The notes under the pieces are model-generated. The model ran no database searches and was not told where the DNA came from. It saw only the letters and a program-made list of their open reading frames with translations. Source: Dyella sp. RRB7 (GTDB taxonomy: Bacteria; Pseudomonadota; Gammaproteobacteria; Xanthomonadales; Rhodanobacteraceae). Taken from it: 64,000 bases of DNA. Location of the stretch: NCBI RefSeq assembly GCF_022761115.1, contig NZ_JAKWJS010000004.1, forward strand, positions 186,001 to 250,000, given 5' to 3'. This document shows, one piece after another, positions 1-64,000 of this stretch. Made by a program: the position numbers and the translations under genes. How positions within the stretch are numbered: position 1 is the first letter of the stretch; each line of letters opens with the position of its first letter.

Positions 1-43
1 GCCGCATACTCGCCGCATCTTCGCCAATCCCAAGGAACCGGGC

Positions 44-493
44 ATGTCCATCACGGTGCGCCAGGCCACCATCCATGATCTCGACCTTATTGCGCCGCTG
101 TTCGACGGCTATCGGCAGTTCTACGGCCAGCCGGCTGATATTGGCGCGGCGCAACGCTTTTTGCGTGAGCGTTTCCAGCATCACGAATCGGTGGTGCTGC
201 TGGCCGTGAACGAGACAGGCGAGGGGGCTGGCTTCGTCCAGCTTTATCCGTTGTTCTCCTCGGTGCGCGCGGCGCGTACCTATCTGCTCAATGATCTTTT
301 TGTCGCACCTGCGTCGCGTCGGCGTGGAGTGGCTGCGGCATTGATGCATGAAGCCGTGGATTACGCGCGCGCGGTCGGCGCGGTGGGGATGTCGCTGTCC
401 ACCGCCCACACCAACGCAGCGGCGCAGCGGCTGTACGAATCGCTGGGCTGGAAGCGTGACGAGCAGTTCCGCGGGTACAGCCTCGCGTTTTAG
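44..493 (+). CDS. GNAT family N-acetyltransferase
   Basis: A 149-residue single-domain protein of the Gcn5-related acetyltransferase fold, which moves an acetyl group from acetyl-CoA to an amine. The acetyl-CoA loop is visible around residues 85-100 ([17 protein letters not shown], matching the R/Q-x-x-G-x-G/A signature), and the C-terminal motif B region reads NAAAQRLYESLGWKRDE, typical of the family. The length equals a minimal GNAT domain. The substrate cannot be told from sequence. The gene stands alone, 93 bp before the acetyl-CoA hydrolase gene. Confidence 0.85.
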   Translation: MSITVRQATIHDLDLIAPLFDGYRQFYGQPADIGAAQRFLRERFQHHESVVLLAVNETGEGAGFVQLYPLFSSVRAARTYLLNDLFVAPASRRRGVAAALMHEAVDYARAVGAVGMSLSTAHTNAAAQRLYESLGWKRDEQFRGYSLAF

Positions 494-586
494 GCCGGTT
501 CCCGCATCAGACCATCGTCTAGCTTGCCAAGAGTTTGACGTGGCACGGCGTTACCATGGTGGGATTGTCACGCACGAGAAACCACC

Positions 587-2098
587 ATGGACAAGCGTAT
601 CCGCCACGCGGGCCTCGCCAGCAAGGTCATGACGTCGGCACAGGCGGCCGAACTGATTGAACCGGGCATGACGATCGGCATGAGCGGTTTTACCGGTGCC
701 GGCTACCCCAAGGCGGTACCGCAGTCGCTCGCCGCGAGGATGGTGGCGACCCATGAGCGCGGCGAGCCGTTCCGCGTACGCGTGCTTACCGGCGCCTCGA
801 CCGCCCCCGAACTGGATGGTGCGCTGGCGCGCGCCAATGGCATCGACCTGCGCCTGCCGTACCAGTCCGATCCGGAGCTGCGCGCCCGCATCAATCGCGG
901 CGAGATGGATTACCTGGACATCCATCTCAGCCACGTCGCGCAATACGCCTGGTTCGGCTTCTTCGGCAAGCTCGACCTCGCCATCGTCGAGGCCACCGCC
1001 ATCATGCCCGATGGCAGCCTGCTGCCGTCCTCCTCGGTGGGCAACAACAAGACCTGGCTGGATCTGGCCGACAAGGTGATCGTCGAGGTCAATCATTGGC
1101 AGCCGATCGAAATGGACGGCATGCATGACGTGTACTACGGCACCGCGTTGCCGCCGCATCGCAAGCCCATTCCATTGCTCAAGCCCGACGACCGCATCGG
1201 CGAGCCCTACTTGCGACTGGACCCCAACAAGGTCATCGCGGTGGTGGAAACCAACGCGCCCGATCGCAACAGCGCGTTTGCCCCGCTCGACGACACCTCG
1301 CGCGATATTGCCGGGAACCTGATCGAGTTTTTCCGCCATGAGATCGCCAAGGGCCGCCTCAGTCCGCAACTGCTGCCGTTGCAGTCGGGCGTGGGCAATA
1401 TCGCCAACGCGGTGCTGGCGGGCCTGCGCGACGGCGGTTTCAGCGGCTTGACCGCGTTCACCGAGGTGATCCAGGACGGCATGCTCGACCTGCTCGCCAA
1501 CGAGGTGCTGACGGTGGCCTCGGCCACCTCGTTCTCGCTCAGCCCGGCCGGCATCGAACGCTTCCTGGCCAATATCGATTTCTTCCGCAAGCGCATCATC
1601 CTGCGCACGCAGGAGATCTCCAACCATCCGGAGCTGGTGCGCCGGCTCGGCTGCATCGCCATGAACGGCATGGTCGAGGCCGACATCTACGGCAACATCA
1701 ACTCCACCCATGTCGCTGGCACCAGCATCATCAACGGCATCGGTGGCTCGGGCGATTTCGCGCGCAATGGTTTCCTGTCGTGTTTCCTCACCCCCAGCAC
1801 GGCCAAGAATGGCGCGGTGTCGTGCATCGTGCCGATGGTCAGCCATGTGGACCACACCGAGCACGATGTTGCCGTGGTGGTCACCGAACGTGGACTGGCC
1901 GACCTGCGCGGCCTGTCGCCGCGCCAGCGCGCCAAGGTGGTGATCGAGCGCTGCGCGCATCCCAGCTACCAGCCGCTGCTGCAGGATTATTTCGACCGCG
2001 CCATGCGCGACAGCCGTGGCAAACATACGCCGCACCTGCTGGCCGAGGCGCTTTCCTGGCACCAGCGTTTCCTCGACACTGGGGATATGCGACCGTAG
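587..2098 (+). CDS. acetyl-CoA hydrolase/transferase family protein (likely succinyl-CoA:acetate CoA-transferase type)
   Basis: A 503-residue protein matching the Cat1/AarC-type CoA-transferase family, which swaps CoA between acyl-CoA and a carboxylate such as acetate or succinate. The N-terminal half has the MSGFTGAGYPK segment and the central glycine-rich GVGNIANAVLAGL motif. The putative catalytic glutamate lies at about residue 293 in FTEVIQDGM, very close to the position known for AarC. The C-terminal half carries GGSGDFARNGFLS, also characteristic. The start follows an A-rich, purine-containing stretch (acgagaaaccacc). Whether it acts as hydrolase or transferase cannot be decided from sequence. 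It is cytosolic, with no signal peptide. Confidence 0.88.
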   Translation: MDKRIRHAGLASKVMTSAQAAELIEPGMTIGMSGFTGAGYPKAVPQSLAARMVATHERGEPFRVRVLTGASTAPELDGALARANGIDLRLPYQSDPELRARINRGEMDYLDIHLSHVAQYAWFGFFGKLDLAIVEATAIMPDGSLLPSSSVGNNKTWLDLADKVIVEVNHWQPIEMDGMHDVYYGTALPPHRKPIPLLKPDDRIGEPYLRLDPNKVIAVVETNAPDRNSAFAPLDDTSRDIAGNLIEFFRHEIAKGRLSPQLLPLQSGVGNIANAVLAGLRDGGFSGLTAFTEVIQDGMLDLLANEVLTVASATSFSLSPAGIERFLANIDFFRKRIILRTQEISNHPELVRRLGCIAMNGMVEADIYGNINSTHVAGTSIINGIGGSGDFARNGFLSCFLTPSTAKNGAVSCIVPMVSHVDHTEHDVAVVVTERGLADLRGLSPRQRAKVVIERCAHPSYQPLLQDYFDRAMRDSRGKHTPHLLAEALSWHQRFLDTGDMRP

Positions 2099-2128
2099 GC
2101 ATCCGTTTCGTCGCCCGGATCGTTTCAC

Positions 2129-2698
2129 ATGCTTTATCTCGCCTCCCAATCGCCGCGCCGTCGCCAGTTGCTGGAGCAGATCGGCGTGGACTTTCGCGTC
2201 GTCGACGTGGATGTGCCGGAGCACCGCGCGCTGGCCGAAACGCCGCGCGAATACGTCAGCCGGGTGGCCCGGGAGAAAGCCCGGGCAGGGTTGGCCGCGC
2301 TGGACGATCCACACGCGGTGGTACTGGGCGCGGATACCGAGGTGGTGCTGGATGACGAGGTTTTCGGCAAGCCGGTCGACGCGGCGGACGCCGCCGGCAT
2401 GCTGCGCCGCCTGAGCGGTCGCGTGCACGAGGTGATCTCCACCGTGTGGCTGGTCAGCCATGCCGGGGAGTGGAGCGACACCAGCCTTTCACGCGTGCGC
2501 ATGCCTGAGCTGAGCGATGCGGCCATCGCCGCCTATATCGCCACGGGCGAGCCTTTCGGCAAAGCGGGCGCATACGCGATCCAGGGCCACGGAGCCAAGT
2601 TGATCGAGCACCTGGATGGCAGTCATTCCGGCGTGATGGGCTTGCCGGTGTTCGAAACCGCGCGACTGTTGCGTGCGCGTTCGCTGATCGACGCCTGA
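2129..2698 (+). CDS. Maf family nucleotide pyrophosphatase (YhdE type)
   Basis: A 189-residue protein that begins with the Maf signature LYLASQSPRRRQLLEQIG (residues 2-19). It has the conserved GADTEVVLDDEVFGKP segment near residue 70 and the late GKAGAYAIQGHGAKLIEHLDG block. Members of the YhdE branch hydrolyse dTTP, UTP and modified nucleotides to monophosphates. The gene starts 30 bp after the CoA-transferase gene and ends 14 bp before the convergent CPBP gene. In many proteobacteria the neighbour is RNase G; that gene is not here. Confidence 0.92.
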   Translation: MLYLASQSPRRRQLLEQIGVDFRVVDVDVPEHRALAETPREYVSRVAREKARAGLAALDDPHAVVLGADTEVVLDDEVFGKPVDAADAAGMLRRLSGRVHEVISTVWLVSHAGEWSDTSLSRVRMPELSDAAIAAYIATGEPFGKAGAYAIQGHGAKLIEHLDGSHSGVMGLPVFETARLLRARSLIDA

Positions 2699-2712
2699 GC
2701 GACCGCTCCTTT

Positions 2713-3531
2713 CTAATGCGTCGGCGCCATTACAAACCAGGAAACCACCGCGAGCAGGTTGTTCACGCCGTGGGCCAGCACCGCTGGCCAGATCGAGCCT
2801 GACCGCACGCGTAGCCAGCCAAGCACCAGGCCGAGCAACGCCAGGTTGGGCAGCGCGTACCAGAGGAAGGACAGGTCCGGCAGGTGCACGCAGGCGAACA
2901 TCGCCGCGGTGAGCACGATGGCCCAGCCACTGCCTAGGTGGCGGGCCAGCGACGACAGCAGGACGCCGCGGAACAGCAGCTCCTCCACCAGCGGGCCCAG
3001 GCTCACCACCAGCAGCGCCAGCGGTAGCCGCAAGCCCAGCGAGATGTTGGCGCCCAGCTGCTTGATGTCCTGGCTCACCTCGTGGCCATGCGCCAGCCAC
3101 TGCGTGAGCATGCCGCCGACGAACGGCAGCATCACGCCCAGCGCGATGGCGGCGAAGTACAGCTGGGGCTCGGGCGAGGGGGCGAAGCCGAACCCGGGCG
3201 GGTCCGGACGGGTCCACAGCGCCGGCCACCTGCGGCGGACCAGGTACAGGATCAGCGACGCCGAGATCAGCAGAGTGATCATCACTGCGATGGCGCTTGC
3301 ATTGGAATGGGCCAGCCAGGCGCGGCCTTGCGTAATCACCGCGGCGAGTCCGTCGCCGTCGCGCAGGACGGACCACAAGCCCGCCGTCAGGCTGATCGTT
3401 CCCGCCACCGCCAGTTGCAGCGCGAAGTACAGCGCGATCAGGCCGAGGGCGTGCCAGATGCCCGGTGCCGGTAACGCCAGCGCAGTGGATGACGGCGAAA
3501 CGGAGGCGGGGTTCTGGCGGGTCGCATCCAT
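2713..3531 (-). CDS. CPBP family intramembrane metalloprotease
   Basis: A 272-residue polytopic membrane protein. It carries the CPBP/CAAX-protease hallmarks: EELLFRG (the EExxxR motif, about residue 195), a following FACVHLPDLSF segment with a conserved His, and a C-terminal HGVNN motif. About seven or eight hydrophobic segments are visible. Family members cleave within the membrane or act in peptide maturation and immunity; the substrate here is unknown. It is convergent with the Maf gene and divergent from the TerC gene, with 212 bp in between. Confidence 0.85.
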   Translation of the reverse strand: MDATRQNPASVSPSSTALALPAPGIWHALGLIALYFALQLAVAGTISLTAGLWSVLRDGDGLAAVITQGRAWLAHSNASAIAVMITLLISASLILYLVRRRWPALWTRPDPPGFGFAPSPEPQLYFAAIALGVMLPFVGGMLTQWLAHGHEVSQDIKQLGANISLGLRLPLALLVVSLGPLVEELLFRGVLLSSLARHLGSGWAIVLTAAMFACVHLPDLSFLWYALPNLALLGLVLGWLRVRSGSIWPAVLAHGVNNLLAVVSWFVMAPTH

Positions 3532-3743
3532 CGATGGGCGGGTCCTGCGGTTGCACGTGCTTGAAGGATGGCCGCCAGGCGCAGCGCGCTCGACACCCGA
3601 CGCTTACACGCTAGCCGTTGCCGCCGCGCCCGCGCAATCCTGCCCTTTGGCACGGTAGGGGTTGGCTGTCGCCTCGTTCACAAAGTCGCCCTGTATAGTG
3701 GCGGGCAGTCCCAAGGAGGAAGCGGGCGCCCAGGCGCCGACCC

Positions 3744-5300
<1,557 letters not shown>

Positions 5301-5326
5301 TCCGGGCCGGTCCGGCCCGATTCGCC

Positions 5327-5722
5327 TCAGCCTGCCAGCAGCGCCCGCAGCAGGCCCCAGAGTCCCAGCACCAGCAGCGCCAGCCAGCCCGCGCTCGCCA
5401 CCATGAAGCCCGGGCCGCGCTTGGCCGGGTCCTGCAGATAGGCCAGCGCATACCAGACGCGACCGAACACCCACACCAGCCCGGCCACGCCGCCCCACAG
5501 CGGAAAGCCGTACTGCGTGGCCAGCCACAGCGTGGGCAGGAAAATCGCCGTGGCTTCCAGCGTGTTCATCTGCACCCGCCAGGCCCGTTCGAAGCCTTCG
5601 TGGCCGCTGATGGCCGGCGCCTTGATGCCGTACTTCTCGCGCGCGCGTCCGCTGGCCCAGAGGGTGCCGACCTGCAGCAGGATGGTAAGCAGGACAACGA
5701 TGGCGGGAAGGTGCTGGGTCAT
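5327..5722 (-). CDS. MAPEG family membrane protein
   Basis: A 131-residue protein with four hydrophobic segments. It has the MAPEG-type block GFERAWRVQMNTLEATAIF near residue 43 and later FGRVWYALAYLQDPAKRGPGF near residue 85. MAPEG proteins are membrane glutathione-dependent transferases or peroxidases and eicosanoid-type enzymes; bacterial members are mostly uncharacterised. It is convergent with the TerC gene (26 bp gap) and divergent from the zinc metallopeptidase gene. Confidence 0.85.
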   Translation of the reverse strand: MTQHLPAIVVLLTILLQVGTLWASGRAREKYGIKAPAISGHEGFERAWRVQMNTLEATAIFLPTLWLATQYGFPLWGGVAGLVWVFGRVWYALAYLQDPAKRGPGFMVASAGWLALLVLGLWGLLRALLAG

Positions 5723-5840
5723 GGCGGGGCTCGCGAAAAAGGTGGCTCACTGTAGCCAGCGACGGCACGTGGCGGGAGAGGGGGCAAGGCGGTATCGTCA
5801 GCCGGTGGCACCGCCATGGTGCGCGAGCGAGGGCCGTCAT

Positions 5841-6698
5841 ATGGATTGGCAGAAGGGCGAGCGCAGTGAGAACGTCGAGGTCGACAGCGGTGGCGGCGGT
5901 CCACGCTTTGGCGGAGGACGCGGCCTGGGGCTGGGCGGCATCGTGATCCTGGCGATCCTGGGGCTGGTGTTCTTCAAGGACCCCACGGCCTTGCTCAGCC
6001 AGGTGGACAGTGGCGGGCAGGTGGCCGCACCCACGGGTGAACCGGCCCAGGTCGACCCGCAGACCAAGGATTTCGTCAGCGCCATCCTCGGTTCCACCGA
6101 GAAGACCTGGGGCGACATCTTCGCCGCGCATGGCCAGCAGTACGTCGATCCCAAGCTCGATCTGTTCAGCGGCGGCGTGAATACCGCTTGCGGCTCGGCG
6201 TCGACGGCGGTAGGGCCGTTCTATTGCCCGGGTGACCAGAGGGTGTACCTGGACGTGGCGTTCTTCCAGGAGCTGCAGGATCGCTTCCACGCCTCGGGCG
6301 ATTTTGCGCGTGCCTACGTGATCGCGCACGAGGTGGGGCATCACGTGCAGAAGCTGATCGGCGTATTCGATCAGGTGGAACAGGCACGTCGCGGTGGCGC
6401 GCGCATGGAAGGCGCGGACGGTTTGTCGGTACGGCAGGAACTGCAGGCCGACTGTTTCGCCGGCATCTGGGCCAACCACAGCCAGCAGCGCCTGCAGTGG
6501 CTGCAGCCCGGTGACATCGAGTCCGCGTTGAACGCCGCCAGCAAGATCGGCGACGACGCCTTGCAACAGCAGGCGCAGGGGCGCGTGGTGCCCGATTCGT
6601 TCACTCATGGCACCTCGGCCCAGCGCGTGAAATGGTTCCGCGCCGGCTTCGACAGCGGCGACATGGCCAGCTGCAATACCTTCGCTGGCGAGCCATAG
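5841..6698 (+). CDS. neutral zinc metallopeptidase (YpfJ family)
   Basis: A 285-residue protein with a short glycine-rich cytosolic N terminus, one membrane segment at about residues 28-45 (GLGGIVILAILGLVFF), and a periplasmic peptidase domain. The zinc motif HEVGHHVQ (HExxH) lies near residue 165, and QELQADCFAGIWA near residue 205 supplies the family's third-ligand region. The ATG at 5841 is chosen because it gives the standard YpfJ N terminus (MDWQKGERSENVEV); the frame is open further upstream but that sequence is not family-like. The physiological substrate is unknown. Confidence 0.9.
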   Translation: MDWQKGERSENVEVDSGGGGPRFGGGRGLGLGGIVILAILGLVFFKDPTALLSQVDSGGQVAAPTGEPAQVDPQTKDFVSAILGSTEKTWGDIFAAHGQQYVDPKLDLFSGGVNTACGSASTAVGPFYCPGDQRVYLDVAFFQELQDRFHASGDFARAYVIAHEVGHHVQKLIGVFDQVEQARRGGARMEGADGLSVRQELQADCFAGIWANHSQQRLQWLQPGDIESALNAASKIGDDALQQQAQGRVVPDSFTHGTSAQRVKWFRAGFDSGDMASCNTFAGEP

Positions 6699-6775
6699 AG
6701 CGGGGACGCAGAGGCCACGTTGTGGTTCTAAACTAGCGGGGCTGCGCGCCTTGGGGTGCGCTCTGAACGACCTCG

Positions 6776-7150
6776 ATGTTGCATCCGTGTCTGCGTTGCG
6801 GCGCCTGCTGCGCCTATTTTCGCGTGGCCTTCCACTGGTCCGAGGCGGATGCCGCCCTGGGCGGCGTGGTGCCGCCGGCCTTGACCGAGACACTCGACCC
6901 GCATCGCCTGGTGATGCGCGGCACGCAAGCCTCCCGGCCGCGCTGCACCGCGCTGGTGGGCACGGTAGGCGAGGCGGCCCATTGCGGTATCTACGAGCAG
7001 CGGCCCTCGGTGTGCCGCGAGGTGCAACCGTCGTGGGAGTTCGGTGCGGCCAGTCCGCAATGCGACAAGGCGCGCATCGCGCATGCCATGGCCCCGCTCA
7101 CGCCCGATGACTGGCTTGGCCTGGGCCCGTCATCCGAAGGCGCGGGTTGA
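6776..7150 (+). CDS. YkgJ family cysteine cluster protein
   Basis: A 124-residue protein with the cysteine pattern of the YkgJ/Fe-S cluster-like family (UPF0153 type). CLRCGACCAYFRV lies at residues 5-17, then a CTAL segment, CGIYEQRPSVCREV near residue 78, and a late CDKAR. The spacing suggests a bound metal or Fe-S cluster, but no biochemical role is established for this family. It ends 4 bp before the end of the opposite dioxygenase gene. Confidence 0.85.
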   Translation: MLHPCLRCGACCAYFRVAFHWSEADAALGGVVPPALTETLDPHRLVMRGTQASRPRCTALVGTVGEAAHCGIYEQRPSVCREVQPSWEFGAASPQCDKARIAHAMAPLTPDDWLGLGPSSEGAG

Positions 7151-7154
7151 TCGC

Positions 7155-7949
7155 TCAGCGGGCCTTGCTGTCGAAGCGGTAGATATCCATCGCGAGCAGG
7201 CCGTACTCGATACCGGCATTGATGCGCTGCGCCTGGGCCGACTCGCCCGCGGCGCCCAGCGCCACGAACAACGGCAGCAGGTGTTCGTCGGTGGGGTGCG
7301 CGCGCTCGGCGGACGGCGCCTGGCGGCGGTAGTCGAGCAGGGCGGTTACGTCACCTTCGGCCAGCTTGCGCTCGATCCACTCGATGAAGGGACGCACGTA
7401 GGGCGCCTCGCGTTCCTCGCTGTAGCCGGCGCGGAAATCGTGCAGGTTGTGGGTGATGCTGCCCGAGCCGATCACCAGCACGCCTTCGTCACGCAGCGGC
7501 GCCAGCGCACGACCCACCGCATACTGGTGCGCCGGTCCCAGTTGGGGCTGGATCGACAGCGGCACCACCGGGATATCGGCGGCCGGGTAGAGCAGGCGTA
7601 GCGGCACCCAGGCGCCGTGGTCGAGTCCATGGGTGGGATCGAGCGTGGTGGGCAGCCCTGCCTGGTCGAGCAGCTCGGTGACGCGTGCGGCCAGCGCCGG
7701 GTCGCCCTTGGCGGGGTACTGGATCTCGAACAGCGCCTGCGGGAAGCCGTAGAAATCGTGGATCGTCTCGGGTCGCGTGGCGCCGCCCACCTGCGGCTCA
7801 CGGGCCAGCCAGTGCGCGGAAGCGATCACGATGGCCTTGGGGCGCGGTAGCGCGCGTGCCAGTTCAGCCAGGCGCTCGCCCACCTGCCGCGGCTGGATCG
7901 CGGTCATCGGTGAGCCGTGGGAGATGTACAGGCTGGGCAGGGCGGTCAT
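7155..7949 (-). CDS. class III extradiol dioxygenase (LigB/DODA type, YgiD-like)
   Basis: A 264-residue protein of the LigB-type non-haem iron dioxygenases. Metal and catalytic histidines appear in YISHGSPM (about residue 10), IASAHW (about 46), IHDFYGFP (about 62), THGLDHGAWVPL (about 108) and SGSITHNLHDF (about 165). E. coli YgiD is a 4,5-DOPA dioxygenase, and plant DODA makes betalamic acid; the natural bacterial substrate is uncertain. The gene is single, followed on the same strand from upstream by a palindromic repeat and the DEAD helicase gene. Confidence 0.88.
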   Translation of the reverse strand: MTALPSLYISHGSPMTAIQPRQVGERLAELARALPRPKAIVIASAHWLAREPQVGGATRPETIHDFYGFPQALFEIQYPAKGDPALAARVTELLDQAGLPTTLDPTHGLDHGAWVPLRLLYPAADIPVVPLSIQPQLGPAHQYAVGRALAPLRDEGVLVIGSGSITHNLHDFRAGYSEEREAPYVRPFIEWIERKLAEGDVTALLDYRRQAPSAERAHPTDEHLLPLFVALGAAGESAQAQRINAGIEYGLLAMDIYRFDSKAR

Positions 7950-8052
7950 GGCGGTTACCTCGGGGGACCGCCCTAGGGTATGGGCTCGGCGCGAAATTGC
8001 AGCGTGCGCGCGGTGAACGATGCGTCACGCCAGTCGAACGATGGTCACGCCT

Positions 8053-8083
8053 CCCGTCATTCCGGGTGCGCCGGAATGACGGG
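8053..8083. repeat. REP-like palindrome
   Basis: A perfect 13-bp inverted repeat, CCCGTCATTCCGG / CCGGAATGACGGG, separated by 5 bases. It sits in the 150-bp gap between the end of the DEAD helicase gene and the start of the dioxygenase gene, both on the minus strand. The same GTCATTCC...GGAATGAC core recurs at 12331, 42529 and 63192. It could also work as a transcript-end stabilising hairpin. Confidence 0.75.
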
Positions 8084-8099
8084 TTGTACCGCTGGGGTG

Positions 8100-9962
<1,863 letters not shown>

Positions 9963-10082
9963 GGGGGAACCTCGACATGGCATGCACAGCGGCATGCGGG
10001 AGAATGGGGCTATTGTAACAGGCTGCCCCGCATAAGCCGGGCTTTTTGTTCAGCCTCGATCCCCCCTAGGAGAGGAAAACCC

Positions 10083-10832
10083 ATGTCTCGACGTCTTCAG
10101 GGTCGTGTTGCGCTGGTCACCGGCGCTTCTTCCGGCATTGGCGAGGCCACTGCGCTGGCATTGGCCGAGGAGGGCGCCAGCGTGGCGATCGTCGCCCGGC
10201 GGCGCGACCGGCTGGAAGCCCTGGCGACGAAACTGCAGGCGCTGGGCGCCGCGCCGACCGTGCTGGTGGCCGACCTGAGTTCCGAGGCCGAGGCCCGGCG
10301 CGTGGTGACCGAGACGGAGGCGCGCTACGGCCGGCTGGATATCCTGGTGAACAACGCCGGCGTGATGTACCTGGAGCCGGTGGCCGAGGCCGACCTGGGT
10401 CGTTGGCGCCATATGCTGGAACTCAACGTGCTTGGCCTGATCGCGGCCACCCAGGCGGCGCTGCCGGGCATGCGTGCGCGACGGGACGGCCATATCGTGA
10501 ACATCGCCTCCACGGCGGGGCGCGTCGCCAACCCGAACGCGGCCGGCTATGCGGCCACCAAGTTCGGCGTGGTGGGTTTCTCCGAGGGGCTGCGGCGCGA
10601 GGTCTACCAGCACAACATCCGCGTCACGGTGATCGAGCCGGGCGTGGTGGAGACCGAGCTGCGCGAACATATCGGCGACCCGCAGGTGCAGGCCGCCACC
10701 AATGCCTGGGCCGAAGGCATGCGCCAACTGCAAGGCAGCGACGTGGCCGATGCCATCGTGTTCTGCGTGTCGCGTCCCGCCCACGTCAACATCAACGAAG
10801 TGTTGATCCGTCCCACGGATCAGGAACGCTGA
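10083..10832 (+). CDS. SDR family oxidoreductase
   Basis: A 249-residue short-chain dehydrogenase. The cofactor motif is TGASSGIGEA (about residues 14-23), followed by ARRRDR, which suggests NADP preference. NNAG lies near residue 86, and the catalytic Ser and YxxxK are in NIASTAGRVANPNAAGYAATKFG. The ATG at 10083 has a strong AGGAGAGGAAAA purine tract upstream. The sequence resembles YdfG/clavaldehyde-type reductases, but the substrate is not predictable. It is followed 53 bp later by the S-formylglutathione hydrolase gene. Confidence 0.9.
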   Translation: MSRRLQGRVALVTGASSGIGEATALALAEEGASVAIVARRRDRLEALATKLQALGAAPTVLVADLSSEAEARRVVTETEARYGRLDILVNNAGVMYLEPVAEADLGRWRHMLELNVLGLIAATQAALPGMRARRDGHIVNIASTAGRVANPNAAGYAATKFGVVGFSEGLRREVYQHNIRVTVIEPGVVETELREHIGDPQVQAATNAWAEGMRQLQGSDVADAIVFCVSRPAHVNINEVLIRPTDQER

Positions 10833-10885
10833 GTTCAGCCGCTGCCTCTATCATCGTCGTTTGTGCCATGACAGGGAGAACGGCC

Positions 10886-11734
10886 ATGACAGAGATCGAA
10901 ACGATCTCCGAACAGCGCTGCCACGACGGCGTGCAAGGGTTCTACCGGCATCAGTCGGAAAGCTGTGGCGGGCCGATGCGCTTTGCGCTCTACCAGCCGC
11001 CGCAGGCGGCGCATGAAGTCTGTCCCGTGCTGTACTTCCTGGCCGGCCTTACCTGCACGGAGGAGACGGCCACCATCAAGGCCGGCGCGCAGCGCCTCGC
11101 CGCCGAGCTGGGGCTGATCCTGGTGATGCCCGACACCAGCCCGCGCCATACCGGCTTCGACGGCGCCACCGGTGACTGGGAATTTGGCGAGGGCGCGGGT
11201 TTCTACGTGGATGCCACGCAAGCGCCCTGGTCATCGCGCTTTCGCATGCACAGTTATGTCGCCAAGGAATTGCCGGCGCTGTTGGCGCGGCACTTTCCGG
11301 TGGATCGCGAGCGCAGCGGCATCACCGGCCACTCGATGGGCGGGCATGGCGCGTTGACCATCGCGTTGCGTCATCCGCAGCAATACCGCTCGGTATCCGC
11401 GTTTGCGCCGATCGTCGCGCCCACGCAGGTGCCGTGGGGGCAGAAGGCGCTGCCGCGTTATCTGGGCGGCGACCCGGCGGCGTGGGCGGACTACGACGCC
11501 TGCGAACTGGTGCGGCGGGGCGGCTTCGACGGCACCATCCTGATCGACCAGGGCGAGGCCGATGGTTTCCTCGCCGCCCAGCTCAAGCCCGAACTGTTCG
11601 ACCAGGCCTGTGCCGAAGGCGGGCAGTCGCTGCTGCTGCGCCGGCATGCCGGTTACGACCACAGCTACTACTTCATCGCCAGCTTTATCGATGACCATCT
11701 GCGCCATCACGCCAGGGCGTTGGGTCGCCTGTGA
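10886..11734 (+). CDS. fghA: S-formylglutathione hydrolase
   Basis: A 282-residue esterase-D family serine hydrolase that releases formate and glutathione from S-formylglutathione, the last step of glutathione-dependent formaldehyde detoxification. The nucleophile elbow is GHSMGGHGA (about residue 150). Family hallmarks FLAGLTCTEE and DTSPRHTGFDGATGDWEFGEGAGFYVDATQ are present, and the catalytic His is in HAGYDHSYYFI. The second of two nearby ATGs (10886) is chosen because AGGGAGA lies just upstream. The partner S-(hydroxymethyl)glutathione dehydrogenase is not adjacent. Its TGA overlaps the GTG start of the next gene. Confidence 0.95.
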   Translation: MTEIETISEQRCHDGVQGFYRHQSESCGGPMRFALYQPPQAAHEVCPVLYFLAGLTCTEETATIKAGAQRLAAELGLILVMPDTSPRHTGFDGATGDWEFGEGAGFYVDATQAPWSSRFRMHSYVAKELPALLARHFPVDRERSGITGHSMGGHGALTIALRHPQQYRSVSAFAPIVAPTQVPWGQKALPRYLGGDPAAWADYDACELVRRGGFDGTILIDQGEADGFLAAQLKPELFDQACAEGGQSLLLRRHAGYDHSYYFIASFIDDHLRHHARALGRL

Positions 11735-12282
11735 GCGTGTTTCATCCGATCACCACGGCACGATGCCTGGTCCGCCTGGCGGATGCCTCGGACGCCTCGT
11801 ACCTGCTGCACTATCGCGAACAGAACCGCGAGCACCTGGCGCCGTGGGAGCCGCTGCGCGAGGCGTCGTACTACACCCTGGCGCATTGCGTGCAGACACT
11901 GGCCGAATCGCGCGCGGCGATCCGTTTCGATCGGGCTTACCCGTTCTTCGTGCTGGACCTGGCGGGAAGCGAGATCATCGCCTGCTTCACCTTCGCCAAT
12001 GTCGTGCGCGGTGCGTTCCAGGCCAGCCATCTGGGCTACAGCATCGCCGCGCACCGGCAAGGGCAGGGACTGATGCAGGAAGCACTGGATGGGGCGTTGC
12101 AGTGGGCTTTCACCGAGTTGGGCCTGCACCGCGTGATGGCCAACTACATGCCGCGCAACGAACGCAGCGGGCGCCTGCTGGAACGATTGGGCTTCGAGCG
12201 CGAAGGCTATGCCAGGCGCTACCTGCAGATTGCCGGCGTGTGGGAGGACCACGTCCTCACCTCACGCATTCGCGCGGACTGA
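11731..12282 (+). CDS. GNAT family N-acetyltransferase, RimJ-like
   Basis: A 183-residue protein of the RimI/RimJ/RimL acetyltransferase branch. RimJ-like blocks are visible: RLADASDASYLLHYREQNREHLAPWEP near the N terminus, GYSIAAHRQGQGLMQEAL (acetyl-CoA loop, about residue 108) and HRVMANYMPRNERSGRLLERLGFEREGYARRYLQIAGVWEDHVL, typical of ribosomal-protein-alanine acetyltransferase relatives. It begins with GTG inside the GTGA overlap with fghA, so the two genes are probably translationally coupled. The target is uncertain. Confidence 0.85.
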   Translation: MSVFHPITTARCLVRLADASDASYLLHYREQNREHLAPWEPLREASYYTLAHCVQTLAESRAAIRFDRAYPFFVLDLAGSEIIACFTFANVVRGAFQASHLGYSIAAHRQGQGLMQEALDGALQWAFTELGLHRVMANYMPRNERSGRLLERLGFEREGYARRYLQIAGVWEDHVLTSRIRAD

Positions 12283-12328
12283 TTTCCCTCCCCCGGTGCC
12301 CGGTTAGCGTCGTGTTTCGGCCGGCACG

Positions 12329-12356
12329 CCGTCATCCCCGCTTTCACGGGAATGAC
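12329..12356. repeat. REP-like palindrome (imperfect)
   Basis: GTCATCCCCG followed by a 6-base loop (ctttca) and CGGGAATGAC, an inverted repeat with one mismatch. It is located between the convergent RimJ-like acetyltransferase and RhlE-like helicase genes. The core is shared with the palindromes at 8053, 42529 and 63192. Confidence 0.7.
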
Positions 12357-12415
12357 AAGCAAAGCGCCCGGCCGAGATCCGGCGCCAAATCAGGCCCAGA
12401 GGGAAGGGCGGTGCA

Positions 12416-13744
12416 TCAGGCCTTGGCGGCCGGACGACGGCTGCGCTGGCGATTGCGGTTGCCTTCGACCGGGCGATCGCCGCCCTGCGACTGGCCATAG
12501 CCATGGCCATGCGGACGATGCGACGACGACGGCTTGCCCTGGCGCTGCGGCGGACGTGCCTGGCGCTGGCCCTGCACCGGCTTCGGTGCGGCGGCATCGG
12601 TACGCAGCGGATGCGACGGCTCGAAGCCGGGCACGTCGCTGATGGCGATGTCCTGCTTGAGCAGCTTGCGGATGTCGCGCAGCAGGCCGGCTTCCTCATG
12701 GCTCACCAGCGACACCGCCATGCCGTCGGCGCCGGCGCGACCGGTGCGGCCGATGCGGTGCACGTAGTCTTCGGCCACCATCGGCAGATCGAAGTTGATC
12801 ACGATCGGCAACTGGTCGATGTCGATGCCGCGCGCGGCGATATCGGTCGCCACCAGCACCGTGATGCGATTGGTCTTGAAATCGCTGAGCGCACGGGTAC
12901 GCGCATTCTGGCTCTTGTTGCCGTGGATGGCGGCGGCGCGCAGGCCGGCCATTTCCAGCGACTTCACCAGCTTGTCGGCGCCGTGCTTGGTGCGGCTGAA
13001 CACCAGCGTCTGGCGGCGGCTGTCCTGCGACAGCACATGCAGCAGCAGGTCGCGCTTCTTGGCGGCGTCGACCGGATGCACGTGATGCGTCACCGTGGTG
13101 GCCACCGAGTTGGCCGGCGTCACCGACACTTCGCGCGGCTGATGCATGAACTGCATCGCCAGCGCCTTGATCGGCGGCGCGAAGGTGGCCGAGAACAGCA
13201 GCGTCTGGCGCTGGCGCGGCACGGCGGCCAGGATGCGCTTGAGCGCCGGCAGGAAGCCCATGTCGAGCATGCGGTCGGCTTCGTCCAGCACCAGCACTTC
13301 CACGCCGGACAGGTCGATCGAACGCTGCTGCATGTGGTCGATCAGGCGGCCCGGGGTGGCGATGACGACATCGACGCCACGACGCAGCGCCTGCATCTGC
13401 GGGCCCATGCTGACGCCACCGAAGATGGTGGTGCTGCTGATGCGCATGTGCTTGCCGTAGTCGCGCAGGTTGTCATGCACCTGGGCAGCCAGCTCGCGGG
13501 TCGGGGTAAGCACCAGGGCGCGCGGACGGCGCGTCTGCGTGGCGCCGGCGTTGGAAAGGTGCTGCAGCAGCGGCAGCGCGAACGCGGCCGTCTTGCCGGT
13601 GCCGGTCTGTGCGGCGGCCAGCAGGTCGCCACCTTCGAGCACGATCGGAATGGCCGCGGCCTGGATGGGAGTGGGGGTGGCGTAGCCTTGATCGGCAAGC
13701 GCGCGCAACAACGCGGGCGCAAGGCCCAGCGATTCGAAAGACAT
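12416..13744 (-). CDS. rhlE: DEAD-box ATP-dependent RNA helicase, RhlE-like
   Basis: A 442-residue helicase with the compact RhlE layout. It begins MSFESLGLAPALLRALADQGYATPTPIQ (Q motif) and has AQTGTGKT, VLDEADRMLDMGF, SATF and DYVHRIGRTGRAG. A C-terminal basic, Gln/Arg-rich tail of about 70 residues follows. RhlE family members act in rRNA maturation and RNA turnover. It is the second DEAD helicase within 6 kb; the other, at 8100-9962, differs by a DbpA-type RNA-binding fold. The 133-bp upstream gap separates it from the methyltransferase gene on the same strand. Confidence 0.92.
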   Translation of the reverse strand: MSFESLGLAPALLRALADQGYATPTPIQAAAIPIVLEGGDLLAAAQTGTGKTAAFALPLLQHLSNAGATQTRRPRALVLTPTRELAAQVHDNLRDYGKHMRISSTTIFGGVSMGPQMQALRRGVDVVIATPGRLIDHMQQRSIDLSGVEVLVLDEADRMLDMGFLPALKRILAAVPRQRQTLLFSATFAPPIKALAMQFMHQPREVSVTPANSVATTVTHHVHPVDAAKKRDLLLHVLSQDSRRQTLVFSRTKHGADKLVKSLEMAGLRAAAIHGNKSQNARTRALSDFKTNRITVLVATDIAARGIDIDQLPIVINFDLPMVAEDYVHRIGRTGRAGADGMAVSLVSHEEAGLLRDIRKLLKQDIAISDVPGFEPSHPLRTDAAAPKPVQGQRQARPPQRQGKPSSSHRPHGHGYGQSQGGDRPVEGNRNRQRSRRPAAKA

Positions 13745-13876
13745 GGAAGCTCCTGAGCAACCCGGAGCGTTCTTCGAACCGCGTTGCAGTATTCAATGAG
13801 GGAGGGACGGCGAGATGCCGTGCCGCGCAGTATAGCGCAATCGGGGCGCCCGCGCCTGCTGGCTTGTGCCTGCCGT

Positions 13877-14557
13877 TCAGGGCGGGCGCTGGGCCACCAC
13901 CAGATAGCTGTCGAACAGCATGTCGCCGTGGAGTGGCCGTATGCTCACCTGCAGCCCTGCCGCTTCCAGGGTGGCACGCAACTCGGCGGCGCTGGGATAG
14001 TGCTGCGCCCCAACGCTCATCCAGCCGCTGATGCGCAGGAAAAACTCCGATACGCGTGTGAGGTGGAAGCGCCAGCTCGATTCGCGCAGCACGTTGCGCA
14101 CGATCAGCCGGCCCCGTGGGGCGAGGTGCGCGACGGCGTTCTCCAGCACGGCGCGCTGGCCCGCCTTGGGCAGGTAGTGCAGCACGTCGATCAATGCGAC
14201 ATGGCCGTGGCACGCCTGCGCGACGGCGCCATCGCCCTGGAGCAGCCGCAGCGTCCCTTCCAGTCCCGACCGGCGCAGCGCGCGCAGGCCGGCCTCGATC
14301 TTGCGCGGGTCGTGATCCACGCCCAGGTAAGGCGCGGTGACGCCGCACGCGTGCAGGTACTGCCCCAGCAGGCCGATGCCGCAGCCGATATCGAACAACG
14401 GCATCGGGCGCTCGGCGATCAGTTCGGCAGTGGCGGCATACGCGGGGTCCCTAGTGAGCTTGCGCATGACGTAGCGGCGCTGGAGCCGGTGATCGTAAGA
14501 CGCGGCAATGCGTCGATGGGCGGTGACATCCATGGTCGCCATGTCAGCCGACGCCAT
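13877..14557 (-). CDS. class I SAM-dependent methyltransferase
   Basis: About 226 residues with a Rossmann-type methyltransferase domain. The SAM-binding motif I reads LFDIGCGIGLLGQYL (about residue 55), followed by YLGVDHDPRKIEAG (acidic motif II) and VALIDVLHYLPKAGQRAVLENAVAHLAPRGRLIVRNV. The substrate is not evident. The start is uncertain: ATGs at 14557, 14542 and 14533 are in frame and none has a clear ribosome-binding site. It is divergent from the MFS transporter gene with a 144-bp gap. Confidence 0.78.
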   Translation of the reverse strand: MASADMATMDVTAHRRIAASYDHRLQRRYVMRKLTRDPAYAATAELIAERPMPLFDIGCGIGLLGQYLHACGVTAPYLGVDHDPRKIEAGLRALRRSGLEGTLRLLQGDGAVAQACHGHVALIDVLHYLPKAGQRAVLENAVAHLAPRGRLIVRNVLRESSWRFHLTRVSEFFLRISGWMSVGAQHYPSAAELRATLEAAGLQVSIRPLHGDMLFDSYLVVAQRPP

Positions 14558-14701
14558 GACTGTGCGGCGTGAAGCCCGGTATGGGGGCCGGCATGGCGCT
14601 ATCCGCGCCCATGGTCGCTCTTGCGTCGCAACGGTCATGATGGTTCGCTTGGCGCCCAGCGTGCCGCGCGGGCGGACACGATCATCGTGATGGAGCTGCA
14701 C

Positions 14702-15946
14702 ATGTCGCCGTTCGCGCCCTTGCGGGAGCTCAGTACCACCCAGCGTCATACCGTGCTGGCCAGCTTCCTGGGCTGGACACTGGATGCGTTCGATTATTTC
14801 CTGCTTACCTTCGTGATCGTGGCGGTGGCGCAGGAGTTTCATGCCGACAAGCAGGATGTCACCTACGGCCTGTTCCTGACGCTGGCCGCACGTCCCCTCG
14901 GCGCCCTGCTGTTCGGGCGGCTGGCGGATCGCTACGGCCGGCGGCCGATCCTGATGCTCGACGTGATCCTGTTCTCGCTGTTCGAACTGGCCACCGCGTT
15001 TTCCACCTCGCTCACCATGTTGCTGGTGCTGCGCTTCCTGTTTGGCGTGGCGATGGGCGGCGAATGGGGCATTGGCGCCTCGCTGGCGATGGAGTCGATT
15101 CCGCCGAAGGCGCGCGGCCTGGTCTCCGGCCTGCTGCAGAGTGGTTACCCATGCGGCTTCTTCCTGGGCGCGCTGGCCAACTGGCTGCTGATCGACCACA
15201 TCGGCTGGCGCGGCCTGTTCGTGGTCGGCGCCGTGCCGGCGCTGCTGGTGCTGTATATCCGCCGCACCGTGCCCGAGTCGGAGGTATGGCGGCAAGGGCA
15301 GGCCGTACGCCAGAAGCGCGGCCTGTTCGAGGCCATGCGCGGCCGCTGGAAGCTCGCCATCTACCTGATGCTGCTGATGATGGCGTTCAACATGTTCAGC
15401 CACGGCTCGCAGGACCTGTACCACACCTTCGAGGAAGTGAGCCTGCACCTGCCCACCGGCTCCGGCGCGGCCTTCATGCTGGTGGCCATGCTCAACCTGG
15501 GCGCGCTGGTGGGCGGCCTGTTCTTCGGCGCGCTGTCCGAGCGCATCGGCCGGCGCCGGGCCATCATCCTGGCCGCGCTGCTGGCGATACCGGTGATCCC
15601 GCTGTGGACCCACGGCGGTTCCCTGCTGCTGCTTGCGCTGGGGGCGTTCCTGATCCAGGTGATGGTGCAGGGGGCCTGGGGCGTGGTGCCGACCCACCTG
15701 AACGAGCTGTCGCCCGACGAGGTGCGCGGCACGCTGCCCGGTTTTGCCTACCAGACCGGCAACCTGCTGGCGGCGGTCACCGCCAACGCCCAGCTGTGGA
15801 TCGCCCAGCGGCATGGCGGCGACCTGGCCTTTGCCATGTCGCTGTGGATCGCCGTGGTGGCGGTGCTGCTGGCCGGGCTGGCCTGGCTGGGGCCCGAGGC
15901 CCATGGCGTGCGCTTCGGGCGGGCAGCCGCCAAGGCGGGCGGCTAG
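14702..15946 (+). CDS. MFS transporter (sialate/lactate/aromatic-acid-like)
   Basis: A 414-residue membrane protein with 12 predicted helices. The MFS signature GRLADRYGRRPILM lies in the loop after helix 2, with its counterpart GALSERIGRRRAII after helix 8. The LASFLGWTLDAFDYFLLTFV first helix and FLFGVAMGGEWGIGASLAMESIPPKARG segment resemble the metabolite:proton symporter and SHS lactate/sialic acid branches. The ATG at 14702 is preferred over 14690 because GGAG lies 6 bases upstream. A substrate cannot be assigned. Confidence 0.85.
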   Translation: MSPFAPLRELSTTQRHTVLASFLGWTLDAFDYFLLTFVIVAVAQEFHADKQDVTYGLFLTLAARPLGALLFGRLADRYGRRPILMLDVILFSLFELATAFSTSLTMLLVLRFLFGVAMGGEWGIGASLAMESIPPKARGLVSGLLQSGYPCGFFLGALANWLLIDHIGWRGLFVVGAVPALLVLYIRRTVPESEVWRQGQAVRQKRGLFEAMRGRWKLAIYLMLLMMAFNMFSHGSQDLYHTFEEVSLHLPTGSGAAFMLVAMLNLGALVGGLFFGALSERIGRRRAIILAALLAIPVIPLWTHGGSLLLLALGAFLIQVMVQGAWGVVPTHLNELSPDEVRGTLPGFAYQTGNLLAAVTANAQLWIAQRHGGDLAFAMSLWIAVVAVLLAGLAWLGPEAHGVRFGRAAAKAGG

Positions 15947-15994
15947 CCGGATGGACTGCTAGAATCCCCGTTTTGATCCATCACGAGACATGCA

Positions 15995-16480
15995 ATGAAG
16001 GCTGGCAAGGACAAGGTCATCTCGCTCCACTACACGCTGACGGTGGACGGTGAAAAGGTCGAGAGCTCCCTCGATCGCAACGAGCCGCTGTGGGTGCTGC
16101 TGGGCCATGGCCAGCTGATCCCCGGCCTGGAAAAGGCCCTGGAAGACCACGTCGCGGGCGACAGCCTGCAGGTCGAGGTGGCCCCGGCCGAAGGCTACGG
16201 CGAGCGCCAGGAAGGCATGGTCCAGCGCGTGCCGAAGAAGTACTTCCAGCAGGCCGCCAAGCTCAAGCCGGGCATGACCACGGTGCTGGCGCTGAAGGAA
16301 GGCGGTCACCGCGTGGTGGTGGTGCAGAAAGTGGGCATGACCACGGTCGACGTGGACCTCAACCACCCGATGGCCGGCAAGACGCTGAACTTCGATGTCA
16401 CCCTCAACGAAGTGCGCGAAGGCACCGAGGAAGAGATCCAGCACGGCCACGCCCATCCCCCGGGCGCTGAGGCTCACTGA
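15995..16480 (+). CDS. FKBP-type peptidyl-prolyl cis-trans isomerase, SlyD-like
   Basis: A 161-residue protein with the split FKBP domain and inserted IF chaperone flap typical of SlyD (VISLHYTLTVDGEKVESSLDRNEPLWVLLGHGQLIPGLEKALEDH; flap around residues 70-125; then VDLNHPMAGKTLNFDVTLNEVREGTEEEI). It helps folding and, in SlyD, nickel handling. The long His/Cys-rich metal tail of E. coli SlyD is missing; only a short HGHAHPPGAEAH remains. Transcription probably ends at the perfect hairpin at 16497. Confidence 0.92.
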   Translation: MKAGKDKVISLHYTLTVDGEKVESSLDRNEPLWVLLGHGQLIPGLEKALEDHVAGDSLQVEVAPAEGYGERQEGMVQRVPKKYFQQAAKLKPGMTTVLALKEGGHRVVVVQKVGMTTVDVDLNHPMAGKTLNFDVTLNEVREGTEEEIQHGHAHPPGAEAH

Positions 16481-16496
16481 ACCCTTCATGCAACGC

Positions 16497-16529
16497 GACA
16501 ACGGCGCCTCACGGCGCCGTTGTCGTTTC
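16497..16529. terminator. bidirectional hairpin between slyD-like gene and ohr
   Basis: A perfect 12-bp stem GACAACGGCGCC / GGCGCCGTTGTC with a TCAC loop, followed on the plus strand by GTTTCTGT. It lies in the 66-bp gap between the convergent isomerase and ohr genes. The T-tract is weak, so its efficiency is uncertain. Confidence 0.65.
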
Positions 16530-16546
16530 TGTCCCTGCGGGTCAGC

Positions 16547-16975
16547 TCACACCAGCGTGATCTGCACATCCACATTGCCGCGCGTGGCGTGCGAGTACGG
16601 GCAGATGTCGCGATGTGCCACGTCCACCAGCTCCTGCGCCACGGCACGGTCGAGGCCCGGCAGGCTGACGTCCAGCTTCACGGCGATGCCGAAACCGGTC
16701 GGTTCGCGCGGGCCGATGCCCACATGCGCCGTCACCGAAGCGTCCTTCAGGGTGACGCCCTTCTGGCGGGCGACGAAGCGCACGGCGCCCTCGAAGCAAG
16801 CCGCATAGCCGGCCGCGAACAGCTGTTCCGGATTGCTGCCGGCGCCGCCCGGGCCACCCAGGCCCTTGGGCACGACCAACTGCAGGTCGAGCACGCCGTC
16901 GTCGCTCTTGGCGTGGCCTTCGCGGCCGCCGGTGACGGTGGCGGTGGCGGTATAGAGAATGTTGCTGATGCTCAT
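16547..16975 (-). CDS. ohr: organic hydroperoxide resistance protein Ohr
   Basis: A 142-residue OsmC/Ohr-family thiol peroxidase that reduces organic hydroperoxides. The N terminus NILYTATATVTGGREGHAKSDDGVLDLQLVVPKGLGG is classical for Ohr. The two redox cysteines are in AAGYAACFEGAVRF (about residue 60) and HRDICPYSHATRGN (about residue 125). It lies 3 bp downstream of ohrR on the same strand and so is probably cotranscribed with its repressor. Confidence 0.95.
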   Translation of the reverse strand: MSISNILYTATATVTGGREGHAKSDDGVLDLQLVVPKGLGGPGGAGSNPEQLFAAGYAACFEGAVRFVARQKGVTLKDASVTAHVGIGPREPTGFGIAVKLDVSLPGLDRAVAQELVDVAHRDICPYSHATRGNVDVQITLV

Positions 16976-16978
16976 GGG

Positions 16979-17437
16979 TCAATCCTCGGTGGTGGAGTGT
17001 TGGAGTTGCCGCGCAAGGTGTTTCAGTTGATCACGCAGTTGTTGCATCTGGCCTAGCGACATATTCAGGTGCCCGGCGATGCAGGCGGGTATGGCGCTGG
17101 CCGGTTCACGCAGGGCAAGCCCTGTTTCGGTGAGCCGGATATCCACTTCGCGCTCGTCTTCGGTGCGGCGCTGGCGGCTTATCAACCCCGCCGTCTGCAG
17201 CCGTTTCAGCAACGGCGTGAGCGTTCCCGAATCCAGCTGCAGGCGCTGGCCCAGTTCGCGGACGGTGAGGCCGTCCTGCTCCCATAGCACCAGCATCACC
17301 AGGTATTGCGGGTAGGTCAGCCCCAGCGGTTCCAGCAACGGGCGGTAGAGCCCGGTAAAGGAGCGCGAGGCGGCGTACAGCGCAAAGCACAGTTGCTGGT
17401 CCAGCAGCAGTTGATCAGGGGTGGGCTTCCGTTTCAT
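16979..17437 (-). CDS. ohrR: MarR-family organic peroxide sensor/repressor OhrR
   Basis: A 152-residue winged-helix regulator. The N-terminal reactive cysteine is Cys17 in [15 protein letters not shown]. The helix-turn-helix region is [34 protein letters not shown], followed by the wing [18 protein letters not shown] second cysteine, Cys119 ([10 protein letters not shown]), has nearly the spacing known from the two-Cys OhrR of Xanthomonas campestris (Cys22/Cys127), so sensing by intersubunit disulfide is likely. The start at 17437 gives the family N terminus; an extended frame runs over the operator. Confidence 0.93.
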
Positions 17438-17458
17438 GGGGTAAATGGTAAGCGCAAA

Positions 17459-17486
17459 ATTAAATTGTGTACAATTCAATTTTCCA
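17459..17486 (-). promoter_or_regulatory. probable OhrR operator/promoter region
   Basis: An AT-rich island in otherwise GC-rich DNA, 20-50 bp upstream of ohrR. It contains the inverted repeat AATTG-TGTA-CAATT at 17463-17476 followed by another CAATT. AT-rich dyads with AATTG/CAATT arms are what OhrR repressors bind in related bacteria, so autoregulation of the ohrR-ohr operon is inferred. Confidence 0.65.
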
Positions 17487-17521
17487 ATGGCAACGATAGC
17501 CGCCGCCTTTCGGGCCATGGC

Positions 17522-18097
17522 TCAGTCTAGGAGGCGTTTGCCGAAGGCGAAGTGATCGCGCCAGTACGGGCCGTCGATATCGTCCAGGCGCACCGTGCCG
17601 CCGCTGTTGGGGGCATGCACGAAGCGGCCCTTGCCCACGTAGACGCCCACATGGCTGATGCCGTCGTTGCCGCCGAAGAACACCAGGTCGCCACTGACCA
17701 GGTCGGTCATGGTGCGGACGCGCTGGCCGCTTATCTGCGACATCTCGCGCGAGCTGTGCGGCAGCATCAGGCCGGCTGCGTTGCGATAGATGTAATCGAC
17801 CAGCCCACTGCAGTCGAAACCGCCATCGGGGGTATTGCCGCCCCAGCGATAAGGCGTGCCGACCAGGGCAATGGCGCGGAACAGCACGTCGTTGGCGGTA
17901 CCCGCGCTGCCCGAGGGCGCCCGTGCCGGCAGGTCAGCCAGCGAGGAGCGGGAATCCTTATAGGTGGGCTCCGGCCGCCGGGCACTGCTGGCGCAGGCGG
18001 CCAGCAACAGGACCGTTACGCCCAGCAGCACATGGCGCGCAACACGCCACGGTGCTGGCGAGCATAAGGACGGATCGGCGGCACCCGGGTACATCAT
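17522..18097 (-). CDS. NlpC/P60 (C40) family cell-wall peptidase lipoprotein
   Basis: A 191-residue predicted lipoprotein. The signal peptide ends in the lipobox LLAAC (Cys near residue 36). The C40 peptidase domain shows GTPYRWGGNTPDGGFDCSGLVDYIY with the catalytic Cys, ISHVGVYVGKGRFVHAP with the catalytic His and following polar residue. Such enzymes cut peptidoglycan cross-links (Spr/NlpC type). The start at 18097 (or the adjacent ATG at 18094) follows GAGGGG. It is upstream-separated by 92 bp from the next minus-strand gene. Confidence 0.88.
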   Translation of the reverse strand: MMYPGAADPSLCSPAPWRVARHVLLGVTVLLLAACASSARRPEPTYKDSRSSLADLPARAPSGSAGTANDVLFRAIALVGTPYRWGGNTPDGGFDCSGLVDYIYRNAAGLMLPHSSREMSQISGQRVRTMTDLVSGDLVFFGGNDGISHVGVYVGKGRFVHAPNSGGTVRLDDIDGPYWRDHFAFGKRLLD

Positions 18098-18189
18098 GCA
18101 TCCCCTCGGCATGGGTCGCGGCCGAGGTTAGCAAATCAATAAGTTGGAAGAAAGTTCTTAGCGACTACGCGAGGTGGGGTCTCGCGTTT

Positions 18190-19518
18190 TCATGAGCCGG
18201 GTCGATCGACGGTGAGATTGCGCAGGCTCAAGTTGTGGCCGTCCCGATCCCAGGCGGTCAGCTTGTACTGCCCCGGTCTCAGGTAAAGGGTGTTCATGCT
18301 GTCCTGGGTGAGAAACACGTAGCGGTCGGCCGGGATGGCGTCATCGCTCTCGCTGGCGTAACGCGCCTCGACCACGCACGGCAGCTGGCGCTGGCACATC
18401 TCGCTGGAGATCACCCTGGCCTGGCGTACGTCGCCGATCAGGCCGAGCCAGTGCGGCCGGCGTTGGTGGCCGGCCGGGGGCAGCACCACATCGACGTCGT
18501 GGCGCGACGGGTCCGACGTCCATACGCTGCCGCTCTCCCGGCTGACCAGGACGGAAGGGCGGTCCACCGGAAACTGCACGATCAGCTGTCGATAGAGGTC
18601 GGTGCTGGGCATCGGGCCGATGTCGCGCCAGCGCGTCTGGTCGATGGACAGCGGATCGAACCCGCTGAGCTGCTTGAGCTGCATCGCCATGGGCTGGATG
18701 GTGCCGCCGAGGTTGCCCGGCGCCTTGTCGATGTGCGCGTAGCCGGCATGCACGAACAGCCGCGCCTTGGGGTCCTTGGCGAACACCTTGCGATAAAGCA
18801 GTTGCGCCTGCCCGGCTTCGCGATCGGCCAGCGCATCGGCGTCCGATTCGTAGGCCACCACCTGGAAGCCCAGCCGGATCGCCTCGCGGATGATGTCGCC
18901 ATACAGTGGCTCGTGCAGATACTCGCTGCCCGAGCTGGTGGTGGGATAGCCGCGCGCCATCAGCCCGGTGTCGGTGTTGTTGAGCGCCTCGGCGGCGAAA
19001 TAGGTAAACCCTTCCGCCCGCAGCTTGGGCAGCAGGGCGAGCGTGAGCTCGCGGGTGTGCGCATCGTGGTGCGCTTCATTGATCATCACGATACGGCGGT
19101 TGGTCGCCAGCTTGGCGATTTCCTCGGCCGCATCGTTGGCCTGCCAGTCGTTGGGCGCGGGCAAGGGCACCGGCGTCTGCACCCGGTTGTCGAACGGGAA
19201 ATCGATGATGGCCTCGTCGTACAGGCCCAGTTCGTCCTCCAGGGAAGCCAGCAGCTGCTGGTCGATCATGCGATCGGCCCGGGTCAGGGTCGGCATGACT
19301 TCGCGCAGATACAGGTAGCGCGCCAGTTCGTTCTTGATGTGCGCCGTCTCGGTGAACAGGTCGCGCGAGACCTGCATCTCCGAAGACGCCGTGGCGGGAT
19401 GTTGCTGGCCCGCCGCCCTGAGATTCGGTGAGAGGCCCAAGGCACAGGCCACGGCACCGGCTGCCGCCATGCGCCAAGCGCTGACTATCCTGTCGGACTT
19501 CGCCACATACCTGTACAT
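18190..19518 (-). CDS. exported protein of unknown function, ChaN/EreA-like fold suspected
   Basis: A 442-residue protein with an N-terminal signal-like segment (basic MYRYVAKSDR, then a hydrophobic stretch to about residue 36). Around residue 140 the sequence RRIVMINEAHHDAHTRELTLALLPKLRAEGFTYFAAEAL resembles the ChaN and erythromycin-esterase type E-x-H core; LFVHAGYAHIDKAPGNLGG follows near residue 260. The last 130 residues are not recognised. GGGGAG lies 7 bases before the start. The function is unknown; periplasmic localisation is inferred. It is divergent from the FAD oxidase gene. Confidence 0.7.
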   Translation of the reverse strand: MYRYVAKSDRIVSAWRMAAAGAVACALGLSPNLRAAGQQHPATASSEMQVSRDLFTETAHIKNELARYLYLREVMPTLTRADRMIDQQLLASLEDELGLYDEAIIDFPFDNRVQTPVPLPAPNDWQANDAAEEIAKLATNRRIVMINEAHHDAHTRELTLALLPKLRAEGFTYFAAEALNNTDTGLMARGYPTTSSGSEYLHEPLYGDIIREAIRLGFQVVAYESDADALADREAGQAQLLYRKVFAKDPKARLFVHAGYAHIDKAPGNLGGTIQPMAMQLKQLSGFDPLSIDQTRWRDIGPMPSTDLYRQLIVQFPVDRPSVLVSRESGSVWTSDPSRHDVDVVLPPAGHQRRPHWLGLIGDVRQARVISSEMCQRQLPCVVEARYASESDDAIPADRYVFLTQDSMNTLYLRPGQYKLTAWDRDGHNLSLRNLTVDRPGS

Positions 19519-19568
19519 CGCTCACTCCCCAGGGTGAGGGTTGGGCACAGCGACGCTAGAATAGCCTC

Positions 19569-20828
19569 ATGGATGCTTCACGCAGTGATGTGTTGATTCT
19601 TGGCGGCGGCGTTGTCGGCCTGGCCTGTGCCTACTACCTGCGAAAGTCCGGAGCTACCGTGCGGGTTTTGGAGCAGGGTACCCCGGGTTGCGGCAGTTCG
19701 CACGGCAATTGCGGAACGATCACCCCCAGCCATGCCCCGCCCCTGGCCATGCCCGGCATGCTTGGCGTGGCGTTGCGCTCGATGCTCCGCGCCGATGCGC
19801 CGCTTTATATCAATCCCCGTTTCGATGGACGCCGCCTGCGCTGGCTGCTGGGTTTTGCCCGGCACTGCAACTGGCGCGACTTCGAACAAGCCGCGCAGGC
19901 GCGCTCGGCCATCCTGCAGCACTCACGCGCCCTGTTGCCGGGGCTGGTGAGGGACGAGGGGCTCGACTGCGAGTTCGGCGAAGGCGGCGTGCTCTACGTC
20001 TACCGCACCGACCGCGCGCTGCAGGCGGATGAGCACCATCACGCGCAGGTACTCGATCGGCTCGGCGTGGAAGTCCAGCGCTTGCATGGCGACGAGGTGG
20101 AAGCGATGGAGCCGGCGCTGAAGCCCGGCGTGGTCGGTGGCCTGTTCCATCCGGGCGACGCCCGTCTGCGCCCCGACCGCTACGCGGCGGAGTTGGCGCG
20201 ACGCGTGGTGGAGCTGGGTGGCTCGATCGAGACCGCCGCGCGCATCGATCACTTCGGCACCCAGGACGGACGCATCGACCATGTGCGCACCACGCGCGGC
20301 GTCTTCCGCGGCGACCGCGTGGTGATGGCGCTGGGCGCGTGGTCGCCCCTGATGGGCAAGCTGCTGGGCCTGCATCTGCCCATGCAGCCGGGCAAGGGCT
20401 ATTCGCTCACCTACACGCGCCCAACGCTGGCGCCGCGTCATGCGCTGGTGCTGCGCGAGGCGTCGGTATGCGTCACCACCTGGGACAGCGGATTCCGCCT
20501 GGGCAGCACCATGGAATTCTCCGGTTATGCCGAAGGACTCAATCGCACCCGCCTGGATGCCCTGCGCCGCGGTGCCGCCGATGGGCTGTACCAGCCCGAG
20601 GGGCCGCAACTGCTGGAAGAGTGGTGGGGCTGGCGGCCGATGAGCGTGGACGAGGTGCCGATCATCGGCCCCAGTACGCGCTGGTCCAACCTGACCTATG
20701 CCACGGCGCACGGCATGCTCGGCGTGAGCATGTCGGCAGCCACCGGCGAGTTGGTGGCTTCACAGCTGCGTGGCGGCACTCCCATGATCGATCCCGCGCC
20801 TTACGCGCCAGCACGCTTCGGCGTGTAA
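19569..20828 (+). CDS. FAD-dependent oxidoreductase, D-amino acid dehydrogenase (DadA)-like
   Basis: A 419-residue DAO-family flavoprotein. The FAD-binding dinucleotide motif is LILGGGVVGLACAYYLRKSG (residues 9-28) with the acidic end RVLEQ. GNCGTITPSHAPPLAMPGM and the C-terminal WWGWRPMSVDEVPIIGPS...NLTYATAHGMLGVSMSAATGELV match DadA, which oxidises D-amino acids and passes electrons to the respiratory chain. No amino acid racemase is adjacent. An identical role here is inferred only. It is 40 bp upstream of the glutathione reductase gene. Confidence 0.85.
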   Translation: MDASRSDVLILGGGVVGLACAYYLRKSGATVRVLEQGTPGCGSSHGNCGTITPSHAPPLAMPGMLGVALRSMLRADAPLYINPRFDGRRLRWLLGFARHCNWRDFEQAAQARSAILQHSRALLPGLVRDEGLDCEFGEGGVLYVYRTDRALQADEHHHAQVLDRLGVEVQRLHGDEVEAMEPALKPGVVGGLFHPGDARLRPDRYAAELARRVVELGGSIETAARIDHFGTQDGRIDHVRTTRGVFRGDRVVMALGAWSPLMGKLLGLHLPMQPGKGYSLTYTRPTLAPRHALVLREASVCVTTWDSGFRLGSTMEFSGYAEGLNRTRLDALRRGAADGLYQPEGPQLLEEWWGWRPMSVDEVPIIGPSTRWSNLTYATAHGMLGVSMSAATGELVASQLRGGTPMIDPAPYAPARFGV

Positions 20829-20868
20829 CCCTCAAGCTGCAAGCTAGCCAGCCACCAGGAAGACAAGC

Positions 20869-22215
20869 ATGGCCGACACCTTCGATCTGATCGTACTTGG
20901 CGGCGGCTCGGGCGGGCTGGCGGCGGCCCTGCGCGCTGCCCACCATGGCGCGCGCGTGGCCCTGCTGGAACCCGGCGCGCTCGGCGGCACCTGCGTCAAT
21001 GTCGGCTGCGTGCCCAAGAAGGCGCTGTGGTCTGCCGCGCAACTGGCGCAGGGACAACGGCTGGCGCTGGACTATGGTTTCGCGTCCACGCCGGGGCCGC
21101 TCGACTGGGAGCATTTCCGCCAGCTGCGGCAGGCCTATATCGGCGGCATTCGGGAACGCTATGCGAGCCGGCTGGCCGACGCCGGCATCCAGGTGCTTGC
21201 CGAGCATGGCCGCTTTGTCGCGCCGGATACGGTGGCGACTTCCAGCGGCCGCGAACTGCGCGCCAGACAAATCATCATCGCCACCGGCAGCCGGCCGCGT
21301 CGGCTCGACGTACCCGGTTTCGACCTGGGCATGGTGTCGAGCGATATCTTTGCCCTGCGGGCCTTGCCGCAGCGCATCGCCATCGTCGGCGGCGGCTATA
21401 TCGCCGTGGAATTCGCCGGCCTGCTGCGTGCGCTGGGCAGTGAAGTGACGTTGCACGTGCGCGACCGCCTGCTGTCGGGTTTCGATGCGGAACTGGTGGA
21501 CGCGCTGGAAGAACATCTCCGCGGGCAGGGCATCGAGATCACCCGTCAGGTGGTGGCGGGCGGCCTGCATCGCGGCACGGATGGCCTGGTGCTGGACAAC
21601 GGCGTGAACAGCAGCTGCGGCCCTTATGACGCGGTGCTGTGGGCCGTCGGCAGGGTACCCAATAGCGACCAGCTTGGCCTGGATGCTGCGGGCGTGCAGG
21701 TGGATGAAGAGGGCCACGTGGTCACCGATGCCTGGCAGAGCAGCAGCGTCCCCGGCATTTCCGCGATAGGCGACGTCACCGCGCGCCAGGCACTCACGCC
21801 GGTGGCCGTGGCTGCCAGTCGGCGATTGGCCGATCGCCTGTTCGGCGGGCAACCGGAGAGTCGCCTCGACTACGAGAACATTCCCAGCGTGGTGTTCGCC
21901 GAACCGCCGATGGCGAAGCTGGGCCTCACCGAGGCCCAGGCGCGCGAACGCCACGGTGATCAGCTGCGTGTGCATCGCGCCCGTTTCACGCCCTTGCAGT
22001 GGGCGGTGGCGGGTCGCAAGGCACCGAGCCTGATGAAAATCATCTGCGTCGGCGATGACGAGCAAGTAGTAGGCATGCACGTGCTGGGCCTGGGCGCGGA
22101 TGAAATGCTGCAGGGCTTCGCGGTAGCGATGAAGCTGGGCCTGCGCAAGCGCGACCTGGACCACACAGTGGCCATTCATCCCAGCTCCGCCGAGGAGCTG
22201 GTGCTGATGTCGTAG
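20869..22215 (+). CDS. gor: glutathione-disulfide reductase
   Basis: A 448-residue pyridine nucleotide-disulfide oxidoreductase. The FAD motif is LIVLGGGSGGLAAALRAAHHGA. The redox disulfide is GGTCVNVGCVPKKALW (CxxxxC, about residues 43-48). The NADPH motif IAIVGGGYIAVEFAGLL is followed by a conserved region, and the C-terminal catalytic His-Glu pair is in VAIHPSSAEELVLM. HPSSAEE is the glutathione-reductase form. A good AGGAAGAC ribosome site precedes the ATG. It keeps glutathione reduced, fitting the nearby peroxide and formaldehyde detoxification genes. Confidence 0.93.
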   Translation: MADTFDLIVLGGGSGGLAAALRAAHHGARVALLEPGALGGTCVNVGCVPKKALWSAAQLAQGQRLALDYGFASTPGPLDWEHFRQLRQAYIGGIRERYASRLADAGIQVLAEHGRFVAPDTVATSSGRELRARQIIIATGSRPRRLDVPGFDLGMVSSDIFALRALPQRIAIVGGGYIAVEFAGLLRALGSEVTLHVRDRLLSGFDAELVDALEEHLRGQGIEITRQVVAGGLHRGTDGLVLDNGVNSSCGPYDAVLWAVGRVPNSDQLGLDAAGVQVDEEGHVVTDAWQSSSVPGISAIGDVTARQALTPVAVAASRRLADRLFGGQPESRLDYENIPSVVFAEPPMAKLGLTEAQARERHGDQLRVHRARFTPLQWAVAGRKAPSLMKIICVGDDEQVVGMHVLGLGADEMLQGFAVAMKLGLRKRDLDHTVAIHPSSAEELVLMS

Positions 22216-22240
22216 ACCTCGACACCGTTAGACTTCCCTC

Positions 22241-23020
22241 ATGAGCACCTACACCCTGCATCGCGGCACCGCGCCGCTACTGATCAGCCTGCCGCACGAT
22301 GGCAGTGCCATTCCCGACGCGATCAGCGCCCGTATGCTTCCGGCCGCGCAGCGCTCGGTGGATACCGATTGGCATGTCGGCCGCCTCTACCAGCCGCTGG
22401 CCGACGCCCTGGGTGCCAGCGTGCTGCGGCCGGTGGCGTCGCGTTACGTGATCGATCTCAACCGTCCAGCCGACGGTCAGGCGCTGTACCCGGGGCGGCG
22501 CGAAACCGGCCTTGTTTCAACCATCGGTTTCGACGGGCAGCCGCTCTATCGCGATGGCGCCGAGCCTTCGGCGGACGAAATTCAACGGCGGGTAAACGAA
22601 TTCTGGCGCCCTTATCATGGCGCGCTATCGCAAGAACTTGATCGCCTGCTCGCCGAGCATGGCCGCGTGGTGCTGTGGGAAGGGCATTCCATCCGCAGTC
22701 GCGTGCCCATGCTGTTCGAAGGCCAGTTGCCCGACTTCAACCTCGGCACGGCCGATGGCGCCAGTTGCACGCCCGCGTTGCAGGCGAAGTTGCAGTCCAT
22801 CCTGGAAGGCCAGTCCCGATACAGCTTCGTGGTCAACGGACGCTTCAAGGGCGGCTATATCACCCGCCACTACGGGCGCCCGCAGGCCGGCGTGCAGGCG
22901 GTGCAGCTGGAGCTTGCGCAGCTCAACTACATGGACGAGGACAGCTTCGCCTACGACGAAGCCAAGGCGGCCATGTTGCAGCAGACCATCGAACAACTGC
23001 TACGCGCGTGTCTGGGTTGA
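22241..23020 (+). CDS. hutG: N-formylglutamate amidohydrolase (HutG type)
   Basis: A 259-residue protein of the N-formylglutamate deformylase family, the final step of one histidine degradation route (formate plus glutamate). The sequence LLISLPHDGSAIPD, DTDWHVGRLYQPLADALGASVLRP and RYVIDLNRPADG near the N terminus, then VVLWEGHSIRSRVPMLFEG and FVVNGRFKGGYITRHYGRP, match the family. The rest of the hut pathway is not in the window. It is 25 bp after gor and probably cotranscribed. Confidence 0.9.
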   Translation: MSTYTLHRGTAPLLISLPHDGSAIPDAISARMLPAAQRSVDTDWHVGRLYQPLADALGASVLRPVASRYVIDLNRPADGQALYPGRRETGLVSTIGFDGQPLYRDGAEPSADEIQRRVNEFWRPYHGALSQELDRLLAEHGRVVLWEGHSIRSRVPMLFEGQLPDFNLGTADGASCTPALQAKLQSILEGQSRYSFVVNGRFKGGYITRHYGRPQAGVQAVQLELAQLNYMDEDSFAYDEAKAAMLQQTIEQLLRACLG

Positions 23021-23208
23021 GCGCAAGAAGCTTCGAGCGGCGTTAGGGAGTTGCAAAGTCAAGCTCCGCCGCGCGGGAATCTCGCTTCCGGCGATGATCA
23101 ACCCGGTTTCGAAGTGCGCTGAAACATGCCATGTTTTAGCTGTCGCGCCACCCGTGTCAGCCGGGTTCCGGCCGGGTCCGCGGCATCAGACGTTCGAGGC
23201 TAATCAAC

Positions 23209-23454
23209 ATGCGTAAGTTCGCGATCGCTTCCCTGCTTGTGGCGGGTGTTGCCCTTACTGGTTCCGTGCTGGCTCAGGACGCTGCCCCGCAGGCGGCGCC
23301 CGCGACCAAGTCGGCTTCGGCCCAGCCGGCCAGTGCTTCTACCGGCAAGCATCACAAGAAGAACAAGAACACCACCACCAACGGTCAGCCGGGCGGCAAG
23401 TCCGCCAAGAAGTCGGCCAAGGCCACGCTGCCGGCCACCACGGCCAGCCACTGA
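23209..23454 (+). CDS. small secreted basic protein of unknown function
   Basis: An 81-residue protein with a clear signal peptide (MRKFAIASLLVAGVALTGSVLAQ, cleavage after ALA). The mature part is short, low-complexity and basic, rich in Ala, Lys, Thr, Asn and Gln (KHHKKNKN, GGKSAKKSAKA). No known domain. A strong terminator follows 22 bp after the stop, supporting a real monocistronic gene. Similar Ala/Lys-rich exported peptides are found in related genomes without assigned roles. Confidence 0.7.
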   Translation: MRKFAIASLLVAGVALTGSVLAQDAAPQAAPATKSASAQPASASTGKHHKKNKNTTTNGQPGGKSAKKSAKATLPATTASH

Positions 23455-23476
23455 TCTTCGATCAGCCCGGTTGCGC

Positions 23477-23509
23477 AAAACCCCGACGCCACCACGTCGG
23501 GGTTTTTGT
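23477..23509 (+). terminator. rho-independent terminator
   Basis: A stem AAAACCCCGAC / GTCGGGGTTTT with an 8-base loop (gccaccac), followed by further T residues on the plus strand. The A-tract on the 5' side means it can also stop minus-strand transcription from the RidA operon, which ends 13 bases away. Confidence 0.9.
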
Positions 23510-23521
23510 TTGCGCATCGGC

Positions 23522-23941
23522 TCAGCGGCGCAAGGCCGCGATGCACTTGAGTTCGATCGCAATCGGCGTGGGCAGCGCAGTGATGCCCAGCGTGGTGCGG
23601 CAGGCATCGACGCCGGCGAAGTACTCCGCGTAAAGCCGGTTGTAGATGGGAAAGTCGCGTGCCATGTCGGTGAGAAACACCGTCACGTCGACCAGGTCCT
23701 CCCAGCGCGCGCCACTGGCTTCCAGCACCGCGCGGACGTTGGCGAACACCTGGCGGCACTGTGCCTCGATGTCGTAACCGACCAGCGTGCCCTGGGCATC
23801 ATGCACATTGCCGGGAATGACGTTGGTTCCCGGCGTGCGCGGACCCACGCCGGAGAGAAACAGCAGGTCGCCCACGCGCCGTGCGTGTGGATAGGCACCG
23901 ACCGGCGCCGGCGCCTGTTCGGTGCGTACGACATCGCTCAT
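23522..23941 (-). CDS. RidA family protein, probable 2-aminomuconate deaminase
   Basis: A 139-residue Rid/YjgF-family protein. It resembles the longer 2-aminomuconate deaminases (AmnD/NbaF) rather than the 128-residue housekeeping RidA: GAYPHARRVGDLLFLSGVGPRTPGTNVIPGNVHDAQGTLVGYDIEAQCRQVFANV. 2-aminomuconate deaminase converts 2-aminomuconate to 4-oxalocrotonate in kynurenine/3-hydroxyanthranilate degradation. Its ATG overlaps the stop of the carbonic anhydrase gene (ATGA), and it closes the operon that contains the semialdehyde dehydrogenase, which makes its substrate. Family assignment is firm; the specific reaction is inferred. Confidence 0.75.
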   Translation of the reverse strand: MSDVVRTEQAPAPVGAYPHARRVGDLLFLSGVGPRTPGTNVIPGNVHDAQGTLVGYDIEAQCRQVFANVRAVLEASGARWEDLVDVTVFLTDMARDFPIYNRLYAEYFAGVDACRTTLGITALPTPIAIELKCIAALRR

Positions 23942-24606
23942 CGATTGAACTCGGGCACGGTGCCAAGGCGCTGCAGCGCGCTTTGGTAGGCGGGCCACAA
24001 CTCCTCGCGTGCGCTGACGTGCATGCCCAGATCGTTCACGTGGCCGTCGAACAGGCTGTAGCACCAGGCGTGCACGGACAGTTTCTGGCCGCGCTCCCAG
24101 GCGTCCATCACCATCGTGGTATGGCAGACGTTGACCACCTGCTCGATCGCGTTGAGCTCGCACAGGCGGCTGTTGCGCAGGTGCATCATGTCGATGGAGG
24201 ACAGCATCGTGGAGTGCTTCTGCGCCACGTCGCCGACATGGCGCAGCCAGTTGTCGACCAGGCCGAGGCGGCGTTCGTCCAGCACCGCCTGCACGCCGCC
24301 GCAGCCATAGTGGCCCACCACCAGGATGTGCTCGACCTTGAGCACGTCGACGGCGAACTGGATGGTGCTGAGGCAGTTGAGGTCGGTATGCGACACCACG
24401 TTGGCGACGTTGCGCTGCACGAAGATGTCGCCCGGCGGCAGATCCACGATCTGCGTGGCCGGCACGCGCGAATCGGAGCAGCCGATCCACAGGTACTTCG
24501 GCGCCTGCTGCTGGGCGAGGCGTTCGAAGAATCGCGGGTCCTGCGCGCGCACGGCGGCCGACCATGCACGGTTGCTGTCGATCAGGTTCTGTAGCGGGCT
24601 TTTCAC
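23938..24606 (-). CDS. can: beta-carbonic anhydrase
   Basis: A 222-residue beta-class carbonic anhydrase that interconverts CO2 and bicarbonate. Zinc ligands appear in WIGCSDSRVP (Cys43, Asp45) and VGHYGCGGVQAV (His and Cys, about residues 99-102). The start is GTG at 24606 (VKSPLQNLIDSNRAW, the standard Can N terminus). It lies 10 bp after the semialdehyde dehydrogenase gene and overlaps the RidA gene by 4 bases, so it is an internal member of this catabolic operon. Confidence 0.95.
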   Translation of the reverse strand: MKSPLQNLIDSNRAWSAAVRAQDPRFFERLAQQQAPKYLWIGCSDSRVPATQIVDLPPGDIFVQRNVANVVSHTDLNCLSTIQFAVDVLKVEHILVVGHYGCGGVQAVLDERRLGLVDNWLRHVGDVAQKHSTMLSSIDMMHLRNSRLCELNAIEQVVNVCHTTMVMDAWERGQKLSVHAWCYSLFDGHVNDLGMHVSAREELWPAYQSALQRLGTVPEFNR

Positions 24607-24616
24607 GGCGGTATTC

Positions 24617-26068
24617 TCAATAGCGTATGCAGATGTTTTTCGGTTCGGTGAAGAAGCGCAGCGCTTCCGTGCCGCCTTCGCGGCCAAGCCCGGATTGCTT
24701 GGTGCCGCCGAAGGGCGTGCGCAGGTCGCGCAGCAGCCAGCAGTTGATCCACACGATGCCGAAGTCCAGTTGCGCGCCGAAGCGGTGCGCGCGGGACAGC
24801 TCGCGCGTCCACACCGAGGCGGCCAGGCCATAGCCGGAACCGTTGGCGATGGCCAGCGCGTCGTCCTCGTCCTCGAACGGGATCAGGCTGACCACCGGGC
24901 CGAAGATTTCGTGCTGATTGGTGACGGCATCATTGCCCAGGCCCTCGATGACCGTGGGCGCCACGAACCAGCCTTCGGCGCAGCGATCGGGCACCGTCAC
25001 CGCATGGCCACCGCACAGCACGCGGCCACCTTCGGCGCGCGCCTGCGCGATGCAGCCCAGGACCTTGTCGAAATGCTCCCGCGATACCAGCGCGCCGAGA
25101 TCGCTGGCGCTGTCATGCGGATCGCCCACGCGCAGCGCCTGCACGCGGGCCAGGTAGCGCTCGCGGAAGGCGTCGTAGATGGAGCGCTGCACCAGCAGGC
25201 GCGAGCCGCACAGGCAGATTTCGCCCTGGTTGGCGAAGCCCGAGCGCACGATGGTGTCGAGGTTCGCATCGCTCAGCTCCGCATCTTCGAACACTACGGC
25301 AGGATTCTTGCCGCCGAGTTCCAGCGACAGTTTCTTGAATTGCGGCGCCGCGGCGGTGGCGATCTGCGCGCCGGTGCGCGTGCTGCCGGTAAACGACACC
25401 GCTTTCACCGCCGGGTGTTCGACGATGGCCTGACCCACACTGGGGCCACGGCCTTGCACGATGTTCAGCACGCCGGGCGGGAAGCCTGCTTCGATGCTCA
25501 GCTCACCCAACAGGGCGGCGGTGCAGGGCGTGATCTCCGACGGCTTGGCCACCACCGCGTTGCCGGCCGCGAGTGCCGGTGCGATTTTCCAGGTGAACAG
25601 GTACAGCGGCAGGTTCCACGGGCTGATGCAACCGACCACGCCCAGCGGCTGGCGCAGCGTGTAGTTGATCGCGCCGATTTCCATCGCGTGCGATTCGCTG
25701 CTCCACGGCACGATGGCGGCGGCGAAGTAGCGCAGGTTGGACACGGCGCGTGGAATATCGAGACTGCGCGCCAGGCTCAGTGGCTTGCCGTTGTCGCGCG
25801 ACTCCAGCGCCGCGAAATCCTCCAGGCGTGCCTCGATCAGGTCGGCCAGCCGGTGCAGCAAGCGGGCGCGCTGCTCGGCGGGCGTGGCGCCCCAGCCGGG
25901 AGCGGCGCGCTGCGCAGCGGCCACGGCATCGGCGACATCGTCAGGCGAAGAGTCCGGGCATCGCGCAAACACCCGGCCGATCGCGGGCTCGAACACGTCC
26001 AGCCAGCGATCATTGCGTGGCGCCTGCAGGCGACCGTCGATCAGGTTGGCGAGGCGCAGGTTTGGCAT
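24617..26068 (-). CDS. 2-aminomuconic/2-hydroxymuconic semialdehyde dehydrogenase (ALDH8 family)
   Basis: A 483-residue aldehyde dehydrogenase. The catalytic Cys is in SGFANQGEICLCGSRLLVQ, and the general-base Glu is in KLSLELGGKNPAVVFED. The C-terminal stretch FGIVWINCWLLRDLRTPFGG is the fingerprint of ALDH8A1, AmnC/NbaE and DmpC/XylG-type enzymes that oxidise muconic semialdehydes. With the downstream RidA-type deaminase, this points to 2-aminomuconate 6-semialdehyde oxidation in the kynurenine pathway; 2-hydroxymuconate semialdehyde is the alternative. The start at 26068 gives the usual N terminus; a 36-base upstream extension is possible. Confidence 0.87.
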   Translation of the reverse strand: MPNLRLANLIDGRLQAPRNDRWLDVFEPAIGRVFARCPDSSPDDVADAVAAAQRAAPGWGATPAEQRARLLHRLADLIEARLEDFAALESRDNGKPLSLARSLDIPRAVSNLRYFAAAIVPWSSESHAMEIGAINYTLRQPLGVVGCISPWNLPLYLFTWKIAPALAAGNAVVAKPSEITPCTAALLGELSIEAGFPPGVLNIVQGRGPSVGQAIVEHPAVKAVSFTGSTRTGAQIATAAAPQFKKLSLELGGKNPAVVFEDAELSDANLDTIVRSGFANQGEICLCGSRLLVQRSIYDAFRERYLARVQALRVGDPHDSASDLGALVSREHFDKVLGCIAQARAEGGRVLCGGHAVTVPDRCAEGWFVAPTVIEGLGNDAVTNQHEIFGPVVSLIPFEDEDDALAIANGSGYGLAASVWTRELSRAHRFGAQLDFGIVWINCWLLRDLRTPFGGTKQSGLGREGGTEALRFFTEPKNICIRY

Positions 26069-26129
26069 CGGCGCAAGCTTAAGGCCAGTGCCGGCCAATT
26101 GCACCGGACGCAGGCGTATCCTGGCGCGC

Positions 26130-26918
26130 TCAGCTCAGCGAGCGCGTCCGTCCGCCATCCACCGCAATGCTCACGCCGTTGACGTAAGCGGCCGCCGGCG
26201 TGCACAGGAACGCCACCACCGAGGCCACTTCCGCCGCCTCGGCGAAGCGGCGCGCCGGCACGGTGGACAGCATGGCCTGCGCCACCTCGTCTTCGCTGCG
26301 GCCGCTGCTGCGCGCCTGCGCGGCGAGCAGGCTATCCAGCCGGGCGGTGCGGGTGTAGCCGGGCAACACGTTGTTGACGGTGATGCCATCGGCCGCCAGT
26401 TCGCCCGCAAGCGTTTTGGCCCACGCCGCTACGGCCGCGCGCACGGTGTTGGACACGCCCAGGCCGGCGACCGGCTCCTTCACCGAGGTGGAGATGACGT
26501 TGACGATGCGCCCGTAGCCACTCGCCTTCATGCCGGGCAGCAGTGCCTGCACCAGCGTCTGGCCGGCCAGCAGGTGTTGGCGGAAGGCTGTCTCGAAGGC
26601 TTCCGTGTCGGCGGCATAGGCCGGGCCGGCCGGCGGACCGCCGGTGTTGTTGACCAGGATGTCGATCGGTTGATCGGCCACGATGTCGGCCAGCGCCAGG
26701 CGCAGGTTGTCCGTCTGCTGCATGTCCACCGCAAACCAGCGGTGTCGCTGGCCGTGACGATGGGGCAGGGCATCGGCCACGGCCTTCAGCGCATCGGGCG
26801 AACGGGCCAGCACGGTGACGCTGGCGCCCAGCTCGGCCAGTTCGATCGCGCTGGCGCGACCGATGCCCTGCGAAGCACCGCATACCAGGGCATGACGTCC
26901 ACTCAGGTCCAGCAACAT
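26130..26918 (-). CDS. SDR family protein lacking the canonical YxxxK site
   Basis: A 262-residue short-chain dehydrogenase/reductase-like protein. The cofactor loop is CGASQGIGRASA, and NNTGG replaces NNAG. Where SDR enzymes have Ser...YxxxK, this sequence reads VISTSVKEPVAGLGVSNTVRAAV, so the catalytic Tyr and Lys are absent (Ser/Arg occupy their places). It matches the atypical BKR-like SDR group. Being first in the operon with the semialdehyde dehydrogenase suggests a role in the same pathway, but no reaction can be assigned. Confidence 0.82.
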   Translation of the reverse strand: MLLDLSGRHALVCGASQGIGRASAIELAELGASVTVLARSPDALKAVADALPHRHGQRHRWFAVDMQQTDNLRLALADIVADQPIDILVNNTGGPPAGPAYAADTEAFETAFRQHLLAGQTLVQALLPGMKASGYGRIVNVISTSVKEPVAGLGVSNTVRAAVAAWAKTLAGELAADGITVNNVLPGYTRTARLDSLLAAQARSSGRSEDEVAQAMLSTVPARRFAEAAEVASVVAFLCTPAAAYVNGVSIAVDGGRTRSLS

Positions 26919-26942
26919 GACGGGCTCCTTAGGGGAGTGAAA

Positions 26943-27257
26943 CTAGCGTGCGTTGAGTTGGATGCCGAGCGCACCGAACCAGCAGGCCCAGGCCACCCAC
27001 AGACTGTAGCGCCAGGCCAGTCGCCAGCGCGTGACGGCGTGGTCTTCCAGCGCGGGCAACACCGGCGAGCGCAACGCCAGCTGCAGGCGCATCCAGGTGC
27101 GCAGCAGGCTGGCCTTCTGGCCATCGGCTTCGGCAATGATCTGCCACTCGTGCGGATGTTTGCGGCGCAGCAGCGAAGCGACGCGGTACTGCGCCGCGAA
27201 ATGCAGCAGAAAGCAGGCGACGCCGGCCATCAGAAGTGTCAGGTAAAACGCGATCAT
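26943..27257 (-). CDS. small membrane protein of unknown function
   Basis: A 104-residue protein with a hydrophobic N-terminal helix (residues 1-23) and a second hydrophobic stretch near residues 84-98 (SLWVAWACWFGALGI). Between them is a charged loop with two arginine clusters (YRVASLLRRKHPHEWQIIAEADGQ). No recognised domain beyond a universal-stress/UspB-like general look. It lies 24 bp before the SDR gene on the same strand and 36 bp after the MalM-like gene, so cotranscription is possible. Confidence 0.65.
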   Translation of the reverse strand: MIAFYLTLLMAGVACFLLHFAAQYRVASLLRRKHPHEWQIIAEADGQKASLLRTWMRLQLALRSPVLPALEDHAVTRWRLAWRYSLWVAWACWFGALGIQLNAR

Positions 27258-27293
27258 GCCGTGCCTGTCTTGGGTGGGCCGGGAGTGGCGTCG

Positions 27294-28166
27294 TCAACTC
27301 TTCGACGAGCTGCCAGCGTCCGACGGAGGGTTGCTGTTCTTGTCCGTGCCGTTGGACGTATCGGTCTTGCTGTCGTTGCCGCTGCCCGACGCGCCGGGCA
27401 GCGGAATCACGTTGCGCAGCGTGCTCAGCACGCCGTTGCCCGGCGCGGGCTTGGCACAGATGGCGTTGTCGACGGCATCCTTGTAGGTCTTGTCCATCAT
27501 GCCGAGCCATACGGTGCCATCCGGGCCATGCGGCACCTTGAAGGTGCCGGCCGCCGCCATCTTTACCGGCGCTTCGGCGGAGAACGCCGCCGGGGATTGC
27601 TCCCAGTAGGTGCTGCCCGCCTGCTGCTTGGCCGAGCTGTACAGCACCAGGTAACGCGCGCGCTTGTCGGTGACTTCGATGCTGCCGAACGCGCCGGTGC
27701 TTTCATCGGTCCAGCCCATGTGCTCGCACAGGCCTACGTCCTGTGTGTTGATCGGCTGGAATGCATCGTCCAGCACCACCGCCGTGGGGGCGAACAGATA
27801 GCTTGCACGCAGCCAGCGCCCGTTCAATTCCGACTTGAAGGCGATGCGATAGGGAAACTGGGTTTCGCGCGGCAACGCAAAGGCGAGGAAATAGCTGCGC
27901 TCGCCATTGAGGTTGGCGACCATGCTGCCCGGCCCCAGGACGAATTTCTTCGGCTGCCAGGGCAGCGTGTTCTGGAACGAGAAATCCGCAAACGTGGTGC
28001 AGCAGGGGGTGGCCTGCTGCAACTTGGCCTTGGCCTGGTCGAGGCTGGTGCTGCTGTCTTCGGGGGGCCGCAGGTTCGGCGGCACCAGCGCTTTCACGCT
28101 GTGGCAGCCGCCGATGAAAACGGCGACGAAGACGAGGGCGGTGGCAGCGATCAGGCGATAGCGCAT
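27294..28166 (-). CDS. MalM-like periplasmic lipoprotein
   Basis: A 290-residue lipoprotein. The signal peptide ends at IGGCHS, with the lipid-modified Cys near residue 21. The body resembles the maltose operon periplasmic protein family (MalM): ATPCCTTFADFSFQNTLP near residue 52, YFLAFALPRETQFPYRIAFKSEL and YLFAPTAVVLDDAFQPI in the middle. The last 40 residues are Ser/Gly/Asp/Asn-rich and disordered. No maltose genes are near, and the MalM function itself is unclear. The start at 28166 lies 16 bp after asnS. Confidence 0.72.
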   Translation of the reverse strand: MRYRLIAATALVFVAVFIGGCHSVKALVPPNLRPPEDSSTSLDQAKAKLQQATPCCTTFADFSFQNTLPWQPKKFVLGPGSMVANLNGERSYFLAFALPRETQFPYRIAFKSELNGRWLRASYLFAPTAVVLDDAFQPINTQDVGLCEHMGWTDESTGAFGSIEVTDKRARYLVLYSSAKQQAGSTYWEQSPAAFSAEAPVKMAAAGTFKVPHGPDGTVWLGMMDKTYKDAVDNAICAKPAPGNGVLSTLRNVIPLPGASGSGNDSKTDTSNGTDKNSNPPSDAGSSSKS

Positions 28167-28182
28167 AAGAGGGTCGTGCGGA

Positions 28183-29583
<1,401 letters not shown>

Positions 29584-29716
29584 GGATTGAAACTCCTGCT
29601 GGGCGCCGCATATCGGACGCGTAAGACGAACTCGGCATGATAATGTACGCATCGTTCAGGTAGCGACCCTTCGCACCCGACTCCGACCATCGAAACCACC
29701 GGTAGTTGCACTGCCC

Positions 29717-30043
29717 ATGACCATCACGATCACCCCCGCCGCCAGCGAACGCATGCGCAATTTCCTTGCCGGTACCCCCGGCGCCGCGGGCGTGCGCTTT
29801 GGCGTCAAGCGCACGGGTTGCTCGGGTTTCGGCTACGTGGTCGATCTGGCCGACGCCGTGGGCGAGGGCGATCAGCTGGTCGACGTGGACGGCGTGCCGC
29901 TCATCGTGGACGGCAAGAGCCTGCCGCTGGTCGACGGCACGGTGATCGATTTCCAGCGCCAGGGGTTGAACGCGGCCTTTGTGTTCCACAACCCCAACGC
30001 CACCGGCGAGTGCGGCTGCGGCGAGAGCTTTACGGTCGGCTGA
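29717..30043 (+). CDS. iron-sulfur cluster assembly protein, IscA/SufA/ErpA family
   Basis: A 108-residue A-type carrier of Fe-S clusters. The three ligand cysteines are Cys35 (KRTGCSGFGY), Cys99 and Cys101 (TGECGCGESFTVG), the same numbers as in E. coli IscA. The protein starts MTITITPAASERM. It stands alone, divergent from asnS, and not next to other isc or suf genes; a SufE gene is elsewhere in the window (56806). Which of the IscA/SufA/ErpA roles it plays is not clear from sequence. Confidence 0.93.
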   Translation: MTITITPAASERMRNFLAGTPGAAGVRFGVKRTGCSGFGYVVDLADAVGEGDQLVDVDGVPLIVDGKSLPLVDGTVIDFQRQGLNAAFVFHNPNATGECGCGESFTVG

Positions 30044-30127
30044 GGCGGCCCGTTTCGCACCGGCCCGCGCGGCGCTAGGTAAGCCCCGGTTTTTCAACCA
30101 CTTGCCTCCATCCTCTTAACTACCTTA

Positions 30128-30237
30128 CAATTCCGCTTCTGTCCGTTCCCCAAGGGACCGGATGGAACCTTGCCTCACCGCATAGGGCGGGAGGCTGCGA
30201 GGCCATAACGGCCGCATCCACAAGGAGTTACCCAACA
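30128..30237 (+). promoter_or_regulatory. rpsF leader, possible S6:S18-responsive structure
   Basis: The 195-bp leader before rpsF contains a bulged hairpin at 30172-30195: GCCTC, bulged A, CCGC, loop ATAGG, GCGG, GAGGC. A second small hairpin GGCC-ATAAC-GGCC follows, then the AAGGAG ribosome site. Many bacteria carry an S6:S18-binding RNA here with a CCG-containing bulged stem; this one has CCG next to the bulge, but I cannot confirm the consensus. Confidence 0.35.
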
Positions 30238-30675
30238 ATGTCCCTGCGACATTACGAAGTCGTGTTTCTGGTCCACCCTGACCAGAGCGAGCAGGTTCCG
30301 GCGATGATCGAGCGCTACAAGGCGTTGATCGAGACCGACGGCGGCAAGATCCACCGCCTGGAAGACTGGGGCCGTCGCCAGCTGGCGTACCCCATCGTGA
30401 ACCTGGCCAAGGCTCACTACGTCATGCTCAACATCGAAGTCAGCCAGAACGCGCTGAACGAGCTGGAGTCGGGCTTCCGCTTCAACGACGCCGTGCTGCG
30501 CCACCTCGTGATCCGTCGCGACGAGGCCGACACCGAGCAGTCGTTCATCCTCAAGAGCAAGGAAAAGGATGACGCCAAGTCCTCGCGCCGTCGCGACGAC
30601 GACAGCGATGGTGATGAGCGTCCGGCCCGTCGCGACCGCGATGACCGTGACAACGATCGCGACAGCGACGACTGA
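30238..30675 (+). CDS. rpsF: 30S ribosomal protein S6
   Basis: A 145-residue S6 protein. Residues 1-95 are the conserved ferredoxin-like fold ([28 protein letters not shown] to [16 protein letters not shown]). The last 40 residues form a highly charged tail of Asp and Arg repeats ([29 protein letters not shown]), encoded in the gene. An AAGGAG site precedes the ATG. It is first in the rpsF-rpsR-rplI operon, 14 bp before rpsR. Confidence 0.97.
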
Positions 30676-30689
30676 TCAGGAGCACAGAC

Positions 30690-30920
30690 ATGTCCAAGTT
30701 CTTCCGCCGCCGCAAGTTCTGCCGCTTCACGGCCGAAAAGGTCAAAGAGATCGACTACAAGGATCTCAACACCCTGCGCCAGTACGTGACCGAGAACGGC
30801 AAGATCGTTCCCAGCCGCATCACCGGCACCAAGGCCCGCTACCAGCGTCAGCTGGCGACCGCCATCAAGCGCGCTCGCTTCCTGGCCCTGCTGCCGTACA
30901 CCGACAACCACGACGTCTGA
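30690..30920 (+). CDS. rpsR: 30S ribosomal protein S18
   Basis: A 76-residue S18 ([70 protein letters not shown], cited here by its blocks rather than as one motif: [10 protein letters not shown] start, [12 protein letters not shown] core, LALLPYTD end). It binds S6 in the small subunit platform. The ribosome site AGGAG precedes the start. A perfect 11-bp hairpin lies between it and rplI. Confidence 0.97.
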
Positions 30921-30927
30921 TCGTGGC

Positions 30928-30954
30928 TCACGCCCGGCCGAAAGCCGGGCGTGA
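30928..30954 (+). other. intercistronic hairpin in the rpsR-rplI gap
   Basis: A perfect inverted repeat TCACGCCCGGC / GCCGGGCGTGA with a CGAAA loop. There is no T-tract, so it is more likely a processing or stability element than a full terminator; partial termination could lower rplI expression relative to rpsF-rpsR. Confidence 0.6.
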
Positions 30955-31021
30955 TTCAACTCTTCGGACAACCGTCCACGGCTGCGCCGGGCCACACCGG
31001 TGCTAACGAAAAGGAACCATC

Positions 31022-31471
31022 ATGCAGCTCATTCTTCTCGAGAAAGTCCGCAACCTCGGCAACCTTGGCGACAAGGTCAATGTGAAGCCGGGTTACGGCC
31101 GTAACTACCTCCTGCCGCAGGGCAAGGCCGTGCCGGTCACCGCCGCCAACCTCGAAGCCTTCGAGAAGCGTCGCGCCGAGTATGAAGCCAAGGCCCACGC
31201 CCAGCTGTCGGGCGCCGAAGGCCGCAAGGCCAAGCTGGAAGGCGTCTCGGTGACGATCACCGCGAACGCCAGCCCGGAAGGCAAGCTGTACGGCTCGGTC
31301 GGCCCGCGCGAAATCGCCGAGGCCCTGCAGGCCGCCGGTCACGACGTCCACAAGGGCGAAGTGATCCAGGGCGAAGGCCCGATCCGCAACACCGGCGAGT
31401 TCACCGCCGTGATCGCGCTGCACGCCGACGTGCAGACCCAGGTCGCGGTGATCGTGGTCGGCGAAAAGTAA
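31022..31471 (+). CDS. rplI: 50S ribosomal protein L9
   Basis: A 149-residue L9 with the standard N-terminal RNA-binding domain ([36 protein letters not shown]), the long connecting helix rich in Ala, Lys and Glu, and a C-terminal domain ([21 protein letters not shown]). It is the third gene of the rpsF operon. A strong GC-rich hairpin follows 27 bp after the stop. Confidence 0.97.
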
Positions 31472-31498
31472 GCCGTCCCATCGCCAATGCTGTACCCG

Positions 31499-31529
31499 GA
31501 CGGGCGCCCCTGGGCGCCCGTCTGCTTTT
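31499..31529 (+). terminator. hairpin terminator after rplI
   Basis: A perfect stem GACGGGCGCCC / GGGCGCCCGTC with a two-base centre, followed by TGCTTTTG. It separates the ribosomal protein operon from dnaB. Confidence 0.75.
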
Positions 31530-31539
31530 GTGCCAGTAC

Positions 31540-31569
31540 TTATCCACTGCTGCACACAGCTTATCCACA
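31540..31569 (+). promoter_or_regulatory. two DnaA-box-like 9-mers upstream of dnaB
   Basis: TTATCCACT at 31540-31548 and TTATCCACA at 31561-31569, in the same orientation, with starts 21 bp apart (two helical turns). The second matches the E. coli DnaA-box consensus TTATNCACA exactly; the first differs in the last base. They lie about 100 bp upstream of dnaB. Binding by DnaA is inferred. Confidence 0.6.
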
Positions 31570-31666
31570 GAGTTATGGTCTCGCGACCTGAGATGGCGCC
31601 GCGTATGCTCTGTACCCAACGTCATGCCACCGGCGAATGCGTGCCGGTCCGCTGCGAGGAATCTTG

Positions 31667-33094
31667 ATGCCCTTCGTTTCTGATCGTTCCGATCGCCCGG
31701 AGCGCCGCGGTCGTTCCGAGCGCAAGCCTCCTTCCAACATCGACGCGCTGCGCGTGCCGCCGAATTCGGTCGACGCGGAGCAGGCCGTGCTGGGTGGCCT
31801 GATGCTGTCCCCGGACTCGTTGGACAAGGTGGCCGATCGCCTGAGCGAGCAGGACTTCTACCGCAAGGACCACCGCCTGATCTGGCGCGCCATCACCGAG
31901 CTGGCGGGCAAGGGCATGCCGTGCGATGCGGTGACCCTGGGCGATTGGTTCGAGGCCAACGGCCTGGGCGAGATGATCGGTGGCGCCTCCTACCTGATCG
32001 AACTGGCCAACACCACGCCGAGCGCGGCGAACATTGCCGCCTATGCGGAAATCGTGCGCGAGAAGTCGGTGCTGCGCCAGCTGATCGACGCCGGCACGGG
32101 CATCGCCGAGGACGGCTATCGGCCCGAAGGGATGGGCGTGCAGGAGGTGCTCGAACGCGCCGAGCAGGCGGTGTTCAAGATCGCCGAGTCGGGCGCCCGC
32201 GGCAAGAAAGATACGGTGTCGATGCGCGAGGCGGTCAAGGACGCGTTCCGCATCCTGTCCGAGCGCTTCGAGAACAAGGGCCAGCTCACCGGCGTTTCCA
32301 CCGGCTTTTCCGATCTGGACGAGCTCACCTCGGGCCTGCAGCCCTCCGACCTGATCATCGTCGCGGCGCGTCCCTCGATGGGCAAGACGGCGTTCTCGGT
32401 GAACATCGCCGAAGCGGTCGCCATGCGTGGCAAAAAGCCGGTGGCGATCTTCTCGATGGAAATGTCGGCCTCGCAGCTGGCCTTCCGCATGATTTCCTCG
32501 GTCGGCCGCATCCACGCGCAGCACCTGCGTAACGGCGACCTGGCCGAAGAGGACTGGCCGCGCGTCACCAACGCCATCGCGCTGCTCTCCGAGGCGAAGA
32601 TCTTCATCGACGATACGCCCGGTCTCTCGCCGGTGGAAATGCGCTCGCGCTCGCGTCGACTGCATCGCGAGCACGGCGGCCTTGGCCTGATCGTGATCGA
32701 CTACCTGCAGCTGATGCAGGTGCCGGGCATGAAGGAAAATCGCGCGACCGAAATCTCGGAGATCTCGCGCTCGCTGAAGGGCCTGGCCAAGGAACTCAAC
32801 TGTCCGGTGATCGCACTGTCGCAGTTGAACCGCTCGCTGGAACAGCGCGCCGACAAGCGCCCGATGATGTCCGACCTGCGCGAATCGGGCGCTATCGAGC
32901 AGGACGCGGACGTGATCATGTTCATCTACCGCGACGAGTACTACAACAAGGAATCGCCGGACAAGGGCCTCGCCGAAATCATCATCGGCAAGCAGCGTAA
33001 CGGCCCGACCGACACGGTGAAGCTCACCTTCCTGGGGCACTACACCAAGTTCGAGAACTACGCGCCCGACTCCTTTGTCGGCGCCTTCGAATAA
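31667..33094 (+). CDS. dnaB: replicative DNA helicase DnaB
   Basis: A 475-residue hexameric helicase that unwinds DNA at the replication fork. The N-terminal helical domain begins around NSVDAEQAVLGGLMLSPDSLDKV; a variable Arg/Pro/Ser-rich leader of about 35 residues precedes it. The RecA-type C-terminal domain has Walker A AARPSMGKTAF, Walker B LIVIDYLQLM and the DLRESGAIEQDADVIMFIYRDEYY block. The ATG at 31667 has GAGGAA upstream. It lies between rplI and alr, the order usual in Xanthomonadales. Confidence 0.97.
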   Translation: MPFVSDRSDRPERRGRSERKPPSNIDALRVPPNSVDAEQAVLGGLMLSPDSLDKVADRLSEQDFYRKDHRLIWRAITELAGKGMPCDAVTLGDWFEANGLGEMIGGASYLIELANTTPSAANIAAYAEIVREKSVLRQLIDAGTGIAEDGYRPEGMGVQEVLERAEQAVFKIAESGARGKKDTVSMREAVKDAFRILSERFENKGQLTGVSTGFSDLDELTSGLQPSDLIIVAARPSMGKTAFSVNIAEAVAMRGKKPVAIFSMEMSASQLAFRMISSVGRIHAQHLRNGDLAEEDWPRVTNAIALLSEAKIFIDDTPGLSPVEMRSRSRRLHREHGGLGLIVIDYLQLMQVPGMKENRATEISEISRSLKGLAKELNCPVIALSQLNRSLEQRADKRPMMSDLRESGAIEQDADVIMFIYRDEYYNKESPDKGLAEIIIGKQRNGPTDTVKLTFLGHYTKFENYAPDSFVGAFE

Positions 33095-33300
33095 GCTGGC
33101 GATCCGCACGACGATCCGGCGTGCCATTCCACCACGGTGGAGTGGCCGCGATGCCGTGCCGATGGGTTTAGGCACCATTCCGCTTGCGGAATCCCGCCTG
33201 TACCAGGGGCGCTCTATGCACGCCGTGCACATCATGCACCTGGGAGATTCACATGCCTGGGCGCAGCCTCGTAGGCGATTTTCCCAACGAGGTAAAACAC

Positions 33301-33453
33301 ATGTCGCTGATCCTGCTGCTGGTGATCGTGGTGCTTCTGCTTGGTGTCGTGCCTGCGTGGCCATATAGCCGTTCGTGGGGTTATGGGCCCAGCGGTGGGC
33401 TGGGCGTACTTCTCATCGTCCTCATCGTGTTGCTGGTGATGGGTGTCATCTGA
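33301..33453 (+). CDS. DUF3309 family small membrane protein
   Basis: A 50-residue protein made of two hydrophobic stretches around a conserved WPYSRSWGYGPSGGLG core, which is the DUF3309 pattern. The start at 33301 has GAGG 8 bases upstream and gives the family's usual N terminus (MSLILLLVIVVLLLGVVP). These tiny proteins are widespread, often stress-linked in expression, and have no defined function. It is followed 12 bp later by a small lipoprotein gene. Confidence 0.85.
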   Translation: MSLILLLVIVVLLLGVVPAWPYSRSWGYGPSGGLGVLLIVLIVLLVMGVI

Positions 33454-33465
33454 CCGGGTGCTGCC

Positions 33466-33681
33466 ATGAACAGATCATTGATCCTGACGTGCTTGATGGG
33501 CTCCTGCATGGCGCTGGCCGGCTGCGGCAGCAGTACCCGGGTCGTGCAGAACAACGACACCTGCGGCAAGCAGATGACGGATTTGCAGAACGCATTGGCC
33601 TCGGGCGCCATGACCCGGCCGGAGTACGACAAGGCTCGTCGCGTCGCTATCGAGCGCTGCGATAGCCGCGATAACCATTGA
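33466..33681 (+). CDS. small lipoprotein, SHOCT-like C terminus
   Basis: A 71-residue predicted lipoprotein: signal peptide MNRSLILTCLMGSCMALAGC with lipobox ALAGC, then a short mature part containing DLQNALASGAMTRPEYDKARRVAIERC, which resembles the short amphipathic SHOCT motif. Two extra cysteines flank that region. The function is unknown. It probably shares a transcript with the preceding DUF3309 gene. Confidence 0.7.
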   Translation: MNRSLILTCLMGSCMALAGCGSSTRVVQNNDTCGKQMTDLQNALASGAMTRPEYDKARRVAIERCDSRDNH

Positions 33682-33870
33682 GGGATGCGTGGCCAGTCGC
33701 CCGGAGATTGCCATGAGCGTGCCCGGGGCATGTCGTCCCCGCGACTTACGCTGCTGCTCCGTTGAGTCCGCCAGGATCGGGCGCGGCTGCTAAGCTTCAT
33801 GCCACGCCCGGGCTGGCAGGCCCGTTCCCTTCAAGTTACCTATCGCGCCGTCGTTCCGCGCCAAGCAGGC

Positions 33871-34959
33871 ATGAGTCGTACAACTGTCGCCACCATCCAT
33901 CTGGGCGCGCTGCGCCATAACCTCACTCGCATCAAGGAGCTGGCCGCGCCGGCGAAGGTGATGGCAGTGGTGAAAGCCGATGCCTATGGGCACGGACTCG
34001 AGCGCGTGGCGCGTGCGCTCGATGGCGCTGCCGACGCCTTCGCGGTGGCCGCCTTGGGTGATGGCCTGCGCCTGCGCGCGGCGGGCCATCGCCAGCGCAT
34101 CGTCGTGCTATCCGGCCCGGATCGCGCCAGCGATATCGCGGAAATGCAGCGCTTGAACCTCGATGCGGCGATCCATCACGAAGCGCAGCTGCACTGGCTG
34201 AACGAGGCATCGCCGGCACGTGGCGCGCTGCGCGTGTGGCTCAAGGTGGATAGCGGCATGCATCGGCTCGGCTTCGCGCCGGAGGCGGTGGCGTTCGTAC
34301 ATGGGCAGTTGGCGGCGATGCCGGGTATCGATCCGGAGATCGGCCTGCTCACGCATTTCGCCGAGTCGGAAGTTTTCGGCGGCTCGCAGACCCTGGCGCA
34401 GATCGCCCGTTTTGCCGAGGCGACGCATGGCCTGCGCGGGCCGCGTTCGCTGTCCAATTCCGCTGCCGTGCTTGGCTGGGCCGAGGCGCGCGGTGACTGG
34501 GTGCGTACCGGCGGCCTGCTGTACGGGCTCTCGGTGGTGGATGGCAAGACAGGGGCGGATTTTGGCTTTCGCCCGGCCATGACCTTGAGCACGCGGCTGA
34601 TCGCGATCAATCGCATCGCCAAGGGCGAGCACATCGGCTACAACGGCACCTGGACCTGCCCCGAGGACATGCCGGTGGGCGTGGCGGCGGTGGGCTATGG
34701 CGATGGCTATCCACGCAGCGCGGCCGCCGGCACGCCCGTGCTGGTGGGCGATCAGCTGGTGCCGTTGATCGGTCGCGTCTCGATGGACCTGATCACGCTG
34801 GACCTGCGCCAGGCATCCGAGGCGAAGGTGGGCGACCGCGTCACCTTGTGGGGGCCCGAGCTGCCGGTGGAGATCATCGCCGCACGGGCGGGCACGATCT
34901 CCTATGACCTCACCTGCGGCATGACCCGTCGCGTGCTGTTTGTCGAAGACGAACACTGA
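33871..34959 (+). CDS. alr: alanine racemase
   Basis: A 362-residue PLP-dependent racemase making D-alanine for peptidoglycan. The PLP lysine is in VMAVVKADAYGHGLERVARAL (about residue 34). The catalytic Tyr of the opposite side is in EHIGYNGTWTCPEDMPVGVAAVGYGDGYPR (about residue 255-280). The C-terminal domain has GRVSMDLITLDL. The ATG at 33871 is chosen by homology; the frame remains open 72 bases upstream and the ribosome site is weak. radA follows 80 bp later. Confidence 0.95.
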   Translation: MSRTTVATIHLGALRHNLTRIKELAAPAKVMAVVKADAYGHGLERVARALDGAADAFAVAALGDGLRLRAAGHRQRIVVLSGPDRASDIAEMQRLNLDAAIHHEAQLHWLNEASPARGALRVWLKVDSGMHRLGFAPEAVAFVHGQLAAMPGIDPEIGLLTHFAESEVFGGSQTLAQIARFAEATHGLRGPRSLSNSAAVLGWAEARGDWVRTGGLLYGLSVVDGKTGADFGFRPAMTLSTRLIAINRIAKGEHIGYNGTWTCPEDMPVGVAAVGYGDGYPRSAAAGTPVLVGDQLVPLIGRVSMDLITLDLRQASEAKVGDRVTLWGPELPVEIIAARAGTISYDLTCGMTRRVLFVEDEH

Positions 34960-35039
34960 CCGCGGCCAGGGCGTCTCGCTGTTTGCGATGCACGCCCGCT
35001 AAGCTTGCTCGAATTGCGCCACCTTCCTGGGACATCCAC

Positions 35040-36422
35040 ATGGCCAAAGCCAAGACCGCCTACGTCTGTACCGATTGCGGGGCGGAGCATTCCAAGTGGC
35101 AAGGCCAGTGCATCGAGTGCGGCGCCTGGAATACCTTGAGCGAATTCGTGGTGCAGCCGGCGGTGAAATCCGCGGGCGCCGCGCGTAGCACCAGTGGTTA
35201 CGCCGGGGCCGCGGCGGGCTCGCCCAAGGTGACGCCGTTGACGTCGGTGGCGCTCACGGCCGAGTCGCGCACGCTCACCGGCATCGGTGAGCTCGATCGG
35301 GTGCTGGGCGGCGGGCTGGTCGATGGGTCGGTGGTGCTGATCGGCGGCGACCCGGGTATCGGCAAGTCCACCTTGCTGTTGCAGATGCTGGGTACGCTCG
35401 GCGCGCAGCTGCCCAGTGTCTACGTCACCGGCGAGGAATCGCTGGCCCAGGTGGCGTCGCGCGCGCAGCGGCTCGATCTGCCGCTGGCGCCGTTGCATGC
35501 GCTGGCGGAAACCTGCATCGAACGCATCATCGAGCAGGCGCTGGCCCATCGCCCGCGCGTGCTGGTGATCGACTCCATCCAGACCATCTGGACCGAACTG
35601 CTCACCGCCGCGCCGGGTTCGGTGAGCCAGGTACGCGAGTCGGCGGCCAAGCTCACGCGTTTTGCGAAGGAAACGGGGACGTCGGTGTTCCTGGTCGGCC
35701 ATGTGACCAAGGAGGGCGGTATCGCCGGTCCCCGCGTGCTCGAGCACATGGTGGACGCGGTGCTGTACTTCGAAGGCGAATCGGGCAGCCGCTTTCGTGT
35801 GCTGCGTGCGTTCAAGAACCGCTTTGGCGCAGTCAACGAGCTGGGCGTATTCGCCATGTCGGAGAAGGGACTTCGCGAAGTACCCAATCCCTCTGCGATC
35901 TTCCTGTCCGCCCACAGCGGCCCGACCTCGGGCAGCGCGGTGATGGTGACGCGCGAGGGTACGCGTCCGTTGCTGGTGGAAGTGCAGGCGCTGGTGGATC
36001 AATCCTCCTTGGGCAATCCGCGGCGCGTGGCGCTGGGCCTGGAGCAGAACCGCCTGGCCATGCTGCTGGCGGTATTGCATCGACATGGCGGCGTGGCCGC
36101 GTATGACCAGGACGTCTTCGTCAACGTGGTGGGCGGCATCCGCGTGCAGGAAACCGCAGCCGACCTGCCGGTGCTGCTGGCGGTGCTGTCCAGCCTGCGT
36201 GATCGACCGCTGCCCGAGAAGACCATCGCGTTCGGCGAGGTAGGCCTTTCCGGCGAAATCCGTCCCGTGCCCAATGGCGAGGAACGCCTGAAGGAAGCGG
36301 CGCATCACGGCTTCCTGCGCGCCATCGTGCCCAAGGCCAATGCGCCGAAGAAGGGAAAAGTGGGCGACATGGAAGTGGTGGCGGTGGAGCGGCTCTCGCA
36401 GGGCATCGACGCCTGCCGTTAG
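35040..36422 (+). CDS. radA: DNA repair protein RadA (Sms)
   Basis: A 460-residue RecA-like protein that drives branch migration in recombination. It has the N-terminal zinc finger CTDCGAEHSKWQGQCIECG (residues 10-28), Walker A GGDPGIGKST (about residue 102), the RadA-specific KNRFGAVNELGVF motif (about residue 260), and the C-terminal Lon-protease-like domain (DVFVNVVGGIRVQETAADLPVLLAVLSS). The ATG at 35040 follows directly from a short intergenic stretch after alr. A long inverted repeat follows the stop. Confidence 0.96.
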   Translation: MAKAKTAYVCTDCGAEHSKWQGQCIECGAWNTLSEFVVQPAVKSAGAARSTSGYAGAAAGSPKVTPLTSVALTAESRTLTGIGELDRVLGGGLVDGSVVLIGGDPGIGKSTLLLQMLGTLGAQLPSVYVTGEESLAQVASRAQRLDLPLAPLHALAETCIERIIEQALAHRPRVLVIDSIQTIWTELLTAAPGSVSQVRESAAKLTRFAKETGTSVFLVGHVTKEGGIAGPRVLEHMVDAVLYFEGESGSRFRVLRAFKNRFGAVNELGVFAMSEKGLREVPNPSAIFLSAHSGPTSGSAVMVTREGTRPLLVEVQALVDQSSLGNPRRVALGLEQNRLAMLLAVLHRHGGVAAYDQDVFVNVVGGIRVQETAADLPVLLAVLSSLRDRPLPEKTIAFGEVGLSGEIRPVPNGEERLKEAAHHGFLRAIVPKANAPKKGKVGDMEVVAVERLSQGIDACR

Positions 36423-36428
36423 TGTTTT

Positions 36429-36461
36429 TCACTCCCGCTCTCCAGAAGGAAGCGGGAGTGA
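36429..36461. other. inverted repeat between convergent radA and GST genes
   Basis: TCACTCCCGCT / AGCGGGAGTGA (11-bp perfect arms, 11-base loop). On the plus strand the T-run (TTTTT) lies before, not after, the hairpin, so it is not a textbook terminator in either direction, but it is well placed to end both transcripts. Confidence 0.55.
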
Positions 36462-36466
36462 GGCGC

Positions 36467-37075
36467 TTACACCGGTGGCAGCGCCGCAAAATCCGGATGC
36501 TGCTCGGCGCGCGCCGAGAACGCCACCAATTGCGGATAGGCCGCTGCATCGACGGTATCCGCGACCACCAGCTGGGTAAAACCCCATGCCACGGCAATGG
36601 TGATGTCGGCCTGGCTTGGTGCATCGCCGAACAGCCAGCCTTCGACGCCATCCAGTTCGCGCTCGAGCAGGTCATAGGCTGCGTGCAACTGGCCGCGCAC
36701 GCGCCGCAGCCAATCCTCGTCGCGCTTGTCCTGCGCGCGCTGGCGCTCGTACACGATCTGCACGCTCTTCTCGCTGGCGGCAAGCGCGAGGCCGATCAGG
36801 CGCAGTGCGCGCAGTCGTGCGGCGGGCTCGCGTGGCATCAGGCTGGGACGATCACTGGTGTTCTCGGCCCAGTCGATGATCAGGCTGGAGTCCACCAGTT
36901 GCGTGCCGTTGTCCAGCACCAGGGTGGGCGCCTTCACCAGCGGGTTGATCGACTGGAATGCGTCGAAGTTGCGGAACACGGACAACGAGCGATGCGTAAA
37001 CGGAATGCCCAGCAAACGCAGCGAAATCGCGGCGCGGCGCACGTAGGGCGAGTCAAGCATGCCGATCAGTTCCAC
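36467..37075 (-). CDS. glutathione S-transferase family protein
   Basis: A 202-residue GST. The thioredoxin-fold N-terminal domain reads MELIGMLDSPYVRRAAISLRLLGIPFTHRSLSVF, with Ser9 as the likely activating residue, and the glutathione-binding VDSSLIIDWAE segment near residue 62. An all-helical C-terminal domain follows with GDAPSQADITIAVAWGF (the N-capping box). The substrate is unknown. It ends convergent to radA and starts 13 bp after purU on the same strand. Confidence 0.9.
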   Translation of the reverse strand: MELIGMLDSPYVRRAAISLRLLGIPFTHRSLSVFRNFDAFQSINPLVKAPTLVLDNGTQLVDSSLIIDWAENTSDRPSLMPREPAARLRALRLIGLALAASEKSVQIVYERQRAQDKRDEDWLRRVRGQLHAAYDLLERELDGVEGWLFGDAPSQADITIAVAWGFTQLVVADTVDAAAYPQLVAFSARAEQHPDFAALPPV

Positions 37076-37088
37076 GGAGGTCTCCAGC

Positions 37089-37946
37089 TCAGGAAGTGAA
37101 CACCACGGTCTTGCCGCCGTTGAGCAGCACGCGATCGTCGAGATAGAGCCGCAGCGTGCGCGCCAGTACGCGACGCTCGATATCCCGGCCGATGCGGATC
37201 AGGTCATCGGGCGTATCGCCATGGCTTACCCGCTCGATGTCCTGCTCGATGATCGGGCCTTCATCCAGGTCGGCGGTCACGAAATGGGCGGTGGCGCCAA
37301 TCAGCTTGACGCCGCGCCGATGCGCCTGGTGATACGGTCGCGCGCCCTTGAAGCCGGGCAGGAAGGAGTGGTGGATGTTGATGCAGCGGCCGGACAGCCG
37401 GCTCGCCAGCTCACTCGACAGCACCTGCATGTAGCGGGCAAGCACCACCAGTTCGGCACCGCTTTGCTCGATCAGTGCCCATAGCCGTGCTTCCTGCGCC
37501 GGCTTGTCGTGCTTGCTGGTGGGCAGGTGGTGGAACGGAATGGCATCGAAGTCCAGGTGGCGATAAGTGTCGCGCGGGTGATTGGCCACGATGCCGACGA
37601 TCTCCATCGGCAACTCGCCGATGCGCCAGCGATACAGCACGTCGGCCAGGCAGTGGTCGAACTTCGACACCAGCAGCAATACCCGTCGATGCCGGGTGCG
37701 GTTGCGCAGCGTCCATTGCATGGCGAAGGCATCGGCGACGCTGGCAAAGCCCGCGCGCAAGACATCCGGCGACAGGCCGGTGGACTCGAACACCAGGCGC
37801 ATGAAGAAGCGTTGCGTCTCGGCATCGCCGAACTGCTGCGCCTCCACGATATTGCAGCCGCGCCCGGCCAGATGCCCCGACACCGCCGCCACGATGCCCG
37901 CGCGATCGGAGCAGGACAGGGTGAGCACGTACTGGTCGGCGGCCAT
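37089..37946 (-). CDS. purU: formyltetrahydrofolate deformylase
   Basis: A 285-residue enzyme releasing formate from 10-formyl-THF, which balances one-carbon pools. Residues 1-85 are an ACT domain ([34 protein letters not shown]). Residues 95-285 are the formyltransferase-type catalytic domain with [36 protein letters not shown] and [20 protein letters not shown], containing the catalytic His and Asp. It lies 5 bp before the ypjD-like gene end on the same strand. Confidence 0.95.
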
Positions 37947-37951
37947 GGCGC

Positions 37952-38749
37952 TCAGGGCGTGCGATGCAGGATCAGTTCCAGCACCGCCTTGGTGCCGAAG
38001 AAGGCCAGCAGCAGGACGCCCATGCCGATCAATGTGAGGTTCACCGCGCTACGCCCTCGCCAGCCGTGCCGCCAGCGACCATAGAGCAGGGCGCCGAACA
38101 CCAGCCACGCGATGATCGACAGCACCGTCTTGTGCACCAGATGCTGGCCGAACAGGTTGTCCACGAACAGGATGCCGGTGAGCAAGGTCAGCGACAGCAG
38201 CAGGAAGCCGGCGCCGATCAGCCGGAACAGCAGCGTTTCGGTCAACGTCAGCGGCGGCAGCGCGCGCAGCCAGGGGCCGAGCTGCCGGTGGCGCAGCGCG
38301 CGCTCCTGGATGGCCAGCAGGATGGCCAGCGCGGCGGCGATGGACAGCACGCTGAAGGCGAACAACGCCACCGTCACGTGCAGCTTGATCTGCCATTCCA
38401 GCGGCTGCGGCGAGGTTGGCTGCGCCACAAAGGTATCCAGTGCCAGCAGCAGCGCGGTGAGCGGAAAAACGATCACGCCCAATGCCGCCACCGGGCGCCA
38501 GATATTCACCACCAGGGTCAGTGCCGATACCACGCAGGCCACCAGCGACAACGCCGCGAAGAAATGCAGATCCAGCGCGCCGCGATGGATGCTCAGCAGG
38601 ATGCCCGCGTGGATCAGCACCGCCGCGCCGGCCAGCGACAGGGCCGAGCGGCTCAGTGGCTGCCCGCCGCTCAGCAGTGGCCGCGCCAGCCCTCCGGCAG
38701 CGGTGAGGTAGAGCACGATGGCGAGCAGGGCGAAGAGAGTGGTGGCCAT
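37952..38749 (-). CDS. YpjD-like inner membrane protein, CcsA/HemX family
   Basis: A 265-residue polytopic protein with about eight hydrophobic helices. It resembles the cytochrome c assembly/CcsA-type family in its YpjD branch ([33 protein letters not shown] and [34 protein letters not shown] with conserved histidines). The position divergent from ffh matches the ypjD-ffh arrangement of E. coli. The role is uncertain; heme or cytochrome assembly is only a family association. Confidence 0.85.
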
Positions 38750-38880
38750 GACCGAGAAGTGTAGGGGGTAAGCCGGGTGGCTGTGCAGCGGGCGGCCATC
38801 TGACGCGGTTTGGCGGGCGATGCGGGCCCGCGGGCCGACCTCCGCTATACTCTGCGATCCTCTTACGTCGCCGCATCCCT

Positions 38881-40263
38881 ATGTTCGAGTCGCTCAGCCA
38901 ACGCTTATCCGCCACCGTCAACCGCCTGCGTGGGCGCGGTCGCCTGACCGAGGAGAACATCCGCGAGTCGCTGCGCGAAGTGCGCATCGCCCTGCTGGAG
39001 GCCGACGTGGCCCTGCCGGTGGTGCAGGCGCTGATCGAGCGCGTGAAGGTGCGAGCGGTGGGCCAGGAAGTGCTCAAGAGCCTGTCGCCGGGCCAGGCGC
39101 TGGTGAAGGTGGTCAGCGACGAGCTGACCACGCTGATGGGCACGGCCAATACCGAGCTCAACCTGGCCCAGCAGCCCCCGGCGGTGGTGCTGATGGCCGG
39201 CCTGCAGGGCGCGGGCAAGACCACCACGGTGGCCAAGCTGGCCCGCTTCCTCACCGAGCGCAAGAAGAAAAAGGTGATGGTGGTGAGCTGCGACGTGTAC
39301 CGTCCGGCCGCCATCGAGCAGCTGCGCACGCTGGCCGAGCAGGTGGGCGTGAAGTTCTTCCCGTCCGAGGCGGGGCAGAACCCGGTCGATATCGCCAGGA
39401 ACGCCATCGCCGCCGCGCGCCGCGAAGTGGTCGACGTGCTGCTGGTCGACACCGCCGGCCGCCTGCACGTGGACGAGGCGATGATGGCGGAGATCAAGGC
39501 GCTGCACGCCGCGATCACCCCGGTCGAAACCCTGTTCGTGGTCGACTCCATGACCGGCCAGGACGCGGCCAACACCGCCAAGGCCTTTGCCGAGGCGCTG
39601 CCGCTCACCGGCGTGGTGCTGACCAAGACCGATGGCGACGCCCGCGGCGGCGCCGCGCTGTCGGTGCGCTATGTCACCGGCCGCCCGATCAAGTTCCTGG
39701 GTGCCGGCGAGAAGACCGATGCGCTGGAGCCGTTCCATCCCGACCGCGTGGCGCAGCGCATCCTCGGCATGGGCGACGTGCTGTCGCTGGTCGAGGAAGT
39801 GGAGCGCAAGGTCGACCAGGAAAAGGCGCAGAAGCTCGCCGAGAAGGTCATCAAGGGCAAGCGCTTCGATCTCAACGACATGCGCGACCAGCTCGAGCAG
39901 ATGACCAACATGGGCGGCCTGGCCGGCCTGATGGACAAGCTGCCGGGCGTGTCGGGCCTGCCCGATAGCGTGAAATCCAAGGTCAACGACGGTGAGATCA
40001 AGCGCATGGTCGCGATCATCCAGTCGATGACCAAGAAGGAACGCCGCCATCCGGATCTGTTGAACGGCTCGCGCCGCGCCCGCGTGGCACGCGGTTCGGG
40101 CACCCAGCCGGCGGACGTCAACCGTCTGCTCAAGCAGTACATGCAGATGGAAAAGATGATGTCCAAGCTGTCCAAGGGCGGCAGCAAGGGCCTGCTGCGG
40201 CAGATGCGCGGCGCCATGAAGGGCATGGGCGGCATGGGTGGCGGTTTGCCGCCGATGCGCTGA
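38881..40263 (+). CDS. ffh: signal recognition particle protein Ffh
   Basis: A 460-residue SRP GTPase that binds 4.5S RNA and delivers membrane proteins to the translocon. The N domain begins MFESLSQRLSATVNRLRGRGRLTEENI. The G domain has GLQGAGKTTT (about residue 107), DTAGR, and TKTDGDARGGAAL. The C-terminal M domain is methionine-rich (MRDQLEQMTNMGGLAGLMDKLPG and MKGMGGMGGGLPPMR). It is upstream of rpsP, as in many proteobacteria. Confidence 0.97.
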   Translation: MFESLSQRLSATVNRLRGRGRLTEENIRESLREVRIALLEADVALPVVQALIERVKVRAVGQEVLKSLSPGQALVKVVSDELTTLMGTANTELNLAQQPPAVVLMAGLQGAGKTTTVAKLARFLTERKKKKVMVVSCDVYRPAAIEQLRTLAEQVGVKFFPSEAGQNPVDIARNAIAAARREVVDVLLVDTAGRLHVDEAMMAEIKALHAAITPVETLFVVDSMTGQDAANTAKAFAEALPLTGVVLTKTDGDARGGAALSVRYVTGRPIKFLGAGEKTDALEPFHPDRVAQRILGMGDVLSLVEEVERKVDQEKAQKLAEKVIKGKRFDLNDMRDQLEQMTNMGGLAGLMDKLPGVSGLPDSVKSKVNDGEIKRMVAIIQSMTKKERRHPDLLNGSRRARVARGSGTQPADVNRLLKQYMQMEKMMSKLSKGGSKGLLRQMRGAMKGMGGMGGGLPPMR

Positions 40264-40275
40264 GGCTGAACGGCC

Positions 40276-40300
40276 CGACCGGTCCTGGTGGCCGGTTTTT
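40276..40300 (+). terminator. probable terminator after ffh
   Basis: ACCGG / CCGGT arms with a 9-base loop (tcctggtgg), running directly into TTTTT on the plus strand. The stem is short, so readthrough into rpsP is possible. Confidence 0.5.
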
Positions 40301-40406
40301 GCCTGCCAGGTCTTCCTTTTTTCTACAAATTCATTAAAATGCCGCGTTTACCGCGCACGGCCTCGTGCGTGCTGCCGGCATCCCGGCAATTCTGGAGCTT
40401 TTACTT

Positions 40407-40661
40407 ATGGTCAAGATTCGTCTTTCGCGCGGCGGCGCCAAGGGCCGTCCGTTCTACCACGTCGTTGTCACCGACCAGCGCAGCAAGCGCGACGGTCGTA
40501 GCATCGAGAACGTGGGCTTCTACAACCCGGTAGCCTCGGGCAAGGACAAGCGCCTTGAGCTGAACCTCGCCCGCGTGCAGGAGTGGGTGGGCAAGGGCGC
40601 GCAGCTGACCGACAAGGTCGCCGCCCTGGTCAAGGAAGCCGGCAAGCAGCAGGCGGCCTGA
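40407..40661 (+). CDS. rpsP: 30S ribosomal protein S16
   Basis: An 84-residue S16 ([21 protein letters not shown] start, ENVGFYNP in the middle). The ATG at 40407 has GGAG 10 bases upstream. It heads the classical rpsP-rimM-trmD-rplS operon; rimM starts 2 bp after its stop. Confidence 0.97.
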
Positions 40662-40663
40662 GC

Positions 40664-41179
40664 ATGACGGCAGCCGGTCGGCGCGTCCTGGTCGGACGCA
40701 TCGTCGGGCTGTATGGCGTGCAGGGCTGGCTCAAGATCGAATCCTGGACCGAGCCCCGCACGCGGATCTTCAGTTACCAACCCTGGCAGCTCGTAACGGC
40801 GCCGGATGTGGCAACCGAGATCGCGGGAGTGAAAGGTCGTCCGCAGGGCAAGGGGCTTATCGCCCAGTTTCCTGGAGTGGATGGCCGCGACGCGGCGGCG
40901 GCGCTGGTGGGGCAAGACATTTATGTCGCCCGCGAGCTGCTGCCACCTCCCGGCAAGGACGAGTATTACTGGGTCGACCTCGAAGGTCTTGAGGTCGTCA
41001 CCACGGAAGGCGTGGTACTGGGACGGGTCACTCACCTGTTCGCCACCGGTGCCAACGACGTCGTGGTGGTAAGGGATGAATCGCGCGAGCGGCTGATTCC
41101 TTTCGTCCAGGGTTCTTATGTGCGTTCGGTGGATTTGTCCGGCGGGCGCATGGTGGTGGACTGGGATCCTGAATTCTGA
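40664..41179 (+). CDS. rimM: 16S rRNA processing protein RimM
   Basis: A 171-residue 30S assembly factor that binds S19. The N-terminal domain begins [26 protein letters not shown], with the RimM GxxGxxGxxK-type motif. The PRC-barrel C-terminal domain contains [30 protein letters not shown] and [25 protein letters not shown]. It overlaps nothing but sits 2 bp after rpsP, indicating one transcript. Confidence 0.96.
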
Positions 41180-41212
41180 GCGCGCCTGGCGCGGCACCAA
41201 GGGTTGAGGATC

Positions 41213-41986
41213 ATGCGCATCGATGTCGTCACGCTGTTTCCCGACTTCATGCGTCAGTGTGCTGCCGTGGGTGTGGTGGGGCGGGCCCAGCAGCGTGAGC
41301 TGCTGCAGGTGGAAACCTGGAACCCGCGCGACTACGCCACCGACAATTACCGCACCGTGGACGGCCGCACCTGCGGCGGCGGGCCCGGGATGGTGATGCT
41401 GATCCAGCCCTTGCGGGCGGCCTTGAAGGCCGTGCGCGAGGCGGCACCGGAACCGGTGCATGTGATTTACCTCAGTCCGCAGGGAGCGCGGCTGACGCAG
41501 GGCAGGGTGGAAGCGCTGGCCAAGTTGCCGCGCATCGCTTTGCTTTGCGGGCGTTACGAAGGTGTGGACGAGCGTCTGCTGGCGCACGAGGTCGACGAGG
41601 AGCTCTCCATCGGCGATTATGTGCTGTCTGGTGGTGAGCTGGGTGCCGCGGTGATCATCGATGCCGTGGGCCGCTTGCAGGAAGGCGCGTTGAACGACGC
41701 GCAATCGGCGCAGCAGGATTCGTTTTCGGATGGCCTGCTCGATTGCCCGCACTATGCAAAACCGGTGCATGACGCACTGGGCGATGTACCGGATGTGTTG
41801 CTTTCCGGTGATCACGCGGCCATTCGCCGCTGGCGCCTGAAGCAATCGCTGGGACGAACCTGGTTGCGACGTCCCGACCTTTTGGCGCAGCGCGCGCTGG
41901 ATGCAGAATCCCGAGCGCTGTTGGATGAATTCCGCCGCGAGCATGCACGATCGCAGACGCGGCACAACGATGCAGTCGAACCGTGA
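41213..41986 (+). CDS. trmD: tRNA (guanine-N1)-methyltransferase
   Basis: A 257-residue SPOUT methyltransferase making m1G37 in tRNA. It begins [25 protein letters not shown]. The trefoil-knot SAM site is in [36 protein letters not shown] (about residues 110-145). GGGPGMVM is the substrate loop. The ATG at 41213 is preceded by GAGG; an in-frame TTG 9 bases upstream is less likely. It is 33 bp after rimM. Confidence 0.97.
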
Positions 41987-42017
41987 CTGCAGCAATTGCT
42001 ATCAAACAGGTGTTGCC

Positions 42018-42410
42018 ATGAACAAACTCATTGAACAGTTCGAAGCCGAGCAGATCACCCGCCAGCTGCCGGAATTCGGCCCTGGCGACACCGTGGTGGT
42101 CAACGTGAAGGTGAAGGAAGGCAACCGCGAGCGCGTCCAGGCGTTCGAGGGTGTCGTCATCGCCAAGCGCAGCCGCGGCCTGCATTCGGCCTTCACCGTG
42201 CGCAAGATCTCGCACGGCACCGGCGTGGAGCGCGTGTTCCAGGCGCACAGCCCGGCCATCGACTCGCTGGAAGTGAAGCGCAAGGGCAAGGTCCGCGGCG
42301 CCAAGCTGTACTACCTGCGTAGCCTGGAAGGCAAGGCTGCCCGCATCAAGGAAGACATCGCCGCCGTCTCCGCCGCCAAGGCCGCGAAGAAGGCTGCCGC
42401 TGCCGAGTAA
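42018..42410 (+). CDS. rplS: 50S ribosomal protein L19
   Basis: A 130-residue L19. The core is [37 protein letters not shown]...[21 protein letters not shown], followed by the [14 protein letters not shown] type region (here [25 protein letters not shown]). A short Ala/Lys-rich tail ends the protein. It is the last gene of the rpsP operon, with a strong terminator 30 bp later. Confidence 0.97.
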
Positions 42411-42435
42411 TTCCGGCGCGACACCGATGCAACAC

Positions 42436-42468
42436 AAAAACCCCGCGGAGCGATCCGCGGGGTTTTTG
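42436..42468 (+). terminator. rho-independent terminator after rplS
   Basis: A stem AAAAACCCCGCGGA / TCCGCGGGGTTTTT with a gcga loop, ending in TTTTTG on the plus strand. The A-tract on the 5' side allows it to work in both directions. Confidence 0.92.
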
Positions 42469-42528
42469 TTTGTCTTCTCTTCCTCTCCTTCGGGGGAGAG
42501 GGTGAGGTATGGCTGGCCGTTATTTGCT

Positions 42529-42556
42529 CGTCATTCCCGCTTTCGCGGGAATGACG
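42529..42556. repeat. REP-like palindrome (perfect)
   Basis: CGTCATTCCCGC / GCGGGAATGACG, perfect 12-bp arms with a TTTC loop. It lies between the rplS terminator and the end of the fimX-like gene. This is the cleanest copy of the repeat also seen at 8053, 12331 and 63192. Confidence 0.85.
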
Positions 42557-42600
42557 ACGGGGCTTGCCAATCAGGTCCGCCGGAAAGGGGCAACCGGAGA

Positions 42601-44643
42601 TCACATCAACCGCTGCGGCTCCTGCAGGAAGTTGCCCTGCACGAAATCCACGCCGCAGGCGAACAGCAGCGAGGTGCTGGCGGCGTCCTCGACCCATTCG
42701 GCGATGGTCTGCTTATTCATTTCGCGCGCCTGGCGGCAGATCTCCGCCACCTTCTTCTGGCTTTCGGGCTGCTGCGGCAGGTCGGCCATGTAGCTGCGGT
42801 CGATCTTCAGGTAGTCGACTTCGATGTGGTTGAGCAACTGGAATGAATTCAGGCCCGAGCCGAACTGTTCCAGCGCGAACTGGCCGCCGAGTTTCTTCCA
42901 GGCCTGGATGAATTCCTGCGCCGGGCGCAGCGAGGTCACCACCTTGCTCTCGGTCATTTCCAGTACCAGCTGGCCATGCTTGAGCGCGGCCTTCTTCAGG
43001 CGCTCCTCCAGCCAAGGCAGCAACGCGGCGTCATGCAGCGAGCCGGAGGTGAGCTTGACGAAGAAGGTGGAGGGCGAGCCCATCTTGTCGCGTGCGCGCA
43101 GCGCCTCGATGGTCTGGTTCAGCACCCAGCGGTCGATGGCCGGCGTGAGGTTGTGCTTTTCGGCGATCGGCATGAAGAAGCCGGGCAACACCTCGCCCTG
43201 CGGGCCGTTGAGGCGAAGCAGGATCTCGGAGAACTCGCCTTCGGCATCCTGCAGGCTGATGCTCTGCTGGTGGTAGAGCACGAAGTCGTTCTGGGTCAGC
43301 GCCTCCTGCAGCACGCCGAGCCAGTAGCGCTCGCGCTCCTCGTCGGCCTTCTCGCGCGCGGCGGGGTCATGCAGGTCGCTGCGGTTGCCGCCCTGGCTCT
43401 GCGCGTTGCGCAGGGCCTGGCTGGCCTGGTTGAGCAGCAGTTCGGTGTTGGCGTTCTTCTCGCCCAGCAGGCTGCCGCCGATGCTGGCGGTGACCGTGAT
43501 CGAGCGGGTGCCCAGGTCGAAGATGCCGCTGGCGATGGCCTGCTGCAGGCCGGCGATCCACTGCTTGATGCCCTCGTCGTTGCGGGTATGCAGCAGCACG
43601 CCGACGGTGTGCTCGGCCAGCAGGCCGGCGGTGTCGTGGGCGCCAAGCTGGCCTTCCACGCGCGAGGCGAAGGCGGCCAGCAGCTCGTCGGCCTTGGCCA
43701 GGCCGACGCCCGCCACGATGGCCTGCCAGTTGTCCGGTTCGATCAGCAGCAGCGATTGGCCCTTGGTGCCTTCGGTGGCGGCGGCCACGGCCTGGTCGAT
43801 GCATTCCAGCATGCGCGCGCGGTTGAACAGGCCGGTGACCGGGTCGCGCTGCAACTGCTCGATCATGTTGGCGTCGACCTGCTGGCGGCGGAACACCACC
43901 TGCAGGCAGGGCTCGCCTTCAAACGTGGCGTGGGCGAATTCCACGCTGGCCTTGAAGCTGGTGGCGTCGGCGCGGCGTGCCTGCAGTTCGATCGGGCCCA
44001 GCGGCTTTTCCCCGCGCGACAGGCCCTTGAGCGTGCTCTTGAATTCTTCCGCGTCGGTAGGGCCGACCATGTCCAGCACGGGCAGGCCGAGCAGGTCGTC
44101 GAAGTCGGTATAGCCGAAGGTATCCAGGTAGGCCTGGTTGGCGCGCACATGCATGCCTTCATGCACGTAGGCGATGGCATCGGTGGACGAGTCGAGCAGC
44201 GCATCGCAGCGGCGCTCCGATTCGCGCAGCGCGTTTTCCAGGCGGCGCAGCTGGCGGCGTGCGTTGAGCGCGTCGAACTCGCGCTGGATCACCGCCATCA
44301 GCTGCTTGGGTTGCGGCCGCAGCGCCACGGCGCGCGCGCCGCTGACGAACAGGTCGGTGATGATGGCGTTGTCCACCTGGCCGACCAGCGCGATCAGCGA
44401 CAGGTCGCGGCCGTGGGCGTCGAGCATGCGCGCCACTTCGCGCAGGTCGAGCGAGCCAATGGCGGGATCGAACAGCACGATGTCGGGACCCAGCTCGTCC
44501 AGCGCGGCGGTGATCTGCTCGGCGCTGGTGGCGCGGGCCGGACGCACGGCAATGCCGCTGTTGCGCAACAGGCTGATGATCTGTTCCGCATCCTCGACCG
44601 ATTTTTCGATGAAAAGGATCTTGATGACCTGGTCTGTTTTCAT
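42601..44643 (-). CDS. FimX-like REC-PAS-degenerate GGDEF-degenerate EAL protein
   Basis: A 680-residue protein with four parts: a receiver-like domain (residues 5-125, IKILFIEKSVEDAEQIISLLRN), a PAS domain (about 140-255, DALLDSSTDAIAYVHEGMHVRANQAYLDTFGY), a GGDEF-type domain (about 265-420) with no GGDEF motif (LLAEHTVGVLL in its place), and an EAL-type domain (about 440-680). The EAL motif is EIL, and the usual DDFG is EQFG. This is the pattern of FimX, a c-di-GMP-binding but catalytically dead regulator of type IV pilus assembly. It lies alone after rplS, with no pil genes nearby. Confidence 0.85.
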   Translation of the reverse strand: MKTDQVIKILFIEKSVEDAEQIISLLRNSGIAVRPARATSAEQITAALDELGPDIVLFDPAIGSLDLREVARMLDAHGRDLSLIALVGQVDNAIITDLFVSGARAVALRPQPKQLMAVIQREFDALNARRQLRRLENALRESERRCDALLDSSTDAIAYVHEGMHVRANQAYLDTFGYTDFDDLLGLPVLDMVGPTDAEEFKSTLKGLSRGEKPLGPIELQARRADATSFKASVEFAHATFEGEPCLQVVFRRQQVDANMIEQLQRDPVTGLFNRARMLECIDQAVAAATEGTKGQSLLLIEPDNWQAIVAGVGLAKADELLAAFASRVEGQLGAHDTAGLLAEHTVGVLLHTRNDEGIKQWIAGLQQAIASGIFDLGTRSITVTASIGGSLLGEKNANTELLLNQASQALRNAQSQGGNRSDLHDPAAREKADEERERYWLGVLQEALTQNDFVLYHQQSISLQDAEGEFSEILLRLNGPQGEVLPGFFMPIAEKHNLTPAIDRWVLNQTIEALRARDKMGSPSTFFVKLTSGSLHDAALLPWLEERLKKAALKHGQLVLEMTESKVVTSLRPAQEFIQAWKKLGGQFALEQFGSGLNSFQLLNHIEVDYLKIDRSYMADLPQQPESQKKVAEICRQAREMNKQTIAEWVEDAASTSLLFACGVDFVQGNFLQEPQRLM

Positions 44644-44798
44644 AGGCACGTCGAGCTTTCCATTGTTCGCCGCTGCTGAGGGTAAAACCTGCCGTGACAG
44701 CAGGGCGCGGGCCATTCGTGGTTGTAGCGGATTCCGCAGGTCACTGCCAGCGGAAATATTCCGGAAGTGACCGAACCCGCAACTGTAGCGCCGGGCTG

Positions 44799-45818
44799 TT
44801 ACAGCGGCCGCTTGGAGGCTTCGCCGCCTACTTCGCGCACCAGCTTGGGTACCAGGAAGCCGGGCAGGCGTTGGCGCAGGGCTTCGAGCAGGGCCAGGGC
44901 ACGGGTGTCGTCCACCTCGAAATGCGCGGCCCCCTGCACGCGGTCGAGCTGGTGCAGGTAGTAGGGCAGCACGCCGGCGGCGAACAGGCGCTCGGACAGG
45001 GCGGCCAGGATCTCGGCGTCGTCGTTGATGCCCGCCAGCAACACCGATTGGTTGAGCAGCGTGGCGCCGGCGTCGCGCAGGCGGGCGCAGGCGGCGTCCA
45101 CGCCGGGGTCGAATTCGTTGGCGTGGTTGGCGTGCAGCACCACCACCTTCTGCAGCGGCAGGTCGGCCAGCCAGCGCTGGAATGCGGTGTCGATGCGCTC
45201 GGGCAGCACCACCGGCAGGCGGGTGTGGATGCGCAGGCGAATCACGTGGGGCAGCTCGGCGAGGCCCTGGGTCAGCTCTTCCAGCTTGGCGGTGGCCAGC
45301 GACAGTGGGTCGCCGCCGGACAGGATCAGCTCGCGGATCGAGGTGTCCTGGCGCACGTGCTCCAGCGCCTTGCGCCACTGGCCGGCGGCGGCCATCTCGT
45401 CGCCATAGGGGAAATGGCGACGGAAGCAGTAGCGGCAATTGATGGCGCAGCTGCCGCTGGCGATCAGCAGCGCGCGCCCATCGTATTTGTGCAGCACGCC
45501 CTGGGCCGAGCGCGCGGCCATGTCGCCGACGGCGTCGGTGCTGAAGCCGGGGACCTGGTCCAGTTCGGCCAATTGCGGCAGCACCTGCAGCAGCAGCGGG
45601 TCGCGCGCGTCCCCCGGCCGCATGCGCGACACGAAGCCGCGCGGCACGCGCAGGGCAAAGCCGGCATCATCGGCCGGCAGGCGGCTGGCCAGGTGCTCCA
45701 GGCCCAGCATGGCCAGCAATGCGTTGGCGTCGGTGATGGCCTCGCGCCATAGCTGGCGCCAATCGGCCTGGTGCGTTGTGGCGGGTGTCGTGCGGGCGCC
45801 GGGGCTTGCGGTTATCAT
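44799..45818 (-). CDS. epmB: EF-P beta-lysylation protein EpmB (lysine 2,3-aminomutase family)
   Basis: A 339-residue radical SAM enzyme. The Fe-S cluster motif [15 protein letters not shown] (CxxxCxxC) lies near residue 120. The lysine 2,3-aminomutase-type blocks [15 protein letters not shown] and [15 protein letters not shown] follow. EpmB isomerises lysine to beta-lysine, which EpmA attaches to EF-P. The gene is divergent from efp (126-bp gap), the arrangement known in E. coli relatives. EpmA is not in the window. Confidence 0.93.
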
Positions 45819-45944
45819 ATGTGGCCCTGTGTCGGGCCAGTGCCCGTCAAACTGTTTATTTTAGCCGTTGTTCGCGGCGAGCGAAGGTTCCTCCGGAAAG
45901 ATCCGGGCCTCCGCCGCCGAGCCTACCCATTTGGAGCACATTGC

Positions 45945-46511
45945 ATGGCCAGTTACGGTCTCAACGACGTCAAGAACGGTGTGAAGATCATCGTGGACGG
46001 CGACCCTTACGTCATCGTCGAAGCGGAGTTCATCAAGCCGGGCAAGGGCCAGGCGTTCACCCGCATCAAGATCCGCAACCTGCTCAACGGGCGCACCACC
46101 GAAAAGACCCTGAAGTCGAGCGAGTCCTTCGAAGGCGCCGACGTGGTCGATACCGACATGCAGTTCCTCTACAGCGACGGCGAGTTCTGGCACTTCATGC
46201 ACCAGGAGTCGTTCGAGCAGCACCAGGCCGACAAGGCCGCCGCCGGTGATGCCGCCAAGTGGCTCAAGGGCGAGGAAGAGTGCGTGGTCACGCTGTGGAA
46301 CGGCCGTCCGATCTCGGTGCAGGCGCCGAACTTCGTCGAGCTGAAGATCGTCGAGACCGATCCGGGCCTGCGCGGCGACACCTCGGGCGGCGGCGGCAAG
46401 CCGGCCAAGCTCGAGACCGGCGCCGTGGTGCGCGTGCCGCTGTTCGTGAACCAGGACGAAGTGATCAAGGTCGACACTCGTTCCGGCGAATACGTCAGCC
46501 GCGTGAAGTGA
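45945..46511 (+). CDS. efp: elongation factor P
   Basis: A 188-residue EF-P that rescues ribosomes stalled at proline runs. The modifiable lysine is Lys34 in KPGKGQAF, exactly the position beta-lysylated in E. coli. The C-terminal block [35 protein letters not shown] and the ending [16 protein letters not shown] are canonical. GGAG lies 8 bases before the ATG. It is divergent from epmB, whose product prepares the modification. Confidence 0.97.
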
Positions 46512-46512
46512 T

Positions 46513-46551
46513 GAACTGGCGCGCGGGCATCGCCCGTGCCGCTGCCAGTTC
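46513..46551 (+). other. bipartite hairpin after efp
   Basis: GAACTGGC / GCCAGTTC outer arms enclose a CGGGC-ATC-GCCCG inner hairpin, directly after the efp stop. There is no T-tract. It may stabilise the mRNA end or support termination. Confidence 0.45.
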
Positions 46552-46673
46552 GCCAGACCTGCGAAGACAGGAATGACGAGCGATCATTCGTCACGCCGAT
46601 AGGCAACCATGGGGCGGCCACCGCAAGGTGATCCGCCCCATGTCGTATCCCACTTTCGAAAAGCGAGCCCAGG

Positions 46674-48014
46674 ATGAGCCAGACCACCCCGCAACCCATC
46701 GACCTGCTGATCGAAGCGCGCTGGGTCGTGCCTGTGGAACCCCATGGCGTCGTGCTGGATCACCATGCGGTGGCCGTCGACAAGGGCGTCATCGTGGCGC
46801 TGCTGCCCCTCGGCGAAGCGCGCACCGCCTATGCGCCGCGCGAACGCGTGGTGCTGGCCGAGCATGCGCTGATCCCCGGCCTGGTCAACACGCATACGCA
46901 CAACCCGATGACCCTGCTGCGCGGCCTGGCCGATGACCTGCCGCTGATGGTGTGGCTGCAGAAGCACATCTGGCCGGTGGAAGGCCAGGTGATCGGGCCG
47001 GAATTCGTGCGCGACGGCGTCGAGCTGGCCGTGGCCGAGATGATCCGCGGCGGCACCACCTGCGCCAACGAAAACTATTTCTTCCCCGACGTGATCGGCG
47101 CCACCTATCGGCGCATGGGTTTTCGCGCCGTGGTCGGCCTGCCGGTGATCGAGTTCCCCACCGCCTGGGCCAAGACGCAGGACGAATACTTCGATCGCGC
47201 CATCGAGGTCCACGACAGCTTTATCGGCGACCCGCTGGTGGGCACCTCGTTCGCGCCGCACGCGCCGTACACCGTGTCGGACCAGAGCTTCGAACGCATC
47301 CGCGTGCTGTCCGACCAGCTCGACATCCCGGTACACCTGCATACGCACGAGACCGCGCACGAGGTGGAGGAGGAGAAGGCCAAGAGCGGCCTGCGCCCGT
47401 TCCAGCGCCTGCAGCAGCTCGGCATCGTCAACGACCGCCTGATCGCCGTGCACATGACCCAGCTCACCGACGGCGAAATCGCCGCTTGCGCGGAAGCGGG
47501 CGTGTCGGTGGTGCATTGCCCGGAATCCAACCTCAAGCTGGCCTCGGGCTTCTGCCCGGCGGAGAAGCTGCGCCAGGCCGGCGTCAACGTGGCATTGGGC
47601 ACCGACGGCTGCGCATCCAACAACGACCTGGACATGTTCGGCGAGATGCGCACGGCGGCCTTGCTGGCCAAGGCCGTGGCCAGCGACGCCGCCGCCTTCG
47701 ACGCGGCCTATGCGCTGCGTGCGGCCACGCTCAATGGCGCGCGCGCGATGGGGCTGGAGTCGAAGATCGGTTCGATCGAGGTGGGCAAGCAGGCGGACCT
47801 CGCCGCCGTGCGCCTGTCCGACCTGGAGACGCAGCCGCTGTTCCATATCGCCTCGCAGCTGGCCTATGCCACCGGCCGTCACCAGGTCAGCGACGTGTGG
47901 ATCCATGGCGTGCGCAAGCTTGCCGGTCGCGTGCTTACCGACATCGATGCCGACGCGGTGCTGGCCAAGACGCATGCCTGGCGCGAGCGTATTGCCGCGA
48001 TCGACGTGGGTTGA
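46674..48014 (+). CDS. TRZ/ATZ family amidohydrolase (S-adenosylhomocysteine/5-methylthioadenosine deaminase type)
   Basis: A 446-residue metal-dependent deaminase. It has LIPGLVNTHTHNPMTLLRGLADDLPLMVWL (metal-binding HxH, about residue 72), GTSFAPHAPYTVSD, VHLHTHETAHEVEEE, VHMTQLTDGEIAACAEAGVSVVHCPESNLKLASG and LGTDGCASNNDLDMFGEMRTAALL, which match MtaD-type enzymes acting on SAH or MTA. Chlorohydrolases of the TRZ/ATZ group are the alternative. It is 7 bp before the YciI gene and appears cotranscribed with it and ubiG. Confidence 0.9.
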   Translation: MSQTTPQPIDLLIEARWVVPVEPHGVVLDHHAVAVDKGVIVALLPLGEARTAYAPRERVVLAEHALIPGLVNTHTHNPMTLLRGLADDLPLMVWLQKHIWPVEGQVIGPEFVRDGVELAVAEMIRGGTTCANENYFFPDVIGATYRRMGFRAVVGLPVIEFPTAWAKTQDEYFDRAIEVHDSFIGDPLVGTSFAPHAPYTVSDQSFERIRVLSDQLDIPVHLHTHETAHEVEEEKAKSGLRPFQRLQQLGIVNDRLIAVHMTQLTDGEIAACAEAGVSVVHCPESNLKLASGFCPAEKLRQAGVNVALGTDGCASNNDLDMFGEMRTAALLAKAVASDAAAFDAAYALRAATLNGARAMGLESKIGSIEVGKQADLAAVRLSDLETQPLFHIASQLAYATGRHQVSDVWIHGVRKLAGRVLTDIDADAVLAKTHAWRERIAAIDVG

Positions 48015-48021
48015 GGTTCTT

Positions 48022-48276
48022 ATGAATCGTTATCTGGTCATGGCCATGCGCCGCCCCCATTTCGACCCGGCGATCGTGCAGCCGCACAAGGATTTCCTGG
48101 AGGGCCTGCGTGCAGGCGGACGCCTGGAAATGTCCGGCGGTTTCAGCGACAAGTCCGGTGGCGCCTATCTGCTGCTCGCCAACGACATGGACGAAGCGCT
48201 GGCGATCGCGCATGAAGACCCGGCCCATGTGAGTGGCGGCTGGGATATCACGGTCTACGAATGGCAGGCGCGTTAA
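48022..48276 (+). CDS. YciI family protein
   Basis: An 84-residue single-domain YciI/YCII protein (MNRYLVMAMRRPHFDPAIVQPHKDFLEGLRAGG, then SGGFSDKSGGAYLLLANDMDEALAIAHEDP). The ferredoxin-like fold has a conserved His-Asp pair, but the cellular role is unknown. The ATG at 48022 follows GAGG. It lies between the deaminase and ubiG genes. Confidence 0.85.
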   Translation: MNRYLVMAMRRPHFDPAIVQPHKDFLEGLRAGGRLEMSGGFSDKSGGAYLLLANDMDEALAIAHEDPAHVSGGWDITVYEWQAR

Positions 48277-48306
48277 GCTCTGCGCAACGTTTTAAGGATG
48301 CTTTCG

Positions 48307-49053
48307 ATGCAAGCCGCAGCCAATGTAAGCCCCGAGGAAATCGCCCGTTTCGGCAAACTGGCCGCGCGCTGGTGGGACCCGGATGGCGAGTCCCGTCCGC
48401 TGCATGACCTCAATCCGGTGCGTGCTGCTTACGTGGCCGCGCGGGTGGACCTGCGCAACGCCCGCGTGGCCGACGTCGGTTGCGGTGGTGGCCTGCTCAG
48501 CGAGGCGCTGGCCCGCGCGGGCGCGCACGTCACCGGCATCGATCTGGGCGAGAAGGTGATCGAGATCGCGCGCCTGCACCTGCACGAGTCGCGGCTGGAA
48601 ACGCCGAACCTGGATGTCGACTATCGCGTGCAGTCGTCGGCCGAGCTGGCGGCCGCCGAACCGGCCAGCTTCGATGCCGTGTGCTGCATGGAATTGATCG
48701 AGCATGTGCCCGATCCCGCTGCGCTGGTGCATGACCTGGCGCGCATGGTGAAGCCGGGCGGGGTGGTGGTGATGTCCACGCTCAACCGCACGCCGGCGGC
48801 TTTCGGCGCGGCCATCCTGGGGGCGGAGTACATCACCCGCATGCTGCCGCGCGGCACGCATCACTACGCGCAGTTCCTCAAGCCGTCGGAGCTGGGTCGC
48901 CTGATGCGCCACGCCGGGCTGGAACTGGAGGATGTGTCCGGCCTCGGCTACAACCCGCTCAACCGCAAGGCCTGGCTCAGCCGCTTCACGGCGGTGAATT
49001 ACCTGATCAGCGCACGTCCCGCGGGGACTCCCTGCGATCGTAAGCCCGCATGA
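48307..49053 (+). CDS. ubiG: ubiquinone biosynthesis O-methyltransferase UbiG
   Basis: A 248-residue SAM methyltransferase that does both O-methylations of ubiquinone synthesis. It begins with the UbiG-typical EIARFGKLAARWWDPDGESRPLHDLNPVRAAY. SAM motif I is ADVGCGGGLLSEALARAG, and VVVMSTLNRTPAAFGAAILGAEYITRMLPRGTHHYAQFLKPSEL is family-specific. The ATG at 48307 is preferred over 48298 since AAGGA then sits 8 bases upstream. Its end overlaps the next start by 4 bases. Confidence 0.95.
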   Translation: MQAAANVSPEEIARFGKLAARWWDPDGESRPLHDLNPVRAAYVAARVDLRNARVADVGCGGGLLSEALARAGAHVTGIDLGEKVIEIARLHLHESRLETPNLDVDYRVQSSAELAAAEPASFDAVCCMELIEHVPDPAALVHDLARMVKPGGVVVMSTLNRTPAAFGAAILGAEYITRMLPRGTHHYAQFLKPSELGRLMRHAGLELEDVSGLGYNPLNRKAWLSRFTAVNYLISARPAGTPCDRKPA

Positions 49054-49730
49054 AGTCCTTCCCCGATCAAGTGCAGGGCGTGCTGTTCGATCTGGACGGC
49101 ACCTTGCTCGACAGTGCCGTCGATCTTTACGCGGCGCTGAAAACCCAGTGCGAAGAAATGCAGGTGCCGGTGCCGGCGTTCGAGCCCGTGCGCGAGGTGG
49201 TATCGCGCGGCTCGCGTGCCATCCTGCGCTGCGCCTTCCCTGCGATCGAAGAAGCCGCATTGCTGGCGCTGGTGCCGCGCTACCTGGATCTGTACCAGGC
49301 GGTGATGGCGCATCAAACACATCCTTTTGACGGCATCGACGAGCTGCTGGCAACGATCGAGACCCAGGGCCTGAGTTGGGGCATCGTCACCAACAAGCCG
49401 GGCTTTCTCACCGACGAACTGGTGCAGCGCATCGGCTGGGGTGAGCGGGTGGCCGCGGTGGTGTCGGGCGACACTTTGCCGGTGAAAAAGCCGGACCCTG
49501 CGCCAGTGCTGCTCGCCTGCGAGCGCGCCGGGCTCGATCCGGCCCGTTGCCTGTTCGTGGGCGATGATCGCCGCGACGTGCTTGCTGGCGAAGCCGCCGG
49601 CCTGTACACGGTGGCCGTGCGCTGGGGCTATCTCGATGGCGGCGATCCGGCGCAGTGGGGCGCCGATCTGGTGCTCGATCACCCATCGGAGCTGGCCGCT
49701 CGCCTGCAGCCATGCCGGGTGACCGCATGA
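49050..49730 (+). CDS. HAD-superfamily phosphatase, MupP/Gph-like
   Basis: A 226-residue HAD hydrolase. The nucleophile motif is GVLFDLDGTLLDSAVDL (Asp at about residue 14). Motif II is in WGIVTNKPGFLTD, the motif III Lys in LPVKKPDPAPVL, and motif IV in LFVGDDRRDVLAGEAAGLYTVAVRWGY. It could be phosphoglycolate phosphatase, but the WGIVTNKP and WGADLVLDHP segments and the ATGA overlap with ubiG match MupP, the N-acetylmuramate 6-phosphate phosphatase found downstream of ubiG in Pseudomonas. It overlaps the next gene by 4 bases as well. Confidence 0.85.
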   Translation: MKSFPDQVQGVLFDLDGTLLDSAVDLYAALKTQCEEMQVPVPAFEPVREVVSRGSRAILRCAFPAIEEAALLALVPRYLDLYQAVMAHQTHPFDGIDELLATIETQGLSWGIVTNKPGFLTDELVQRIGWGERVAAVVSGDTLPVKKPDPAPVLLACERAGLDPARCLFVGDDRRDVLAGEAAGLYTVAVRWGYLDGGDPAQWGADLVLDHPSELAARLQPCRVTA

Positions 49731-50566
49731 GCGATGCCGCGCTGCAGAGCTATATCGACAAGTGGCTCGCGGTACAGCCGCAGCAGCGTATCGCGCTGGC
49801 CTTCGTCGATGCGGACACCTATCCGGGCCATATCGCCCTGGCCGCGCTGGAGCAGGAACTGCTCGCGGCCGCCTACGGCATCCGTGAGCCGCAGGTGGCG
49901 GCGAGCAAGCTCAACTGGTGGGCCGAGGAGCTTTCCGGGGCCGCCGCCAGTGGTGGGCGTCATCCGCTGACCAAGGTGTTGTTCGACGACGAGCGTGCCC
50001 ACGCGTTGCCCGGCGAGCAGTGGGTGGCGCCGGTGCTTGCCGCCATGGCCCAGCTGGAGGAGGGCACGGCCGCCGATTTTCAGGCCCAGCTGGCCGCCGG
50101 CTCGCTGTTGCATGGGGCGCTGGCCCAGCTGGAAACCGCCTGGTGGTTTGGCGAGGGCGCCTCATCCGGGCGTGCGGCCCGCGTCGCGACGTTGTCGCAC
50201 TTGCTGTTTGCCCTGCTGCGGCTGGAAGAGGACGCCGAGCGCGATCGCCTGCCGCTGCCGATGGCCAGGCTGGCCCGCTACGGCCTGAGCCGCACCGAGC
50301 TGCGTACGGCCAGCACCGCCCGCGAGGACGCCATTCGCGCCCAGCTGGACGACCTGGATGCCGCCTGGCGCGAGTCCGAGCGTCTGCCGGGGCCGCTCAG
50401 CGCGTTCCGCGGGCTGGAATCCCGCCACGGCCGCACGCTGGTCGATCGCGCGCGCAAGGCGGCCAACCCGCTGGCGGTGCTGCGCAAGGGGCAGGGGCGC
50501 CAGGGCCCGGCCGTGGCCTGGCAGGCCTGGCAGGCTGCGCGCGCCTGGCGCAACCAGGCCGGCTGA
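49727..50566 (+). CDS. squalene/phytoene synthase-like protein
   Basis: A 279-residue all-helical protein of the SQS/PSY superfamily. LALAALEQELLAAAYGI, KLNWWAEELSGAAASGGRHPLTKVL and LFALLRLEEDAERDRLPLPMARLARYGLS correspond to the family's conserved helices. The Asp-rich Mg-binding motifs are mostly lost: the first reads as FVDADTYPG, and the second, usually DxxxD, as RLEED. It may therefore be a non-enzymatic relative, like mitochondrial NDUFAF6. It begins in the ATGA overlap with the phosphatase gene, so ubiG, phosphatase and this gene form one translational unit. Confidence 0.72.
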   Translation: MSDAALQSYIDKWLAVQPQQRIALAFVDADTYPGHIALAALEQELLAAAYGIREPQVAASKLNWWAEELSGAAASGGRHPLTKVLFDDERAHALPGEQWVAPVLAAMAQLEEGTAADFQAQLAAGSLLHGALAQLETAWWFGEGASSGRAARVATLSHLLFALLRLEEDAERDRLPLPMARLARYGLSRTELRTASTAREDAIRAQLDDLDAAWRESERLPGPLSAFRGLESRHGRTLVDRARKAANPLAVLRKGQGRQGPAVAWQAWQAARAWRNQAG

Positions 50567-50668
50567 ACCACAGCGTTTCCGTCACGCGACTATTGCGAGG
50601 CCGGCGTGCTGCCCCAAGATTGATGTCGCTGCGGCGGCCCGCCCGCCCGTTGGACCATAGGATTACCC

Positions 50669-51622
50669 ATGTATACCGAGGAAAACACCGCCCGCCTGCT
50701 GCCCGACGTGGCAGTCCACGCCCAGCCGCACCTGGTGGGTGAACTGGATTGGGTCGGCATGGACGGCATCGAGGTGCCGGTGCGTTTCGATGCGGGTGAT
50801 GGCGATGTGCAGCGCGCCAGCGCGCGCGTCGGCGCCTTCGTCAACCTGCGCCGGCCGGACAAGCGCGGCATCCATATGTCGCGCCTGTACCTGCTGGTGG
50901 AGCAGGCGTTGAGCACGCAGACCCTCAGCGCCAACTCGCTGCACGACCTGCTGCGCGGGTTCCTCGATTCGCACAAGGACCTGTCCGACCGCGCCTGCCT
51001 GAGCATCCGTTTCGAGCACCTGGTGCGTCGCCCCGCGTTGCGCAGCGGCAACAGCGGCTGGCGCGCCTACCCGGTATGCATCGAGGCCAGCCTGGTCGGC
51101 GATGAATTCCTGCTCGAGTTCGGCACCGAGGTGGTCTATTCCTCGACCTGTCCCGCGTCGGCGGCGCTTTCGCGCCAGCTGATCCAGGACCAGTTCGCCA
51201 AGGATTTCGATGCTTCCTCGCCGGTCGACCACGCCGCCGTGCTGGCCTGGCTGGGCAGCGAGAAGGGCATCGTGGCCACCCCGCATGCGCAGCGCAGCGT
51301 GGCGCGCCTGCGCGTGCGGCCGAGCGAGGGTGCCAACTTCGACCTGATCAGCCTGATCGACCAGACCGAACAGGCCCTGGGCACGCCGGTACAGACGGCA
51401 GTGAAGCGCGAGGACGAACAGGCCTTCGCGCTCGCCAACGGCAGCAACCTGATGTTCTGCGAAGACGCCGCGCGTCGCATCCAGAAGGCGCTCGACGCCG
51501 ATGCCGGCCTCAGTGATTTCCATATCCGCGTGGAGCACCAGGAAAGCCTGCATCCGCATGATGCCGTCGCTTATGCCAGCAAGGGCGTGGCCGGTGGCTA
51601 TGCGGGCAAGGGCTGCGCCTGA
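50669..51622 (+). CDS. folE2: GTP cyclohydrolase I, type IB (FolE2)
   Basis: A 317-residue enzyme converting GTP to dihydroneopterin triphosphate for folate (and queuosine) synthesis. Blocks typical of FolE2 include GELDWVGMDGIEVPV near the N terminus, AFVNLRRPDKRGIHMSRLYLLVEQ, VYSSTCPASAALSRQL (with the conserved Cys) and FHIRVEHQESLHPHDAVAYASKG. Type IB enzymes work with several metals and often replace FolE under zinc shortage. I saw no clear Zur-type palindrome upstream. Confidence 0.94.
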   Translation: MYTEENTARLLPDVAVHAQPHLVGELDWVGMDGIEVPVRFDAGDGDVQRASARVGAFVNLRRPDKRGIHMSRLYLLVEQALSTQTLSANSLHDLLRGFLDSHKDLSDRACLSIRFEHLVRRPALRSGNSGWRAYPVCIEASLVGDEFLLEFGTEVVYSSTCPASAALSRQLIQDQFAKDFDASSPVDHAAVLAWLGSEKGIVATPHAQRSVARLRVRPSEGANFDLISLIDQTEQALGTPVQTAVKREDEQAFALANGSNLMFCEDAARRIQKALDADAGLSDFHIRVEHQESLHPHDAVAYASKGVAGGYAGKGCA

Positions 51623-51652
51623 GCCGCTTGTTCAAGCAAGCCCTGTTAGCAT

Positions 51653-51680
51653 GATGAAAGCCCGTTGCCGGGCTTTCATC
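51653..51680 (+). other. perfect hairpin between folE2 and the YbaY-like gene
   Basis: GATGAAAGCCCG / CGGGCTTTCATC, 12-bp perfect arms and a TTGC loop. It ends 5 bases before the GGAG ribosome site of the next gene. It could end the folE2 message or affect translation of the lipoprotein. No T-tract follows. Confidence 0.6.
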
Positions 51681-51694
51681 GTCTGGAGATCCGC

Positions 51695-52165
51695 ATGTCG
51701 TTCCGTCTTTCCTTGCTGGCTGTTGCCACGCTTGCGTTGTCTGCCTGCTCGTGGCTCCCGTTCCACCACAAGGAAGCGGCTTCCCAGCCGACGACCACGA
51801 CCAGCGCACCGGCAGCCCCGGTGCATCAGGCCTTGATGAGGACGTTGGTGGGCGACGTGCGCTACGACTTGCCGGCTGGGGTGCCGGCCGATGCCGTGGT
51901 AATCGTGACGCTGGCCGACGTCAGTCGCCAGGACGTCGCCGCACGCACGGTGGCGGAAGAACGCATCCAGCCCGTGGGTGCATCGCCGCTGGATTTCATG
52001 CTGAGCTATGACCCGGCCGACCTGCGCGATGGCGTGGATTTCACCATCAACGTGCACTTGCAGCAGGGCGACAAATTGCTGGCCGTCAACGATACGCGCG
52101 TGAGCGTGCTGGGTCGTTCCGGCGAGAACGGACCGGTGAGCATTACGCTCAAGGCCGTGCCGTAA
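51695..52165 (+). CDS. YbaY family lipoprotein
   Basis: A 156-residue predicted lipoprotein: signal MSFRLSLLAVATLALSAC with the lipobox LSAC at residue 18, then a Thr/Ala/Pro linker and one beta-sandwich domain. The domain reads ALMRTLVGDVRYDLPAGVPADAVVIVTLADVSRQDVAARTVAEERI...PLDFMLSYDPADL, which matches the YbaY/glycolipoprotein-like (type III secretion chaperone-like) fold. GGAG lies upstream of the ATG. The function is unknown. Confidence 0.82.
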   Translation: MSFRLSLLAVATLALSACSWLPFHHKEAASQPTTTTSAPAAPVHQALMRTLVGDVRYDLPAGVPADAVVIVTLADVSRQDVAARTVAEERIQPVGASPLDFMLSYDPADLRDGVDFTINVHLQQGDKLLAVNDTRVSVLGRSGENGPVSITLKAVP

Positions 52166-52183
52166 TCGACGACGCCGGGCGGC

Positions 52184-53728
52184 TCAGCGAAAAACGCCGA
52201 CCGCCTCGGCCAAGCGCGTTGCCTGTTGTTTCAGGCTTTCCGAGGCGGTGGCGACCTGTTCCACCAGCGCGGCGTTCTGGCGCGTGATCTGGTCGAGATC
52301 GCTCACTGAGCGATCGATCTGGGCGATGCCGCTGCTCTGTTCGGCGGTGGCCGCGCTGATTTCCGCCAACAGTTCGCTCACCCGCCGCACCTGCACGACG
52401 ATGTCGTCGGTCGCCTTGCCGGCTTCATCGGCGAGCCGCGAACCGGACTCGACCTGCTCCACGCTGGCATGGATCAGGTGCTTGATCTCCCGCGCGGACT
52501 GCGCACTGCGCTGCGCCAGGGCGCGCACTTCGCCGGCGACGACGGAGAAACCGCGCCCCTGTTCGCCGGCACGGGCGGCCTCGACGGCGGCATTGAGCGC
52601 GAGGATGTTGGTCTGGAACGCGATGCTGTCGATCACGCTGACGATCTCGGCGATCTGATGTGAGCCGGTGCTGATCCCATTCATGGTGTCGACCACGTCG
52701 GCCACGGCGCGGCCTCCCTGGTTGGCCGCCAGGTTGGTGGTGCCGGAAAGCTGGCTGGCCTGCGCCGCGGTCTCGGCGTTGCTGCCCACGGTCGCTGCCA
52801 TCTGTGTCGTCGAGGCGGCGGTCTGTTGCACATTCGTGGCGGCCTGGCCGGTGCGCGCGCGCAGGTCGACATTGCTTCGGGCAATGTCGTTGCTGGCGGT
52901 CCGCACCTGGATCGCCTGTTCGGCAATGTCGTCGATCAGCCAGCGGAACATCAGGCCAAGCTGGCCGATGGTGCGCAGGGTCATGCCGATCTCATCCACA
53001 CGGTTGAGATGGTCGCAATGATGGCGGGCGCCGGAGGCGACCTGCAGCGCCTGCTGCTGCACGCGCTCCAGTGGACGCGAGATCTGCGATTCCAGCCACC
53101 AGCATCCCAGCGCGGCGAGCAGCGCCGAGATGCCGGCGAGCGCCGCCAGGGTGGTGCCATGGATACCGAGCAGCGCTGCGCCCAGCGTCATGGCCGGTAC
53201 CAGCGTCAGCCACGCCAGGCGGATGCGCCAACGCACCGGCATGGTACGCAACAGCGATGTCCATGCCATCCACCCGGTACGGACGATCAACCCTTTGTGG
53301 AAGCGCCGGCGGTCGGCCTTGCCTTCGCGGAAGTCGCGGTACAACGCTTCCGCTGCGGCGATTTCGTCGCGCGTTACCTTGGTTCGCACGGACATGTAAC
53401 CGACCTGGTTGCCGTCGCGTACCACCGGCACCGCGTTGGCGCGCACCCAGTAGTGATCGCCGTTCTTGCGACGATTCTTGACCAGCGCCGTCCACGGCTC
53501 GCCACCCTTGATGGTGGCCCACATATCCGCGAAGGCTTCCACGGGCATATCCGGATGGCGCACCAGGTTGTGCGGCTGCCCGTGGATTTCCTCGTGCGAG
53601 AAGCCGCTCACCTGCACGAATGCCGCGTTGGCATAGGTGATGTGACTGCGGGTGTCGGTGGTCGACATCAAGGTGGCGCCGTCCGGCACCTCGAACTCGT
53701 GCTGGCTGACAGGCTGATTGTTGCGCAT
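52184..53728 (-). CDS. PAS-containing methyl-accepting chemotaxis protein, Aer-like
   Basis: A 514-residue chemoreceptor. The N-terminal PAS domain (residues 20-125, [34 protein letters not shown]) is of the FAD-binding Aer type. Two hydrophobic segments near residues 165-215 anchor it without a periplasmic domain. A HAMP-like region follows, then a long MCP signalling coiled coil with the hairpin tip [44 protein letters not shown]. It likely signals redox or oxygen state to CheA. GAGGA precedes the ATG at 53728. No che genes are nearby. Confidence 0.9.
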
Positions 53729-53857
53729 GACGGTTCCTCGGGGACGGACACAGGCCCGCCCATGAGCTCCGGTGTTGCAGATGGCCACCAGTGAAGCGTT
53801 GCGCTTATAGACGAGCAAGGAGGTTCTCGGCCAGCGGCAGTGAGTCTTTAGCAGTGT

Positions 53858-53888
53858 GTTGGCCTGCGTCATGCAGATGCAGGCCAAC
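53858..53888 (-). other. hairpin downstream of pyrC
   Basis: GTTGGCCTGC / GCAGGCCAAC, 10-bp perfect arms with an 11-base loop. It lies 33 bases past the pyrC stop on the minus strand. It is probably a transcript-end hairpin, although it has no T-tract. Confidence 0.5.
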
Positions 53889-53920
53889 AGATCAGCGCAT
53901 GGCGATTCCCGCTAGCGGAC

Positions 53921-55258
53921 TCAGCGTACGAAGGCCAGCCGCTGCCCGCGTACGCCCTGATCGATCGCCGCACCGTCCCATACGCGCTGGCCATTGACGA
54001 AGGTGGCGGCAATCGAGCTGTTGAAGGTATAGCCCTCGAACGGCGACCAGGCGCACTTGGACAGCACTTCCTCGCGACGCACGGTATGCGGCTTGTTGGG
54101 ATCGACCAACACCAGGTCGGCCGCATAGCCCTCGCGCAGGAAGCCGCGTTCCTTGACGTCAAACAGGGTGGCCGGCGCATGCGTGACGGCTTCCACCACG
54201 CGTTCCAGCGTCAGCTTGCCTTCGAACACGCGCTGCAACGCCGCCTGCAGTGCGAACTGCACCAGTGGCAGGCCGCTGGGCGCTTTGTCGTACAGCTGGG
54301 CCTTTTCTTCCAGCAGATGCGGGGCATGGTCGGTGGCCAGCACGTCGATGCGGCCTTCGGCCAGTGCCTGGGTGATCGCCTCGCGGTCCGCAGCGGTCTT
54401 GATCGCCGGGTTGCACTTGATCAGGAAGCCGAGGCGCTCATAGTCGCGGTCGTCGAAATGCAGGAAGTGCACGCAGGTTTCGGCGGTGATGCGCTTGCCC
54501 TTGACGGGCCCGGGCTGGAACAGCGCCAGCTCATCGGCCGTGGAGATATGCAGCACGTGCAGGCGGCTGTTGTGGCGCTTAGCCAGTTCGATCGCCAGGC
54601 GCGTGGATTTGATGCAAGCCTCGCGCGAGCGGATCAGCGGATGTTCCCAGGCCGGAATGGCGTCGCCGTACTTCGCATGGGCCTTGGCCAGGTTTGCATC
54701 GATCATCGGCGTGTCTTCACAATGCGTGATGATCGGCGTGGGCGCTTCACGGAAGATGCCGTCGAGCACGTCCGGGTTGTCCACCAGCATGTTGCCGGTG
54801 GAGGCGCCCATGAACACCTTGATGCCTGGCGCAGCGTGCGGATCCAGGCTGCGGATGGCTTCCAGGTTGTCGTTGCTGGCGCCCATGTAGAACGCGTAGT
54901 TCACCGCTGAGGTTTCCGCCGCGCGGGCGTACTTGGCTTCCAGGGTCTCGCGATCCAGCGCGGGCGGCTTGGTGTTGGGCATCTCCATAAAACTGGTGAT
55001 GCCGCCGGCGGCACAGGCCCGGGATTCGTGGGCGATGTCGGCCTTCTGGGTAAGGCCCGGTTCACGGAAGTGAACCTGGTCGTCGATCATGCCGGGGAAC
55101 AGCCACAGACCGCTCGCGTCGACCACCTGCTCGCCCGGACGGGCGTCGATGTCGCCCGCGATGGTGTCGATGCGCCCCTGCTTCACGCGCACATCGGCAT
55201 GGAAACGGCGGCCTTCGTTGACCAGTTCGGCGTTCTTGATCAGCCAATCAGTGGACAT
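53921..55258 (-). CDS. pyrC: dihydroorotase
   Basis: A 445-residue amidohydrolase of the type I dihydroorotase group, closing carbamoyl-aspartate in pyrimidine synthesis. It has FPGMIDDQVHFREPGLTQKADI (about residue 60), SFMEMPNTKPPAL, the region with the metal-bridging Lys in GIKVFMGASTGNML, ITHCEDTPMI, LHVLHISTADE and LATDHAPHLLEEK. The usual metal-binding HxH is QVH here, so one histidine is replaced by Gln. The start at 55258 overlaps the yidD end by 11 bases. Confidence 0.9.
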   Translation of the reverse strand: MSTDWLIKNAELVNEGRRFHADVRVKQGRIDTIAGDIDARPGEQVVDASGLWLFPGMIDDQVHFREPGLTQKADIAHESRACAAGGITSFMEMPNTKPPALDRETLEAKYARAAETSAVNYAFYMGASNDNLEAIRSLDPHAAPGIKVFMGASTGNMLVDNPDVLDGIFREAPTPIITHCEDTPMIDANLAKAHAKYGDAIPAWEHPLIRSREACIKSTRLAIELAKRHNSRLHVLHISTADELALFQPGPVKGKRITAETCVHFLHFDDRDYERLGFLIKCNPAIKTAADREAITQALAEGRIDVLATDHAPHLLEEKAQLYDKAPSGLPLVQFALQAALQRVFEGKLTLERVVEAVTHAPATLFDVKERGFLREGYAADLVLVDPNKPHTVRREEVLSKCAWSPFEGYTFNSSIAATFVNGQRVWDGAAIDQGVRGQRLAFVR

Positions 55259-55508
55259 GATTTTCTCCAGGGGTACGGCAACGGCGGAAAGTGAACTGCT
55301 CGGGCACGGGGTCTTCCCCTCCCTCGCACAACGGCTGGCAGCGCAGCAGGCGCCAGCCCGCCAGCAAGCCTCCCCGCATGGGACCGAAGCGCACGACGGC
55401 AATCCGTGCATAATCGGAACAGCTGGGATGGAAGCGGCAGCGCTGACCCAGCAGGGGGCTTAGCCAGCGCTTGTAGAAGCCAAGCAGTAGAAGTATGAGT
55501 CGGGTCAC
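55248..55508 (-). CDS. yidD: membrane protein insertion efficiency factor YidD
   Basis: An 86-residue YidD protein. The core matches the family: LGFYKRWLSPLLGQRCRFHPSCSDYARIAVVRFGPMRGGLLAGWRLLRCQPLCEGGEDPVPEQF, with the three conserved cysteines. The start is GTG at 55508 (VTRLILLLLGFYKRW), as no in-frame ATG gives a family-length N terminus. YidD usually lies between rnpA and yidC; here it is upstream of and overlapping pyrC. Confidence 0.9.
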   Translation of the reverse strand: MTRLILLLLGFYKRWLSPLLGQRCRFHPSCSDYARIAVVRFGPMRGGLLAGWRLLRCQPLCEGGEDPVPEQFTFRRCRTPGENHVH

Positions 55509-55633
55509 GACGGATTGACGCTGCCGAAACAGCTTGCGGCATGTAGTGTTGCAAGTATTCCAGAAGCACGGTTGCCGGTGTAAGGCACATGGGCTATAAC
55601 ACCCGGCCGCCAAGGCCAAAATGGTGAAGGGAA

Positions 55634-56740
55634 ATGGCGAAAACGACGCGTAGTGCGACAGCCACCAAGCCGCAGAAAGGAAAGCCTGCCGGCAAGGTGA
55701 AAGACGTGAAGGCTAGCAAGAAGGCAGGTGGCGCCAAGGCTGCCGCGCCCAGGCCGGCGGCCAAGTCGGCTCCGGCCAAGAAGCCGGCGGCCAAGAAAGC
55801 CGCGGTCAAAAAGGCTGTGGCGAAGAAGCCGGTGGCCAAAAAGGTAGCGGCCAAGGCCCCTGCCAAGCGCGTCGTTGCGAAAAAAACCGCCCCGAAGCCG
55901 CCGGCCAAGAAAGCCGCGCCGCCCAAGAAACCCACGGTCAGTAAGGCGGCAGTGAGGAAAGTGGCCAAGCCCACCACCAAGGTGGTGGCGCCCGCCAAGA
56001 AACAACCACCCAAGGTCGTTGCCAAGCCGGTGTCCGCACCGGTGAAGACGGCCAAGGCAGCACCGGCCGCGCCGGTTGCCAAGGCAGCGCCCGCCAAGCC
56101 CACCGCGGCCAAGCAGGCGGCGCCGGCACCCGCGACGAAGGCCGTGCCGGTGACCACCGGGCAGGTCAAGCACGCTCCCTTGCCGCTTACGGGTAAAGTA
56201 GCCAGTGCCACCGCTCGTCATACCACTCCCAAAAAGCAGATAGCCCAGCAGTCCTCGATGAACAATCCTGCAACTCTCGATAACGGCATCACCCGCGAAG
56301 ACGGCCGCTACGCGCTGCCTTCCACCACCACGATCGACCTGCCCAAGGGTTACCGTCCCTCGAACGACGAGGAGTACATGAACCCCAAGCACCTGGCCTA
56401 CTTCCGCAACAAGCTGCGCGAATGGCGCGATCAGCTGGTGGAAGAGTCGCGCCAGACCATGGAAAACCTGCGTGACGAAGTGCGCGATGTGGGCGACGAA
56501 GCCGAGCGCGCCACTCGCGAAACCGAGAACTCGCTTGAACTGCGCACGCGCGACCGCTACCGCAAGCTGATTTCCAAGATCGACAAGGCCCTGCGCCGGA
56601 TCGAGGAAGGCCGCTACGGTTACTGCGAGGAGACCGACGAGGAAATCGGCATCGATCGCCTCGACGCCCGTCCGATCGCCACGCTGTCGCTGGACGCGCA
56701 GGAGCGTCGCGAACATCTGCAGAAGCAGATGGGCGACTGA
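55634..56740 (+). CDS. dksA: DksA-family transcription factor with a long Ala/Lys/Pro-rich N-terminal extension
   Basis: A 368-residue protein. Residues 209-368 are a DksA core: NPKHLAYFRNKLREWRDQLVEES, coiled-coil tip DEAERA (where E. coli has DPVDRA), SLELRTRDRYRKLISKIDKALRRIEEGRYGYCEE. The zinc finger is lost: only Cys331 of the four cysteines remains (YCEETDEEIG, TLSLDA). Residues 1-208 are histone-H1-like (repeats such as KPAAKKAAVKKAVAKKP). An in-frame ATG at 56258 would give a normal-length DksA, but it lacks an obvious ribosome site. DksA tunes RNA polymerase with ppGpp. Confidence 0.9.
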   Translation: MAKTTRSATATKPQKGKPAGKVKDVKASKKAGGAKAAAPRPAAKSAPAKKPAAKKAAVKKAVAKKPVAKKVAAKAPAKRVVAKKTAPKPPAKKAAPPKKPTVSKAAVRKVAKPTTKVVAPAKKQPPKVVAKPVSAPVKTAKAAPAAPVAKAAPAKPTAAKQAAPAPATKAVPVTTGQVKHAPLPLTGKVASATARHTTPKKQIAQQSSMNNPATLDNGITREDGRYALPSTTTIDLPKGYRPSNDEEYMNPKHLAYFRNKLREWRDQLVEESRQTMENLRDEVRDVGDEAERATRETENSLELRTRDRYRKLISKIDKALRRIEEGRYGYCEETDEEIGIDRLDARPIATLSLDAQERREHLQKQMGD

Positions 56741-56763
56741 GCAACGCGCTCATGGATGCAAGG

Positions 56764-56797
56764 CCAAAGCCCCGCCAGCGTGCGGGGCTTTGTTTTT
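56764..56797. terminator. bidirectional terminator between dksA and sufE
   Basis: AAAGCCCCGC / GCGGGGCTTT, 10-bp arms with a cagcgt loop, followed by GTTTTT on the plus strand and preceded by A residues. It ends dksA and probably the convergent cysS-sufE transcript. Confidence 0.9.
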
Positions 56798-56805
56798 CAT
56801 GGCTT

Positions 56806-57240
56806 TTAGCCGGCCAGCGTGGCTGCGGCGTATGCCTTGAGCTTGGCCAGCATGGCCGCCAGGCCGTTCGAGCGCGTGGGCGACAGGTGCTTGGCCAGTC
56901 CGATGGCTTCGATGAAGCGCGGCTCGGTGGCCACGATCTCGCGGGCGGAGCGGTCCGAATACACCCGCAGCACCAGGGCGATCAGGCCCGAGACGATGGC
57001 CGAGTCGCTGGCCGCCTGGAAATGCAGCCGCTCCGCGTTGCCGCTGGGTACCAGCCAGACCATCGACTGGCAGCCGTGGACGCGGTGATCCTCGGTCTTC
57101 AGTGCCTCGGGGAAGGGCGGCAGCTGCTTGCCCAGGTCGATCAGGTACTGGTATCGCTCGGTCCAGTCACCAAAGAAGGCAAACTCGTCGACGATGTCCT
57201 GTTGCGCCTGTTCGGCGCTGGATGTGGCAATGGCATTCAT
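56806..57240 (-). CDS. SufE family protein, sulfur acceptor
   Basis: A 144-residue SufE-type protein that accepts sulfur from a cysteine desulfurase. The acceptor Cys is in DHRVHGCQSMVWLVP (about residue 58). The N-terminal IVDEFAFFGDWTERYQYLIDLGKQLPPFPEALK and C-terminal LAKHLSPTRSNGLAAMLAKLKAYA are characteristic. It could be SufE or the CsdE type. The ATG at 57240 gives the normal length. It is 29 bp after cysS on the same strand, with no other suf genes near. Confidence 0.92.
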   Translation of the reverse strand: MNAIATSSAEQAQQDIVDEFAFFGDWTERYQYLIDLGKQLPPFPEALKTEDHRVHGCQSMVWLVPSGNAERLHFQAASDSAIVSGLIALVLRVYSDRSAREIVATEPRFIEAIGLAKHLSPTRSNGLAAMLAKLKAYAAATLAG

Positions 57241-57269
57241 GGGCGCATTATCGCGCGTTTTGCCGGGCG

Positions 57270-58658
57270 TCACCCTTTCACCACGCTCCAGCGCGTGCCC
57301 TGTGCACCGTCTTCGATGGCAATGCCCATTGCGGTCAGCTCTTCGCGGATCGCGTCGGCGCGCTTGAAGTCGCGGGCCGCGCGGGCGGCGCGGCGTTCTT
57401 CCAGCAGCGCCTCGATGCGCGCCTCGTCGACTTCCGAGGCGTCACCGGCCTGCTTGAACCAGCTTTCGGGATCCTGCTGCAGCAGGCCGAGCAGGGCGCC
57501 GGCGCCCAGCAGGGCCGCCTTGGCCTCGCGCCGGGCATCGTCGCCAACCGCCTGGCGGGCGGCGTCGGCCAGCTGGGACAGCTCGGCCAGGGCCTGCGGC
57601 GTGTTGAGGTCGTCGCACAGCGCGGCCTCGACCGTGGCCGGTATCGGCAGATGGCCGGTGTCGACTTCGATATCGACCAGGTCGCGTAGCACCCGATACC
57701 AGCCATCCAGCGTGCTGATGGCCTGCGCGACGGCGCTTTCCGACCAGTCCAGCGGCTGGCGGTAATGGCCGCGCAACAGCAGCAGGCGCAAGGCTTCCGG
57801 CGGATGCTGCTTGAGCAGCTCGTGCACCAGCATCACGTTGCCCAGCGACTTGGACATCTTGCGCCCGCTGAAGGTCAGCATGCCGTTGTGCATCCAGCAG
57901 CGCGCAAACACCTTGCCGCCGTGGGCGCAGGTGGATTGAGCGATCTCGTTCTCGTGATGCGGGAACTGCAGGTCGACGCCGCCGGCATGAATGTCGATGG
58001 TGTCGCCCAGGTGGGCTTCGCTCATCGCCGAGCATTCGATGTGCCAGCCCGGCCGGCCTCGGCCCCAGGGGCTGTCCCAGCCGGGCAGGTCAGGCGTGGA
58101 GGGCTTCCACAGCACGAAGTCGCCGGGGCTTTTCTTATACGGGGCGATTTCCACGCGGGCGCCGGCCAGCAGCTCTTCCGGGTCGCGGCCCGAAAGCGCG
58201 CCATAGGCCGGAAAGGAATCCACCTCGAACAGCACATGGCCTTCAGCCGCATAGGCATGCCCACCGGCGATGAGCCGCTCGATCATCGTGATGATCTGCG
58301 GGATATGCGCGGTGGCATGCGGCTCCACGTCCGGCGGGGCGATGCCCAGCGCGGCCATGTCCTCGCGATAGGCCTGGGTATAGCGGCCGGTGATGCTTTC
58401 GATGCCCACCCCCAGCTGCTGGGCCGCGGCGTTGATCTTGTCATCGACGTCGGTGATGTTGCGGGCGTACACCACGTGCGGGTAATGGCGGCGCAGCAGG
58501 CGCGCCAGCACGTCGAACACCACCGGGCCACGCGCATTGCCGATGTGCACGTAGTTGTAGACCGTCGGTCCGCACAGGTACATCGTCACCCGGTTGGGAT
58601 CGAGTGGCGTGAACGTTTCAACGCGGCGCGTCAGGCTGTTGTGGAGCGAAATCGGCAT
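57270..58658 (-). CDS. cysS: cysteinyl-tRNA synthetase
   Basis: A 462-residue class Ia synthetase. The N-terminal zinc Cys and HIGH-type motif are in [25 protein letters not shown] (HIGN). Zinc ligands also lie in [13 protein letters not shown] and [11 protein letters not shown]. The second signature KMSKS is in [12 protein letters not shown]. The C-terminal helical DALR-type domain follows. The ATG at 58658 is chosen by homology, since the open frame extends far upstream without conserved sequence. It is cotranscribed with sufE, a cysteine-sulfur link. Confidence 0.95.
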
Positions 58659-58910
58659 CGGCAAGAGGTCCGGGCGGTGGGAGCAGGCGCGGCTAGGCGC
58701 AGGCCGGTCGCGCATCTTAACAAGCCCGGCGCCTTGCCGCAGGCCATGCCGCCCCGGGGCAGCCCGCCCCAGGGAGGGCGAGCGGATGAACCGCGGCCGC
58801 CGGGGCGCGGGCTTTAGTGGAAGTTCTAAGCGTCGATTCAGAGTGAATTTGTTGCAATGGATGGTATGAGGCGCATAGATGCGCCCCAATCGCCCCTTGC
58901 GGAGGTCGCA

Positions 58911-59471
58911 ATGACCAAATTGTTGTTCCCCGCGTTGGTGCTAGCCCTGATGGCGACCAGCGTGTTTGCGCAGGATGCGCGGTACCCGAACCAGAATCCG
59001 AGCCCGAACCAAAACCAGAACGACGACAACACCCATTACGGCTGGGCGGACGTGCTGCGCGTGGACCCCGTCTACGGCGTGGCGCGCACCGAAGTGCCCC
59101 GGCAGGAGTGCTACGACCAGCAGGTGGTGCGCAGCGCGCCGCCGCAGGGCAGCGCCGCCGGCACCATCCTGGGCGCGGTGGTGGGCGGTGTGCTGGGCAG
59201 CACGATCGGGCATGGCGACGGCCGTACCGCCGCCACGGTGGCCGGCGCGGTGGCCGGTGGCGCGGTGGGCAACAGCGTGTCGGCCAGTGGCGGTGGCGAA
59301 TACCAGACCACCGAGACCCACTGCCGCCAGGTAGCCGCCGTCAGCGAGCAGCGCCGCATCATGGGTTATGACGTGGAATACCGTTATCGGGGCGAGGTGT
59401 ACCTGTCGCGGCTCAGCTACGACCCGGGCGAACGCCTGCGGATCCGGGTGAGCGTCTCACCGGCCGATTGA
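58911..59471 (+). CDS. glycine-zipper 2TM domain outer-membrane-type protein
   Basis: A 186-residue exported protein. A signal peptide ([21 protein letters not shown]) is followed by an Asn/Gln/Pro linker ([14 protein letters not shown]). The centre has the Rickettsia 17-kDa-like glycine zipper: [42 protein letters not shown] (about residues 95-137). A C-terminal beta-type domain ([30 protein letters not shown]) ends the protein. GGAGG precedes the ATG. The family includes SlyB-like envelope proteins; no lipobox is present here. Confidence 0.85.
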
Positions 59472-59480
59472 CCCCCTTGA

Positions 59481-59512
59481 ACCGCCGCCTTCGGGCGGCG
59501 GTCTGCTTTCGG
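59481..59512 (+). terminator. terminator after the glycine-zipper gene
   Basis: ACCGCCGCC / GGCGGCGGT with a stable TTCG tetraloop, then CTGCTTTC. It closes the glycine-zipper gene 9 bases after the stop and isolates the arg leader region. Confidence 0.75.
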
Positions 59513-59526
59513 GGCCCCGTTGCTTG

Positions 59527-59555
59527 TTGCGCGGCAGCGAGAATCCCGTCATGAT
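59527..59555 (+). promoter_or_regulatory. possible promoter of the arg leader
   Basis: TTGCGC (59527-59532) and CATGAT (59550-59555) with a 17-base spacer, a weak sigma-70 match. If used, transcription would begin near 59562, ahead of the leader ORF at 59581. Low confidence, since similar hexamers occur by chance. Confidence 0.3.
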
Positions 59556-59580
59556 GCGCGTTCAACCACCCGGAACACCC

Positions 59581-59685
59581 ATGTCCGCAGCCGTCTATAC
59601 CGCCACCGTACTCACCAGCGCCCGCATGGCCGCTGGCATGACGTCGCGTGCGCGCCGACCGCTGGTCCGACATTCGGCCGGGTAG
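59581..59685 (+). CDS. candidate arginine leader peptide (34 aa)
   Basis: A short ORF of 34 codons (MSAAVYTATVLTSARMAAGM, then TSRARRPLVRHSAG and a TAG stop). Arg is 5 of 34 residues, with four in the last 12 codons (CGT, CGC, CGA, CGA), two being the rarer CGA. GGAA lies 6 bases before the ATG; in-frame ATGs at 59551 and 59554 could extend it. No known domain. Its stop codon overlaps the segment predicted to form an antiterminator, which suggests control of the arginine genes by ribosome position. It is predicted from sequence layout only. Confidence 0.55.
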   Translation: MSAAVYTATVLTSARMAAGMTSRARRPLVRHSAG

Positions 59686-59746
59686 GCTGTCGCACGCGTT
59701 TCATGTGTATCGACGACAAAACCCGGCCTGCAGCCGGGTTTTTTTG
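59676..59746 (+). promoter_or_regulatory. candidate transcription attenuator upstream of argF'
   Basis: A strong intrinsic terminator at 59718-59746 (AAAACCCGGC, loop ctgca, GCCGGGTTTTTTT) lies 85 bp before argF'. The segment GGCCGGGT (59676-59683), overlapping the leader stop, is an exact complement of ACCCGGCC (59721-59728), which includes the terminator's 5' arm, so an antiterminator could form. Upstream, GGTCCGA-CAT-TCGGCC (59664-59679) can fold and would hide part of that segment. This is the architecture of amino acid attenuators. Confidence 0.6.
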
Positions 59747-59830
59747 TTTCCGGATTTTGATTTGATGCGGGATGGCCCGCCCAGAGCACCGGCCCCAGGG
59801 CCGAACGATTCGACAAAGGCATTGAACCTC

Positions 59831-60838
59831 ATGACGCTTCGCCACTTTCTGACCACCCAGGACTACAGCCGCGCCGAGATCGACGCGCTGCTCGAACAGG
59901 CCGCCGCCTTCAAGCGCTCCCCGCGCGGCCAGCAGCTGGCCGGCAAGTCGGTGGCGCTGATGTTCTTCAATCCCTCCATGCGCACCCGCACCAGCTTCGA
60001 GCTGGGTGCGTTCCACCTGGGCGGTCATGCCATCGTGCTGGCGCCGGGCAAGGATGCGTGGCCGATCGAGTTCGAGGTGGGCACGGTGATGGATGGCGAT
60101 ACCGAGGAGCACATTGCCGAAGTGGCGCGCGTGCTGTCGCGCTATGTGGACCTGATCGCCGTGCGTGCCTTCCCGAAGTTCCAGGATTGGGCCGTCGATC
60201 GCCAGGACAACGTGATCAAGGCCTTCGCCAAATACGCCACGGTGCCGGTGATCAACATGGAGACCATCACCCATCCATGCCAGGAGCTGGCCCACGCGCT
60301 GGCGCTGAAGGAGCACCTGGGCAGCCTGCAGAACAAGAAGTACGTGCTCACCTGGACCTACCACCCCAAGCCGCTGAATACCGCCGTGGCCAATTCCGCG
60401 CTGCTGATCGCCACCAAGATGGGCATGGATGTGACCCTGCTGTGTCCCACGCCCGACTACGTGCTGGACGAGCGCTACATGGCGTTCGGCTACCAGAACG
60501 CGAAGGAGAACGGCGGTTCGCTCAAGGTCAGCCACGACATCGAGGAAGCCTACCGCGGCGCCGATGTGGTCTATGCCAAGAGCTGGGGCGCGCTGCCGTT
60601 CTTCGGCCGCTGGGAGCAGGAGAAGCCGATCCGCGAGGCCAACAAGCATTTCATCGTGGACGAGGCGAAGATGGCGCTGACCAACCACGGCCTGTTCAGC
60701 CACTGCCTGCCGTTGCGCCGCAATGTGAAGGCCACCGATGCGGTGATGGATTCGCCGGCCTGCATCGCCATCGACGAAGCCGAGAACCGCCTGCACGTGC
60801 AAAAGGCGGTGATGGCCTCGCTGATCGGCCAGGGCTGA
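59831..60838 (+). CDS. argF': N-acetylornithine carbamoyltransferase
   Basis: A 335-residue transcarbamylase that carbamoylates N-acetylornithine to N-acetylcitrulline, the Xanthomonas-type arginine route. It has the carbamoyl-phosphate loop FFNPSMRTRTSFELG (residues 45-59). Glu92 (VMDGDTEEHIAEV) is at the residue number that excludes free ornithine in the X. campestris enzyme. HCLPLRRNVKATD near residue 291 includes the lysine known to be carboxylated in this family. The ATG at 59831 gives the family start (MTLRHFLTTQDYSR). It is the first gene of the arg cluster. Confidence 0.95.
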   Translation: MTLRHFLTTQDYSRAEIDALLEQAAAFKRSPRGQQLAGKSVALMFFNPSMRTRTSFELGAFHLGGHAIVLAPGKDAWPIEFEVGTVMDGDTEEHIAEVARVLSRYVDLIAVRAFPKFQDWAVDRQDNVIKAFAKYATVPVINMETITHPCQELAHALALKEHLGSLQNKKYVLTWTYHPKPLNTAVANSALLIATKMGMDVTLLCPTPDYVLDERYMAFGYQNAKENGGSLKVSHDIEEAYRGADVVYAKSWGALPFFGRWEQEKPIREANKHFIVDEAKMALTNHGLFSHCLPLRRNVKATDAVMDSPACIAIDEAENRLHVQKAVMASLIGQG

Positions 60839-60846
60839 GCCCTTCC

Positions 60847-61473
60847 ATGTACCTGCCCGCGCCCTTCAGGGAAACGCGCAGCGACATGCTGCATGCGCTG
60901 ATGCGCGCGTATCCCTTCGCCACCCTGGTCATCCAGGGGGAGGGTGGCCTGTCCGCCAATCATCTGCCGCTGGAACTGGCGGGCGAGACGGCGCTGCACG
61001 GTCATGTGGCGCGCGGCAACGAGCTTGCCGGCGCCGACGGAGCCGAGGTGCTGGTGATCTTCCGTGGGCCCGAGGGCTATGTGAGCCCGAACTGGTATCC
61101 GAGCAAGCATGAGACGGGGCGCGAGGTTCCCACCTGGAACTACGCCGTGGCGCATGTGCATGGGCGCCTGCGGGTGATCGAGGATGCCGACTGGCTGCGC
61201 CAGTTGCTGGAGCGTCTCACCGATCGCCATGAGGCCAATCAGCCCAGGCCCTGGCATGTGTCGGATGCACCGGCGGATCACACGCAAAAACTGCTGCGCG
61301 CCATCGTCGGGCTGGAGATCACCATCGACCGCATCGAAGGCAAGTTCAAGCTGAGCCAGAACCATCCGGCTGCGAATCGCGCCGGTGTCATCGATGGCCT
61401 GCGCCAGCGTGATGCGCGTGGCGACGCGGCGCTGGCCGATCTCATGTCGTTGATAGAGGAGCGCAGGCCGTGA
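60847..61473 (+). CDS. FMN-binding PaiB-like protein
   Basis: A 208-residue protein of the PaiB/FMN-binding split-barrel group (MYLPAPFRETRSDMLHALMRAYPFATLV, LSANHLPLEL, GPEGYVSPNWYPSKHETGREVPTWNYAVAHVHGRLRVI, IVGLEITIDRIEGKFKLSQNH). In Bacillus PaiB is linked to regulation of protease and sporulation genes; elsewhere a flavin oxidoreductase activity is possible. It starts 8 bp after argF' and overlaps the OsmC gene by 4 bases, so it is within the arginine transcript. Confidence 0.88.
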   Translation: MYLPAPFRETRSDMLHALMRAYPFATLVIQGEGGLSANHLPLELAGETALHGHVARGNELAGADGAEVLVIFRGPEGYVSPNWYPSKHETGREVPTWNYAVAHVHGRLRVIEDADWLRQLLERLTDRHEANQPRPWHVSDAPADHTQKLLRAIVGLEITIDRIEGKFKLSQNHPAANRAGVIDGLRQRDARGDAALADLMSLIEERRP

Positions 61474-61949
61474 GCAACGGACATCCGCATCACTACCAAG
61501 TGGACGTGACCTGGACCGGCAATCGCGGCAGCGGCACCAGCGGCTATCGGGACTATGGCCGCGAGCATGAGATTCGCGTCGCCGGCAAGCCCACGCTGGC
61601 GGGTTCGTCCGATCCTACCTTCCGCGGCGATGCCAGCAAGCACAACCCGGAGGACATGCTGGTGACCGCACTGTCCACCTGCCACATGCTGTCCTACCTG
61701 CATCAAGCCGTGCTGGCGGGCATGGTGGTGACCGCTTACGTCGATAGCGCCGAAGGCAGCATGGAAACCGACGCGCACGGCGGCCGTTTCACCGAGGTGG
61801 TGTTGCGCCCGGTGGTGACCATCAGCGCCACCAGCGACCCGGCCAAGGCCGAGGCCGCCCACGAGCCGGCGCACCATGCCTGTTTCATCGCCAATTCCGT
61901 GAATTTTCCGGTGCGCTGCGAACCGCGCATCGTCGTTGAATCCGCCTGA
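61470..61949 (+). CDS. OsmC family protein
   Basis: A 159-residue OsmC/Ohr-superfamily protein (YQVDVTWTGNRGSGTSGYRDYGREHEI, then NPEDMLVTALSTCHMLSYLHQAVLAGMVV with one conserved Cys, and HHACFIANSVNFPVRCEP with the second). It may reduce peroxides but belongs to a different subgroup from Ohr at 16547. The start is GTG at 61470 inside the PaiB stop (GTGA overlap). argG follows 40 bp later. Confidence 0.88.
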   Translation: MSNGHPHHYQVDVTWTGNRGSGTSGYRDYGREHEIRVAGKPTLAGSSDPTFRGDASKHNPEDMLVTALSTCHMLSYLHQAVLAGMVVTAYVDSAEGSMETDAHGGRFTEVVLRPVVTISATSDPAKAEAAHEPAHHACFIANSVNFPVRCEPRIVVESA

Positions 61950-61989
61950 CATTCCTTCCGTTTAGCCTTCCATCCAGGATCTGCAAGCC

Positions 61990-63183
61990 ATGAGCAAAGA
62001 TATCGTTCTCGCCTTCTCCGGTGGCCTCGACACCAGCTTCTGCGTGCCTTATCTCAAGGAGCGCGGCTGGGCCGTGCATACCGTGTTCGCCGATACCGGC
62101 GGCGTCGATGCCGAGGAGCGCGCCTATATCGAGCAGCGCGCCAAGGAGCTGGGCGTGGCCAGCCATGTCACCGTCGACGGTGGCCCGGCCATCTGGGAAG
62201 GCTTCGTCAAGCCGTTCGTGCAGGCTGGCGAGGCGTATCAGGGCCAGTACCCGCTGCTGGTGTCCGACCGTTACCTGATCGTGGATGCCGCCATCGCGCG
62301 CGCCAAGGAACTGGGTACCAAGGCCATCGCGCATGGCTGTACCGGCATGGGCAACGACCAGGTGCGTTTCGACCTGGCGGTGAAGGCGCTGGGTGACTAC
62401 GACATCGTGGCGCCGATCCGCGAGATCCAGAAGGAGCATACCCAGACGCGCGCCTACGAGCAGGCCTATCTGGAGGAGCGTGGCTTCGAGGTGCGCGCCA
62501 AGCAGAAGAGCTACACCATCAACGAGAACCTGCTGGGCGTGACGCTGTCCGGCGGCGAGATCGACCATTGGAAGACCCCGGGCGAGGGCGCACGTGGCTG
62601 GTGCAAGCCGCGCGCCGAATGGCCGTCCGAAAAACTGTCGGTGACGATCGGCTTCGAGCAGGGTGAAGCCGTGTCGCTCAACGGCGAAAAGCTGCCGGGC
62701 GCCAAGCTGCTGGCCAAGCTCAACGAGCTGTTCGCGCCCTATGGCGTGGGCCGTGGCATGTACACCGGTGACACCACCATCGGCCTGAAGGGCCGCATCG
62801 TGTACGAAGCCCCGGGCCTGGTTTCGTTGCTCGCCGCGCATCGCGCGCTGGAAGAGGCCGTACTGACCAAGCAGCAGAACCGCTTCAAGCCGGAGGTGGC
62901 GCGCAAGTGGGTGGAAGTGGTGTACGAGGGTTTCTACCACGATCCGATCAAGACCGACCTGGAAGCCTATCTCGCCTCCAGCCAGCGTTGCGTCAACGGC
63001 GAAGTGGTGCTGGAGACCTCCGGCGCCCAGGTCACCGCGGTGGAGGTGCGTTCGCCACATATCCTCAATGCGAAGGGTGCAACCTATGCCCAGTCGGCCG
63101 ATTGGGGCGTGGCCGAGGCCGAGGGCTTCATCAAGCTGTTCGGCATGAGCAGCACGTTGTGGGCCGAGGTCAATCGCAGCTGA
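61990..63183 (+). CDS. argG: argininosuccinate synthase
   Basis: A 397-residue ATP-dependent ligase joining citrulline and aspartate. The PP-loop ATP motif is [17 protein letters not shown] (residues 5-21). [40 protein letters not shown] and [11 protein letters not shown] are characteristic. It is preceded by GGATCTGCAAGCC and lies in the arg cluster. The following 133-bp gap before argE' holds a paired REP-like element. Confidence 0.96.
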
Positions 63184-63191
63184 TCTTTGCG

Positions 63192-63274
63192 CGTCATCCC
63201 TGCGCATGCAGGGATCCAGCGTCTTTCGCGGCGACGTGCAAAGACACTGGATTCCCGCCTTCGCGGGAATGACG
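63192..63274. repeat. paired inverted REP-like element
   Basis: Two REP-type units facing each other. The left is CGTCATCCCTGC-GCAT-GCAGGGATCCAGCGTCTTT (63192-63225). The right, AAGACACTGGATTCCCGCC-TTC-GCGGGAATGACG (63241-63273), ends in the same GTCAT core in reverse. The outer ends and the CCAGCGTCTTT / AAGACACTGG inner arms pair with each other, making one large palindrome of about 80 bases between argG and argE'. Confidence 0.85.
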
Positions 63275-63316
63275 TGCTGGTAAACCTTGAAGCGATAACC
63301 ACACAAGACGGATCGC

Positions 63317-64000
63317 ATGAACGCACTACTGGACGACACTCTCCGACACCTGCGCGCGCTGGTCAGCTATGACACGCGCAATCCGCCGCGCGAGATCGGC
63401 ACCGGCGGCATCTTCGACTACCTGCGCGACAACCTGCCGGGTTTCAATATCCGCGTCACCGACTATGGCGCGGGCGCCGTGACCTTGTACGCGGTGCGTG
63501 GCCAGCCCAAGGTACTGTTCAACGTGCACCTGGACACGGTGCCCGATTCGCCGCACTGGAGCGCTGATCCGCACACGCTGCGTGTGACCGGGGATCGCGC
63601 GATCGGCCTGGGGGCCTGCGACATCAAGGGGGCGGCCGCGGCCTTGGTGTCGGTGGCCAATGTCACCCAAGGTGACATGGCGTTGCTGCTGTCCACCGAT
63701 GAGGAAGCGAACGACCCCCGTTGCATCGCGGGCTTTCTCAAGGACAAGCCCGTCTATGACGCCATCATCGTCGCCGAGCCGACCAAGGGTGAAGCAGTAT
63801 TGGCGCATCGTGGCATCCATTCGGTGCAGATGCGTTTCAAGGGCAGCGCCGGGCATGCCTCGGGCGAGTTGAAGCCGACGGACAGTGCCCTGCACCAGGC
63901 CATGCGCTGGGGCAACGCCGCGCTCGATTTCGTCGACAAGCAGGCGCACGAGCGCTTTGGTGGTCTTACCGGCCTGCGCTTCAATATCGGCAAGGTGGAA
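63317..64000 (+). CDS. argE': acetylornithine/N-acetylcitrulline deacetylase, partial (runs off the window)
   Basis: The first 228 residues of an M20-family metallohydrolase. Visible features are the metal motif VLFNVHLDTVPD (about residue 72), LGACDIKGAAAA (about residue 98), the catalytic and metal acidic pair in LLSTDEEANDP, IIVAEPTKGEAVLAHRG, and the start of the dimerisation domain (MRFKGSAGHASGELKPTDSALHQAM). Together with argF' this suggests it hydrolyses N-acetylcitrulline to citrulline, the substrate of ArgG. The ATG at 63317 follows the REP element. The 3' end is outside the window. Confidence 0.93.
   Translation, partial: MNALLDDTLRHLRALVSYDTRNPPREIGTGGIFDYLRDNLPGFNIRVTDYGAGAVTLYAVRGQPKVLFNVHLDTVPDSPHWSADPHTLRVTGDRAIGLGACDIKGAAAALVSVANVTQGDMALLLSTDEEANDPRCIAGFLKDKPVYDAIIVAEPTKGEAVLAHRGIHSVQMRFKGSAGHASGELKPTDSALHQAMRWGNAALDFVDKQAHERFGGLTGLRFNIGKVE

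Follow-up and report, generated by a model that had tools for sequence, protein, structure and literature searches.

The region upstream of argF' in the window, by which we mean the whole 64,000-nucleotide stretch of Dyella sp. RRB7 DNA analysed here, raises the question of how arginine synthesis is controlled in bacteria that lack a recognisable arginine repressor. A sequence-only reading had proposed an attenuator at this place, made of a 34-codon open reading frame with clustered arginine codons, an intrinsic terminator and an exact 8-base match between the end of the frame and the terminator's 5' arm, and had seen no candidate repressor gene nearby. All of these elements are present, their earlier coordinates are right (Table 1), and the remark on the repressor is borne out for the whole genome of the window, in which the ArgR model (PF01316) has no match; the same model gave a match in 9 of 14 control genomes. 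Across the order, ArgR exceeds the cut-off in 8 of 398 genomes, all of them from a single family (f12) in which no leader-profile match occurs and whose three examined argF loci are without a leader, and in none of the 261 leader-positive genomes, one match (G362) lying below the cut-off.

The leader region and operon of the window

Within the window, the segment GGCCGGGT at the end of the leader frame has its exact 8-base complement, ACCCGGCC, at positions 59721-59728, which take in most of the terminator 5' arm, the terminator itself reading AAAACCCGGC-CTGCA-GCCGGGTTTT at 59718-59742 and then TTTG. This arrangement is unusual in the surrounding DNA: a strict script for exact-stem terminator-like hairpins found nine on the two strands of the window, and for just one of them, that of argF', is the 5' arm matched by an exact 8-base complement at most 70 nt upstream. 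The fold of the 199-nt leader also beats 198 of 200 dinucleotide shuffles (z -2.87). The leader peptide contains arginine at positions 15, 23, 25, 26 and 30, and only R23, R25 and R26 are invariant in relatives. A possible promoter was picked out by eye, in which case transcription would start near 59562; this block is partly kept among the 76 leaders with upstream DNA compared (the window and the set L003-L082), and a consensus scan for promoters found no promoter-like site there. The weak Shine-Dalgarno-like GGAA before the leader start appears as GgAa in the consensus of 76 leaders.

Table 1. Features of the argF' locus, in coordinates of the window
Feature	Position	Strand	Details
Possible promoter, TTGCGC, 17 nt, CATGAT	59527..59555	+	picked out by eye; putative
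Weak Shine-Dalgarno-like GGAA before leader ATG	59572..59575	+	picked out by eye
Rfam RF02242 (Xoo5) match	59579..59712	+	33.6 bits, E 2.7e-5, permissive search of 461 bases
Leader peptide ORF	59581-59685	+	34 codons and TAG stop at 59683-59685; reads MSAAVYTATVLTSARMAAGMTSRARRPLVRHSAG
Nearly invariant core, codons 17-26, A-A-G-M-T-S-R-A-R-R	59629..59658	+	comparison of 154 distinct leaders
Proposed stall site, R26 codon CGA and P27 codon CCG	59656..59661	+	codon counts in relatives
Antiterminator segment GGCCGGGT	59676-59683	+	17 nt after start of P27; overlaps last codons and stop
Intrinsic terminator	59718-59746	+	5' arm 59718-59727, 3' arm 59733-59742, T tail
argF', N-acetylornithine carbamoyltransferase	59831..60838	+	best solved relative 3kzc, E 8.5e-188
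FMN-binding (PF04299) gene between argF' and argG	60847..61473	+	Pfam
OsmC-like gene, also between argF' and argG	61470..61949	+	
argG, argininosuccinate synthase	61990..63183	+	
M20 peptidase family gene, cut by window end	63317..64000	+	Pfam match

The last gene of the window is probably argE-like, a name that we take from its position, and the FMN-binding and OsmC-like genes (60847-61949) have no obvious link to arginine. Between argG and the following gene lies an inverted-repeat intergenic element, GTCATCCCTGCGCATGCAGGGATCCAG ... CTGGATTCCCGCCTTCGCGGGAATGACG (63190-63280), which we take to resemble a dispersed repeat.

Conservation of the leader, its antiterminator and its peptide

The leader was followed into other genomes in two ways. 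When loci were chosen by argF' alone, the best 80 of 562 relatives being taken (close relatives, 86-99% identical to the argF' of the window), the leader frame, ending in TAG, was found at all 81 loci including the window; in 79 of them the aligned first codon is ATG or GTG. Two of the loci deserve separate remark. In a Dyella contig (L004, about 100-180), near a contig end, the leader starts with the frame GSEMCIRDS, presumably sequencing-adapter read-in; a record titled Candidatus Eremiobacteraeota (L049) carries the full leader and an argF' 92% identical to that of the window, and is probably a mislabelled bin.

When loci were chosen by the leader, a profile (A1) built from 16 peptides was run on 398 genomes of the order and gave matches at E <= 1e-3 in 261. 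For counts by family, the profile rows were paired by hand with an argF' search of the same genome sample, and among genomes with argF' a match was present in 125 of 125 in family f1, 125 of 128 in f2, 3 of 3 in f3 and 6 of 10 in f4, where 2 more were recognised by eye and 2 went unjudged since the contig ends too soon. The three missed f2 genomes show MTSRARR before argF', as does a fourth (G353), whose own profile match is a chance hit elsewhere; with this one and the matches in f8 (G132) and f9 (G043), which were judged chance, at least 3 of the 261 genomes are chance matches. At 100 loci fetched by profile hits, part of the same match set, argF' adjoins the leader in 93 (60 of 60 chosen automatically and 33 of 40 hand-picked, weak hits included), the other seven being weak hits chosen for a look. 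The hit at L144, out of frame within a receptor-like gene, was judged to be due to chance, as were those at L150-L155, where no argF' is present. In a class-wide sample the profile matched 6 of 369 genomes, 5 of them within the order and one, from another order, at E 7e-4. This last (L280, 1505-1570) reads LAAGMTARHRRR, then GGCCGGGTT, which is somewhat similar to the leader; no argF' match lies nearby and the hit is probably a chance one. The genome of the window contains the core pattern once, and two core peptides tested against Pfam and NCBIfam gave no match.

Pooling the 81 argF'-selected loci with the 93 leader-selected loci that have argF' gave 174 loci and 154 distinct leaders; for the 93 the presence of a leader is circular, while the tests of helix, geometry and codons are not. 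In each distinct leader a script sought a terminator after codon 27 and then the best pairing of the upstream RNA with the 5' arm of that terminator. A terminator was found in all 154. All leaders but one (L114), 153 in total, also have an antiterminator helix of 5 bp or more, which measures at least 7 bp in 140; counted from the first base of the P27 codon, it begins 17-18 nt downstream in 129 leaders and 15-18 nt downstream in 146. As the best helix was taken each time, chance alone would probably yield some pairing; the constancy of its place and sequence goes beyond what that choice explains. Persistence of the frame at every argF'-selected locus, of the complementary segment in all leaders but one and of R23, R25 and R26 in all 154, together with the missing ArgR match, supports the interpretation of the region as an attenuator.

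Covariation was examined at the variable base of the 7-mer. In the 140 of 154 leaders in which both 7-base motifs were recognised (14 were dropped), the variable base forms C-G in 102, T-A in 32, a T-G wobble in 5 and a mismatch in 1, and perfect Watson-Crick pairing at 7/7 occurs in 113 against a mean of 80.3 and a maximum of 96 in 2000 shuffles; from locus L113 up, the margin over the shuffles is modest (23 of 49; shuffle mean 15.7, maximum 24). Placed on the argF' tree these changes yield 3-4 independent contrasts, of which on average 2.0 go the same way, 0.2 the opposite way and 0.8 show no difference, which is not significant. With so few independent changes the covariation, taken alone, is suggestive rather than decisive.

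In 134 of 154 leaders the stop codon has a constant place, adjoining or overlapping the antiterminator; in the other 20 it is displaced, to 3-27 nt after the start of P27. In 17 of these 20 the helix starts 15-21 nt from P27, the others being L142 and L143 (13 nt) and L124 (25 nt). It is the antiterminator, and not the stop, that keeps a nearly fixed distance from the Arg-Arg-Pro site. The stop of three f4 leaders (L116, L142 and L143) comes 3-6 nt after the start of P27, and a ribosome terminating there would leave most of the antiterminator uncovered, which counts against a strictly classical reading in these cases. A protector (1:2) pairing, as would serve the untranslated state, for which at most 5 of 100 simple shuffles were as good was seen in 42 of 91 leaders from the window to L112 and in 11 of 63 from L113 up, and is inconsistent among leaders.

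A feature missed by the sequence-only reading is the conservation of the peptide itself. Codons 17-26 encode a nearly invariant A-(A/S)-G-M-T-S-R-A-R-R in the 154 distinct leaders, while silent positions vary: A17, M20, S22, R23, A24, R25 and R26 are present in every one, T21 in 153, G19 in 151, and position 18 is A in 124 and S in 30. A14 is likewise found in 153 of 153 leaders, with one blank, P27 is replaced in 10 of 154, and residues 28-32, before the stop, are unconserved. Counted as departures from consensus over codons 17-26, in distinct sequences and not in evolutionary events, first and second positions depart in 36 of 3080 cases, 32 of them the A-to-S change at codon 18, and third positions in 375 of 1540; over codons 17-21 the figures are 36 of 1540 and 263 of 770. 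A17, G19, M20, T21, S22 and A24 together account for 213 silent departures against 4 replacements. A his leader was sought as a control within the same genomes by a rough scan before hisG at 30 loci, and none was evident, so that the flanks of the same frame and the outer families served as controls for the conservation of the core. In the N-terminal flank (codons 4-11) the three codon positions depart at 28.5, 27.4 and 32.7 percent, and in the C-terminal flank (codons 28-32) at 46, 40 and 34 percent. A three-base rhythm of the kind seen in the core is not expected from RNA structure alone, and the comparison indicates that the peptide sequence itself, and not only its arginine codons, is under selection.

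Some codons are fixed beyond what the peptide would require. R26 is encoded by CGA in 151 of 154 leaders; at 93 loci, where the initial 1000 bases of argF' were counted, CGA makes up 31 of 1834 arginine codons. Since the arginine tRNA anticodons found in the window's genome are ACG, CCG and TCT (30 of its 47 tRNA loci were scanned), CGA is probably read by the ACG (inosine) tRNA. Such decoding, like that of Arg-Arg pairs containing CGA, was slow in a his-leader assay, according to the part of that report available (PMC4046918). S22 (59644-59646) is TCG in 154 of 154 leaders although neighbouring third positions vary, a fixation for which the peptide alone is no explanation.

Readings of the proposed switch

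Taken together, these comparisons make it likely that the argF' operon is regulated by ribosome-mediated attenuation, with stalling at RARR(CGA)P when charged arginine tRNA is low. RNA polymerase would make a leader RNA encoding the short peptide, and a ribosome translating it would stall at R23-R26, with the rare CGA at R26 and then proline, its leading edge falling short of GGCCGGGT. A ribosome with a given codon in its A site covers roughly 12-14 nt beyond it; with R26 in the A site GGCCGGGT would hence be free, and with the ribosome at the stop it would be covered. Left free, GGCCGGGT would pair with ACCCGGCC, break the terminator and allow transcription into argF'; a ribosome that reached the stop codon would mask it and let the terminator form. 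When arginyl-tRNA is scarce, the nascent chain may further help to keep the ribosome in place, and three arginine codons would then be enough. The stall itself, the arginine signal and the action of the peptide in the exit tunnel are the elements of this scheme that we infer.

The his, trp, leu and thr attenuators of Proteobacteria consist of a leader frame, regulatory codons, an antiterminator and an intrinsic terminator, with readthrough dependent on a stall. The argF' leader has the same parts and appears to follow the same logic; it differs in that the amino acid is arginine, in that only three arginine codons are invariant, and in that the rest of the core is nearly invariant as well. Comparison of the leaders points to the features expected of this class, namely a frame before a biosynthetic operon, codons for the end product at the stall position, and a mutually exclusive terminator and antiterminator at the right spacing. 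The Rfam models of the Leu, Thr and Trp leaders match the region of the window only below their cut-offs. Arrest peptides of the SecM and TnaC type and the fungal arginine attenuator peptide carry a short invariant stretch ending at the stall site, and the argF' leader would share with them a peptide, rather than codons only, conserved up to a fixed stall point; the likeness is one of conservation, with P27 replaced in 10 of 154 leaders. We take the R-A-x-P-like end of the core to resemble R-A-G-P of SecM, as a lead only. A parallel, by description, is the carA leader of Pseudomonas aeruginosa, which encodes a peptide ahead of a gene for the synthesis of arginine and pyrimidines and for which attenuation is considered possible; the gene differs and the attenuation is ascribed to pyrimidines in the part of the source available (PMC4997734). 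A search for an arginine leader peptide in the order found no report among the matches listed, mostly non-subscription literature. What would be new here is regulation by arginine, the replacement of an arginine-rich stretch by a fixed peptide, and the reassignment of a known sRNA family.

The conservation of the core suggests that the nascent chain matters, this being the best account of it. We give about an even chance to the more specific proposal that A-(A/S)-G-M-T-S-R-A-R-R defines a new family of bacterial arrest peptides, placed where related families have a plain arginine-rich attenuator, whose nascent chain, either alone or with a metabolite of the pathway as its ligand, controls transcription of the arginine operon in f1-f4 in place of ArgR. 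If true, this would explain how these bacteria, the named loci being mostly from Dyella, Rhodanobacter, Frateuria, Luteibacter and Fulvimonas, with Xanthomonas joined through Xoo5, control arginine synthesis without the repressor. The likelihoods attached to the main reading, ribosome-mediated attenuation, and to the alternatives below overlap, as an ordinary attenuator and a metabolite-sensing peptide would work through the same switch.

The strongest alternative is an ordinary arginine attenuator of the his/trp type, sensing nothing but the supply of arginine codons, with the core conserved by constraint on the RNA or by slow divergence. Outer families do have plain arginine-rich leaders at the same place, and constraint at the level of RNA evidently exists, as the fixed TCG of S22 and CGA of R26 attest; nevertheless, we regard this alternative as unlikely, since conservation of the core follows the codon periodicity, both flanks of the same frame vary freely, and the residues other than arginine (G19, M20, T21, S22 and A24) should drift under it, no such sharing being seen in the outer families.

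A metabolite-sensing arrest peptide, in which the nascent chain A-x-G-M-T-S-R-A-R-R stalls on binding one of the pathway's small molecules, the supply of arginyl-tRNA being secondary, is somewhat more doubtful still. The logic would come out right if the ligand were an acetylated intermediate that builds up in a shortage of ArgF', and very strong conservation of the peptide with only three invariant arginine codons is what this account would predict. The chain that spans the distance from the peptidyl-transferase centre to the tunnel constriction is about as long as the conserved stretch A14-R26. The ORF34 leader of speF in Salmonella, whose E. coli counterpart we take to be SpeFL, offers a precedent. 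Like the argF' leader it is conserved, has 34 codons and contains an arginine pair, it responds to ornithine and arginine, and ribosome pausing at its arginine codons in the absence of arginine sets the fate of the mRNA, in the account given by the available part of PMC6386406. Its action differs, running through termination by Rho, decay by RNase G and the translation of a gene for ornithine decarboxylase; the peptide is unrelated, and that part of the source describes no intrinsic-terminator switch (PMC6386406). Against metabolite sensing at argF', the outer families use arginine-rich leaders for the same task, which fits the sensing of arginyl-tRNA, and an arrest induced by arginine would have the wrong sign because a stall here antiterminates.

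The sequence-only reading had also missed a relationship: similarity to the Rfam family RF02242 indicates that the leader RNA is related to an RNA published as sRNA-Xoo5 of Xanthomonas oryzae. At gathering thresholds Rfam reports nothing in the window, whose match (Table 1) lies under the gathering score of 50; among 20 chosen loci of the order, 11 reach at least 50, with scores up to 144 bits, L157 scores 32.5, and at E <= 0.01 no match was obtained in L133, L134, L116 and five outer-family loci. The two RNAs are homologous and occupy the same place before argF', and RF02242 is catalogued as an sRNA gene rather than as a translated leader or attenuator. In X. oryzae, sRNA-Xoo5 was cloned, mapped at its 5' end and seen on Northern blots; it has a size of 124 nt, with Northern bands of about 130 and 100 nt, both early in growth and only the short one later, and it maps between PXO_00354 and PXO_00353, the latter listed in Table 4 as N-acetylornithine carbamoyltransferase (PMC3039613, in the part available). 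The words leader, terminator, argF and arginine are absent from the main text of that paper. The RF02242 model begins with CU-AUG, so that the mapped 5' end falls two bases before the leader start, and it stops before the terminator, its 3' end falling about 35 nt short of the last base of the T run in L129; with a cloned 3' end upstream of the terminator, the published Xanthomonas RNA is not simply the terminated leader. As a separate observation, the argF' and argG proteins are among those lowered in an sRNA-Xoo1 mutant of X. oryzae in Table 4 of the same source (PMC3039613). It is improbable, in our estimation, that the element acts in trans, as a small RNA (sRNA-Xoo5, as published) or through its leader peptide, and that its conservation serves this second function. 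The published sRNA and the RF02242 scores in the order speak for this account. It sits poorly with the codon-periodic conservation, by which the element looks translated, with the presence of argF' beside the leader at 93 of the 100 loci fetched by profile hits, and with the retention of terminator and antiterminator in outer families that lack the peptide. If attenuation is the correct reading, a catalogued sRNA of unknown function would be reassigned as an arginine leader.

Arrest at the stop codon in high arginine, in the manner of the fungal arginine attenuator peptide, which would mask the antiterminator and favour termination, accords with the constant place of the stop in most leaders and is nonetheless very improbable, given that the stop moves in 20 of 154 while the core and the antiterminator mostly keep their spacing, and that the residues before it are unconserved.

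The same site in other families

In families f5 and f7-f11 a short arginine-rich frame precedes argF' at 12 of 14 loci, e.g. MNTHASAHNRTNPRRRRVLQSTAG (L256) and MKNVMGNSIFPGRRARRTRRPLLAG (L264), and no residues besides arginine and often proline were seen to be shared among these leaders. The criterion, at least four arginines in eight residues of a short frame, is loose in such DNA and also flagged unrelated frames (L250, L251, L253, L271 and L272); the 12 leaders were accepted for their place just before a terminator, 10 of them with an antiterminator of at least 7 bp, the remaining two having 4 bp (L258) and 5 bp (L264). The pairing is kept with different arms in L270 (CCAGGTT with AACCTGG) and occurs in another register in L268. 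CGA is common in these leaders too, at 17 of 53 codons of the arginine runs, and the one arginine-rich peptide tested gave no NCBIfam match. No leader was seen at the single locus of family f6, at the three loci of f12 or at two of the four f10 loci, nor at a second, distant carbamoyltransferase gene of G004 (L274), which was excluded from the 14.

The comparison therefore indicates one site with two forms, a plain arginine-rich attenuator in the outer families and a fixed peptide in f1-f4. If this is true, a single order holds a natural comparison between the two at the same site, in which the origin of an arrest peptide would be directly testable. Rooted with the distant f12 genes, the argF' tree places 11 of 12 arginine-rich rows inside the core families, near the window, with supports for this nesting of 94/95, 90/84 and 96/95, several of these rows being long-branched; the core label then takes five changes, at least three of them forced by well-supported branches. 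When f12 is left out and the core rows are cut from 74 to 33, three changes are needed, and a tree that separates the arginine-rich from the core rows is then not rejected (p-AU 0.18). By this test a single switch from an arginine run to the core, absent from the best tree, would yet be compatible with the argF' sequences.
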